Assembly (NCBI RefSeq): GCF_026210795.1
Contig: NC_089445.1
Span: 3,968,001 to 4,032,000, forward strand
Length of the DNA stretch: 64,000 bases
Reading direction: 5' to 3'
Origin: Rhizophagus irregularis
Taxonomy: Eukaryota; Glomeromycota; Glomeromycetes; Glomerales; Glomeraceae
This document shows, one piece after another, positions 1-64,000 of this stretch; the stretch's first letter is position 1; each line of letters starts with the position of its first letter. A model generated the notes under the pieces. It made no database searches and was not told the origin of the DNA. It saw only the letters and a program-made list of their open reading frames with translations. The translations under genes were made by a program, and so were the position numbers.

Positions 1-2252
1 CCAAACCTTAATCTGAAGAAGTTTGTGCAAGGTTTATAGAAATAAAAAAAAAATTGAAAGTAGTTTATTCTTTATTATTTATATGAGAATTTTTACTATT
101 TCAAGCTATATGAAGGAGAAAATACAAAGAGATAAAAAATCATATTATAGCGAAATTTATTTTAATAATGAAAAAAAAAATTATGCTGTTTTTTTTATTT
201 TACTAAGAAAACATCAGTAATTTTATTGAAAAAATATTATTTTTTTTTTAACAAATATTTTTCATATTAAAATTTCTAAATTATGTATTTTTTTTAAGAT
301 TTTGAAATTAAATTAGATGTGTACTTATTATAAAGCTGTCAAAATTATATATTACATGTAATTTCATCTTTTCTACAACTTTACTTATAATAAAAAGTAT
401 ATTTAGAATATCAATTTTTATTTTTATATATGGTATATTTTTCTGATCAGTAAATTTTAAAAATAAATATCATTACTAAATTTGACTTTTAATATAAAAA
501 AAATTTATACCACTTCAATTATTAATAAGTTTATTTTTTTTAATAATGAAACATTATTTTTAAAAATTATGTACAAATTTAGGTGCAAAATACTCTAAAG
601 AATAAGTTATCATTCTAATATAAGAAAAAAAAATTAAGCCAAAAAGACTTGCTAAATTTATCAATATAAAAAAAAGCTATATATTTTCATTAAAAAAAAT
701 AAAAATTTTTCAAATCAATTTTGTAAATATCAATATTTAAGTATTATATTAAAATATTCAATAAATACTATTAATAAATATATTTTTTTAATTTATTTTT
801 GCTGTAAATAGTACTTTTATTTATAAAATGAAAGTCTATACAATATAAGTTATAAAATAAAAAAAAATTAAATTATAAACAAAAAATATTAAAAAAAGAA
901 AAAATAACATAATTAAATAAAAGAAAAAAGAAAAAAAAGACTAATAAAAAAATATCTATAAAAGTAAAATAAATAATTGGATAAAAAATTACTAAAAAAT
1001 TAGTAAAATAATCATAAAAAATAATTCACTTTTTTTATAAAATAACTATAAAATAATATTTCAGTAAATCTTATTTCTTATAATTAAATTTTTTCAAAAA
1101 GATTATATTTAATAAGAATATCTAAAATTTCTTTAACTATATTGTTATTAACATTTCTATTTTTATTATTATCTTTATTTTTATTTTTGAATAATAATAA
1201 AACCATATAATATTAAGATCTAATTTTATTTAAATTTACTATGTAATTTTTTGATAAGAAAATTACATAACCAAATAATAATTATGCAAAAACTAAAAAA
1301 TCAGATATTTTTACTATAAATAAGATTTTTTATTTATATAATATATTATAGAATTTTTTTTTATATATTTAAATTTTTTTTTTTTATTGAAAATTTTTTA
1401 AAAACTATTTAAGGATATTTTTGTTAAAAGTCTTTTTGTTTAAAAATTTTTTAAAAACTATTTAAAATATTAAAAAATATATTTTATCATTTATTTTAAT
1501 TGTAAAAAGATGAAATACAACAATTCATTTTAATGAAATGCATTTTTAGATATAATTAAAAATAATACTGAAAACTAGAATTGATTGGCAAAATCTGAAA
1601 TTCTGCAAATAATTTTTTGAATTTAGTAAAAATAGGTAATTTTAACCAAAGGTCCATTATGACCTATATATTAGATATCTGGGATTCTGTATAAGATATA
1701 TGTAAAATTTTATATACTAAATATATATATTATTTTACTAAATAAGTTTTAAACATAAAATTACATTTAAAAAAAAAATAAATAAATAAAATAATCTATC
1801 TAAGTAATATAAGATTAATATAATTAGATAGTTTAGCTGTATTTGTTAAAAAAAAATTATTTAATGAAAAAATATCAAATTTTTAGTGATATTAAAAAAT
1901 AGTTTATATATATAAGTTTAGCACAGATTTTTATTAGAAAAAATGCAATTAATTTGTATAAAAAAAAGCAGAAAGTCACAACTCAATACTTATTTAAGAT
2001 AAATACAATGCTTTTATATCTCGTGAAATACCACAATAACTATCACGTGGCAGCTTACATAATCACATCCGGTGTTACAATATCATTTGATTGGCCGATC
2101 AAATTTGAGTTTTCAGGTCACGGTTTTGTTTACAGAAGTTTGAATGGTTACTATTCTCAAGGAGTTCCGAAAGTCATTTTTATAAGTAATATAATTTCGT
2201 TTTTTCAAATTGAAGACTTTTTTTTAGCTCAGTCGATCTATAAACTGTAAAT
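1..2252. other. AT-rich intergenic region upstream of the kinesin gene
   Basis: No gene is supported here. The sequence is nearly all A and T with long homopolymer runs, and its short open frames are explained by composition. The last ~250 bases are more mixed in composition and probably hold the promoter and 5' untranslated part of the kinesin gene. They include an E-box-like CACGTG at 2044-2049. No transposon ends were recognised. Confidence 0.6.
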
Positions 2253-5142
<2,890 letters not shown>

Positions 5143-6102
5143 AAAGTGAGCATATCAAGTTTTCATTATTGCTGCTACCTTGTTATATTATTAGTATGAA
5201 TCTGATAAGGAAAGGAGTTACCATCTTTAATTTAAAGAAAATTTTGTAGGGAGTTATAATATAGAGATATTATTTGAACCGATTGGTTAATTTGAAAATT
5301 TTCTTTTATCACTGACATGTTAACACAAAAGATTTTCTTTAAGATTTAATTAATTGGCTTTCCTCTCGTTGACAAATATTTTGTTTTTCAGACCCTAAAT
5401 TTATTAAATTTATTTTATCATTGTCTTTTTTCGTTCAAGAAATATATAACATTTTGTAGATATAGATATTACTGGATATTTTTTTTAAAAAAAAATTCAA
5501 TGATATTATTTCAATATTTGTGATTATTATGATTATTGGTCATTTTATTTTAAGTGATGTACTTATACTTCATTATTTTTTATGGGAATTGATCAATAAT
5601 TAATGGTTGATCCATTTCAAACGTGTGACCTTTTTATCGTTTTTTATTAGAGCTTTTTATGGTTGTTATTAAAGTAGATAAATTCTTAAATTCTTTTCAT
5701 CAATATTTCTATGATTTGTTAAATATTATTTCAACAAAAAAAATGCTGACGTTTTGATGAACGTAATGTTTACTGTCTGTATTCATTTTTTTAATATATT
5801 CTTTATATATTATAAATTTTTTTTTTTACTTGAAATATTTGTTTATAATGAATGAATGGTTTGTGTATACACGTTTTCCAATTAGTTTCAAAAAAAAAAA
5901 TTTATTTATTAGAAAAAATTTGAATATTGTAACTTTTTTCCCTTTTTTTTTTTTCTTTTTAAAAATGCAAAGTTTTTAGTTTTATTTAGTGCTTATCGTT
6001 ATGAAAATTTTTAACAAAAGTAGTCAATATTATTTTTTTATTTTTTTATATAATGAATAAATTTACCAAATATGACAATTTATAATTATAAATACCCTTC
6101 CA

Positions 6103-6175
6103 ATCATAATAGTATTCTTAAGGAAGATTAATAATTCTAATAGGAGATTGTAGGTTCGATCACTACAAGTATTTA
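6103..6175 (+). other. tRNA-like relic with A-box and B-box spacing
   Basis: A TAGTATTCTTAAGG stretch (6110-6123) resembles an A box, and GGTTCGATC (6152-6160) is a near-perfect B box. They lie about 43 nt apart, as in a tRNA gene. The T-arm-like stem is mostly paired (GTAGG/ACTAC). The putative acceptor stem does not pair, so this is not a functional tRNA. It could be a tRNA-derived SINE remnant or chance. Confidence 0.2.
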
Positions 6176-7714
6176 AAATAGAAATTTGATTGGATAAAAA
6201 AAATTCTTATACAAAATATAAACTAACTAAAATTGATAGATGATTTACCGAGCAAAAAAAAAAATAATTTCAATATTTCAAAAGTAGTCAGAGATTTGCC
6301 TATGGATAAATGTTTTTAAAACAAAGGCGTAAAAAAAAAAATCATTATAATTATTATAATTGATATATAAAAATTTTCTAAAAAGTTCAATTAAACACAA
6401 CCGTTATCTTTGCATATTTGTTGTTTGTTTATATTCATTGTGTGTGTGTATGTAATATGTTATGCCTAAAAAAAAAAATAAATCAGGAGATTATTTTTAT
6501 CAGTAATGAGATGGTTACGTAAATAATTAAAACTTTACTATGCCGGATTTCTTGTTATTTTGTTATTTATAATTTACAAAAATAAAAAAGCCACGCGAAA
6601 AAGTTGTGGAGAAAAACTAATCGGCACGTTGCGTACTAAGGATCTATTAGGTAAAAACCGAAAAAGAAACAAAAAAAAAAAAAAATTTTTTTTTTTATTT
6701 CAATATTTGGAATATTTGGGGTATTTAGTTACGCAAAATTGTCAGCCGCATTAAAGAAAAAAAAATATGCGACCTAAATGAAATATAATAAATGATTATT
6801 AATGATGATTAATGGTGATTAATGATAATAATTGATAATAATAAAGCGCAGTAAAAGATATTTTTAGGATCGACAAAAAAATTTAAAATTTTATCCACGC
6901 GAAAAAAAAAAAAAGATCAACAAATTTTAGGAGACGATGAACCTGAATTGATGATGTCAACAAGAAATGATCCATGTGGTGAGTTTATCTGACGTAATTT
7001 CTGGTGCACAAAAAAAAAAAAAAAAAATAATTAACTATTGGATAATAAATGAACGAAATGAACGGACAATAGAAAAAATTGTTCAGGGGAAAGGAATTTT
7101 TTTTTTTCAAAGCTCCTTTTTCTTTTGATGGATTTATTTAAACAATTTTGACTTATTATTTTTTAATGAACCAATAGAACAATGAAATTCTAGTTGATGT
7201 ATGCAAAGAGAAATATCAAAAGCTAAAAATAAAGTAATTAAAGTATTGATCGTTACAATTTCCATTTTGCATTATACCAATTTCTATTTCTATTATTATT
7301 ATCAACACTAATAAACATATATCTGTATTTACCAATGTTAATAACATTTTTTCAATCAAGAAAAAAAAAAAAATTGACAAAGAAATCAAACAAAAGATCA
7401 TTGAAAGGAGAGAGAGAAAAACGCCCAAAAGATGAATAATTGCATATTTTTTAAGAAGAGCACATGTTAAATGTGATCATTTGGTTGAAAATGAAAAATC
7501 AAACAATAAGGACGTACGGTTTCGTTTCCTATCCAAGATATTGTTTTTTTTTTCAAGAATGCAAGAAATGTTGAACAATGTTGAAAAAATTCAATCATTC
7601 AATGACACGGGATGTGATACCTAAATTACATATAAATATAAAAAAAAAGACGGAAAATTTTCTAATTTTTGGCGCAGCAATAATATCTTACGGGTATGTA
7701 AATTTTTATCATTG

Positions 7715-7759
7715 AATAATAATAATAATAATAATAATTATTATTATTATTATTATTAT
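7715..7759. repeat. Palindromic AAT/ATT trinucleotide microsatellite
   Basis: About eight AAT units run directly into about seven ATT units, so the tract is its own reverse complement and could fold into a hairpin. No gene is associated with it. Confidence 0.9.
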
Positions 7760-9755
7760 CTTATCTTTTAAAAAAAAAAAATTATTCTTAAAAACTTCCT
7801 TTAAAATTGAAAGTTATTGATAAGCCTTTGCCAATATGCAAGCAAGTAGTGAATCCAAAAGTGGAACTATTCGATAACAAAGAACTTGTTTCAAAGAAAA
7901 TGTAAACAAAAGCGCAGTAAAAATATTTAAAAGAAACCATAAATCATATGATTAATCACAAAAACCACGAGATTTGATTGTTCCTTTGTTCAAGGGAACT
8001 TCCCAAAGAACCAAAATGTGCAACCCAAAAATCAATGTGTCGAACACAACATTAAAAATGCAAGAAATAAACAACAAAAAATCAGAAATTAGTAAAATCC
8101 TGTTCTAATCCTGATTTCTCCACAAATTACCTTGTCAAGATTTTCTTGTGTAACAAAAGGAGAATAAGAAATATTTAAGAGTATAAGAAATATAAGGTCA
8201 TGCCTGATTTCTCTTTTAGTAATTTCATAACGCCCTTCATCTAAATTTATTCATCCCAAATTTCTTTATCTAAATTGATAATACAATTATTAAACGTATT
8301 GTAGTTTTTACCGTAAGTGAAATCTGTAATAATTGTTTTACCCGCTCTCTTTCATTTGATGGTCACAACATTTGTGGGGAAGAGAGGTGAATTTATTTCC
8401 CTCCCAATCCTTTTCCTCATTTGTCACCGGTTAAATTCTTCACCTCCCCTTCTTTTTTTCTGATCCAAATTAAGTAAAATGATCCTAGTGATTTATTATT
8501 GATTAGCTTTTTCTCCTTAAAAATTGTTAATCTCTCTATCATTTGTTTTTTTTATGAATAAATTTCAACGTCAATCAAACAATTTATGATCAAAGTTTTT
8601 CATCATGAATTCCTCGTTTCTTTAATTTAAAATATTAAGGAGTTTTAGGAATTTTGGAACCCAATTTTATGATTTCTATGTGTTCAATTGCTCATATGAT
8701 TCTTTCGACTTTTTTAATTTCTAATTATTTCTTTAATTATTATTCAGACTTTATTGAAACGAAATTACAAATCTGGTAATTTTAATATATTTTAGTTACA
8801 ATCAATCATTTTATATTGATCAATATAAATAATTATTTATATTATGCACGTAGATTTAAACTAATCATATAATTGTATTGTATATAAAAAAAAATTTTTA
8901 GTAGAAGTGAGCACAGTCCATTAGTCCAACCAACTTGGTAATAATAAATATTCTAAAAGAGTCGAATGGGCAAAAAAAAAAAATTTAAATTTTCACATCT
9001 AATTAGTTTAAATTCATTTTCATTTTCGAAATTTCTTCTTCACAATTTCTTTTTTTTAAAAATATTTATTTTTCTTAATAGACCTTTTTTTTCTTTTTTC
9101 TTTTTTTCTTCTTTTCCTTGAACATATCCACTTTATAGATTATCTGTTTTTTTTAAAAAAAATTCTGCCACTAGACTTTGGTTACCCATTGTAATATATT
9201 TCTTTTTTATTTAATTTATATATATATATTTTTTTTCAAGTGCCCAATTCGCTTTATCCTTCGCGACTTCTAATTCTCCAGTGTTTATTTGAAAGTCGCG
9301 CACCTCATACATACACTGTAACCAATATACTTTGTTGTATACTTTTGACGCATATATCAGCACCACACAACAATAACTTCAAAACTTACTGGTATAACCG
9401 TTTCTTTAGAAACACAGCATTACACAAAAATATTAGTTAAACTTGTAAATACATGTTATAGACCTTTGCATTAATAACACTTCTTTCTCATTACATAAAC
9501 ATTCTCAAATTTATAGAATAAATAAAAATAATTTGAATTACTTATCAAAAAAAAATAAATCCTTGGATACCTTTTAGTAGTATTTAAAAGTAGAATCTTT
9601 TCCTTGATATATTTTTATATATATATATATATACATAAATATATATATATATTTGTAATATTTTTCTTTTAAAAAAATACCTTCAAAAGATCGTTCCGCT
9701 GGCTCCCAATCTTATACAAGCTACCCCGACAGATTCTGTTCTGTCACCACTGTTC

Positions 9756-12700
9756 ATGGAGCCAAGTCGTTGCTCGGTTCTGGTGGTTGATCGTTCTTGT
9801 ACTGAACACACCTATCAACCATCGCAAACTTCAAATTCAGTTAACTCACGTTCTTCAAACCCGTTTTTAGCTAATAGCGGTGACAGGTGCACTTGCGAGG
9901 CTAATAATAGTCAAGACATTGATGATTTGATCAAAATTTTCTTGAATATTTTCGCTGAAGGTATGATAAAAAAAAAAAAAATTTTTTTTTTTTAAAAAAA
10001 AAGAAAAGATACGTATATATAAGTTTTAGAAGAAAAATGTAATATTAGATAAAAATATTATTTTATTTCGGGATCAAATTGGATTCAAGATATGGGAAAA
10101 TTTATTGAATCTTATGAACTATTTGAATAATTTTATATACATATATATATTTTTTATATTATTATTATTATTATTATTTATTACCATAGGAACCCAATAT
10201 CCCATCCTTATATACCTTTATACCATCAGGAAAAGTCTTATTGACTGGATGGTATTCACTTTATGTGCAAAATTTTCGCATTTCAAAAATTCTCAATTTT
10301 ATTAATCAAATTTTATTTTTATATTTTTTTTTTTTTTAAAAAAAATTTAATATAGTCATCACAGTACCGTCTGGAACAAAAGCTATAAACATATTAAAAA
10401 ATAGAGATGTTGGAAGTCCACCTATTATTGTATTAATAGATATTGATCATACTGAGAGTGTTAGTCGAGATTTATATGCAAGAAGGGAATCCTTTTTAGT
10501 TATGGAAGGAGGAGTTTCTCTCTCAGAAATTCATACCAAAAAAGATACTTTATATGGTTTAGAATTATTAAGATATGTCAATTTGGAGATTTCAAAAGGA
10601 ACATTAGAACGAGTGATTCCAATCGGTAAGTAAATCTTTAATTTTTTTTTTATATTTTTTATATTAAATTATATTTTAGTTGTTCTAAATATCCTTTTAT
10701 ATATACAGTTTGTTCATTTAATGAGAATTCGGATTTTATGTTGGAATGTTTAAATAAAGGAGCTGCGGATTATTTATTAAAACCAATTAGACCAGAAGTT
10801 GCAAAAACTATATTTTTGGTATTATTACTACCTTAATTATTCAAAAATTATTTTATAATCAATAATCTTTATTAACTATTTTCTTTCACCTTATAGCATG
10901 TACATAGAACATATACATCACCTTCACGTTCTACTGAATATCCTCGCTCTATAATACGGAGGTTTTCAAATTTAGAAGACAGACTGGATGAAATCTTTAC
11001 AAAAGATAAATGGTGCGTTGATAGAACAATTAAAATTATTCCATTACATAATATAGATGAAAATATTAACCATTCATTCACTCCTTGGTATTTAGGCTAA
11101 CTAATACCATTATTCAATATTACACACCTTCTTTATCCCCATTAGATATCCCTAATTTTCCAAGGTGCGTTAACCTTAAATTAGATAATATTCCAAGTTT
11201 AGATTTACGGATTATTATCATTTTTTTTTTTTAATATTATAATTTTATGACATAAATTAAAAAAAAATTTTTTAATAATATTATATTAGATTGAATTCTG
11301 CATCAGAAATAGAGAGAACAAATATTCTTAAAAAAAAATTAACCGACTGGGAATTTGATTCACACAAGTTATCGGAAGATGATTTAATGAGATGTGTTGT
11401 TATTATTTTTGAACATGCTATGGAACTTGATGAATTAAGAGAACTCAGTATATCAACTGGTATGAATTTATAAATTCGATTTTTTTTTTTAGAGAAAAAA
11501 AAAAGGAAGTTTTAAGTTTAAACCATTTATTATTTGGATAGATGCATTACATAGGTTTCTCTTAGCTATTCGACAAGCATATCATGATAGCAATCCATAT
11601 CACAACTTTACTCACGCCGTAGATGTTCTTCAAGCGATATTTTTCTTCTTATGTGAGATGAGATTATTGCCATCTCTATTTTCCGCTGGGTACAACCGAC
11701 GGGGTAAAAGTAGCAATAAGCAACGTTGTCGTCCTAATGATTTGTTAAGAGATTCCGATGTATTTGCATTATTGTTGGCTTCCATAGGTCATGATGTTGG
11801 TCATCCAGGAGTTAATAATGATTTCTTGATACAATCACAAACTCCATTGGCTCAGTTATACAATGATAAATCTGTATTAGAAAGTTTTCATGTCATGACT
11901 TTATTTAATCTAATGCAAAAATATGGATTTAAAATTTATGAAAGTGAACCTCCATGTGAAACAAAATATTCAGGTAAATTTATTTAAAATTTTTTTGAAC
12001 GTTATTAATTAATCAATTTATTATAATTAATTTATTTATTTTATTTCTATTATTAGAATTTCGAAAGATAGTTGTGAATGCAATTCTAGCAACAGACATG
12101 CAATTACATCATAAATACGTTAAAGATATTAAGGAACAAAAATCAAGATTCGAATCAGTAGATTTTAACCCATCTCAAAAATTGGAGGAAGAGAAAAATA
12201 TAATCATTGGAGCATTGATAAAATGTGCTGATATTAGTAATACGGCGAGACCGTATCATATTGCTAAATCATGGTCCAATGTTTTATTGCAAGAATTCAC
12301 ATGTCAAGGAGACTTGGAGAGAAAATTGGGATTACCTGTAGGTCCAGTAAATGATGGTCGTGTATCACAACCTGATTCTCAGATAGGGTTCATAGATTTT
12401 TGTGCCATGCCACTTTTTAAAAGTGTTAGTGAGCTCATTCCAGGTATTTATCCTTTGATCTATAAGGATTTTTTTTAAATATTTTTTCTTTTTTAATTTA
12501 ATTATTATTTGTATAAATAGAAATCGGGTTTACTCTTAATTATCTTGAAGTAAATCGAAAAACGTGGAGTGATAAGAAGGAAACGGAAGGTGATAATTGT
12601 TCATTAAGACACAACAGTTCTTCTGGTAATAATTCTGAGTATTATTTATTTATTTATTTAGTTAGTTAATTTTATCGAATATTTTTCTAAAACTCTCGAT

Positions 12701-13059
12701 TTTATACATAAATAGTCAACTTAGATAATCGACAAAATTCTCCTATCGCTGTTCCCGCCGCAAGAACTATACCATACTTGCGACCTTTGAATTTACCAGA
12801 TGGTCCAGGATCTGAAGCACATTCAGATGATTGCGGTAAATCATCGAACCGAGATGACATTCTGAGTACAGCAGAAGCATCAGATGTTCCTTTTCGATAC
12901 GGAGGTCGTTCAAAACGAAGATCTATTTGGTCGTTATTTTCAAAAAATATGCGAAAAGCTAATACTAATAATAATTCTGTCGATAATAATTCGGATTATA
13001 ATAGTAGTCATCACAACCAAGAAGCTAACTCTAGCGTACTATGTTGTAATGTTCAATAG
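9756..13059 (+). CDS. Receiver domain-class I cyclic nucleotide phosphodiesterase fusion (RegA-like), about 735 aa
   Basis: Predicted cAMP/cGMP phosphodiesterase carrying a two-component receiver domain. Exons: 9756-9960, 10356-10625, 10709-10818, 10897-11012, 11096-11164, 11290-11459, 11542-11973, 12057-12443, 12521-12625, 12716-13059; all join in one frame. The receiver (about 6-200) has VLVVD with Asp12, IIVLID with Asp97 at the phospho-acceptor position, Ser161 after strand 4, and Lys183 in DYLLKPI. It carries extra loops after Asp12 and Asp97. The catalytic domain (about 320-600) has YHNFTHAVDV (His334, His338), the class I signature HDVGHPGVNN (397-406), ATDMQ (Asp471), CADISN (Asp516) and Gln566 before GFIDF, so it looks active. 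The C-terminus is Ser/Asn-rich and ends CCNVQ, a possible farnesylation CaaX box. The best architectural match I know is Dictyostelium RegA. ATG 9756 is the first clear start, but coding may extend upstream to about 9690. Confidence 0.9.
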
Positions 13060-14031
13060 TGACAATCAAACTGTGATGTTTGAATTATCATTTTGAAATC
13101 ATGAAATCATGATTTAATAGACTGTACTACCTATCATTCACTTTCCTGATAATAAGGTAGTATATGGTAAGATCAGAAGGAAGGAAGGATATTCTAAGAA
13201 TGATTTCATAGAATAGTTCCCGATTCCTATTTAGCTTATATTCACAGAAGATATTTTTAACTGTTATTTCGTATGTTGCCAAGTCCTTTATAACTCCATT
13301 TTCGATTCCCATGTAAATCTCGAATTCAATTAATTGCACTATGTTATATATCCACATATGATAGATAATTACCAAAAAATTTCGGCATTAATTTAAAAAA
13401 AACAACCAGCATTTTACATTTATAATTTATATACCTTTTTCACATAAAAAATAATTCGCAACAGCCCCTTTTCTAGACTACTTTTGTACAGATAGAGTTG
13501 TATATTACCTTCTCCCCTCTTTATTATTTGTCTTTTTTTTTATTGTACAGAATAGAATTATTTCATTATATGTACTTTTATATTATATATATATATATAT
13601 TTTTTTTTTACATATCCATATTTACATATTACCTTTTTTATAGATGAAAAAATTCTTATCATAATAATCATTTTTTATTTAGCACTTTAATTTATTTTAT
13701 TGAAAACCATAATAGTGTAATTATTTTAAAATAAAGAAAAAAAGTCCTTATTTTGCTATTTCAATTTGAAATCTCCGATTCCGATTTCGTATGTATATAA
13801 TCTATGCAAAAAAGCCTATTATGTTACAATCATGCACTAATAGAACTAACTGGCCAGTTAGGCACTTAGGCTGAACAACGTCCGGGAATTATCCTTAATT
13901 GGATAGATCAGGTTAAATTAATCAAATCAAAAACGCGTCTCTTTCATTCACACACAAACCCTCTCTCACAGTCTCACTCTCTTTAACATTTTTCTTTTTT
14001 TTTTTCAAAGAAAAAATAAGAAAGAAAAAAA
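13060..14031. other. Intergenic region with CT-rich leader before the F-box gene
   Basis: No gene seen. It holds the 3' end of the phosphodiesterase transcript and the upstream region of the next gene. Bases about 13936-14010 form a pyrimidine-rich stretch with CTCTC and CACACA repeats, followed by an A-rich tract directly before the ATG, plausible as a core promoter and 5' leader. Confidence 0.5.
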
Positions 14032-15666
14032 ATGTCAACTTATAGTCACGCAAAATATTTAGTTATAACAAATATAGATATATTACCAATTATACTTTCA
14101 TATGTTGATAAAAAATCACTTTTATCAAGTTCATTAGTATCACATTATTTTAATACAGTATCTACCAAAATTCTTTATTCTAAAGTTAATTTAAAAAATG
14201 TTAAAAATGTTGATTCATTCCTTCATACTTTAGATCGTACAACACATTATAATTTATATAATACTATTCATACAAATGAATATCTTGTTAATAATATTCA
14301 TAGTATAACAATGGATAGTCCAAATTTAGCGTACCTTTCAGGTGAGAAATTAAGTAAATGTATTAGTGAATGTAGAAAATTAAAAGAAGTTATAATTGGA
14401 AATTGTACTTTAAGTCAAAGTATTATTATATCTATTACATTATTGGAAAATTTAAATATATTAAAATTTAAAAGATGTACTATTATTAATAATAATTTAC
14501 TTAATTATTTGATATCAGGTTTATGTAATGATGAAAATTTTAATATGGCAAATATTATAAAAACAATCACATCAACTACAACAACAACTATTAATACTAT
14601 ACCAACTCAAAAAAATAAATTAAAAAATATAATAGCAAAAAAAGTTTTACATACACGTAGTAGTAGTAGTGGTAGTATTAATAGTAATACTATTAGTAGT
14701 GAAATTACAACGATTCAAAATAATGATGATTCTATTTATTTATCAAAATTAACAAAATTAACACATTTAACTATTGATATACAACCTTCATGTCCACAAC
14801 AATTAATAATTTTATTAATACAACAAAATAAAAATTTAAAATCTTTAGATTTACTTTTTCAAGGTTTAGATGAATCATTACTTATAATCACTCAAATTTC
14901 TAATAATTTAGAATATTTAAATATTACTGAGAATAAAAATTTATCCGAAAAAACTGTTTTTCAATTAATCAAAAATTGTTTTTTCAAATCTGATAGTATT
15001 GATAATGATGATGATAATAATAATAATTATTGTAGATTAAAAAAATTAACAATAGATTATGGTCCTTTCTCAGAAAAATTTTTATTTTCATTATCAAACC
15101 TTTGTAAAACACAACGAAAAATTTCAATTACTCAACAACCTGAAGAACCTGAAACCGATTATCCTGGAGTTGATTTAGTATTTACTAATGATTCGTTAGA
15201 AATATTATTGGATAATTGTAAAAACATTGGTCAAATATTAAATACTTTCTATTTAAATATGGATGTTGATAATAGTGACATTATTAATCCTAATAGAATT
15301 GAAGAATTAATATTGAATAGAATAAATATTTCTTCAGATAATTTAAACCTTATTTGTGAAAATTTTGATTTTAAAATATTTAAATTACAAAATTTACTAA
15401 AAAGAGGGAATAGGTTAACAAAAAGAATTATATTAGATAATATCATATTATTATCTAATTTAGAATATTTATTTGTTACTGATGATGATGATGATGATGA
15501 TAAGAATAATTTAGAACAATTGAATTATAATGATTTTAATGAACTGGCTCAAAATTGTCCTAATATGGTTCAAATTTATTGGAATCATAAACAATTTATT
15601 GATAAATTTAAAATTCCATCAAAATTCATACAGGTGGTTGATAATAATATATGGAAAAATTTTTGA
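14032..15666 (+). CDS. F-box/leucine-rich-repeat-like protein, single exon, 544 aa
   Basis: Probable substrate-recognition subunit of an SCF-type ubiquitin ligase, or a relative. Residues about 14-55 (ILPIILSYVDKKSLLSSSLV, then a segment ending in ILYSKVNL) look like an F-box: a Leu-Pro start, an ILSYVD core, and the LVSHYFNTVSTKILY helix common in fungal F-box proteins. The rest holds irregular Leu/Ile/Asn-rich segments (LTKLTHLTIDIQ, NLEYLNITENKNLSE, NLKSLDLLFQGL) that resemble degenerate leucine-rich repeats. Low-complexity Ser/Thr, Asn/Asp and poly-Asp tracts interrupt these. It has no introns, unlike its neighbours. Its stop lies 13 bp from the stop of the opposing STN1-like gene, so the two 3' ends must overlap as transcripts. 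F-box proteins are a large family in Rhizophagus-like fungi. The target is unknown. Confidence 0.8.
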   Translation: MSTYSHAKYLVITNIDILPIILSYVDKKSLLSSSLVSHYFNTVSTKILYSKVNLKNVKNVDSFLHTLDRTTHYNLYNTIHTNEYLVNNIHSITMDSPNLAYLSGEKLSKCISECRKLKEVIIGNCTLSQSIIISITLLENLNILKFKRCTIINNNLLNYLISGLCNDENFNMANIIKTITSTTTTTINTIPTQKNKLKNIIAKKVLHTRSSSSGSINSNTISSEITTIQNNDDSIYLSKLTKLTHLTIDIQPSCPQQLIILLIQQNKNLKSLDLLFQGLDESLLIITQISNNLEYLNITENKNLSEKTVFQLIKNCFFKSDSIDNDDDNNNNYCRLKKLTIDYGPFSEKFLFSLSNLCKTQRKISITQQPEEPETDYPGVDLVFTNDSLEILLDNCKNIGQILNTFYLNMDVDNSDIINPNRIEELILNRINISSDNLNLICENFDFKIFKLQNLLKRGNRLTKRIILDNIILLSNLEYLFVTDDDDDDDKNNLEQLNYNDFNELAQNCPNMVQIYWNHKQFIDKFKIPSKFIQVVDNNIWKNF

Positions 15667-15679
15667 GAGTAGGATATAC

Positions 15680-16981
15680 CTATTTTTCTTCCTTTGTTTT
15701 TACTACCTTGAATGAAACTAGATTTTGATCAGCTTGTAAATATTCATCTTGTATTAAACTTTTTAATATTTTCTTAAATAAAAATCTGATTTCTTCTTTA
15801 TATTGTTTATGGTAATTATTTCTTTGTATTGTCTTATCTTGTTTCTTGAAATCAATTATTCTTCCTTGTGATTGCAATACTTTAATTGCAATATCTTGTA
15901 ACCCAGTAACTTCGACAATGCTACTAAATCTAAATTCATTTAAATTATTGTCAATATATTCTTTAATGCGACTTTTTAGCATTTCTTCGTCAATAATTTG
16001 TAATGAATTACATCGTATCGCATCGGATTGATTAGATTGTGTTAGATAAGAAACGGTGGAACTATCACCACCACCGCTTGTTGGCTTTCTTGATAAAGCC
16101 ATCTTCTTATTTGGATAATATGAACCCGCAGAAGATTTATCACGTAAAAGTTTTTTTTCGTCAAAATGATTTGATGTAAATTTGAATTCTTTACAGTATA
16201 CATCTTTTTTTAGACAGATTATCTCTGTCCACCTAAGTAATTCTTCATTTGGATCTTCTATTTTATCTATTATAAATTGAGAAAGGGAATAAAAAATTAC
16301 TGTAATATGTAAAGTTGAAATCATTTGCACATCATAAAATATGCTCACTCATGTGACGAATTTTAATTTCTTTTCGATTTTTATATTCATTTAACATTCC
16401 GCCGACTCTTACTAATTCTGATATGTTAAATTTGTTCAATTGAGAAAGCGCCAATTTACTTGAACTATTTATCAAATCATCTGGTATAAATTCTACACAC
16501 GAAATGGTGGATGATCCATCATCAACTATATTATTGTATAAGTTATTACGTGAGAATTATATTAACGAATATGAAAAGGCAAAATATTCAACAAAATAGA
16601 GCAAAAATACTTACTATAATATTTGATCACTTTTCTAAATATATCAATAGCTCTAACTATTCCGATGATATCAACACATTGTACTGGTCTATTCGATTGA
16701 CCATAAAAAAATACTGAAACTTCTTTTTCCACTCCTATGTCCATAAAACAAAATGTATACATATTATTCATTAGAAAAAACCACAAAGAAGACAAAAACT
16801 TTTATAACATACCACTTTTTTTATATTGAACGTGTTTTAATTTATGTATATCTTTAATAAATAATTTTACTTCCGTATGATATAAGGGATCATATTCCCA
16901 TGGCTGCTTATTGGAAATAAAATTATTCCTAGGAGAAGTTGAAAAAAATTCTGCTTGGCAATTTATTTGTCGTTCTGCCAT
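15680..16981 (-). CDS. STN1: STN1-like telomere-capping OB-fold protein, 4 exons, about 350 aa
   Basis: Likely STN1 subunit of the CST complex, which binds telomeric single-stranded DNA and promotes C-strand fill-in with polymerase alpha-primase. Exons on the minus strand: 16981-16813, 16734-16615, 16525-16349, 16266-15680, in one frame. The N-terminal half matches the STN1 OB-fold region: PWEYDPLYHTEVKLFIKDIH; FFYGQSNRPVQCVDIIGIV (human has a similar NGHPIKQVDVLGTV); DDGSSTISCVEF in the strand after the VDD turn; then a GMLNEYKNRKEIKI strand and an EDPNEE...WTEI segment. The C-terminal half (about 190-350), with EEMLKSRIKEYIDNN and a Lys-rich end, would be the winged-helix part, but similarity there is weak. 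It runs convergent with the F-box gene and upstream of it on the minus strand lies the Bfr2-like gene. Other OB-fold proteins are possible, but the order of motifs favours STN1. Confidence 0.82.
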
Positions 16982-17215
16982 AATGCCATTTATACTGTAT
17001 ATTTTGCCAAAAAAAAACAGAGAACTTTAGGACTTGGGTGTTTATTGTTTTTAGTAATTGTTGATAATCGCTTTGATATCCGGCCAATCCGACCAATCAA
17101 AAATTTGCAATATTCACGCGATTATATGACGCAACTTTTAAATAAATTACTGTACACCTAAACATCTGTTACAATAATAAATACTTCGACTTTATTAAGG
17201 AATTAAGTAACTATA

Positions 17216-19654
17216 CTACCCAAAAATTCTTAACCTATTTAAATCAGGTTCAATTGTACATTCTTTTTGTTCTTTTGTCTTTGAAATAGTTTCATTTTCA
17301 TTTTCATTTTCACTTGATTCTAAATTATTATCATATTTTTTACCTAATAAAGAGGAGTATAATTCATCAATCATATCTTCATGCCAGTTACCATCTGGAA
17401 TTGGTACCATGAAATTTTGTAATTTTTCGTGAACGTGATATCTAGACAACAATTTTTTCCAAAAAAAAAGATTGTTAAGATTGTTTAATGAAAAGAAAAT
17501 ATCCGTCTATAAGGAAATAAACGAATCTTTTTAAAAAAAAATCACCTTAATCTTCTCCCCTTACTTGCTTTGGTATCAACCTGTTTTTTCTTTTGTTTTG
17601 TTTGTCTAATTGCTGCCCATTGCATTCCAAGTGAAATTGGATCATCTGTAATTCAATATTAATCTTTTATTATTATAGCTCATAATAAATAAAAAGTACC
17701 TATATTAAAGATGGAAAATATTCAAAAGCACCTGTATCAATCATGCGACTTTCTATAAGTTCTCTCAAAAGTTGTTGATAAAAATCAGTATCATCAAATA
17801 TTTCAACATCGTAATTTGAAAGGTGTTTATCATGTTTTTTTACATCTTTATCAGGATCCTCTATGTCGTGTTCTTTCTATAAAAGAAAGAAAATGAGATA
17901 AAAATAATTAAACAAAGAAACTACATCGGTATTTTAATAGAAGTGCGAACAAACCTTTCCCAATATTTTATCAGAATTCCTTTTTAATTGAGTCCTTTTA
18001 GTCAATCTTTCTTTATCATGTAAAATTTGTTCAATTTGCGTATTTACACCTTGATTAATAGCTTTGAATCTTTTATTAAGCGATATCCCCGAAGCAATTT
18101 GTACTTTATTGCTCCATTTATCAATAGTTTGTGTACGATAAGGTAAAAAATGATCATATAATTCTTTCATGTCTTTCCACAAGTATTCAGTATAATTATG
18201 ATCATCAAGATGATGTTTACGACTATTCATAACGTTTTCTGAAATTTCTTTAATGTTGTTATTCTCATGACACAAATCCTAATTGTAAATATGAGATTAA
18301 TTTTGGATGATGCGAATAAATCAAAAAGTGTAAACATACTACATACTTTTCTTAAATCTATAAGAGAATCTACAAGTTCCCTTAATTCTGTTCGTGTTTC
18401 TTGAATAGCTAACTCCGATTCTGGTGTAAGAAATTCCGAATAAACATCACTCTACAAAAGCAACTATCTGCTTTTAATAATTATGCCTACACACATAAAT
18501 TCATGTATGAAATCATAAAGAAATGTTACTTGAGGGAAAGAATTAGCAATAGACACAGCCTTTTGAAGACGAATTCGAGTGTCTAGAAATGTATCCCAAA
18601 GTCCCTGGTGGAAATTAGACAATGAAGGTATAAATATCAATTTAGGGATAATGATTTTATTGGTACTTACAAGTTGTGTCTTAACATGCTGTCCTTTAGT
18701 TACATCTTCTTGGGCATTTTGTTTCATTTTATGTAATAAATTTCTATAATAAATAAGATTAACACACACCGTGTATAGTAGAAAGAGCAATTAAAGAAAT
18801 TTATTGTCATAAAGGGGATCATCATAGTCATGAAGTATGTAAAAAATTACCGTTCTTCCTCTTCAATTTTCCTTAATTCTTCTTGAACAGATAAACTGTT
18901 TTCGTCACCATCTTTATTTTCAAAGTTGGATTCTTGATCTTCACTTTCCTCGCTTCCCTCATCAGAAGGAGATATTTTATCATTGTTTCCTATATTTTCA
19001 TTCTCATGTAACTCAATTCCATTATTATGTTTATCACCAATTTTATTGTCTATTTTATCGCTCTCATCTTCAACCTCAGAACTTTGCTCAGCATCCTCAT
19101 CATCCTCATCATTGGAATAATTTTCAAATATATCCTTCCTACTACTACGTTTTCCAACATACTTTGGATCATCTAAAATGAATAAGTTACGACGAAGAGA
19201 ACTCTTTCTAAAAAGAATAATCCAATTTCATAAATTCTATATGAGAACATAAATAAAATTGATCGATTAATGAAAACCATGAATGGATCAAACCATACCC
19301 AACTGCAACATAATGTTCTCTTCCTACATCCCTTTCTACTTCCTCATTTTCTTCATCGCTCTGATCAAACCCATATGTATGATAGGTTTCCCCAAATTCT
19401 TCCGGATCAATATCTTTAACATTATTAATTTAATAAAACAAAGATATTTATTTAATTTTATGGTTTTATTTAATAATTTGATCATAAATCTGTACAATAA
19501 AATATTGACCTATTGGTGTAGGGTTTGATAATTCGGCTAGTTGTGCCGTAAGAGACTTTTTCTTTCCTAAAACTATCGAAATAATAAAAATTTTTATTAA
19601 ACATCCATATAAACTTTTTATATTTTTTTAAAAAAAAATTTACAATTTACCCAT
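17216..19654 (-). CDS. BFR2: Bfr2/AATF (Traube domain) ribosome-biogenesis protein, 11 exons, about 526 aa
   Basis: Nucleolar protein of the AATF/Che-1/Bfr2 family, needed for early small-subunit pre-rRNA processing. Exons on the minus strand: 19654-19651 (four coding bases, ATGG), 19566-19510, 19413-19299, 19207-18851, 18743-18671, 18604-18530, 18451-18347, 18278-17955, 17876-17732, 17645-17546, 17441-17216. It starts [20 protein letters not shown], as in AATF. A long Asp/Glu-rich acidic stretch follows, then [20 protein letters not shown], matching the AATF 'LWDxxLxxRIxLQK' block. Next come [35 protein letters not shown], the [17 protein letters not shown] segment, and the C-terminal TRAUB block [20 protein letters not shown] with ELYSSLLG near the end. 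Each is a clear family hallmark in the right order. It lies in tandem with STN1 (234 bp apart) and transketolase (333 bp). Confidence 0.92.
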
Positions 19655-19987
19655 TTGAATAAAAACTATACGAAGTGTGATGACAAGTTTAATATTTAGA
19701 TAATCAAAAAAAAAAACTATAATCGGTTAGACTCGTGTAATCTTTGATGAATTTTTTCTGATATTTTAATTTAATTAATTTCTAAATGTGAAAATATATA
19801 TTTACTTTATACGAATATTACTCTTAAAATCATGATATATATAATAATGATTTTTTTTTTGTTGCTAAAAAGCATCATGCGGAACAAATTTATAAATTTA
19901 TTAAATAAAGCTTACAGTTTTTACATAAATTACAACAAAAATTGGTTTCTTAACTTAAACAGTAATATTTATATGTATACGTGTTTT
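19655..19987. other. Intergenic spacer between transketolase and BFR2
   Basis: A 333-bp AT-rich spacer holding the 3' flank of transketolase and the promoter of the minus-strand BFR2 gene. No motif beyond A/T runs could be recognised. Confidence 0.5.
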
Positions 19988-22774
19988 TTAAAAAGGTTTG
20001 TGAATAACCGATGGAACAGGAGTCGTTTGATAAAATTCTATAGTTTTCTTTGCTTTTTCAGAAATATTTTCAGCCGTAAAACCATATTTCTTGTAAAGTT
20101 GTTGATAAGGTCCAGAAGAACCAAAAATTGTCATGCCAATATTTGCGTGAGCAAATTTTGACCAACCAAAAGTTGCTAGCGCTTCAACACTTAAAATTGG
20201 AATACCATCGGGAAAAACTGACGACTTATAATCAATGCTTTGTTCTTCAAAAAGTTCAAAGCACGGTAAAGATACTACACGTGTTTTAACTCCCTCAGAT
20301 TCTAATTTTTTGGATGCTTCAACTACGATTGATATTTCGGATCCAGTACCGGTTAAAGTGATTTTTGCATCCGTACATTCTTTCAATACATAACCTCCTT
20401 TAAGGGTATTCTCAACAGATGATCCTTCTAAATGGGGTAAATTTTGTCGAGAAAGACAAAATACTGATGGTCTATTGAGATTGCTAATTGCTGCAAGGTA
20501 AGCCCCAGACACTTCATTGCCATCTGCTGGACGGAAAACCAAAATATTTGGTAATGCACGTAGACCAGCGACTGTTTCAATGGGTTGATGAGTAGGTCCG
20601 TCCTCACCTGTATATTTAAAAAAGTAATTTCATTTTTTAATAAGTAACAAAAAATTAATTGCTAATAAAGTAATTATTTTCGTACCCAAACCGATTGAAT
20701 CATGAGTCATTATATAAAGTACACGAAAAGAAGAAAGAGCCGCTAATCGAACAGATCCCAATCCATAGCTAATAAAGTTCAAGAAAGTACCACCGAAAGG
20801 GATTAAACCTCCATAAGCAGTAAGACCATTCATTACACCAAACATGCCATGTTCACGAACACCATATCTAATGTAGCGTCCTGAATAATTACCCAAACCC
20901 GTTGATTGGGGCTGAAAATCAACCGCCGTTTTCCAACGTGTTAAATTAGAGCCTGTTAAATCCGCTGAACCACCAATAAGCTCTGGTATAGCATCAGCGA
21001 TCTTATTTAACACATTTTCAGATAATTTTCTTGTAGCAACTGCGGGATCAGATGGCGTATAACGTGGCAGATGTTTTTCCCAACCCTCTGGCAATTTATT
21101 ACTGAATCTACGTTTGATTTCATTACCCTGTTAATTAGATAATAACGCTTTAATATAAAAAGTTGACCTTAAAATCTTGATACTTTAAATCTATAAACAC
21201 ATTACCTTCTCTGGGAATTTAGCAGTGTAGTTCTCCAATAGTTTATTCCATTGAGCTTCGGCGGCTTTGCCTTTTTCACGGTATTGACCATAAAGTTCAT
21301 AAACCTCATTAGGTACGTGGAAGAATTTTTCCGGATCAAATCCGAATTTCTTTTTGACTTCGACAATATCATCGGGTGCTAACGGAGCTCCGTGAACTTT
21401 TTCAGTACCTTCATTTTTTGAACCAATGCCAATGATAGTTCTAATCTTAATTAATGAAGGCTTATTTGTCACTTTCTTGGCATTTTCAATAGCCTTAGTA
21501 ATGCCTTCAAGATCATTATCGCCATCCGCGATCACTTGAGTGTGCCATCCATAAGCTTCGAAACGTTTACAAACGTCTTCAGTAAAACTAACTTCTGTGT
21601 CACCTATAATGTAAAATTGGATTGTATACAATTAAGTGGATTGATTAATTGTAATCTTCTTCTCTATTTGAGGAGAATCCAAAAATTTCAATTTGAAATA
21701 TACGAAATTTAACATACCATCGATAGACACGTGATTATCATCATAGAGAGCGATTAGATTGCCGAGTTGCAAATGTCTATAAGATTGATCCGCACTCATT
21801 AGATTAAATCGTTTAAGTCGACTTTAAATTCTATCAAACGCTTACCCTGCAAGGGAAGCCGCTTCAGAAGCAACACCTTCTTGAAGACAGCCATCGCCAA
21901 CAATCACGTAAACGTGATTCGTGAATAAATCAAACCCTGGTTGGTTAAAAACAGCAGCGAAATGAGCTTGGGCAATGGCCAAACCTACGGAATTACTAAA
22001 ACCTAATAAAGATATACCACAATTCGATTATTGGTCGAAAAAAAAGAATCAAAGACGTTTAACAAATTATGACGCGTAGTGATCATTTACCCTGCCCAAG
22101 TGGACCGGTAGTTACTTCAATGCCTTCAGTTAAGTGACATTCTGGATGACCAGGAGTCCTAAGAAGAATGCGATATTTAATGTAAAGTTTTTATACATGA
22201 GTCATGCTCGCATTTAGGTCTTACTTGCTATCGGTTTGACGGAACAGTTTTAAATCATCTATTGTTAGATTACATCCCAGTAAATGAAGCAAGATATACT
22301 GCAACGCGCATCCATGACCATTGGATAAGACAAAACGATCACGGTTGGGCTAAATAAAAGAAATGTAAAGCAAAAATCGAAAATGAATTTTAATTATCAC
22401 ATGTATATCACGGTTAAGTAGATCACAAAAAAAAAAAATTGGTCGGATAATCGCAAAATTTTGATGATCATCGCATCTCTGCGAGAGCAATTGCAAACTA
22501 ACATACCCATTTCGGATTTTCTGGGTTGGCTGTGATAAAATTGGAGAAAAGAACATGGGCCATAGGAGCGCATCCCATGGGAGCACCTAAAGAGGATAAT
22601 TTATTTTCAAATTATTATTCAAATAAATACCAGCAATGTACAGCCACTCATTCCTCCAGAGATAAGTCAATAAAATTCGACCATACCAGGGTGTCCAGAA
22701 TTAGCTTTTCTTACAACATCCGCGGCAAGCGTACGAATAGTATTAATAGCAATATGATCAATTTGTTGATACAT
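19988..22774 (-). CDS. TKL1: Transketolase, 9 exons, about 678 aa
   Basis: Thiamine-diphosphate enzyme of the non-oxidative pentose phosphate pathway; moves two-carbon units from xylulose 5-phosphate to ribose 5-phosphate or erythrose 4-phosphate in the cytosol. Minus-strand exons: 22774-22687, 22586-22507, 22349-22225, 22158-22091, 22002-21846, 21776-21718, 21603-21206, 21127-20686, 20607-19988. Seen motifs: [19 protein letters not shown] near the start, [25 protein letters not shown], the cofactor-binding [14 protein letters not shown] (Gly156-Asp157) with [11 protein letters not shown], and [11 protein letters not shown] with the catalytic Glu417 (position 418 in yeast). Then [19 protein letters not shown] and PADGNEV. 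The C-terminal domain ends in VPSVIHKPF. Length and all key residues match active fungal transketolases. The start ATG at 22774 gives the usual short N-terminus ([20 protein letters not shown]). Confidence 0.97.
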
Positions 22775-23430
22775 TTTTTTAAGAAATTAGTTCGTGAAGG
22801 TTCGTTAATTTATTTCCGACTTTTTATAGTCTAAAAAAAAAAGAAAAAAAAAATTTATCAAAAAGCCATGGCGTATATATGTTTTTATTTGGTTATATGG
22901 TTTTGATAACTGCTGAATAATAACTGATAACATATTACTAACAAATAAGAATTAGTCGAAGCAGCACACTTATACTAACCTTATACTAATTTTCATTTCA
23001 AATATTTTAAATTATTAATAATTTATTAATGATATTGATTTGTACGCATGAAACCTGTTTGAAACAGGTTACATAATTATTCCACGATCACTTGATGAGG
23101 GTACTAAGAGACTAAATTACTAATTGACAATTCCATGGTATTGCATGTTTATTAATACCTTAAATAGATTCCAGATCAACATGTACTATCGGATGATTAA
23201 TAATTTTGGACCAAATGAGAAATACAAAGGAAAAGTAGATAATAAAAACGAAAAAGAAAACGCTATGTAATACAAGGTAACGGAAAATAATCAGAACAAA
23301 GACTAAAATCGATAGGAGTATATAATAATGTAACCCTTTATAATGTGCTCTATGTTTAATGATATATATAATATTATATATTATATTCCCTAATAACCAG
23401 TTAACTACAAAAAAAAATTTTTTAATTATT
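22775..23430. other. Intergenic region between LIS1 and transketolase
   Basis: A 656-bp gap with the promoter of transketolase and the 3' flank of LIS1. No gene or mobile element was recognised. A short inverted pair (CCTGTTTGAAACAGG) occurs at about 23053-23067. Confidence 0.5.
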
Positions 23431-25577
23431 TCATCTATAAGGAGCCCAAATTTTTACTGTTTGATCCACAGACCCTGTTGCAACAACGGGGCTACCTGTA
23501 TTAAAAGCGATGCACGTTACAAAATGCGCATGCGCTTCTAGAGTTTTTGTGCATCGTCCAGTTTTCATATCCCATATTTTGATGGTTTTGTCATCGGATC
23601 CACTAAGAAGATACTTGCCAGTAGGATGGAATACTAAACCACGTACCCAATTATCATGACCCACCTATATTTATCATAATAGGTAAGTTATAAACTTAAT
23701 ATAAAAATTGCTTCAATTCAATTTTCAAATAGAAAATAACATACCAGTGTCCTTACACATTGACCTGTTGAGTCCCAAATTTTAATTGTCTTATCTCTTG
23801 AACCAGTCACAATATATTGTGCAGGAATTGGCTGATCTCTAGATGTTGCTTTTGGCTATTGTGTATATTAGAAAATAATAAGTTAAATAAAATGAGTGAA
23901 TAAATTAATAGAATTGTTAAAAACTATAAACATACATCTTTATCTACGCCTATCAACTCTCGTATGAAAGGGTAAGCAATAACAGGAACAAAAATTGCGC
24001 ATTCTACAACATGATCATGACCTCTAAAGTCCATCTTACATTCTCCAGATGATACCTCCCAAAGTCGAGAAGTCTTTTAATAAATAATGGAACATGTCAG
24101 ATATTATAAAACAAAATATTTAATAATAATAATAGTAATAAATATAACCTGATCATTCGAACTAGTTACAATCCACTTGCCATCCTCACTTGGGGATACC
24201 ATCCGTACCCAATCTGAATGACCAGTGTATGTTTTTACACAATATCTGTATATATATATAAAAAGATGTCAATAAACTTTAATCATCGATTAAAATAAAT
24301 TCGGATAAATAAAAAAACGAACCCAGATGCCATTTCCCAAAATTTAATCGTTTTGTCGCGGGAAGCAGAAATGATAATATCACCAGATGGTAAGAACGCA
24401 ACGGATGAAACACTATGATCATGACCATAAAGTGTTTTTACGCATTTGTAATCATTCTGCAAGTCCCACACCTTTATAGTCAAATCTGCAGAACAAGAAA
24501 CTATAATAAAAAAGCAACTTCGTATGTTAACTCGCAAAATATATATAGCAAAAGATCATTAATACAGTATTTAAAAATAGTTACCTAAAAAATTACCCTT
24601 TGGATCAAAAGCTATATCCTGAACTGATTTAGTGTGTCCCTTAAGAGTTCTTTCAAAATCACCAGTCTCATAATCCCAAATTTTTATGGAAGTATCTTCT
24701 GATGCGGAAGCAATTACAGAAAAAACCGGATGAAACGTAACACGTGTGACGGGATTTCTATGACCAGATAACGAGTATTTTTCTGGTGCACGTGGCACCC
24801 AGTCAACAGCACTATTTGTTTTTCGAATTGGCGCATTATTCAACTCTTCTTGCATTTGTGTGATTTTATTTTCCAGGTCCATAATCTAATTAAATGATTG
24901 AAAATATTAATTTAAATAAAATGAAATCTTGAATAAAAACAAACATTTTATGAGTGAACTTAATGAATATCTTGCGATTTTTTTCATATTTCGAAATTTT
25001 ATAATTTTATACGACCAAAAAAAAAAATCTTGAATTATATCAAGACTTCAATAACCAGCTAATATTTAAAAATCCTTATCAACACTTGAAATACCTTTTT
25101 TTGTAACCGGATGACCGAAGTCCATTTCTTTTCCAATAATCCGGCATATTTTTGTTTAGGATCAGGATTAAAATCATCTTGTTTTGATTCCGCTTTAAGA
25201 GAATCAAACGCAGTAGTATAACCGTTAGAATGTAGATAATCGAGGATGGCTTTGTGTCTGTTTATTATAACAAATAAATATCACAAAAACTTTTTAAGTT
25301 AATACGTTTCTAATTAAATATCTTGTCCAAGATTTAAGCCTTCGAAACATCAAAAAATAAACACCAAATGTGGCATATATATTTATAGACAAATGTAATT
25401 TAAGGCGTGTTGACTGATATATCAAAGCGCTTGTTTCCATGTATTGAAATCTACTCTGGATTTCTGTTTTCCCTTGCAATCGTAAACCAGATGTAAGGAA
25501 ACTTTTAAATCTGCAGCTATATTAAAGTATACTCACAGCTCGTCCTTTTGGCGATCTGACAACAATATCGTAGCCAT
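23431..25577 (-). CDS. PAC1: LIS1/PAC1/NudF dynein regulator, LisH plus seven WD40 repeats, 8 exons, about 420 aa
   Basis: Binds the cytoplasmic dynein motor domain and supports nuclear migration and long-range transport in hyphae. Minus-strand exons: 25577-25537, 25257-25095, 24885-24585, 24500-24323, 24245-24149, 24073-23936, 23855-23745, 23664-23431, one frame throughout. The LisH motif is at about 7-40 ([20 protein letters not shown]), followed by [19 protein letters not shown] and a short coiled coil ([15 protein letters not shown]). Seven WD repeats follow, among them [79 protein letters not shown] and the final HFVTCIAF...[11 protein letters not shown]. The loop between repeats 5 and 6 is the usual variable insertion. 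The match to human LIS1 (410 aa) is close across the whole length, so the call is firm. The other dynein/microtubule-linked gene in the window is the distant kinesin-13. Confidence 0.96.
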
Positions 25578-27338
25578 GACACGTGTGTAAAAACGAGATG
25601 GCAAGGTTAATTATTTCTTCTTTGTCAATATCCGATATATGAGCCTGTATTTGATTGGAATAGTTTTGGCTGAGGATTTATACAAGTATCCTCGGTGAGA
25701 TAGTATAAATAATAAAAGTGGACCCTGTTTTACGGTGATGATCTAGATACTCCCTAAAGCTATAATTAAATTGATTGGCCAAAATGGTAGAAAAAACAGG
25801 TTAGAAGTTCCCTGAACAACGGTTTCGTGTTAATTGTTACACCATAACTCAGCTAAGTCGACACGAAGAATGTCTTCACATGCCCCTTATTTTTGAAGAC
25901 GTTATAAGATTAGGAATTGGCAGATTATTGGCAGATTAGGATTAAATGGGGAAATTGAATGCTTTTGTTTCACCAACATTAGTAAACTTCTCAACAGGAT
26001 AATATTATAATTCTGGGAAAAAATTATAAAATCATGAAAGTCATGTGAAATTAATAAGTGATACAGATCAGGGACACTCATTGTACGATGAGTCATAAGT
26101 GACACACACAAACACCACATTTTCCACTCTAACCAGAACTAGAAAGTTCAACAAGAAAAAAAAATGGCTACGTAAATCAAATTATATACAATGGTAATCA
26201 ATTAAAATCAGAAAACAAAGACAATGCAATGTCTGACATATGCTAAATCTGATAATAGTTCTATTGTTTATAGCATAATGTTGAATTACGTAAAGAGAAG
26301 CACGAAAGAAATTTAATAAGAATGGGATAGATATTCATTGTGGAGTACAGTTTATAATGTGAAAGCGTGGCAGAATAGTATTCGCAGGCGTAAGATATCA
26401 AAGCTAAAGTGTGATATATATACATAAATATTTTTTTTTTTTGAGGAGAAAAAATAAATGGCATTTAATCAAGCAAATAAAAGCACGGATTTCACTGCAT
26501 CATGCTATCATTGTCCTTTCTGGGAAGAATTTCCAAATCCCCAACCAAAAGTTAATTTGATTCCACGTCGCCTTCACCTGAATATGTTAATCTTTAGATA
26601 TTGTACTATTTCCCCAATATTTTTTTTTTGTTTGTTTTCAATCTAGATTCGATAAGCGCAAAATCTACTAAAGTTTGCTAGGTATCACAAATAACCGCAG
26701 TATCACATACGCATATACGATAATATGGAACATCGGAAAAATGTTAATTCAGCAGGTTTTTTTTCCTTTATTATTTTGCAGTGAAGACGCATATCTAATT
26801 GACATAAAATTATACTCAATCAACTTCCAATGTATTATTCGATAAAGTGAATAAAGATTCGGCCAGATAGGTTTCTTTGTGCATGACACCTAATTATGCA
26901 TAAGTGGGAAATATGTATATTAAGTATTTAATAAATTAAATTATTCACTCCTTTTTTTGAATAAGTTCATGCGACACAGGACTTCTTTGTATATAAAACA
27001 TTTTGGGCTAGGTTATTTTGCATTTTTAGATCGAAAAAGATTTTTTGAGATGTTCAATGCAATGAAAAATAGCATGTGTCTAATTGCTTGCATATACAAA
27101 TGATCAGTATCACAATTTTCCTTCACGTGACTTGCGAATTTGTCACGTCCCTACATTTTTTATTTTAATCAGTAATTCTGGGGACTTAAATGTGCGACAT
27201 CCTATTTATCATATAATATTTGTCACATAGTTAATGTCTTAATGCCGTAGTGCCGGCTGGACGATAGCGATATGCGGTGATGATTGAATCAAACTTCCAT
27301 AACCAGACTTTTTAATAGCTTTCTTTCTTTTTATTATT
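25578..27338. other. Intergenic region upstream of LIS1
   Basis: About 1.76 kb with no supported gene. Composition is more mixed than in other gaps. Short open frames at 25902-26120, 26261-26464 and 26458-26646 show no family resemblance or splice partners. The LIS1 promoter should lie in the first few hundred bases. Confidence 0.5.
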
Positions 27339-27413
27339 AGTCAACTCTGGATACAACGAACCGGCCGAGGTTTGGTTCGGGCATAAACAGGTTCGTTATA
27401 TCCAGAATTGACT
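27339..27413. mobile_element. Short MITE-like hairpin, pogo/Tigger-type ends
   Basis: Two 24-bp arms, 27339-27362 (AGTCAACTCTGGATACAACG...) and 27390-27413, are inverted repeats with two mismatches around a 27-bp GC-richer centre. The right side continues G then TA, consistent with a CAGTCAAC terminus and a TA target site as in pogo-like Tc1/mariner elements. A related but longer element lies at 63541-63709. Confidence 0.6.
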
Positions 27414-27504
27414 GTATTATTTTTATTTGTATACTGTAAAGTAATTTTTTATAAAATATCTATTATATTTTTAGAGTATTGCTGATTTTCCTTGTCGGAC
27501 ATTA

Positions 27505-27615
27505 TCCCGAAGGCCGAAATCCCGAATGGACGTTTTCCCGAAAACTTGGCCAGCATTACGATAACTCCGCCCAAGTTTTCGGGAAAACGTCCATTCGGGA
27601 TTTCGGCCTTCGGGA
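27505..27615. repeat. Perfect GC-rich palindrome, two 45-bp arms, 21-bp loop
   Basis: Bases 27505-27549 are the exact reverse complement of 27571-27615. The arms carry repeated CCGAA words (CCCGAAGGCCGAAATCCCGA...) and are far richer in G+C than their surroundings. Perfect arms suggest recent origin or maintenance. It could be a young foldback element or a hairpin-RNA source. No target duplication was seen. Confidence 0.9.
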
Positions 27616-28618
27616 ATTCGTACTGTAACCCTGATTTTACTGCAAATTATTTTTACGGCTACATTTAAAATAATATATTAAATAACAAATATGCTAATAA
27701 GTTTAGTTAAACAATTTAATAATATACTAAATTATTAAGGCAGTTCATTATCTATTGATTGTAAAAAATTAAAAAAATAGCTTATTATCTGTTATATTCA
27801 TTTTAATAAAATATATCAAGTAGTGATAATTTTATATCTATAAGAATTTATTTATATTTTATACTTTAGAACTTTTTTCAATTTTAATTTATAATAATTA
27901 TTAAAATCAGCAAATTTTTTACAAGTTTATTAATATTTTTTTTTTTAATATATATATATATTCCTTTTTTTTATACTAGTATATTTATTTTTATTTATAA
28001 TAATATATAATTGTCTTTGTAATAATATATAATTGTCTTTGTAATAATATATAATTGTCTTTGTAATAATATAATTGCAATTTTATTATTTTATTTTATA
28101 TTAATATAGTTTTCATATTATTAAAATAAAAAAATTTTATTAATTACAACTCTATTTTATACTAATATAGTTTTTATAATATAAAAAGCAAAATCAATTA
28201 TTAAAATATAAAAATTTTACTTAAAAAACTTTTAAAAATTCATTTAAATATTTTAAATAGATAAAAATTTTTTTAAAAAATATAATTTTAAAAGTGCTAT
28301 AATATAATAATATAATTATATTATAGTGTAATATATAATTTGAACTATATTATGATACTATATTATAATTTAATTAATACTATTTAAATCCATATTTATA
28401 AGTATTTAAGCAATAAAATAACAATTTACAGTTTTTTACTGTTTTATATTATTTTTAGTGATTTATAGTAGTTATAACAAGTGTATTATAATAAAATATC
28501 AGATTCATTTTTATATATCTCTATATTTTTAATTTCTAATCTTTTAGCAAGATCTAAAAGATCATCATAAATTGAATTAATGATGCTAAATGTAGCAAAT
28601 TGAAAGATTCTGCCGCTA
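27616..28618. other. AT-rich non-coding stretch with 22-bp tandem repeat
   Basis: No gene seen. Bases 27999-28064 are three exact copies of a 22-bp unit (AATAATATATAATTGTCTTT plus GT), followed by a partial copy. The rest is A/T repeats, with short inverted runs such as the self-complementary TATAATATA-type sequence near 28300-28380. Confidence 0.75.
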
Positions 28619-30013
28619 TCACAAGGCTTTTACAATATAACTCCTGTTTTTTCCATTGATTAATTCTGTCCATAATGGACTTCTTGTTGACAACTGTAAT
28701 TTTTCAGCCATTGACAATTCAGCTAAGGCATTAAATATCACAGAAGTTTTTGATGGTTCTGAGATAATGAGATGCTTATTATTTAATGTTAACATAATAT
28801 CATATAGCTTCTTTTCTTTCTTAAACAAAAACATTTGGGCAGAATTCAACTTTTCTTTTATAATAGTTTTATCATCATGATCACTTTTATCAACATCCTT
28901 CTTTGAAGAAATTTCAACACAGTTAAATTTGATATAAATGCTAACTTTTTAGATTCTTCTGATACTTCTGAAACTAATACTTATGATTCCACTGGCATTT
29001 TTATTTTTGAAGTTTGTATTTCTATTACTACAAACACTTCTGCACTGGGTACTTTTTCTGCTAATTTCAATGTAGATGATCTTGCTGATGCCTTTGTTGA
29101 CAGTACTTCTACTGATATTTTTTCTAGTACTGCTACCATTGGTATTTATAAAGATAAATTCAATTTAGTATTTTTATTAGCTATTAGTGATACATTCAAT
29201 TCAGTATTTTTATTAGCTACTATGGAAATGAATTCAATTTATTACTTTCATTAGCTACTGATGATAATGCATTCAATTCAGCACTTTCATTAGCTATAGG
29301 TAATGCTTATAGAAGAGAATTCAATTCAGCATTTTTATTAGCTACTAGTAGCATTTGCGAAAGTGAATTCAATTTGGTACTTTTATTAGTTATTTATGGC
29401 ACTTGTAGAGGTGAATTCAATTCAGTACTTTTATGGCAGTTTGATTCTCCTATTATAGAGCCTGAATTTGCAGTATCAGCAGTCTGAGAATTGTTATTTC
29501 CAATAGTACCTATAAAATTAAGATGTAAATTATTATAAAGTTTTGTAATCAAGAATAATTCTATAATTGATAAATTTAACTTACAGAAATTATTAATTTT
29601 TATCATCCATCTATCAATATTATAATAATAATTTTTTATCATATTTCAATTGCAATAAGCTGACAAAATTATACTGGCCCACATTATATCTGAAATAGTA
29701 ATATCATTTTTTATGTAATTTTGATTATCAAATTTTTTAATATATCGCAAATTTAAATTTGACCAAATTTTTTCTGCTATATCAATAGTTGTAAGATTGT
29801 TTATTATCAAATTACAGTTTATAATGCAGGCAAATTCTAAATTATTAGACTTGCGATATAATGATGAATGAGAAGTTAATGTTAAAAATTTAAAGAAGAA
29901 ATGTTCAGATCATCAGGTATTAAATAATTTAACAATTGTTTTAAAGATTCATCAACATTAGGACTAGTATCAGCTGTACTAGCTATATCATTTGAACGCG
30001 TATTTTCTGACAT
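28619..30013 (-). pseudogene. Decayed repeat-containing protein gene, family unknown
   Basis: The minus strand carries clear protein-like reading with breaks. It opens with MSENTRSNDIASTADTSPNV at 30013. A change of frame near 29900 leads to an open stretch of about 85 codons (ending SDIMWASIILSAYCN). After an in-frame stop the same frame continues (MIKNYYYNIDRWMIKINNFC). A textbook intron (GTAAGT...TTTATAG, about 29587-29507) then separates it from GTIGNNNSQTADTANSGS. Further down, 29430-29150 holds 50-60-bp repeats reading as xxNKNAELNSL-type peptide units broken by stops, then a Ser/Glu/Lys-rich stretch, and the last open block ends at 28619. I do not recognise the family. Frameshift, stops and degenerate repeats mark it as a pseudogene. 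A similar low-complexity gene lies at 53965-54700. Confidence 0.55.
29150..29440 (-). repeat. Degenerate 50-60-bp coding tandem repeat
   Basis: At least six units share TTCAATTCAGTA followed by TTTTTATTAGCTA on the plus strand (for example near 29193, 29272, 29319 and 29416). On the minus strand they read as a repeated NKxxELNS peptide. The copies have diverged and carry stops. They lie inside the decayed gene described for 28619-30013. Confidence 0.7.
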
Positions 30014-30369
30014 TACTGGAATCTTAGAGTACTTTTGCAATTAGTGATTTTGTATAATTTAATAGCTACTATCAAAGAATATAAGTAAATTTTATAAGGT
30101 AATGGTAGAATACAGAAGTAATCTTATGAATGGGAAACTGGTTTGGAATTTTAATAAATTAGTTATATAATAGATGTTTTTGTATTCTTACATATAACTA
30201 ATAAACTTACAAATTGCACTATTTTAAAAAAAATATATATATATATGTATACTATAAAATCATAGTAATATTATTATAAAAAAGTTTTTATTTATTTCTT
30301 TCCAATAAGAAAATTATTTTAAAAAAAGTTTTGCAGTAGTTGTACTAATTAAAGCTTGAACTTGAGTTA

Positions 30370-30660
30370 AGATGAGTCAACTCGAATAAAACGAGTCAAG
30401 AATTTTTTTGACTTCAAGTCCAGAACTTGAGTTAAGACTCAAGTTAACTCAAGTTAATTTGAGTTAAAGTTAAAGTGTGAGTCAAAAAATTTATCCATAA
30501 TTTTACCCAGACCGTTATAGTTATAGTGCCAGTAGGAATTACAAATAGAGTTCAGCTAGCACTATTAACCACATAATCCTAGTTGATTTGAGTCAAAAAA
30601 TTTCTAACTTGAGTGCGAGTTTAACTCAAGTTATCTCGAGTTATATGAATGCGAATCAAA
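30370..30660. repeat. AACTTGAGTTAA-rich repeat
   Basis: The words ACTTGAGTTAA and ACTCAAGTTAA recur many times in both orientations, with GAGTCAAAAAATTT present twice. Self-complementary sections could fold into hairpins. Likely a foldback or MITE-type element; its ends are not clear. Confidence 0.5.
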
Positions 30661-30686
30661 ATGCAAATGCTTAAGTAAATCTAAAC

Positions 30687-31090
30687 AAATGATTAACTGT
30701 TAAAAATTGGTAATAATCTTTATTTAATAATATTTTATATCTAACTTTGCATCCAGTGATTCTAGAAAGATGAAACACAACTCAGCAGAATCGTCTCATT
30801 GAGACAAATCTAATGATATTTTTAAGTATAATAGATGCGAAGTTATTTACAAATATGTTAAAAAATTATCATTTTTTATTTAGAATTTATTGTACTATAG
30901 GACGTTTTTGCATTTAACTATCTATTACACTTAAAAATATAAATTATTATCATTAAGATTCATCTTAATGGAACAATTCCAATGAACTGTATTTCATTTT
31001 CCTGTGATCATTGGATGTAAAATTAGACACAAAACATTATTAAAATATATAAAAATGAAAATCATTACCAATTTTAACAGTTAATCATTT
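30687..31090. mobile_element. MITE-like element with long terminal inverted repeats (family A)
   Basis: The ends AAATGATTAACTGTTAAAAA (30687 on) and its reverse complement (to 31090) match over about 27 bp. Inner sequences are also inverted: CCAGTGAT and GATGAAA at about 30754-30772 against TTTCAT and GATCATTGG at about 30991-31015. The interior shares CAGAATCGTCTCA and GAATCTAATG-type words with the element at 35382-35800, so the two are related. Confidence 0.65.
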
Positions 31091-31600
31091 CAGATTTATT
31101 AGTACAACCTATATTTGTAACTAAAATCCTTTTAGTTTTAACCAGATTTCAGTTTCAGACTTTTGGCCAGTCTCAGTTTCAGTTATAAACCTTATTTCTG
31201 AAACTGAAATCCAAAAACTATATCTGAAATCTCTTATATAACTGAAACTATATATAACTAAAAGTATTTGATGTAACTATAGATATTATAATAATCACAT
31301 AACCACCCTATAAAAAATTTTTATCTGAATATTTCCATTATTTCTTCATGTCTTTTATAAAAAAATACATTTACAAATATCTGTGTTAGTGAGATGAAAA
31401 TTTCTATGATTTAAGACTATTAATTCCATGAAAATGATACATTTACAGAAAAAATATGGAAAGATAAAACACAAATCAGATTTTTTATAGAGCCAAAAGA
31501 ATAATTACTTGAAGAATAAATAATATACTGAATGGAACATAGATAAACATTAGTTTAGCTAAAAAAAAAATATTTAACTGAGATGATTAGAAAATATAAT

Positions 31601-31812
31601 CAGTATTGGCATTTGGCCACGGCCAAGAATTTTTTTGGCCGATTTGGCCAGCCAAAATGGCAAAATGGCCAATGGCCAACCCCGGCCAAATTTTGGCCAA
31701 ATAACAAAATACTAATACTTTATTAAGGCTGTATTGGCATTTGGCCGTGGCCAAAGATTTTTTTGGCCAGTTTGGCCGGCCAAACTGGCCAAACGGCCAA
31801 GTGCCAACACTG
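31601..31812. mobile_element. Short hAT-like MITE rich in TTGGCC
   Basis: It starts CAGTATTGGCATTTGGCC and ends GGCCAAGTGCCAACACTG, 18-bp inverted ends with few mismatches. ATATAAT flanks both sides, a 7-bp target duplication. The interior is two related ~110-bp units full of TTGGCCA words. CAGTGTTGGC-type ends and a 7-8-bp duplication fit the hAT superfamily. No coding sequence. Confidence 0.7.
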
Positions 31813-32565
31813 ATATAATAATTTATAATTATATAATGATTATCTATAGTAATATTTATTTATAGTTTAGTTATTTACAATTATTTACATTTAAATTAGT
31901 TATTATTAGTTTAATTATTATTAGTTTAGTTATAATTTATTATTGTATCAATAAAGTTATATATCAATAAAGTTATTGTATCAATAAATTCATTATATCA
32001 ATGAAATGATTGTGTGAATGAAAATAGTCATTATTTAAAGATGCCAAGAAATGAGTTATAATTAGTCATAGTGATAGAAATAGTAATAGAAGAAAAGAAA
32101 AAATAAAGAAAGATAAATAAAAATACTTTTTCATGAATTATTATAAATAGGAGTGGAATTTAATAGGAATTCTACAGTCAGTCATTTTTGACTCAATTAA
32201 TAAATGAAATATTAATTATTAAAAGTTATTTTAAATATACTTATAGTTACTAAAGAGTTAATTAATATAAGTCCAGAGAATTATTGTATGGGAAATTATT
32301 CAAGTTTAAAAGTCAAATGAATAGATAATAAAATCTAGATCAAGTGTAATAAAATATAATTAATAAAATACTTTGTTTATCCATAAATAGCAGACATGGA
32401 TGATACTAAAACTATATGCCTGAAAATCTGAATCTTTTATTTCAAAATTTCTTCAATTTTAAGCTTTTTTATATATATTTATACGTTATACACAATAATT
32501 CTAACCAGAATTAATACTAATTCTTATGACTTATGCATATAAATATGTATAAATATATATATAGC
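31813..32565. other. Non-coding AT-rich stretch
   Basis: No gene or clear element ends are seen. It contains a run of TTATTAGTTTAG-type and ATCAATAAAGTTAT-type short repeats at about 31895-31990. Confidence 0.5.
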
Positions 32566-32804
32566 AATAGGACCTGCTTACTTATAATAAAGGTTACTGT
32601 AACTCTAAGGTAAAATCACTAAAAAAAAAATTTTAATGATCCTACTATAAATAGATAAATTATATCTAAAAAAGGAAATGTTACACTAATTTTTTTTTTT
32701 TAAATCAATTAACCAATAATATTAAGAATTGAAGTAAGGTAAAATTACTAGTAAATTTGAAATTTTTCCTGAAAACCTTTATTAGAAATAAGCGAGGTCT
32801 TATT
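32566..32804. mobile_element. MITE-like element with AATAGGACC ends
   Basis: The left end AATAGGACCTGCTTACTTAT and the right end (reverse complement AATAAGACCTCGCTTATTTC) are inverted repeats of about 28 bp. A copy with the same left end lies at 42548-42722. In that copy the GGATC/TATAGTAGG block is inverted relative to this one. Non-coding. Confidence 0.65.
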
Positions 32805-33280
32805 ACTCTTATAGCAATCCCAAATATTTCTTATTTTCTTTCAATAATTTAACTCATTAATAATATAATAATTATAAAAATTAAATAAATAAATAATAAA
32901 ATTAATAAAAAAGGTTTCAGATCTTAAGTCTATAATAAAAAATAGTTTTAGTCTATATAAAGTTTCGGTTAAGGTTTTGGATTTTAGACAAAGTTTTGGG
33001 CTAGTATTTCAGACTTTTAGTTTCAGCTATACTCTTGAAAGGTTTTGACTACAAGTATAATACAATTACTGTGAAACTTTTTTTAAAATAATTCTCTCAT
33101 TAAAGAAAAATAAATAAAAACTTTTTTTTATAATATTTATAATAATATTACTATTGATTTTATAAATGTATATATATATTAATATAATAATTAAATTAAT
33201 TAGTAAACTACTAAAATTGTTAATTTTTTTTAAGTTTAAATAATAATTTAGATTATTTAATATTTATTTACTATTTAATT

Positions 33281-33713
33281 CAGTGTTGGCCTTTTGGACT
33301 TTTGGACTATTGGACTATTGGACTACTGAACTTAGTCCATTCCAATTCCATTAAAATTTGGACTATTAGACTATAGCCTTCGTCCAATGGCTATAGATTT
33401 ATATATAATCTTAGTAATATGTAATTAATAATTATAAAATTTATAATACAGTATGTATATTAATATTTACTAGAATTTTTTATTAAATTTACTATAAGCT
33501 ACAGCAGCAGTACTTTTTTTTAAACTGTAGTTTGCCAAAATAACATATAATTATTTTTAATTTAGGCTAACGCTATAAATTTGGCCAGAATTATAATATA
33601 TAAAATTATAAGTTATAGTCCATTTGGAATTGGAATTAAACTGGACATCTCTATTAGGTCCAAAGTCCAATAGTCCATTACCACGAATTGGACAAGGTTC
33701 AATTCCAACTCTG
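33281..33713. mobile_element. hAT-type non-autonomous element with perfect 8-bp target duplication
   Basis: The element starts CAGTGTTGGCC and ends AATTCCAACTCTG (inverted ends). It is flanked on both sides by ATTTAATT (33273-33280 and 33714-33721), an exact 8-bp direct duplication. The subterminal regions carry repeated TTGGACTATTGGACTA and matching TAGTCCAAT words in inverted orientation. CAG...CTG-type ends and 8-bp duplications are hallmarks of hAT transposons. There is no transposase, so it was moved by another element. Confidence 0.85.
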
Positions 33714-34445
33714 ATTTAATTTATAATAAAATGTATTATTAATTTTTATAAAATGGTTAATTTATTAAAAATACAAAAAGGCTCAAAAGTAATGTATCAT
33801 ATTTTTTTAATAAAATGTGTTATACTCAAAAAAATCAACTAATAAATTTATATTAAAAATTTATATAATTTACATTTTAAGTTTTATTTGATTAATTTTA
33901 ATTTTTTATATCAAAACATATAATTAATAATTAATAATAAGCATGGTGTGTTACTTTTGTAAACTACTATAGATTTTCCTGAATCAATTTTATATCTTAA
34001 AGATTTAATACTTAAAATAGCTTATGTAGTACTAAAAAATTAAAATTAAAACAATTCAAATTAAACTTAATTTACTAAATTCAGCACTTTATACAATATA
34101 TGAATTAAAATTTAAAGTTATTAATACTAAATACATGCAGTATGCATTATTATTTAGTTGGCTTATTTGATAGTACAATTATATAAATGCTTTTAAACTT
34201 CCTTTATATTAAAATATATTAGAAAAATGGAAAAGATATTAAATATAATTATCTGACAATTTTGTATTACATTTTAATAATTGCATATATATTAGGCAAA
34301 AGCATTATGAATTAATGTAAAAAATCTTTTTATTTTTCTTTAAATATATCTTATTATATTTATAAAGCTATAACTAGCTTTACTTGCAATTACAGTTAGA
34401 TGTATATTTTTTTTCATAAGCATAAACATATATATATATGGAAAT
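33714..34445. other. Non-coding AT-rich stretch
   Basis: No gene, splice-linked frames or element ends were recognised in this ~730-bp interval apart from the hAT target duplication at its left edge. Confidence 0.5.
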
Positions 34446-34741
34446 AAAATTTGTGCGCACCCGCGCATGTGCGCACCCCTCCATTTTTGGTAATTTTTAT
34501 ATAGTAAATTTGTCAAACATTAATTATCACATGATTTTAGTAAAATTCCAATTTTTTTAAATATTCATGCTGCAACTCTCACGTACATATTATAGAGCCT
34601 TAAAAATTTATTTACTATACATATTTTTGCCTATTCTACAACTTTACTTAATGAGTCATGAAGGGTTTAGAATGTCATTTTTAACTTTTATATATAATAT
34701 ATCCATGGGAATGCGCACATGCGCAGGTACGCACAAATTTT
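34446..34741. mobile_element. MITE-like element with GTGCGCAC-rich ends
   Basis: The left end AAAATTTGTGCGCACCCGCG and the right end (reverse complement AAAATTTGTGCGTACCTGCG) match over about 33 bp including the GCATGTGCGCA core. TATATA-type sequence flanks both ends. The alternating GC dinucleotides stand out from the AT-rich setting. Non-coding, 296 bp. Confidence 0.75.
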
Positions 34742-35381
34742 AAACCCTATATATATTTATAAATATTATATTTTCATAAGCCTCTACACCTTTTTCTTCA
34801 AGTTCAATAATAGAAGAAATTTCTTCTTAAACAATATTAGATGTTATTAAAGATTTTGATATATAAGGACTTATCAAATATTTGGAAAAAAAAGACTTGA
34901 AATTTAATAAAAATAATATTGCAGACTTCAGCTAGTATTTTAATCCATTTTCAGATTCAACTGGATAAACTGAATAAATTTTTTTTAGGTATCCAGATAA
35001 TTACAGTGTTTATCCAGATAAATATCCAGATAAAAAATAATAAGATTAATCTAAAATAATCTGGATAAAAAACAATTTTTTTTTAAAAAAATTTAAATCA
35101 CTTATTAATTTTCGTAACATTTTATATATTTTTAAATAAATTAAATACTATGATTCAATTTGGTAAATTCATATTATATAAAGATTAAATTATACTTTAA
35201 AGATATAATAATATATTTTTTTATTATTTTAATTATTCATTAACTACAAGTAAAAAATTTTAAATTATATCACAAGATTTGTCACATAATTTGAATATAA
35301 AATATTAAATTTGTAGCATTTATTATTATTATTATTAGTTATTATTTTTTTAATGATTTATATATACTTTTATTGATATTA
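34742..35381. other. Non-coding stretch with TATCCAGATAA words
   Basis: No gene seen. Bases 34960-35070 hold several TATCCAGATAA and TCTGGATAA words in both orientations. Similar words recur at 42430-42545, pointing to another dispersed short repeat whose ends I could not fix. Confidence 0.5.
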
Positions 35382-35800
35382 ACACAGGCCAAAAAGTAAA
35401 AAATCAGGCATCAATCAGTCACCAATTGGCATTTTCGCCAAATACCATCACCAATCAGGCAGTTTGCTAACTTTTGATCCAGTGATCAGAAAAGGATGAA
35501 ATATAGCTCATTAGAATCGTCTCAACAAGACGAATCTAATGGTAGTAAAATCGCATCTCTAGGATCAATAGTTAATAAAAATTAAATAAAATATAAATGA
35601 TACATTCTTATTTTTATATTTTACTTAATTTCTCATCAAGTATTAATCCTAAAAATGCGATTTTACTACCATTAGATTCGTCTTATTGAGACGATTCTAA
35701 TGAGCTATATTTCATCTTTTTCTGATCACTGGATCAAAAGTTAGCAAACTGCCTGATTGGTGACTGATTGATGCCTAATTTTTCACTTTTCGACCTGTGT
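35382..35800. mobile_element. MITE-like element with ~180-bp inverted repeats (family A relative)
   Basis: The ends are ACACAGGCCAAAAAGTAAAA (left) and ACACAGGTCGAAAAGTGAAA (right, reverse complement). The inversion runs through CAGGCATCAATCAGTCACCA, CAGGCAGTTTGCTAACTTTT and GGATGAAATATAGCTCATTA to near the centre, with one ~30-bp insertion on the left arm. The centre shares words with 30687-31090. The ACACAGGTC...AAAAG terminus recurs at about 35968 and at about 40374-40388. Confidence 0.8.
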
Positions 35801-36564
35801 AAGTTTATATACCATACAAACAAATTATCATAAGCTATATCCATCTATAAGGATGCAATCATCAAAATTCAGCTAAAAATAAAGGGTTAATTTATATACT
35901 ATATATAAAAATTTTTTTTTTTTTTTTTCTTTTAATCCTGCTCTTCTTCTTCTCCTTCACCTTCTCACAGGTCAAAAGCTGCCAAATTGGGGACCATCTA
36001 GGCTATCCTAAAAGGACCTAGATGGTCCCTGATTTTTTTTTTTATTTTTGCAGGGTGCCCGATTGGTAACTATAAAATGGCCCCAATTGTGCAGGATAAG
36101 GTTATCAATAGGATATCTATTCGTTCGCAACTGGATATCAATAGGATTAACCTTATTGTTATCCAGTTTTTTTTTATTTACTTGTTAGATTAACCTATTG
36201 TTATCCATTTTTCTTATTTAGTAACTTACCGATTGATGTCATTTTGGTTAATTGTATCAATATATACACATAATTTATTAAAAAGTAATCAATAAAGTTT
36301 GTCCGATTGTAAAAAAAATTAAAATATAGAATCAATACATGCTTTCGATTGATTCCAAATTGCTACTTAATTTATCAATTTATTATATCAGATTTATATT
36401 ACACACAATTAATTAATTTCAATTGATTACATTAACATCATTTTCTCTATATTTCTGTACTAAAAACTAAAGCTAATTTACTCTTTTCTCTACTATTTGT
36501 TGTTAATGGTTTGGACGTTGTTCCAGTTGGTTCAATTCCAACAAACAACTATTTAAATTCGCAT
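35801..36564. other. Non-coding stretch with a 13-bp hairpin
   Basis: No gene seen. After a TTCTTCTTCTCC pyrimidine tract there is a CACAGGTCAAAAGCTG terminus-like motif (about 35967). GGGACCATCTAGG and its exact reverse complement (35990-36002, 36017-36029) form a hairpin. Further on, GGATAACAATAGG-type words occur in both orientations around 36090-36200. Confidence 0.6.
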
Positions 36565-39411
36565 TTAGGCCCAGGAACTTGTAGTCCTACAAAAAGTAGA
36601 AAAGCGAAAACATTCAGTTAGTTAGTAACGTTTCGTTAGGAAAAGAATAAAATTTTAAAGAACTTTGAAGAATACCTTCGAAGTTCCATTCAGGAAGCAC
36701 CCAGGAAGCCATAGATTATAAAAAGAGAATACGTTAGTAAAGTTCTATTAAAAAACAAAAAAATAATTGAAGTTTTGAAAGTAAACATTCGAAACTTACC
36801 ATTCCGTCCAAAGGTCCCAACCGATACCTACAAAATAGAAGAAAAAAAATTAAAAAAAAATAATTGAAGTTTCGAAAGTAAATAATACTTTCAAAACTTA
36901 CTATTCTGCCCAAAAGGTCCCAACCGATACCTACAAAATAGAAGAAAAAAAAATTTTAAAAATTAATTGAAGTTTTGAAAGTAAACATTCGAAACTTACT
37001 ATTCCGCCTAAAGGTTCCAACCGATACCTACAAAATAAAGAAAAAAATTAAAAAAAATAATTAGTTTCGAAAGTAAATAAAACTTTTGAAACTTACCATT
37101 CCACCCAAAGGTCCCAACTGATACCTACAAAATAGAAGAAAAAAAATTAAAAAAAATAATTGAAGTTTCGAAAGTAAATAATACTTTCAAAACTTACTAT
37201 TCTGCCCAAAAGGTCCCAACCGATACCTACAAAATAGAAGAAAAAAAAATTTTAAAAATTAATTGAAGTTTTGAAAGTAAACATTCGAAACTTACTATTC
37301 TGCCCAAAGGTTCCAACCAATACCTACAAAATAAAGAAAAAAATTAAAAAAAATAATTAGTTTCGAAAGTAAATAAAACTTTCGAAACTTACTATTCCGC
37401 CCAAAGGTCCCAACCGATACCAACCGATAACTACAAAATAGAAAATAAAGTTAAAAAAAAAAATATATTTTTTAAGTTTCGAAAAGAATGAACAAAACTT
37501 TTCGAAACTCACCGTTCCAAAGGCTCCAATTGATACCTACAAAATAGAAAAATAAAGTTAAAATTCTTAATCTGCTTAATTTAAATTAGTATTAATAAGG
37601 CTTAATTTTTAAATTAAACCTTACTTATTACCTAAAAAAAAATACGAACATTAGTTAACGTTTATCAATTAGTCAAAATTAATTTTTTTCGAAGGTAAAA
37701 AATAGGAGTCCAGAAGTCTTCCTTTACCTAAAAAAAGAAATATGAACGTTAGTTAACGTTCGTTAATAATTAATTAAAAAAAATAATTTAATTTTTTTTG
37801 AAGGGGTTTACCTTTGAAATGGGAGTCCGGAAGGCTTCCTCCTAAAAAAAAGAAATACGAACGTTAGTGAACGTTCGTTTAAATAAAAAAGAAAAAAAAT
37901 TAGAAGGTTAAATTTACCTTCGATGTGGGAGTCCAGAACTTGTCTTTCAGCTTCCTTTAAAAAAAATTCGAAGTTTTACTTCGAAATGGGAGACCCAGTC
38001 CCTACTCCGGTTTCCTGTTCCTAAAAAGAGAGACGAAACGTTAGTTAACGTTTCGCTAAATAAAAAAAAACAAAAAAAAAACAGAATTTTGAAGTTTACC
38101 TTCAAAATTCTGTCCAGGAGGCGTCCGGAAAGCTGCGAGCCTATAAAATAAAATAAAAATTGAAACGTTAAAAAACATTTCGATATAAAGAAAAATTAAA
38201 AATTCGAAGTGTTAATTAACGTTTTGATATAAAATTTAAAAAAAAATGAATCAAAACGTTAAAAACGTTTCGATATGAAAAAAAATTAAAAAAAAATTTG
38301 AAACGTTAAAAACGTTTCGATATGAAAAAAAAATTAAAAAAAATTTGAAACGTTAAAAACGTTTTGTTTAAACATCAAAAATAAAATTGAAATGTTAAAA
38401 AACATTTCGATATAAAAAAAAATTAAAAATTTGAAACTTTAATTAACGTTTCGATATAAAATTAAAGAAAAAAAATGAATCAAAACGTTAAAAAATGTTT
38501 TGCTAAAAAAAATCAAAAAATCGGAACGTTAACAAATGTTTTGATAAATTTTTTTAAAATAAAATTTCGAAACGTTTTTTAACATTTCGTTAAAAAAGTC
38601 AAAAAATCGGAACAATAATAAATGTTCCAATTAAAGTAAAATTTTGAAACGTTAAAAAATGTTTCGATATAAAATTTTAAAAAAAAATCAATCGAAACGT
38701 TAATTAAATAACGTTTCGATAAAAAAAATTTAAAAAATAAATTTCGAAACGTTAAATAACATTTCGATAAAAAAATTTTAAAAAAAAAGAATCGAAATGT
38801 TAAATAACGTTTTGATAAAAAAATTGAAGTTAAAAATTGAATTACGAAATGTTAATAAATGTTTCATTAAAAAATCGAAATGTGTTAACTTTTTGATAAA
38901 AAATTAAAAATAAAAAAATCAGAACGTTAAAAAACGTTCCGTTTAAAGATTAAAAAAAATTGAAACGTCTGAAAACGTTTCGTTTAGAAAGTAAAAATAA
39001 AAAATCAGAACGTTAACAAACGTTCCGATAAATTTTTTTAAAATAAAATTTTGAAACATTAAAAAATGTTTCATTAAAATATTAAAAATAAAAAATTGAA
39101 ACATAAAAAACGTTTCGATAAAAAATTAAAAATAAAAAAATTGGAACGTTAAAAAATGTTCCATTTAAAAGTTAAAAAAAATCGAACGTTTGCTAACGTT
39201 TCGATTAAAAATAAATTATGAAACGTTAAAAAACGTTTTGTTAAGAAATTAAGAATAAAAAAAATCGAAACGTTTAAAACGTTACGTTTAGTAAGTTAAA
39301 ATAAAGTAAAATTTCGAACTTACTTTCAAAATTTTAAAGAAAACTTCAAAGTTAGACGAAATTACCGTCCTGTACTTTAAAACTTTCAGGAACTTCGTAG
39401 GGCTGGAGTTC
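36565..39411 (-). repeat. Array of tiny exon-like blocks with splice-like borders
   Basis: On the minus strand, short conserved GC-richer blocks are each preceded by TTTGTAG or TTTTTAG and most are followed by GTAAGT/GTAAAC-type donors. Blocks: 39411-39366, 38140-38100, 38020-37980, 37954-37918, 37841-37812, 37737 (donor lost), 37536-37513, 37430-37393, 37323-37296, 37226-37198, 37124-37097, 37027-37000, 36930-36902, 36827-36800, about 36715-36676, and from 36586. The later ones are near-identical 28-29-nt copies (GTATCGGTTGGGACCTTTGG...) in a ~70-120-bp tandem unit. The first five join in one open frame and share a TPxSK-type peptide; the 28-nt blocks soon meet a stop when joined. Either a real multi-exon transcript that grew by exon-intron duplication, or a decayed one. 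The function is not recognised. Confidence 0.5.
38160..39300. repeat. Hairpin-rich minisatellite of GAAACGTTAAAAACGTTTCG units
   Basis: About 25 imperfect 40-60-bp units, each with a palindromic core such as GAAACGTTAAAAACGTTTCG separated by AAAAAATTAAAAA. Every unit can form its own short hairpin. In the exon-array reading this lies between the block at 39411-39366 and the one at 38140-38100, where it would be one long intron. Confidence 0.85.
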
Positions 39412-39668
39412 CTACAAAATTAATTTTTTTTTTAAAAAATTTCGTTGAAACTTTTAAAAGAAAAAGATTAAAAGTTTCGAAACTTTATCATGGTTTAATC
39501 AAATAGTTTAAAATAAAAGTCTAAATTCGGCTAGTAGAAAATAGACTGATAACTGATAAGCCGGAAAAGCTGTGGCTTAATTAAACTGATCATCTCACAT
39601 GACCAATTGGTGCAAAAATAAAAAAAGCATACCCTAAAAAATTTCCCGATGTATTATTAGGCTAACGG

Positions 39669-40132
39669 ATTATTGCCGTTTTCAGAAATGTTGACAATCT
39701 GAAATTTTGACCATTTTATACCGAACACACCGAACACACCGTGAACACATACAAAAAATTATGCAAACTTGAAGTATTCATGCATAACTTTATATAAAAA
39801 CTATTTTTGTCACTTTTTAGATATGAATAAAATTGAAAATATGAAAATTTGTACTGAACACACACCGAACACAAACGAACACACCGAACACACCGAACAT
39901 TGGCAAATACAAGCAAATACAAGTGAATACATATATGCAAATAATATAATTTTTATACATTTTTTTTTGCACACTACCTAAAAATATATTACTAAAGTTT
40001 TAATTTTGCTTTTTTTAAAGGAAAATTTGTTTTTTTTTAATTTTAATTGCTGTGTTCGGTGTGTGTTCGGTGTGTTCGATTTATAGAAATGATCGACATT
40101 CTAATGTCAACATTTCTGAAAACGGCAATAAT
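39669..40132. mobile_element. 464-bp MITE-like element carrying GAACACACC repeats
   Basis: The ends ATTATTGCCGTTTTCAGAAA (left) and its exact reverse complement (right) match over 27 bp. Inside, GAACACACC/GGTGTGTTC words occur at 39722-39748, 39857-39900 and (inverted) 40055-40079, so the subterminal regions are also inverted. No coding sequence; open frames here are translations of the repeat. Confidence 0.8.
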
Positions 40133-40544
40133 TCATAACTACCAATTGGTATATACCTATTGGATTCAGTTTTACATATAGTAATAATTATGTATTAAAC
40201 TGAATGATAACTATTGAATAATTACCTAATTTATTTAAATTAATTAATCCTTTCAATCTGGATAGCCTAAATTTTTACATAGTTATCAACCAGGTATATG
40301 CCTTATTAATTACTAATTTTTGGCTAACCTATTAGTTTAATAGTTACCAATAGGGTATATGCCTGATTTTTTAGCTTTTGACCTGTGTCTCTCTTTCTCC
40401 TTTTTTCACCCATCCTCCTTATCCTTTCAGAATTGATACATTTAAACCCAAATTAACATTAGTTATATTATTACTAAATCTGTTATAACATTATTAATAA
40501 TGTTTTTTGTTTTTTTATAAGTTCAACTATACCACCAGTTGTTA
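40133..40544. other. Non-coding stretch with a terminus-like motif
   Basis: No gene. Words such as ACCAATTGGTATATACC and GGTATATGCC recur. Bases about 40355-40388 (GCCTGATTTTTTAGCTTTTG, then ACCTGTGT) match, in inverted orientation, the ends of the element at 35382 and the motif at 35967. A pyrimidine-rich tract follows. Confidence 0.5.
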
Positions 40545-41236
40545 CTAAACTTTCTTTCCCACTCTATAGCATTTTGATAAAATGAGATTTTCATTTAATA
40601 AGTTTTCAGACTGCATAGGAATTAACTCAAATGAAATGTCATTGAATACTACAATATGATCTTCCTGTAAATCTGGTAAATTATTTTTTTTTAATTGTTG
40701 TTTATCCTGTTTTGTATGGTTAATCTGTTGGTAAAAGGATTTAAAATAACGGTCCATATTTTTAGATATATTTAATTTGTCTTTTCTTTCAATATTTCTA
40801 GCCTTTTTCCATGCAACAGTAGCATTACATCTTGGTAACCAAATCAGCTCCTTGAAGTGAATAATAAAAGAATCCAGAAGTGAAGCCAAAAATAAGACAT
40901 TTTTTGCTTCTAAAAATCCAAATGTTTTTTTTGATAGTTTGAAAAGATTAGTGTTAATCTTAGCTTTCAAGACCAGTAAGCAAAAGTCTACAAATTCTCT
41001 ATCATCATGTTGTGATCCTAGTATTTGGTTTAGTTTCTCGTTTAGGATCTTAGTTGTATCCTCTAGTGTATTACTCCATTTTTGAATTATAGGAATCACA
41101 TCATCTTGCATTCTCCTTTTAATTATAGGCCATAGATCCTTATTGGCTTTACAATCTATAAAATAATATTTGTTTTCTTCTTTATCAGCATTGCATCTGG
41201 GGCAAACAAAATCTTTGTAAATACTTGATTTTCGCT
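40545..41236 (-). pseudogene. 3' fragment of a non-LTR retrotransposon (LINE) polyprotein
   Basis: A 188-codon open frame (41111-40545) ends in a stop and continues upstream in frame to about 41236. The upstream part holds a CPRCNADKEENKYYFIDC segment, the Cys-Cys-His/Tyr-Cys zinc-knuckle found after the reverse transcriptase and RNase H of L1-like LINEs. KANKDLWPIIKRR and a Lys-rich tail follow (LIWLPRCNATVAWKKARNIE, as in the C-termini of such proteins in Glomeromycotina). The reverse transcriptase is missing, as expected for a 5'-truncated insertion. The same class is represented by relics at 51030-51480 and 52400-53520. Confidence 0.65.
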
Positions 41237-41592
41237 ATAATAGAACAGTACCTATAGGAAGATGCAGCATTTATTATTAAATTTATATAGTTTAATATTT
41301 ATTTATATAATATAATAAATATTATACTATTTGAACAGAATTATTATCAAAATTTATTACTTTATTATAAAAATAAATTTAATATTATTCACTTTAATAT
41401 CACTTCATCACATTTATATATATCTCAACAAAATCATGATTTTCTGTATTCAAATCTAATGGAAATACATTAATATAATCTATAGTTTGCATATTACGTT
41501 TTAAAAATACTATTTTTCCTAATAAACCAGAATCTAATAAACTTTTTTTTGCAGTAATATAATTAAATAAATTATAAATGCCACAAATTTAA
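41237..41592. other. Non-coding stretch with a short peptide relic
   Basis: On the minus strand, about 41555-41405 reads as a protein-like piece (KSLLDSGLLGKIVFLKRNMQ, then a TIDYINVFPLDLN segment) without recognisable family. It ends where the TTAA-flanked element begins upstream. Probably a gene relic interrupted by that insertion. Confidence 0.35.
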
Positions 41593-42312
41593 TTGCCGAT
41601 CCGCATGTGATCGATAGAATTTATATAATAAAATGCGGCGCAACATTTATATATAAGCCATGTCGATCATGTTTTTATATCAAATAAAATGCAACCATAT
41701 TGTTATACAATTATGTAATTTATTTAACACCTGCAATATACGTTTAAGATCTTAGAAAAAAAAAATTTTTTTATAAAAAGTTTTTTTTCTTTGCAGTTTA
41801 TAAAGTTTTATATGTGGGAAACGGAGATTTCATAGTATTTACTACTATTTTACTTCTATGGTATAAACGATTTTTAGCTCTTTAACTTTTTTTTGACGCT
41901 TATAAAACTTTTTTTGATTATTATTTCTGTCAACTATTACATTTTTAATAACACTACGCACTTTTATATCTCTTTTTCTTTCACAAATATGTCCAGTTTG
42001 TAAAAAATATGAATATAATGAAATATATAAATAATAAAAGGACTTTTATTAAGTTTTAGCGTAATCTCAAAATAGGAATAGTTATCTTGAATTTTTTTTT
42101 AAAAAAATAATAAACAAGTCATATAAATATGGACATAATAATGAAGTTCTGATATAATAGCGCCAGTTGCAACAAGTTTTTTAGGAGTTATGTATGTATT
42201 TGACGTTGTTGTTTCTTGGGAAAACAGAGATTTCAAACGGCATTTTTTTTATTAATTAACATAACGCCACATTTTACTATGTAAATTCTATCGATCATAT
42301 GCGGATCGGCAA
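41593..42312. mobile_element. TTAA-flanked MITE, copy 1 (720 bp)
   Basis: Flanked by TTAA on both sides (41589-41592, 42313-42316). The ends TTGCCGATCCGCATGTGATC and its inverted partner match over about 33 bp (through CGATAGAATTTA). The interior is non-coding. TTAA duplications are typical of the piggyBac superfamily. The ends agree with copy 2 at 49125-49698 in TTGCCGATC(C/T)GC. Confidence 0.8.
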
Positions 42313-43300
42313 TTAATTAATTAATTTAATTAATTAAATGTTACATATTAAATTAATTAAATACTATATATTAAATTAAATGAATGCTATAAATTTTATT
42401 TATTAAAAATAATTTATAGTAAAAAAATTTTGATAATTTTATCCAGATTTTGGTTTCTATTTGAATATATTCAGATTTTTATCCAAATCGGATAATTCAA
42501 ATAGAAACTAGATATTTTTTAATTTATCCAGATGACTATTTCTACTTGGATCAAAATAGGACCCGTTTACTTATAATAAAGGTCTCTGTAGAAAATTGGC
42601 CCTTTACTAATAGTTTTTACTTTACTTTTTTCTTGAATTCTATTGGTTAATTAGCTAAAAAGGAAAAAAATCATAACAATGTAACATAAAATTTCCTTTT
42701 ATAGTAGGATCTGATCAGTTTTTTAATATAGCACATAAATTTTATAATGAACTATAAAATTTTTTTATTTTCAAGAAAAAGGTTTAAAAATACATATATT
42801 TTATTATTTTATAAAGATTTAGTTTGACCTCTATTTGCATCAATATATTGCATGTTTTATCACTAATAATCTTGCTATTAATAATTATGTTATTTTTAAA
42901 ATTATTTTACTTTTTTCTAAATAAATTAAGAAGTGACTTGTAAATTTTTTCTTTCTATTTTCTTAATATATTGCTTTAAAAACAATCTAAAGTTTTCATT
43001 AATATTTGAGATTTGGACTTTAAAATGATTATGAAAAAACTATTGAAAAACAAATTTTCATATCATGATGTATAGAAAGTTATTATTTTATGTTATATAA
43101 AAATACATATATGTTTAATAAAGGCAAAAAATTATTTGATGACTAAAAATACATATATTTTAAAGTTTTTTTATTGAGAATTAAAATAATGTGAAAATGA
43201 TCATTATTTTAATTTGGCAGTATTTTTTTAAAATATAGCTTTAATATTGACATTTAAAATAAAAATATTTAGAATTTTAGCATTTTTTATAAAAGAGGTA
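42313..43300. other. Non-coding AT-rich stretch with two repeat relics
   Basis: No gene. After a run of ATTAATTAATTAA it contains TATCCAGAT words (42430-42545) and, at 42548-42722, a second copy of the AATAGGACC element seen at 32566-32804 (AATAGGACCCGTTTACTTAT, ending near GTAGGATCTGATCA). Confidence 0.6.
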
Positions 43301-43966
43301 CACTCCCACACAATAAGTTTAGAACCATCTTATTTTATTTATATTAATAAAGTTTTATTCTTATTTATATAATTTATTTTTTTTAAAAAAAAATTTGTAT
43401 TATAATTTTTTAAATAAATATAAAAATTACCATATTTGCATTTATAAATTATGTAAAATAAAGTTTTTTTTTTAATAGTAAAATTTTAATTCTTTAACTA
43501 AAGCAGTTACAGTAAAAATGTAAAATGAATACAAAATTCTAATAGTTTAGCTAACAATAAAATTATATTTCAAATTTCATGAAAATTGAGTTAGTAGTTA
43601 TTGAGAAATTAATAATTATTATTTATTAGGTCTTATATAAATTATTGATCCTTTAATTGTTAATTTCTTAATAACTACTAATTTAATCTTTATGAAATTT
43701 GAAATATAATCTTATTTTTACCTAACTATTTAAATTTTTAGTACTTATTTTGTTGTAATCACTCTGGTTGAAAAGTTAAAAATTTGTCATTGAGAAAAAA
43801 ACCTTGTATTATATGATTTATAAAGATCAATATAATAATTTTTTATATTTATTCAAAAAATTACAATGTAAAGAATTTTTTTAAAAAAAAAGCTTATATA
43901 AATAAGAATAAAACTTTATTAATATAAACAAAAATAAGGTGGTCCTAAACTTATTGCGTGGAAGTG
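43301..43966. mobile_element. Tc1/mariner-like MITE with ~80-bp inverted repeats
   Basis: TA at 43299-43300 and 43967-43968 flank ends starting CACTCCCACACAATAAGTTT and ending with the inverted match (reverse complement CACTTCCACGCAATAAGTTT). The inversion continues through AATAAAGTTTTATTCTTATT for about 80 bp. A second, inner inverted repeat (AAATTTCATGAAAATTGAGT and its partner) lies near 43575-43705. Non-coding, 666 bp. Confidence 0.8.
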
Positions 43967-44329
43967 TATATATTTCTTATAAAAATGCAAAAAAATTCTA
44001 ATTTAATTAGAAAATTCCTAAAAATTTGTTTCAAGAAAAAGTTAACATCCTCATATATAAATTTAATTGTAATAGGAACTATTTTGGATAATAAAATAAA
44101 AATAATGTTAATATTTGAAATTACTTTTTTTTCATTGCTTTTTAAATAAGCATTCCACCATTTAATTTGATATAAAAAGTAATGCTCTAATTGGAATAGT
44201 TATGAAGTTATAATCAAATTAAGAAGTGGTATTCTCATCACCATTATTTTTGCTGGGAACTGTAAAATTCTTTATAAAAAGAAAATTGCTAGCCCAGACT
44301 TTCTTAATACAACTAAAGAAGAGTTTTGA
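43967..44329. other. Non-coding stretch before the decayed gene
   Basis: No gene recognised; a 63-codon open frame here shows only AT-driven composition. Confidence 0.5.
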
Positions 44330-45101
44330 AATTATGGTATAAAAGCTAGTCCTGCAAAGAGACTTGCAGAATTTATTGAAGGTCTTGGCCAGAAGCTACG
44401 AAACTATTTCTTGCTTAAGACTCTTGACAACTTGAAAGAAATGTTGCATAGGAATAAGGTTAATGGGGAAGATATAACAAGCATCAAACAATTTACTTCT
44501 GGTAGGTGATTATTCCTAATTTTTTCTCCAGATTGGAAATCATATATAATAACTTATTTTTCTCTATAACCTTTGAGGGGATCAATGATGATGATAAGGT
44601 GCTCAATCATTGTATGGAGAATATAATCTTAAAACTTTTGAATATAGAGACAATGACTGATGCTAACAAGGTGATATGCTGTGAATTTATTTCATTGATT
44701 CTTCATGCATCCATCGCTATAGCTAAAAAACTTACCTCCCAAGATATATTTATAGTTTTACAATATATCCGGCAAGGATGAATAGGCTGGGTAGACTACG
44801 CAAGCCTTGAAGACCTACTTTGCATCACTGAGGGGAAACCATACAATATCAAGATTGGATATGCCCAGGTAAGACTGTTCATCTTCTCAGTCTATTGGCT
44901 TTGAAATAAGGAGATTAAAGGGTGATGTATTTTATCTCTTAGAATCTGGCACAGCTTGAAAGCGCATTTCAGACAAATAAAAAGAAACGGACTGCGGATC
45001 AAGCATTTTTGTATTATTGCATCTATGGTATCGTGACCACAGGTACGGAGTGGCATTTTATCATATATACTCCAGATGGCATTTACTCCACAAGCGGTTA
45101 G
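44330..45101 (+). pseudogene. Decayed member of a Glomeromycotina multigene family (nuclease-like core)
   Basis: It reads ASPAKRLAEFIEGLGQKLRN...LKTLDNLKEMLHRNKVNGED up to a GTAGGT donor at about 44501. Then an open block has DANKVICCEFISLILHASIA. After an in-frame stop come DYASLEDLLCITEGKPYNIK, a clean intron (GTAAGACTG...CTCTTAG, about 44869-44941), and NLAQLESAFQTNKKKRTADQ with YGIVTTGTEWHFIIYTPDGI to a stop at 45101. I associate this order (KTLDDLKEML; DYALES...ITE.K; AQN..QLESA; YGIVTD...W.F) with proteins common in Rhizophagus genomes, from memory rather than a search. The D...E-x-K spacing hints at a PD-(D/E)XK nuclease-like fold. The stop and poor joins indicate a pseudogene. Confidence 0.6.
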
Positions 45102-45912
45102 TGAGTACCTGAGTACCTGACTGTCAAAGAAAATCCCGAATTACTTCGTAGTATGTGAAAAGGGTGATCGGCATCATTGTTTGGTGGTTGTTAGTGTATA
45201 TAGTTCCAGGGCTAGAATTAAAAAAATTATCAAAAAATAATATGTATCACTGGCAGAGTCCCGAATCTTTGTATTTATTTTTTGCGTGTCATGTCTCCGG
45301 GCATGTTACTATCATACTAATAAACAATATTCGAATATAGATGCAAAGCGTCTTCGTCTATTTTTTGGCAAACATTATTTCGCATGATCGGGTTATGGGG
45401 ATGTGCACAGTATGTCTTTTTTTGATTTGCAAGGGGGATTTACAAAATGAAAAGATTCATAGTGTAATCGGCACCAAGACGCAAGCTTAAATCGGCAGCT
45501 GAATATCAGATACTGTATGTAGTGATAGTATTTAGGTAGGTTAGTTACTATCGAGATATTTCTTAATAACAAAAACAGCTTTAACCTGAATTTCATATGA
45601 GATTTCATTCAAACGGAATCATCTATTCGATCTGCGATATAAAACGATCATGCATATCTTCTTTTAAATTAACTTCAATCAAGAAGGATTTTATGAAGAC
45701 CAAAGACTTTTTCCCCTTATAAAAAGTAATTCTGAAGTCACGTTATCAAAAGTTACTTATTACTAACAATTAATCTTTATAAAAGAAACTCAATCCAGAT
45801 GTTTGCTAAAGAAAGTGCTTACTTTTTTCATTAAACCACATTTTTCTAAATCTTGGCGAATTTTGGCTAAAATTAAATCTAAAATTTCTTGTTTCCAAGT
45901 CTCAAAAAAATC
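45102..45912. other. Intergenic region
   Basis: No supported gene; composition is less AT-rich than nearby. GATATAAAACG at about 45639 could be a TATA element for the secreted-protein gene that follows. Confidence 0.4.
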
Positions 45913-46375
45913 ATGAACCGAAATTTTATTTTTGTATTTATTTTATTGACTACATTTTCTATAGTCAATGCTATTCCATTTAATAAAAGGAAAGCTGAAT
46001 TTTACCAATGTTTTCAAAAAATCCACCCAACACCCGGACTCGATGTAATAATTACGCCTGTCCCTCCAGTTGCCAAAACCCCCGAACATTTTACTGTTTC
46101 AGGAACATTAAAACACGATATTACCGCAGATAAAACCGTGCTAAACATCGAATTTCTTGATACTTCGAAATTTCTTTCCGCAATACCCCTCTAATAAGAA
46201 TTTTACTGAATCAGTTAAAGCTGGAACCAAATTTTCTATAGATGTAGATAACGTTCCAACACCAAATGAACTACCCTTATTCTATTCTATTATTGTTGGT
46301 ATTGGGGAAAACCTCGATAAAGATGGTAAATTGCAAGATTTTTTTGGCTGTTCAGATGCCAACTTTTCTACATAG
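45913..46375 (+). pseudogene. Secreted ML-domain (MD-2-related lipid-recognition-like) protein, frameshifted
   Basis: It begins MNRNFIFVFILLTTFSIVNA, a clear signal peptide, followed by IPFNKRKAEFYQCF. A beta-rich segment with PGLDVIITPVPPVAKTPEHF and TVSGTLKHDI matches the 'P..P.PG...TVSG.L' pattern of fungal ML-domain (phosphatidylglycerol/phosphatidylinositol-transfer-like) secreted proteins. The first frame stops at about 46192. A neighbouring frame, open from about 46157 to 46375, carries the rest: SVKAGTKFSIDVDNVPTPNE, a strand LFYSIIVGIG, and a terminal FGCSDANF. One small insertion or deletion around 46160-46190 therefore separates the two halves. Either a recent pseudogene or a sequence error; no intron with good signals explains it. 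ATG 45913 was chosen because it starts the signal peptide. Confidence 0.65.
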
Positions 46376-46756
46376 TTTTATCTATTGCTGAGTTTATATT
46401 CTATTTCTAAACGTTCATACTTCATATTTCACTACATAATAGACATTAATATTACGTTGTTTTCATTTTAGTAATATTAACTTACATATTATTATAATAT
46501 TTACTTAGTAGTTATTAAAAAATATATTTATTAATAAAATAACCATTATCAACATTAAAATCTGGTATAATATGAACTACATTTGATATAAAACTAATGG
46601 GAATTAAATCATAATGGTCTTCTAATTTTAAGCAAATTTTGAGTTTTCAGGTACTATATAAGTATACTAATCATTAATACACTTGAGTAAAATCATCACA
46701 CATAAAAGTTAAAAAAAATGATTATTTTTTTTTTTTCCTAGGGCAAGAAATCTAAA
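46376..46756. other. Intergenic, AT-rich
   Basis: Nothing recognised beyond the 3' flank of the ML-domain relic and a poly-T tract before the next small open frame. Confidence 0.5.
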
Positions 46757-46873
46757 ATGGGGAAGGGGCTCACGGTCATTGTTGCTGGTACCTTGCTACT
46801 TGACGATGATGATCCTTGTTGGCATGGACGAAAACCGAACCCATTTGTAATCCTTCTTAAAGGACGTTCCTAA
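46757..46873 (+). pseudogene. Short frame resembling the start of a C2 domain
   Basis: A 38-codon frame reads MGKGLTVIVAGTLLLDDDDP then HGRKPNPFVIL. The first strand (LTVIVAGTLLL), an Asp cluster, and a K-x-(N/D)P(F/Y)V motif follow the order of C2 domains (LxVxVxxAxxL...KxDPYV). It stops soon after. No further exons were found, so it may be a truncated relic or a chance match. Confidence 0.3.
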
Positions 46874-48700
46874 CGCTATGATTAGGTCATTTTGCAATTT
46901 AAAATTTATAATTAAAAGGCCCTGTTCAATCATCTTTTTCCGTCCACCATCTTGATTATCTGACTAGGTAACTCAAGTATAACTAAACACCTACCATATT
47001 TTCGTTTCAAAATTGTGTTTCGCCGAAATCCAAACTTATCGACTTTGTCAAAAGTTAGTTATTGGTCAAATGACGGGTAATTCCGCGGGTTTCGATAAGT
47101 AGATATCGCTATACGCGTTTCTTAAAAATATTACGTTTTTTTAGATGTTCCAATTAACAAGGTTCGTTTACTAGTCGTATATAGAAGAACAAATTTTTCT
47201 TTTTTATATTTATTTGTATTTGTGTATCAATGATTTTGTTATTATTATTAACAAAATTGAGACACAATCTTTGTAATAAAAATGATATATATATTTCATT
47301 GAAAAAAAAATTTTATAACAAGAGAATTATTATAGCCGGGATTGGGGAATAACATGAATTTCGGTGAGATAATTTTTTAGTACTTTACAGTAGAATTTCT
47401 TTTTTAAATTTGGCTTTTTGGAACTGTGTTTGAATAGGAATTTTCTTGTTTATTAGGACTCTATTACCAGTTATAAATTAATTTGCGTTAATTAATTATT
47501 TCATCTATTATACGATTTTTATTTGTCTAAACCTTGGTATATTATCGCAATTTATGCAACATGCTGTCGCAATTTGTTTCATAATTTATTTATCAATGCT
47601 TCTTAATTTAGATTTCACCTTTATCAGTTATTAGAACTTCAATCCATATTATATCTCAAGTTAAATTGATGTTGTTGCTTGATAAAATTATTGTATGCTT
47701 GCATCGACTTATCTAGAATTTATGGGGATACATGGTAGTTATTGAATTTTTTGAGATAGTGTGCAATGAGTACAGTATTTAAAAATTTTTTTTTCTTTAA
47801 AAAAATAATTTAGAAGAGAGGCGAGTATACGCTAGCTGATAACATCACACCAAATATTATCTGTAGTATTATTTAAATCTTGTAACCGTCATTCAGCCGA
47901 ATAGACAATGAATTTCGCAATGTTACAGACAAGGGACTGCAAATTTCAAATTGAGACTTTCTTAAATTAAATAAAATGTTTATCACAAAACTTAAGATTA
48001 TTACGTATTATTTAATGTCTGATGCAAATTTAAGAATCTTTTTACGGAATCATTTTATCTGTTATATACAGTGGACAAAAAAAATTGTCAGAATTATATT
48101 TTGTATTGAATGAAGGTAATTTCATGTCTCTGGCATTTAGCACTACTCCCCGTAAGGGTAAATTATAAAAAAAAAATATCTTTGGCATTTATAAATAAAG
48201 TATAGAATGTAAATACTATTTTACCTATCAATACTAAAACAACCATATAATGTATCTTGTCAAGTTGAAATTTTTAAGATATTTTATGAAATAAACAATG
48301 TGCTACCTTTATTTTTAAAGCTAATATTCAAAAATGCAAAATATAAATTTCATTAAAAAATTGAACTTTAAAATATAATCATAAATTTATATATAGTGTT
48401 AAATATATATTATTGAAATAAATATGAATTTAATTTTACTAGTAATTTTATATAAAAGTTTAAATATTTGCAATCTATTTAAATACAGTCTTTTTATTAT
48501 AAAAGAACCATTTTTTTTTTACAGATTTACACTATATATATTAATTTAAAATTAAATTGTAATTAAATTATTTCATAATGCTCTTTTTTTAAAAAAAAAT
48601 TATTGCCCATTTTTACATAAAAAAAAAGCTAATATGTAAGTAAAACTTGAATATTTAATATAAACAATAAAATAAAATACTTAAAAGAATTCAAACTACA
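46874..48700. other. Intergenic region with a possible Tc1-like transposon end
   Basis: No gene recognised. At 48068-48092 the sequence TATACAGTGGACAAAAAAAA, continuing TTGTC, looks like a Tc1/mariner inverted-repeat end next to a TA. No partner end was found, so it is at best a solo remnant. Confidence 0.4.
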
Positions 48701-49060
48701 GTCAACTCCCTTTATAGTTACTCTCATTATAGTCACATTCTACTACTTTGCTGAAATCTTCAAATTTGCCACAATATTTTAACAATATATTTTCAACATC
48801 TTCATGATGTCATTACAATTTTTTTTAAAAACATTGCAACGATATAGTTATGATAATTTTAACAGTACCTTTTCAACATCTTCACAATATCAAATTACAA
48901 AATCAATATGATATTATTCTGATATCAAAATGTTACCAATTTTAATATCGCAAAAATGTTGAAAAGGTATTATTAAGATTATCATAACTATATCATCGCA
49001 ATATCTTTAAAAAATTGTGATGTCATCATAAAGATGTTGAAAATGTATCGCTATGATTAT
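48701..49060. repeat. Foldback element: pogo-like end and large inverted repeat
   Basis: ACAGTCAACTCCCTTTATAG at about 48701 resembles the ends at 63541 and 27339. Bases about 48775-48890 and 48957-49050 form an imperfect inverted repeat (TTTTCAACATCTTCATGATG against CATCATAAAGATGTTGAAAA; TACCTTTTCAACAT against ATGTTGAAAAGGTA). Non-coding. Confidence 0.55.
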
Positions 49061-49124
49061 TTGTTATAATATCATTTAAAAATATTATTAAAATATTGGG
49101 ATAACATTTAGTAAACAATATTAA

Positions 49125-49698
49125 TTGCCGATCTGCCTAAAATCGGCACTGCGTTACTAATAAAATTTGGGGATAATAGCGATAATAAAAAAAGCATTTT
49201 TTGCATCTCGTATGCGAAATAAGTTTCAACCATTTTACAAACAGAAATATCATAAATACAATATTTTCTTTCATTTTATGACAAATTATATTTGCCAAAA
49301 AATTTTATAATTATATTTCTGTAACTGGTTTTCTTCAACTTTCACTTGTTTTTAATAATAAAAATATTTTAAAAAAGCTTTTAAAAACAACTTTAGAAGC
49401 TAAAAATTATAGGTTTTTAATGTAAATAATGCAATATAGTAAAATGAAATATTGAAATTTAAGGTATAAATCTGACGTGCGCGCATAGTAAACTCATTAT
49501 TTTGCATACGAATGTATACCTTTTTTTTGCAAATTCGTTTTTTCAAGTATTTTTTCAGTATATTATATGATTTTTTTTTATAGTCAATATGTCATCCATG
49601 AGATATCCTTTTTTGAAGTTTGTGTTCTAGCACAAAATCGGCAAATTTAACCCTGAATTTTATTAGTAACGCAATGCCGACTTTAGGCAGATCTGCAA
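49125..49698. mobile_element. TTAA-flanked MITE, copy 2 (574 bp)
   Basis: TTAA flanks both ends (49121-49124, 49699-49702). The ends TTGCCGATCTGCCTAAAATC and the inverted partner match for about 45 bp through GCGTTACTAATAAAATT. Termini agree with copy 1 at 41593-42312 for the first ~12 bases, but interiors differ. Non-coding. Confidence 0.8.
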
Positions 49699-49702
49699 TT
49701 AA

Positions 49703-50639
49703 GTTATGAAAATTGTGAAATATAGTAGTATATTTAATAATTTTTATTAATTAATAATATAATAATACTATATATATTATTAATATGCAATTATAATGGT
49801 TAAAATAAAAAATAAAAATAATATATGGATATCATTTTGTTATTATTATAGCTTGAAGTAGTTACATTCATTATTGATTCACAATAATTGTTGAATTAAT
49901 AAGTATTTTGTACTTGGTAAATTATGTAGATACATCACTTTCTATCTAGTAATATAAAACAATATAACAATATTATTATAACAATAATAATATTTTTTTT
50001 TTTTATTAATTTATATAGATGCGATTTTATCTTAATATAACTATGTTTACTTACATATACTAAACTTATAATAATAAGAAAAATAAAATACATATAAGAA
50101 TTAAGCATTATGAAACAAGATTATTTCTTTGAAGAAAAAATTGATTTGTCACCTAAACAATTATATCACTATTACTAACAGTGATACAACTAAAATTTTT
50201 AGGCTGTCAAAATTTGCCTAAAAATTTGTCTAATAATCTTCTCAATAAAATGCAAAATCATTTCATTGTTCCAATTAGTTTTATTACTGAAGTTTACTAA
50301 TTCAACATTTTCTTTATTATATTTTTTACTATTAGATTTCATTCTTTTATCTTTATTATGTACTAATATTATATTTTTTTTTTCTATCTGTTTTTCATTT
50401 CTACACTAATATACTTCTAAAGCAATATTTTAAAATCTAAAATTAATTTTCTAATTATTAGTTTTAACATCTTTATTCTTTAACATTATATTAATATCTA
50501 TTATTTTATAAAATTTAAATAAATTAATCATTTTATAACTAATTTAGTTTTTCAATATAAATGTAAAATTATAAAAATAATTAACATCTCACATTTCCCC
50601 TTATTTGTGAAGAATTTTGTCAACCAATAAAAAGAAAAA
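49703..50639. other. AT-rich non-coding stretch
   Basis: No gene or element ends recognised. Confidence 0.5.
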
Positions 50640-50962
50640 TGATGGAACTTTAACACATATTAAATTACCAAATATTTTTCCTGAAATTTTTCAAATAATT
50701 TTGAGGTAAAAAAAAAAAATTTATAATGATGATAAAAATAGTTGACACTTTTTAATTTAATAATTAATTAAATAAAGTAATTTTTTAATTTTTTTTTTCT
50801 ATAAATAATTATTATTTTTTTTTAGGTATATTTATGGTGAAGACCTTTCTTTAAATGAATATAATAATTCAAATCCTAATTGTTGCTAATGAACTTAGTC
50901 TTCAGAATTTAATTTCCTATTTACAATCTTTTTTAATTGAAAATAAAGCAATTGGATTCTAA
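50640..50962 (+). pseudogene. BTB-domain gene relic, two exon pieces
   Basis: Exon piece 1 reads IKLPNIFPEIFQIILR to a donor at 50706. After an intron (GTAAAA...TTTTTTTAG) piece 2 starts at 50826 with YIYGEDLSLNEYNNSN. A one-frame shift later it continues IQILIVANELSLQNLISYLQ and SFLIENKAIGF to a stop at 50962. The order 'PNI.P.IF..ILRYIY.G...L......IL..ANEL.L..L..YLQ.FLI' is the C-terminal half of a BTB/POZ domain. This resembles the BTB-Kelch/TLD families that are abundant in Rhizophagus. The frameshift and missing N-terminal half mark it as a pseudogene. Confidence 0.7.
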
Positions 50963-51029
50963 TAAATCTTCAACTTTATCTATAAGTTAATTTTTATTTA
51001 TTTCATCTTTTGAAAATTCAATTATTATA

Positions 51030-51480
51030 TTCACTATAAATTCTTTAAACCTTTTAACTATATCCTATACAATATCTTTAATTCTAAAGTATTATCAAAA
51101 ATAATTGTATATTTTTTCTTCAATTTCACAAAAATTACATTTTTACTTATTATTATATAAATCAGGTTTATATTTTTTTAAATTAGCACATGTTGGTAAT
51201 TCATTACAGTATATTTTATATTAATCTTAAATGACTTCCTTAAATAGAGTATGATGTTAATTATTATATTATGTAATGATAACACATTTTCTACAATCAG
51301 TATTTCATTTTCAACACCTAATTTTGTCAATTTGTCTACTTTTTTATTATTATTACTATCTCCATGCATTTTAATCTTTACTAAATTTATATTAAAATCA
51401 ATTAAATTATAAATTCTAACCATTTAAACAATAACAGTCACTAGACTTTGTAATTAACTTTTGACTTTTCAATTTCTAAT
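51030..51480 (-). pseudogene. LINE relic: end of RNase H and zinc-knuckle region
   Basis: On the minus strand KIKMHGDSNNNKKVDKLTKL is the last RNase H motif (K.K.HSGD..N..AD.LAK). About 200 bases downstream, in another frame, NELPTCANLKKYKPDLYNNK and KCNFCEIEE give the zinc-knuckle portion that follows RNase H in L1-like elements. Several stops and frame changes show decay. The orientation is opposite to the endonuclease relic at 52400-53520, so these are two insertions. Confidence 0.6.
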
Positions 51481-51960
51481 ATTGTCAGATTGTGTAATCT
51501 ATCAAATATATTAATAATCCACTGTGCATCATAATGTTTATTAAAGTATTTACTAAATATTCATAAATAGCACTTATTGAATACAAGATGCATTGAAAAA
51601 ATATCTATAAATGTTAAATTAAAGTATTAAAAAATGCCTAAAAAATTAAATAATTAATAAATAATAAAATATTGCAGTATTTAAGTATTTTATTTTTTTA
51701 TTACTTAATAAATACAAATTTTTAATACTTATCAAATACTGTCATTTAATAAATACAAGACTCCCATTTGGTTAAACTTCTATTTATTTTCATTTCACTT
51801 GTTATTATATTTTTTATAGATCCATTTATATATATAATAATCTCCTTTTCATTTTTCTAATTCTTTTATTATTTCTAACAATTCAATTCAATACTATTTT
51901 GAATATATATACCATAACAATCTATTAATCTTTTAACATTATTTACTTTTACATTTGGAT
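51481..51960. other. AT-rich stretch, possible upstream LINE remnants
   Basis: Only scattered short peptide-like pieces on the minus strand, for example IKELEKWKGDYYIYKW near 51815-51862, fit the RNase H upstream region. Nothing intact. Confidence 0.35.
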
Positions 51961-52112
51961 GCTTTGCAGTGGAAAAGGATGAAACTATTAAAAAAAATAA
52001 AAAAAAATGAGTTAATTTAAAATCTGAACAAATTATAGCATTTAGAATATTTTTGGTATATAGAAGAAAATTTGAATTTTTTCAGTAGTTTCATTCTTTT
52101 TTATTGCAAAGC
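51961..52112. mobile_element. 152-bp MITE-like element
   Basis: It starts GCTTTGCAGTGGAAAAGGAT and ends with the inverted match (reverse complement GCTTTGCAATAAAAAAGAAT); inversion extends through GAAACTA. Non-coding. Confidence 0.65.
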
Positions 52113-52399
52113 GCCCATTTAATCCTTCATAATATTTATATTCTACTTAAACAAGTACTTTGTATATACCTACCAAGGTTAAGTATAGGATTTAAAATTT
52201 TATTTATAAGAAATTAACAATATATAAACTAAAAAGGAATGTACTAATAAGAATCAGCTGATGAAGCATATGAAATGGTAGCATAAGGTCTATCAGTTAT
52301 GCTGAAGCAGTAAAAAGATAAAAATTATGTCAACTAATAATATAAAAGTAGAGCTAGTATAGTCATATAACATTTCACAAATTAATAAGGAAAAAGAAA

Positions 52400-53520
52400 A
52401 ATAGCAATATGAATTAGAGCTTAATAAAAAACTATAAAACTAACAAAATATTAATAAACTTATTATTAGTGTGAATAAAACTGACCAGATTGTTAAATTA
52501 GAATAATAAATGAAAAAATTTATGAGTATGTTACAAAAAACTTAATAAAAGAGTATCAAATTTAGAAATTAATTATATTAATTAAGTAAACTTTTTGATT
52601 AATAGAACAGTGGAGTTATCATTTAAAAAAGATGATGATACTTTTAAGAATCATAATAATAAAAAGTTAAAATATTTCAACAAACTAAAGAATTATATAA
52701 AGAAACATAAAGTATGCTAAATATATAAAGTTATTCGTTATCACTAATAGAAAAAGAAAGTGAGATGAATAAATTAATTGAACAATTTGTATATAAATCA
52801 TCAATGAATATAAATACAACACTATTAATTTAAGAAGGAAATACATAATGTTTAAATAATTTTAAAGCGAAAATAGATCAAGTGTTTAGTTTATTAACAA
52901 ATATATCAAGAAAATTTAATAATCAAGAATCATATATCAATACAAATAGGACTAGGAAGTTTAATAACAAAATAACTAATCCTAAAATCCTTAATAATGA
53001 TTATATAACCTTAGATATTCAACCATCTATTAATGGTATTATAGACATAAATAATTCTTTTAAGATAATAACAATTAATATGTCAGAATTAAATATAATA
53101 ATTAAGTAAAAACAAGTTTTAAATTATATAAAAATTAATAAGATTAATTGTTTAATAGTTATAGAACAAAACTTTAAACTATTATTGTGAAAATAATATA
53201 TAAAAATAATAAGAAAATAATGATGTAATGGTTATGTAACAATAACAACCATTTTTTTATAGGAATAGGAATTATAATGGATAAAAAATTCGCTAAATAT
53301 ATGATAAAAAAAGACATATATTAAAACTTATGTTACTTTTGAAAGAAAAATTCATTTTATGATAATTGCAATTTATAATTTTGCAAATAATTCTTATAAG
53401 GAAAAGATTTTAAAATTTTATAAAAAATTAGAAGAAATTATTTCTAATGAGAAAAAACAGCATGTAAAGTTAGTGTATATTAGAGATTTTAATGCGTGTT
53501 ATAATTTAGTTTTGAAATAA
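52400..53520 (+). pseudogene. LINE relic: coiled-coil ORF and AP-endonuclease region
   Basis: Plus-strand frames between stops show Lys/Glu/Asn-rich, coiled-coil-like sequence (52400-52900), then INMSELNIIIK...QVLNYIKINKIN and GIIMDKKFAKYMIKKDIY. These lead into KTYVTFERKIHFMIIAIYNF and KKLEEIISNEKKQHVKLVYI ending RDFNA, the equivalent of the GDFNA motif of LINE apurinic-type endonucleases. Many stops and frameshifts; no reverse transcriptase follows. This is the 5' part of a non-LTR retrotransposon. Confidence 0.6.
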
Positions 53521-53964
53521 GAATGATCAAATAAAAAAATGTTGTGAAAAAACTGTATTTTCTAAATATTCAGTGGCAGTTAAAGAAAAATATTATGATA
53601 AATGTAAATTTGATATATTATGATAAATCTTTAAATACATGAAACAGATTAGATATGAAATTACAGATTAATTATATATAGATTACAAAAGATTTGGTAA
53701 CAGTTTAATTTCAGTGACTTTAGTTTTAGCATTATAATAAAAATCTAATAATATTATATTTGAAATCTGGTCTTTTGTTCATTTAATATAGCTTTAAACC
53801 TTTTTTGATTATTAGTAATAGTATTGAGCTTTAATGATATTTTTTGATTAATTTGTATTAATTTAGCCAATTCACTAGAACTAACTGCTATAAATTATCA
53901 TTAATAAGAACTAATTTGATAATTTATTAATAAAACAACAATGAATTAACAGTATATATTATAT
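53521..53964. other. AT-rich stretch
   Basis: No reverse transcriptase or other domain was recognised after the endonuclease relic. Confidence 0.4.
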
Positions 53965-54700
53965 CTAATTTTGATCTGTTACTTTAGTTTTTGTAACTTT
54001 AAATATTGTAATTGTCACATTATTATCTAATGGCGATTCTTTACTAATTACTGTCTTAACACTAGATGATGATGATTTACTGGAACTAGATACTACTTTA
54101 CCAGATGCTACTTTACCAGATACTGCTTTATTATCAGAGGTTGCTTTATCAGATATTGTTGTTTTAATAGAGAAAGAAGAAGAAATTACTACTAAAAAAA
54201 TATAAGAGGATATTATTGATGATTTATTTATTGCCTGATAAAAATAATAAAATGTATTTATAAATAATAAATAATATAAACAACAACAAAATTGAACTAA
54301 TATTACTTAAAAAGATTCTTTAATAGTTTTATTGATACTGACAATAATCTTATCAATATCTTTATCACAAAATAAATCTAATTTTGCAATTTTCATTTTT
54401 TTTGAAGTTTTTGTTTGTGAAGCATCTGAAATTGTTTGATTATTGGCTTCAATATCTGTTAATTATAATATATTTTTAGATGTTCATTCACACAAGTTCA
54501 AAAAAAAACTAAAATAAAAACCTTTCAAATTATTTTATTCATTGATCTAAAAGATATTAATTATATAAGTATATTTATACAATCATAATAATTTACAACC
54601 AATATATTTTAGGTTTTGGGCATTTTAAATTATTAAAATCAAAAGAGCATTTGCCACTAGTTTTATTATTATTGTTGTTGTTGGTGTTTTCATTATCCAT
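53965..54700 (-). pseudogene. Low-complexity Ser/Lys/Asn-rich gene or relic
   Basis: On the minus strand it starts MDNENTNNNNNNKTSGKCSF and NLKCPKP. After a gap with splice-like ends (CTATTG|GTTGTA to TTAACAG) come DIEANNQTISDASQTKTSKK and LDLFCDKDIDKIIVSINKTI. Next, beyond a TAA and a second intron-like gap (GTAATA...TATCAG), comes a Ser/Lys/Val-rich part with SDKATSDNKAVSGKVASGKV and a stop at 53965. No family is recognised. The style resembles the decayed gene at 28619-30013. It could be a real intron-containing gene if the first donor is placed before the TAA, but I could not find a clean join. Confidence 0.4.
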
Positions 54701-57700
54701 TGATAAAAGATGACAAATATTTGACAAAAGAGAATTAATTGATTATTAGAATGTGAGAATGTGTGTATAGCTGCTCGGAATGTTTAGTGAGACTAGGTTA
54801 TTTTTATATGAGAGTAATGTAACAACCTAACAAGTAATATGTAACTCGGTTTGTTTAATAAAAAATCTTTAAAAAAGAGTTTTTCTTATTCTGATTATAA
54901 ATTTATTTTTAAATACTTACAGAATAAAAATTGTCAGAAATTGTAGTCTTTAAGTTGATGTACAGCACAAAATATACCGGATATGACATGGCCAAAATTA
55001 GCCTAATTCTACCGGAATTAAGATTTTTACCCGTATACGTTAAAGTTCCCTCAAAAAAGTGGGTTTCTCACTGCATTAAAGATAAAACTTGATTGCTGAT
55101 TCTAATGAATTAACCTTGAAACAAATCTGATCAGAATAGATCGGCGTACCATTAGCTTGTTTGAGATTCGTGTTAATTTCGTCTTTGATGTGTAGCGTAG
55201 TAATTACCTTATTAGTTAACAATGTTGTAAGAAAAGCAAAAGACAGTGACAGAGTATAATTAAGTTAGTTAAATTCCATAATTCCATAATTAAACTTTCC
55301 GATTTACTGATTGAAAATTAATTCGGTTCATAAAAAGCATTTATCTAGATTTATCTTCCCATAATTTCTTATAAATTCAAAAAAAATTTTCTATAAATTT
55401 AAATATTATTTCGAATATTAATCTCAGAGAAAGCATATATATCATTTTTTTTTTACCTTTTACTACTTATATAGTATCTTATTGTAATTTATTGTAATGT
55501 ATTTAATTACAATAAGATGGTTTTTTTTTTACTTTAAAAGTTTCTCTTGATTAAAAAAAAACGCCTGTCCAATATATATTGTAAATCGACAATGTCATCA
55601 CATTAGATAGTCACTCATCGCCATTTATAATACATTGTTTGATTAATTAACATTGAAAGGTTAAATGGATGTCATCAATTAAGGGTAAGTAACGATTATG
55701 AATTACAACCTTTAGCAGTTGTAATATTATAAACGTAAGCTGTAAATTGGCTGTAAATACTACATGTTAGCTAAAAAATGGTAATTCTGATTTACAACCA
55801 TTATATTTTTGGACTTACAACTATTTACGGAGACCAACACTATCATCAATATTTAATAACAGTTTAGGAAACAACAATGATGATGGTAGTTCGGATGATC
55901 AAAATGATGATTAATCTGACCCTGGATGGCGTTCTGGATGATTGGGACGATGATGAATCGCAGCAGATCACCCCTGCTGGTCTATGCCTAAAAAGAGAGA
56001 GATAGGGGTGTATCATATTGTGGATTACTTATAAACTTCATATAAGATGAAATATGTTAGGATTATCAGGTCTCAAAAAAGAGACGAACACATCCTCTAC
56101 CTTCCATCAATCCCATCAGTATCATTTTCAACATGATAAAGAAATACACTTTTCCTTTCCAGCGAAAGTAACTCCTGGAGAAATAAGTTTCATAAGCAAA
56201 AGGCATGGGGAACTAACAAAAAAGCAACTCAAATACAAATAATACAATAATAAAAAATGGGTGTACAATTTTGTACAATTGTTATACATACCCTTTTATT
56301 GTTTTGATAGACTATACCACGTTTCCTAATAGTCGGCCGTGATTTTCCTTATTGATATGATGTTTATCTAAAAAAGTCTATCAGTAGTTTAAAATTGTAT
56401 ACGGGGCGTTAGTCTCCATGGTATAAACCAGTTATTTCACGGATCAGCCTCGATCTCATTATCATTACGGCTCCGCCTTGATGATCAATGATATCTAAGG
56501 CTTCCCGTGAAATTCATTGTCTAAATGATAAATTTTTTCTGTAATTAAATTAATATATATGTAGAATTGAAATTATTTAAAAAAAAATTTTTTTGATCTG
56601 CAAATTAAAAATACTGATCCATTTTTAATTAATTTTATATAATGCAGTTTGTATATACGCATCGCGAATTTAACCGAATTAAGTGATATTTGGTTTAACT
56701 AAATTGTGAGAACCACGTGAATTTATTATTATTTTTTATTATTATTATTATAAATCAATCAGACTTTACCAATTCTTTCCTCGTTTGGAGCCCGTATTTG
56801 AACATACGAAATATCGATCGACCCGATCAACAAAATAGTATTTTTTATCAAATGCTAAAATGCATTCTTTTGATTACGCAATAAAGTAAACAAAAGTACA
56901 AATAAAAAATTTTTTCAAAACAAAATTTAAATAATATGTATACAAAAGAACCAATTTTAAACGGGCTTTTCCTTTCATCAAAGAATCACAAGGAATCATT
57001 TATGGATAATCCGTATAATTTTGGTTTCACTATATGATAAGGTTTAATTGTTGGTTTGTGAAATCAAAAAAAATTATCATTGTTCATTTTATTTTATTTG
57101 GGTCTGGAAGCTACCGAACATATTTTTATAGCCATTATACTTAAAAAAGAAAATTACAAATTAAAATATGCATGTTATAAACTTGTGTGTCATTATTCAT
57201 TTAAAGATCATCAAGGATATTACAAAATGCAGTGCAATTTAAGAATTGCATAAAAAAAATATAAAATGAGAGATTTATTTGAATAATTCTTACTTATATA
57301 TATATGCATACATATATATATATATATATAGACCTAACTTTTTCCGTAAAAAAAAAAAGATAAATTTATAATTCGGAGGAACAGGGGAAAATTATATTAT
57401 TATAATATAATATGAAATGTAACATTTTTTTTTTAAAAAAACGGTTTGAATTAATCAATTCGGCCTACAAAAAAAAAGCCATGAAATCCATACTTTCCAT
57501 AAATTCTAACAAAATGATGCAACCTTACATTATTTATTAATAATAGTAAATTATTCCTTTGTCGACCAAATATAATAATAATGGTCAATGGATTTTAAAA
57601 ATCCAATTATTTTTTATTTTTAAATAGAATAATGACTAAATATAGAACAATTACTTTTTTATTTTATTACCAGGTTATTGTAAAATTGTGTAAATAATTC

Positions 57701-59686
57701 CAATGCGGAGTCTCTAACGGTTTTGAAACTGATTTGAATGGAAAAAGGAAAAGATTTCCAATCAAATATTTTGTTCGTACGACAAAAAAATCAAACATCT
57801 TTTTTTGGGATTAATCTTATTCAAGCCAAGATTTCCAAATGTTTTTTTTAAAAAAAGAAAGAAATTTCTTTTAATAAAAAAAATTTGAAATTCTTTACGT
57901 AATTGTAAAGTTTTGATTTTAGTTAAAATCTTTCACCTGAATGGAAGGTTTTTTTAAAAGAAAAAGGAAATAATGACAAGGATGGTGTAACTAACTAAAT
58001 AACTATTTGAAAAAATAAAAAAAATAAAAAAAAAATTAATTATGAATTCTTAAAAAAATGTATATTTTTGTATATAACAATAAAAAAGAGATTACGAAAG
58101 AATGCATTGAAGTATCGTCATAATGTAATCATGCAACTTATCTATGAAGTACACTAATATGTTTAGTGTGACATTCAACAAAAGAAATCCCGGCTTTAAA
58201 ACTCCTATTGAAATTCGCATTGAATAAAAATGAATTTGGTAAGTGATTTGTTTGAAATATGATGATTAAGCTTAATTAATGAATGTAGATTAATTTTTAG
58301 TGGGTAAAATAAATTGTGAGAAAGAACTTTATAATATGTTGAATATAAAAGTAAATTTACATATATTTTGAGTAACAATTGGATTTGATCCGTAAGGGTG
58401 TAATGAATTTGTGGGGAAGATACATTGACTAGTAAAAAATTAGAGAATTTTCTTAGTCCGTCAAATTTTTCCGAATTATTGAAAAAAGAATTTTTTATTT
58501 CCTGCACGATGACAGAATTATTAATATATATGTATAAACTGTCAAAGCTAAAAAAAACCTTAATAATTTAATCACATCATGTAAGTATTGGTTTCACCTT
58601 TTTCCAAAATTCATTTTGATCTCCTTTTTCTTTGATTACACGAGGAATTTTTGCGCCAGGTAAATTAATACCATATACTATTAACAAGATAATATAAATA
58701 TTAATTTGGTACCCGGAATAAAGTGTAACGAATATTACTATATTTGGTTAAGATATGATTTTTTATATATTTTACCAGAGAAAGACGCAATCGTCGTATT
58801 TACACTATAAAAATTTATTAAAAAAGAAAAATCCTTGGCACAAATTATGATTTTATTATTCGTACCAGGTAAATGGTAAATCACTAAAATTCCACGAGGA
58901 TTTACTATATAGAAAATTCAAATAAACTGTACATAATTTATATTCATTATTTTCACTTACTTTTAATGTACATCCCGAATATTTATTACCGAATATTTAT
59001 TTTATTATCATTTGGTACGTATTTACTATTACTGTAAAAAAATCTTCCATTTTTCTTTTCCTTTCAAATTTCCTGATGTCACCATAGAACTTATCCAACA
59101 TTTCCTTTTTATATTTCCAAACTTGAATTTTTTTTTTTTTTTTTTTTAAATCTTAAAATATATATATATATTTTTTTTTCAATTATTTACTTCTTTTTCA
59201 ATATTAAAAACAGTTTTTTCTAAAAAAAAAAAAAACTAAATTCTTTTCTTTCTTCAAAAAATTAACGAAAGATATCACTTTTACAGTCTTGTGAAAAGGA
59301 ATCCAAGGAACCCGAATAAATTCTTTTAAAAGAAAAAAGCACTTTTTTTTTCGTTTAGATAAATAATTTTTTTTTTCTTTCCAAAATACAAAAAGAATAA
59401 CATTATTACAATGTGCTTTTTTTTTTAAACTTTTTATCGGCATATATATAAACTTTCCAACTTCAATAAATAATACACAAAGTATAAAGTATATTTAATA
59501 CTAACCACATTATTATTACACTCTCTAAAATCAGTTTTTTTGAGGATTGAAAAGAATTTTAGACTTTTTTTTTTTTTAAAAAAAAAAATTTTTACACAGT
59601 TACTATATTATTTATTTTTTCTTTTATACAAAGACACTTTTTCAACAACGAAAAAAAAATATATATATATTTTTATTTATTTTACG
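54701..59686. other. Long intergenic region upstream of the velvet gene
   Basis: About 5 kb without an intact gene. Bases about 55855-56242 read as a degraded protein (NNNDDGSSDDQNDD, then after stops MLGLSGLKKETNTSSTFHQS to 56242). Bases 56434-56513 can fold into a long imperfect hairpin. The rest is AT-rich with TATATA runs (about 57295-57330). The final ~500 bases before the velvet ATG are strong poly-T/poly-A tracts, a likely promoter and 5' leader. A 100-codon minus frame at 58205-58507 has no recognisable features. Confidence 0.5.
56434..56513. repeat. Long imperfect hairpin
   Basis: ATTTCACGG (56434) pairs with CCGTGAAAT (ending 56513). Inside, GATCTCATTATCAT pairs imperfectly with ATGATCAATGATATC, and GCCT with AGGC, giving an ~80-nt stem-loop in a GC-richer patch. 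Origin unknown: foldback element or structured RNA. Confidence 0.45.
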
Positions 59687-62353
59687 ATGTCAAAAAATCC
59701 AGTATTGAACACGTACAATTTTGTTAGTACGTCAAACCGTCAACTACAACTCGATAGGTAAATTTTACTCAAGTATTATCAACTTTCTTATTAAAACGTG
59801 AATTTCTCAATAAACGCGCAATTTTTTCGTTTTTCACGTAGCAATCATTATGAACTTATCATACGACAACAACCAAAACAAGCTCGGTTGTGTAGTTCAA
59901 AAGAACGAGGTATGAATCTTATAATTATACTGTAATTATTTTATTCAAGTATAATTCTTAATTAATTTGTTTAATTTATCAATTAATAAATAGATCGAAG
60001 ACCAGTTGACCCACCTCCAATCATTCAATTAAAAGTAAATGGTTATGGCGATGAAGCTCAGTATGTATCTTATAATAAAAAAAGTTCTTTCAGATTGATC
60101 AATTAGCTTAAATTAAAATTTAATCAATTTGATCCTTTATTACTAGAAACTTCCTACAAAGTCCTTATTATTTTATGTGTGCAAATCTCGTACATCCTAC
60201 AGATAGCGGTGAAAGTTTTACCGTTTCTTCGCGTTACCTTGCTGGTACCGTTGTCTCTTCCTTACACAAATTGAAAGACATCGATAATAAAGGTACTTTC
60301 TCATCATTAATGTTTTGTGTATATTGTACACGTATTATTTAACTCATATCTTTTTCTCTTGAATTATTTTAAATCAGATGGTGGTTTTTTTGTGTTTGGA
60401 GACATATCTGTACGTGTCGAGGGTCGTTATCGTTTAAGATTTAGTTTGTTCGAAATCATAAGGTAATTTAACAAGATATAAAATTTGTCCAAAGTTTATA
60501 TTAAATGCTAAATTAAATTTTTTTTTTTTTTCTTCCTTACCTTTTTTTTTCGGTACGATTTAAAAAGAGATGAGGTTGTTCATATACAATCAGTGGTATC
60601 AGATGTTTTTACGGTTTATTCACCAAAAGCATTTCCTGGAATGTCAGAGTCTACATTTTTATCTAGGTCTTTTTCAGATCAAGGTGTAAGAATAAGGATT
60701 CGTAAGGAACATCGAATTCAAATGAAACGTCCACAATCTAATAATAGACAATCTGATACTACCGAATATGATGATGATAATATAAATATAAATGATGATG
60801 GAATTACGGATATTCCTGCTAAAAGAAAGAGGAGCAAAAGTCAAATTGCACAAATTTCTACATTTAAATCTACTCCTCCATTGGAATTACTTGATAATAC
60901 TTCAATGTCTTATTCACAATCACAACATTCACCGTACGCTCCTTCATCTGATTCATCTTATCCATCATATCAACAATATCATAAGTTTAGACAAGGTGGT
61001 GGATCATTATCATATCCTCCTCCATTATTAGGGTATCCACCTCATCCACCTCAACGTCAAAATTCATATTATGAGGATCATGAATACGGACCGTCATCTC
61101 GTGATGATCATACGTCATCATCGCCTTATTATTATGGTGAACAATATAAACGTCCGAGATTATCAAATTCTGAAGTGCCTCCTTATGATTATCGACAATC
61201 ATCAATAGTAACACCCTTAAAAGATAATCAATTTACAACTACTAACCATCACCACCACCATTATACCACTTCTTCTCCTCCTCCCCATCCTCCTCCTCCT
61301 TCTTCTTCTTCTCTTTCACCATCTTCATATCGTACATCACGAAGATTATCTCCTTTATTAGAACATCAACCTTCTTACGTCACCTCTTCTACTAACAATT
61401 CATCATCTCATGTGTTTAATCATGATCATTCTCTTCCTAATGCTCGTCATCGCTCTTTTGATGTATTAACGTCAACAGCTTCTTCAAATACTACATCCTT
61501 GGATTCTTTTCATTATTCTGTAACATCACCATCCCCATCATCATCATCATCATCTGCTACAACACTTCAACCTGTTCAGCCTTCAGAACCTTTTTATCAA
61601 TCATCTTCATCATTCACTCCAAAACCTCCTTCTAGATCCCGAACATTACCGCTTTACAGTCATAATGGCATTAATAATAATGACAATGATAATGATAACA
61701 TACATCACCATAATTATCATCATGATTCTACTGCATCATTTTCATCATCTAATCAATTACCTACTCCAAAAACTTCAATTGATGTTGATGTTTTACATAG
61801 TTTACATCATAATCATAATAAAAAACAATTATATTCGTCATATCCTCCATTAACACCTCCAAATCTAAACAGTTCATCTGTAGATAGTTATAAAAGTGGT
61901 AATAATAATAGCAGTAATAATCTTACACCTAGTTTTACTCAACATTTTACCTCAAGTCCTAGACCTGGACCACTTCAATTACCTCCTAAATCACCATTAT
62001 CATCAAACATGAGAACTAATTCATTACCAATAATGTCTTCTAATTCAAGTACAAGTTCCTCAAATTCTACAACATTCTTGAATAATAATGAAGGAGTATT
62101 AACTAGTTCACCATTATTATTACCTACTACTAATACTGATAATTTACCAAAATTACCACCTATAACTTCTTTAACAAGTAGAATTGATTTTATTATGAAT
62201 AAGACAAAGGACAATTATTATAATGATAGTGTACCACAACAACAAGGACAACAATATTATCATCAATCTTATTCTATGGATGATAACAACCTAAATTATA
62301 ATAACAATGTTTGGCATAATAATGGTGGTAGTAGTATTGATAATGGATATTAG
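59687..62353 (+). CDS. Velvet-domain transcription factor (VosA/VelB-like), 6 exons, about 740 aa
   Basis: Fungal nuclear regulator; velvet proteins bind DNA through an NF-kappaB-like fold and control development and secondary metabolism. Exons: 59687-59757, 59842-59909, 59994-60060, 60147-60292, 60378-60462, 60568-62353, in one frame. The velvet domain spans about residues 24-190: [85 protein letters not shown], and [20 protein letters not shown] with [13 protein letters not shown]. This order and wording match VosA/VelB, not VeA. A long Ser/Pro/His/Asn/Tyr-rich tail (about 210-740) has a basic patch PAKRKRSKS (possible nuclear signal) and no recognisable domain; Aspergillus VosA is shorter. 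All introns lie within the domain region and the tail is a single exon. The upstream leader is poly-T/A. Confidence 0.93.
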
Positions 62354-63540
62354 TTTTATTTAAACTTAGTTTAAATTAACTAGTAAAGTACTAGAACAGT
62401 TAATTTAAAAAAATTGTTTATTTATTTATTTTTTTTTAAATTATTAAAGACTTTTTTTTGTAAATCAAAAAAAAAGAAAGAAGAAAAAAAAATTAAAGTG
62501 ATTATTATATGAGTGGATAGGTAATTTACTGTAATTTTTTTTTTGATTGTAATATTAAATGTATAGTAATAAATAGTATAGTAATTGTGATTTTTATAAA
62601 AAAAAAGAAAAAAAAAAAAAGAATTTTGAACACTTTGAACACTTTGAATGTAATTCTATCAAATCAAATAATGAAAAAAAAAATCAAAAATGAACAAAAA
62701 TGAACAAAAAAAAAAAACAATTTTTTTTTCTTTTCTTTTGAAATAATTTAATTCGATTTTTGTAAAAAATTTTTTGATCATATCTATAAATGTATTATAT
62801 TATTTTAAATAAATTTAAAAAAAATGTAAATAATTAAAATAATTATAATTAATAAGAAAGAAAAATTTCGATGTTATCTCACTTGGTTAATCTTGTAATA
62901 CGATAAATATAGCAAAAAAAAAAGATCTACACAGAACCCTAAAATTTTGAATGTTTGAATTATAGTATAAGATCTACCATATCAAAATATCGAAATAAGC
63001 GAATTGATACGTACATACGGTATATGTATATATATATATGTATTTTTTATTTATTTATTTATTTATATTTTGTTTGACGCTATCAATATCTTATTATATC
63101 AATGATACAGTAATTTATATGAGAAATCTTTATTTTATTAGGAAAAAAATATCATAATAATATTTATTATTCATAATTCTAACACAATGATGAAATTAAT
63201 AAATAGTTATTTTCAATACGGAAAGTTTAAAATCACGTTCGTTACATTGTTATTATTTTGCGTTATATTAGATCTTGATCCTTTTAAGGTTAATATGATC
63301 ACATTACATAAAAAGAACTTGTATTAATATAGTAATTCTTCTTGTATTTCTTAAATCTTTATACAAATGTTATCATAGTGGAAATTTCTTGTAAATTTAT
63401 AATTAATAAAAAAATCAAAACCTATTATTTTAATCTAATTCGTAATATTAGAAATCAATTCCTTATCTGATTCAAGAAAAATTAAGATTTTTTATGGTTA
63501 AATATAAAAATTCAATTAAATATATTAAATATATTATATA
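62354..63540. other. 3' flank of the velvet gene, AT-rich
   Basis: No gene recognised; poly-A/T runs and short microsatellites such as ATTTATTTATTT at about 63047-63065. Confidence 0.5.
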
Positions 63541-63709
63541 CAGTCAACTCTCTATAAATGCACCCCTTTTGAGACCAGAAAAAAGCGTGCAATTACAAAG
63601 GGTGTGCATTTATAGAGAATAAATAATTAGAAATCATATATACTTGGGATTGAACTAAAATTGTGCATTTAGGAAGGGAATGCACTTATAAGTATAGAGA
63701 GTTTGACTA
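63541..63709. mobile_element. Pogo/Tigger-like MITE, TA-flanked
   Basis: It begins CAGTCAACTCTCTATAAATG after a TA and ends AGTATAGAGAGTTTGACTA, the inverted match with small gaps. Inside, GTGCATTTATAGAG and its inverted partners GTGCATTT and AATGCACTTATAA occur several times. The terminus matches the elements at 27339 and about 48701. Non-coding, about 169 bp. Confidence 0.75.
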
Positions 63710-64000
63710 TATATGTATATACTGTATATAATTTATTATATATAACAAAAAAAAAAAAAAAGATTTTTTTAACCAAGTTATCATTAAAATTTTGTAAAAA
63801 ATTTTTTTTTAAAAAAAAACATTTTTAAATATTAAGAAAGAAAAACAAAAAATTTTAATAATGAATAAAATTTGATCACAATGATCGACAAGCTACTCCG
63901 GAAAAACTGAATATTTTTTCATAAGGGTCAAGGTCTTCTGATTATCTGTACTACTTTTATAGGAACTCTTTATATACGTGTTATTCCCACACATTCAAAT
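63710..64000. other. AT-rich window end
   Basis: Nothing recognised; the last ~100 bases are less AT-rich and could be the start of another gene's flank. Confidence 0.4.

What the first reader, a model, noticed from the sequence alone, without database searches (positions are those of the whole stretch)
9756..13059. Fungal receiver-phosphodiesterase fusion that keeps the phosphorelay residues
The protein joins a two-component receiver (Asp12, Asp97, Ser161, Lys183 all in the expected positions) to a complete class I phosphodiesterase. The architecture I know like this is Dictyostelium RegA, where a phosphorelay switches on cAMP breakdown; animal PDE8 has a degenerate receiver. Ascomycete PDE1/PDE2 lack it. 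If real, it would wire histidine-kinase phosphorelay directly to cAMP in a mycorrhizal fungus. Large insertions after Asp12 and Asp97 make the receiver atypical, which may hide it from standard domain searches.
Basis: partly seen in the sequence, partly recalled or inferred. Interest (0 to 1): 0.8.

Follow-up and report, generated by a model that had tools for sequence, protein, structure and literature searches.

The report
Receiver-linked cAMP phosphodiesterase in a fungus
A fungal genome appears to carry one gene that fuses a bacterial-style phosphate-receiver switch to an enzyme predicted to break down the signal molecule cAMP, as in the slime mould protein RegA, but one key metal-binding residue of the switch is replaced by arginine, so it may no longer be switched by phosphate in the usual way.

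Summary
The ten-exon, 735-aa model is reproduced exactly. The C-terminal half is a complete class I phosphodiesterase (E 1.8e-73); its best PDB match is 6cpt (C. albicans PDE2 by recall). The N-terminal half is a real but divergent receiver. Pfam sees only its last third, below cut-off. With two loop inserts cut out it passes (34.1 bits, cut-off 30.2), while 8 of 8 shuffled controls stay at 18.0-21.3. A loop-tolerant alignment puts D12, D97, S161 and K183 on the conserved columns. R13 sits where CheY D13K is an activating mutant. So the layout is RegA-like, but phosphorelay competence is open. One HPt, a CHASE domain and a cyclase were found in the genome, so the circuit is possible. No RNA, usable structure or sequence from another fungus could be checked. 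New variant of a known kind; moderate interest.

The parts
9756..13059 (+). ten-exon gene, predicted 735-aa receiver-phosphodiesterase
   Evidence: splice model; exon GC 0.27-0.40, intron GC 0.08-0.27; no second copy found in G000
9756..10908 (+). receiver domain, aa 1-199 (exons 1-3 and start of exon 4)
9789..9794 (+). D12 (first acid of the DD pair) and R13 (replaces the second acid)
   Evidence: exon 1 motif alone weak
9804..9923 (+). insert between beta-1 and alpha-1 (aa 17-56, boundaries set by CheY spacing)
10439..10441 (+). D97, predicted phosphoacceptor
10451..10543 (+). insert between D97 and alpha-3 (aa 101-131, approximate boundaries)
10714..10716 (+). S161 (conserved Thr/Ser position)
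10780..10782 (+). K183 (conserved Lys position)
11013..11095 (+). intron 4, bordering the least certain junction; if retained, the exon 4 frame stops at 11098-11100 (receiver-only product)
11598..12540 (+). class I phosphodiesterase catalytic domain, aa 333-593 (exons 7-9)
   Evidence: motifs located

Best explanation
One gene encodes a class I phosphodiesterase, presumably cAMP-directed, preceded by its own receiver domain, in the RegA arrangement. The receiver most likely controls the catalytic half within the molecule. In the most likely version, phosphate from hybrid histidine kinases passes through the HPt found in the genome to D97, and the receiver's state changes the hydrolysis rate. 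Shown by sequence: both domains, one continuous reading frame after predicted splicing, four of five receiver catalytic residues, and matches in the same genome to HPt, CHASE and adenylate/guanylate cyclase families. Inferred: the joining in mRNA, phosphate transfer, the direction of control and cAMP specificity. R13 should weaken Mg binding and bias the switch towards one state, so any phosphate control is probably slow or partial.
For: PDEase_I complete; best PDB match 6cpt (listed as 'Phosphodiesterase'; C. albicans PDE2 by recall), E 2.8e-49, aligned from aa 230, i.e. from the end of exon 4 on. Receiver: 34.1 bits against 18.0-21.3 in 8 controls; ARR1 E 1.6e-7 over the whole trimmed query; 0 of 1000 shuffles; D12/D97/S161/K183 on the conserved columns; 0 of 2000 for aa 1-152; 0 of 2000 for exon 2 alone. 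An aromatic K-3 (Y180; aromatic in 11 of 16 references) and the K+1 proline (13 of 15) are present. A PDE-only gene would need an in-frame start: the first Met after the receiver is M290, downstream of LTDWEFD at aa 274-280. Partners: HPt with HFLKGSSAAIG; CHASE match 2.6-3.4 kb from the genome's best receiver match on the same strand; cyclase.
Against: R13 replaces an acid present in 16 of 16 reference receivers, D+4 is not Pro (16 of 16 references) and T+1 is Phe (0 of 16). A 31-residue insert begins next to D97. The exon 1 motif is not significant alone, and the Pfam match of the trimmed copy leaves out beta-1. The exon 4/5 junction is ambiguous, and a 746-aa variant with a GC donor also fits. 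No transcript data, no homologue from another fungus (searches found no relative, in collections not made for fungi), no usable structure model (mean pLDDT 37).
Confidence: 0.5

Rival explanations
1. Pseudo-receiver: the same fused protein, but the receiver no longer accepts phosphate and works as a fixed regulatory or docking domain. R13 may hold it in an active-like state. Receivers lacking a conserved residue exist in fungi (about 3%, and about 27% of the unclassified response regulators are degenerate or lack conserved residues, per PMC8510515).
For: R13 at the position of CheY D13; passages state that CheY D13K (in one paper the D13K/Y106W double mutant) is constitutively active and that the CheY equivalent is poorly phosphorylated; Phe at T+1, the position that controls access to the site; D+4 Pro missing.
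Against: D97, S161, K183, the K+1 Pro and an aromatic K-3 are all kept, which a long-dead site would be expected to lose; D13K did not activate the M. xanthus receiver EpsW, so the effect is not general.
Confidence: 0.38
2. Two genes or a splice choice: a receiver-only product ending at the stop at 11098-11100 and a separate or alternatively started PDE.
For: Exon 4 reads on open to a stop at 11098-11100, and the intron it would cross (11013-11095) has the highest GC of the nine introns, 0.27.
Against: No in-frame Met upstream of LTDWEFD in the PDE half; the alignment with 6cpt begins at aa 230 in exon 4 and crosses exons 5 and 6, though weakly there.
Confidence: 0.08
3. The N-terminal half is not a receiver; the resemblance is chance.
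For: Pfam match under cut-off and limited to about 35 residues in the untrimmed protein; the trim was chosen after seeing the sequence.
Against: Controls. Untrimmed, the two ARR1 sequences match at E 2.8e-4 and 3.2e-4; the other 10 of 12 matches are weak (E 0.62-1.7), but 11 of the 12 carry names of two-component or chemotaxis proteins, some by recall.
Confidence: 0.04

Closest known systems
Dictyostelium RegA and RegA of Acanthamoeba, Naegleria, Physarum
   Same: Response-regulator domain followed by an HDc-type PDE domain; histidine-kinase genes in the same genomes (literature passages and sections).
   Different: A fungus; one metal-binding acid replaced by Arg; two large loop inserts. RegA sequences themselves could not be aligned here.
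Fungal high-affinity PDE2 (PDB 6cpt; C. albicans PDE2 by recall)
   Same: Best of 153 PDB sequence matches, E 2.8e-49, with the alignment reaching upstream of the PDEase_I domain.
   Different: The receiver half gave no match to it at E up to 10. Whether the first 173 residues of the 6cpt chain are a decayed receiver could not be tested.
Animal PDE8
   Same: REC-type domain in a class I PDE protein (the passage seen notes a REC domain in human PDE8A).
   Different: No PAS domain found here (that PDE8 has PAS is recalled); here four of five receiver catalytic residues remain.
Arabidopsis ARR1 receiver
   Same: Best solved relative of the receiver half: E 2.8e-4 untrimmed, 1.6e-7 trimmed.
   Different: ARR1 shows VVDDD at the acid pair in the alignment and has no PDE (recalled).

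Membership tests
Receiver domain (Response_reg, PF00072) | profile match over the domain | tested here: inconclusive
   native protein under cut-off (17.5 and 22.1 bits against 30.2); insert-trimmed copy over it (34.1)
Receiver domain (Response_reg, PF00072) | phosphoacceptor Asp, Ser/Thr and Lys on conserved columns | tested here: met
   D97, S161, K183 in the printed alignment
Receiver domain (Response_reg, PF00072) | pair of acids (DD) binding the metal | tested here: not met
   D12 present, partner is R13; 16 of 16 reference receivers have Asp there
Class I cyclic nucleotide PDE (PF00233) | complete catalytic domain with its motifs | tested here: met
   profile 1-236 of 238, E 1.8e-73; PYHN, HDVGHPG, KCADISN, SQIGFIDF located (that these are the hallmark motifs is recalled)
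RegA | receiver followed by class I PDE in one protein | tested here: met
   by gene model only; no RNA
RegA | phylogenetic grouping with RegA | not tested
   I had no RegA sequence to align
RegA | PDE activity controlled by phosphorelay | not testable with these tools
   needs biochemistry
PDE8 | PAS domain between REC and PDE (recalled) | tested here: not met
   only PDEase_I and Response_reg found at E up to 10

The most novel reading that the evidence does not exclude
A plant-root symbiont wires its plant-hormone-type histidine kinases (the CHASE/cytokinin-receptor homologue, and the ethylene-receptor homologue reported for Rhizophagus) through its HPt to a RegA-type phosphodiesterase, so that host hormones set fungal cAMP. 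The natural R13 makes the receiver a form caught between a phosphate-switched RegA and a phosphate-blind PDE8.
Probability: 0.2. Interest if true: 0.85.

Novelty: new variant of a known kind. Interest (0 to 1): 0.52.

Why it matters
The 2014 RegA survey searched all eukaryotic GenBank genes with Dictyostelium RegA as bait; the sections I read list homologues in Dictyostelia, Acanthamoeba and Naegleria and name no fungus. A fungal receiver-PDE would extend the arrangement to another kingdom and give a direct candidate output from histidine kinases to cAMP in a mycorrhizal fungus, where the outputs of the hormone-receptor-like kinases are not known to me. Because standard domain searches cut the receiver off here, the same architecture may be overlooked in other fungi. 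The R13 change makes a clean test of whether such receivers are live switches or relics.

Tried and rejected
Not supported; the sequence is recalled, so this is only a lead.

Relatives in other collections: viral contigs (4 stretches matched a pattern, none confirmed), genome contigs (26 stretches, none confirmed), phages with exon 2, no relative. These are collections of viruses and prokaryotes, so this says little about fungi.

Structure: AlphaFold of exon 2 alone gave mean pLDDT 37, uninformative; no fold search was made with it.

Split-gene reading: checked through in-frame starts and judged unlikely.

PKA regulatory subunit search with RIIa found nothing, and nothing in the controls either: no conclusion.

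A first version of the 'N-half alone' and yeast Pde2 tests used the wrong model columns; both were redone, and only one search is used for them. In one search the automatic column labels failed for D and T; I read those two from the printed alignment.

Papers: searches. Listings were partly capped (25 of 33, 10 of 13, 20 of 29, 20 of 527 and 15 of 72 papers shown). No title or abstract start shown names a fungal RegA-like receiver-PDE. I opened 11 papers, as passages or single sections, never whole, so this does not show absence from print. Table S4 of PMC8510515 (unclassified fungal response regulators with enzymatic domains) was not readable here and might list such proteins.

Full report
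Gene model. The window is G000:C17:3968001-4032000 of a 146.7-Mb genome in 32 contigs. The organism is not given; size and AT-richness fit Rhizophagus irregularis (recall), and a Velvet-factor exon in the window fits a fungus (that Velvet factors are fungal is recalled). All nine introns are GT..AG; exon GC is 0.27-0.40 and intron GC 0.08-0.27; ATG 9756 is the first in-frame ATG after an in-frame stop at 9636. The least certain junction is exon 4/5: a 746-aa alternative uses a GC donor after 11095, one search lists several other open combinations there, and read-through of intron 4 ends at 11098-11100. A search of G000 with aa 1-607 gave 11 matches, all in this gene or in the distant C13 phosphodiesterase, so no second copy was found.

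Catalytic half. PDEase_I matches at aa 333-593 over profile positions 1-236 of 238, E 1.8e-73. The best of 153 PDB sequences (60 shown) is 6cpt, listed only as 'Phosphodiesterase' (C. albicans PDE2 by recall), E 2.8e-49, aligned from aa 230. The motifs PYHNFTHAVDV, HDVGHPG, KCADISN and SQIGFIDF are at aa 332-342, 397-403, 513-519 and 565-572. G000 showed one other class I PDE gene (C13), and no receiver was found in the 3.8-kb stretch fetched around it. Cyclic AMP as the substrate is inferred from the relationship to PDE2; it was not tested.

Receiver half. Pfam sees only about aa 154-188, below the cut-off, and the genome-wide Response_reg search, which listed 21 exon matches at E up to 0.1, did not list this gene. 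I set the trim by CheY spacing (aa 17-56 and 101-131 removed). The trimmed copy scored 34.1 bits (E 3.3e-8; cut-off 30.2) over profile positions 16-104, which leaves out beta-1 and D12; 8 of 8 copies with the part before beta-4 shuffled scored 18.0-21.3. By phmmer the trimmed copy matched Arabidopsis ARR1 over its whole length (E 1.6e-7). Of 30 PDB sequences at E up to 0.1, all but two (a de novo protein and RphyB) bear names of two-component or chemotaxis proteins, some recognised by recall.

To avoid choosing the trim by eye, I built a model from 16 receivers (13 of E. coli, 3 of G000, one of these partial) and aligned the native 199 residues with cheap long loops. The printed alignment places D12, D97, S161 and K183 on the DD, D, T and K columns (the script's automatic labels failed for D and T). 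It did not place alpha-1 convincingly. Shuffling aa 1-152 with aa 153-199 kept reached the real score in 0 of 1000 and 1 of 400. At the three other gap costs tried the counts were 0, 1 and 4 of 400; 0 of 53 overlapping stretches of window reading frames, fused to aa 153-199, reached it. Without the C-terminal third, aa 1-152 beat 2000 of 2000 shuffles and exon 2's part 2000 of 2000, but exon 1's beta-1 motif was matched by 326 of 5000. So the receiver is real; D12 rests on position and predicted splicing more than on statistics.

Against the 16 reference receivers: the second acid is Asp in 16 of 16 and R13 here; D+4 is Pro in 16 of 16 and T101 here; T+1 is Phe in 0 of 16 and F162 here. An aromatic K-3 (Y180; 11 of 16 references) and the K+1 proline (13 of 15) are present. 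The fungal receiver survey states that DD binds the metal essential for phosphotransfer in bacterial receivers, that T+1 controls access to the site, that D+4 Pro and D+8 Gly are even more frequent in fungi than the bacterial 88% and 91%, that atypical receivers are about 3% in fungi apart from Rim15, and that about 27% of unclassified fungal response regulators contain deletions, degenerate sequence or missing conserved residues (PMC8510515, abstract, passages, sections 4 and 9). R13 corresponds to CheY D13. Passages report CheY D13K as constitutively active (in PMC11528121 as the D13K/Y106W double mutant) and the CheY equivalent as poorly phosphorylated, while the same change did not activate EpsW (PMC4671073). 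These passages make two outcomes plausible: a weakened but live switch, or a locked pseudo-receiver.

Circuit. The searches of G000 gave one HPt match (C20, HFLKGSSAAIG), one CHASE match on C30, 2.6-3.4 kb from the strongest receiver match and on the same strand, and one adenylate/guanylate cyclase match. These counts are of matches found exon by exon and may miss genes. Passages of PMC5285503 describe one ethylene-receptor-like and one cytokinin-receptor-like hybrid kinase in Rhizophagus. A PKA regulatory subunit was sought with a family that rang nowhere, so nothing follows from it.

Comparison. PMC3906536 (passages, sections 16 and 24) and passages of PMC4758236 and PMC3783435 describe RegA: a response regulator followed by a PDE, controlled by histidine kinases, found in Dictyostelia, Acanthamoeba, Naegleria and Physarum. 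The 2014 survey screened all eukaryotic GenBank genes with Dictyostelium RegA as bait, and the sections I read name no fungus. The protein resembles RegA in layout. It is not filed as a RegA member, because orthology was not tested and the DD pair fails. It is not a PDE8, because no PAS domain was found.

Verdict. A real, divergent receiver-phosphodiesterase fusion, predicted from sequence and found once in the genome. The architecture is confirmed at the sequence level, the phosphorelay function is undecided, and the hormone-to-cAMP wiring is a hypothesis.

Noticed in passing
window 14020-15666 +: F-box-like protein in one open frame just downstream (Pfam F-box-like E 3.2e-4, below its cut-off).
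   Followed up: no
window 60512-62353 +: Frame holding the last part of a Velvet-factor match (Pfam Velvet E 8.3e-15, profile 190-236 of 237) followed by a very long low-complexity Ser/Pro/His/Asn tail.
   Followed up: no
window 19988-20629 -: Transketolase C-terminal exon.
   Followed up: no
window 11013-11095: Intron 4 has the highest GC of the nine introns (0.27) and is open in the exon 4 frame, so its retention would give a receiver-only protein ending at 11098-11100.
   Followed up: partly
G000:C13:3662956-3663945 (L001): The only other class I phosphodiesterase gene found in the genome, with a long Ser-rich C-terminal extension and no receiver found in the fetched stretch.
   Followed up: partly
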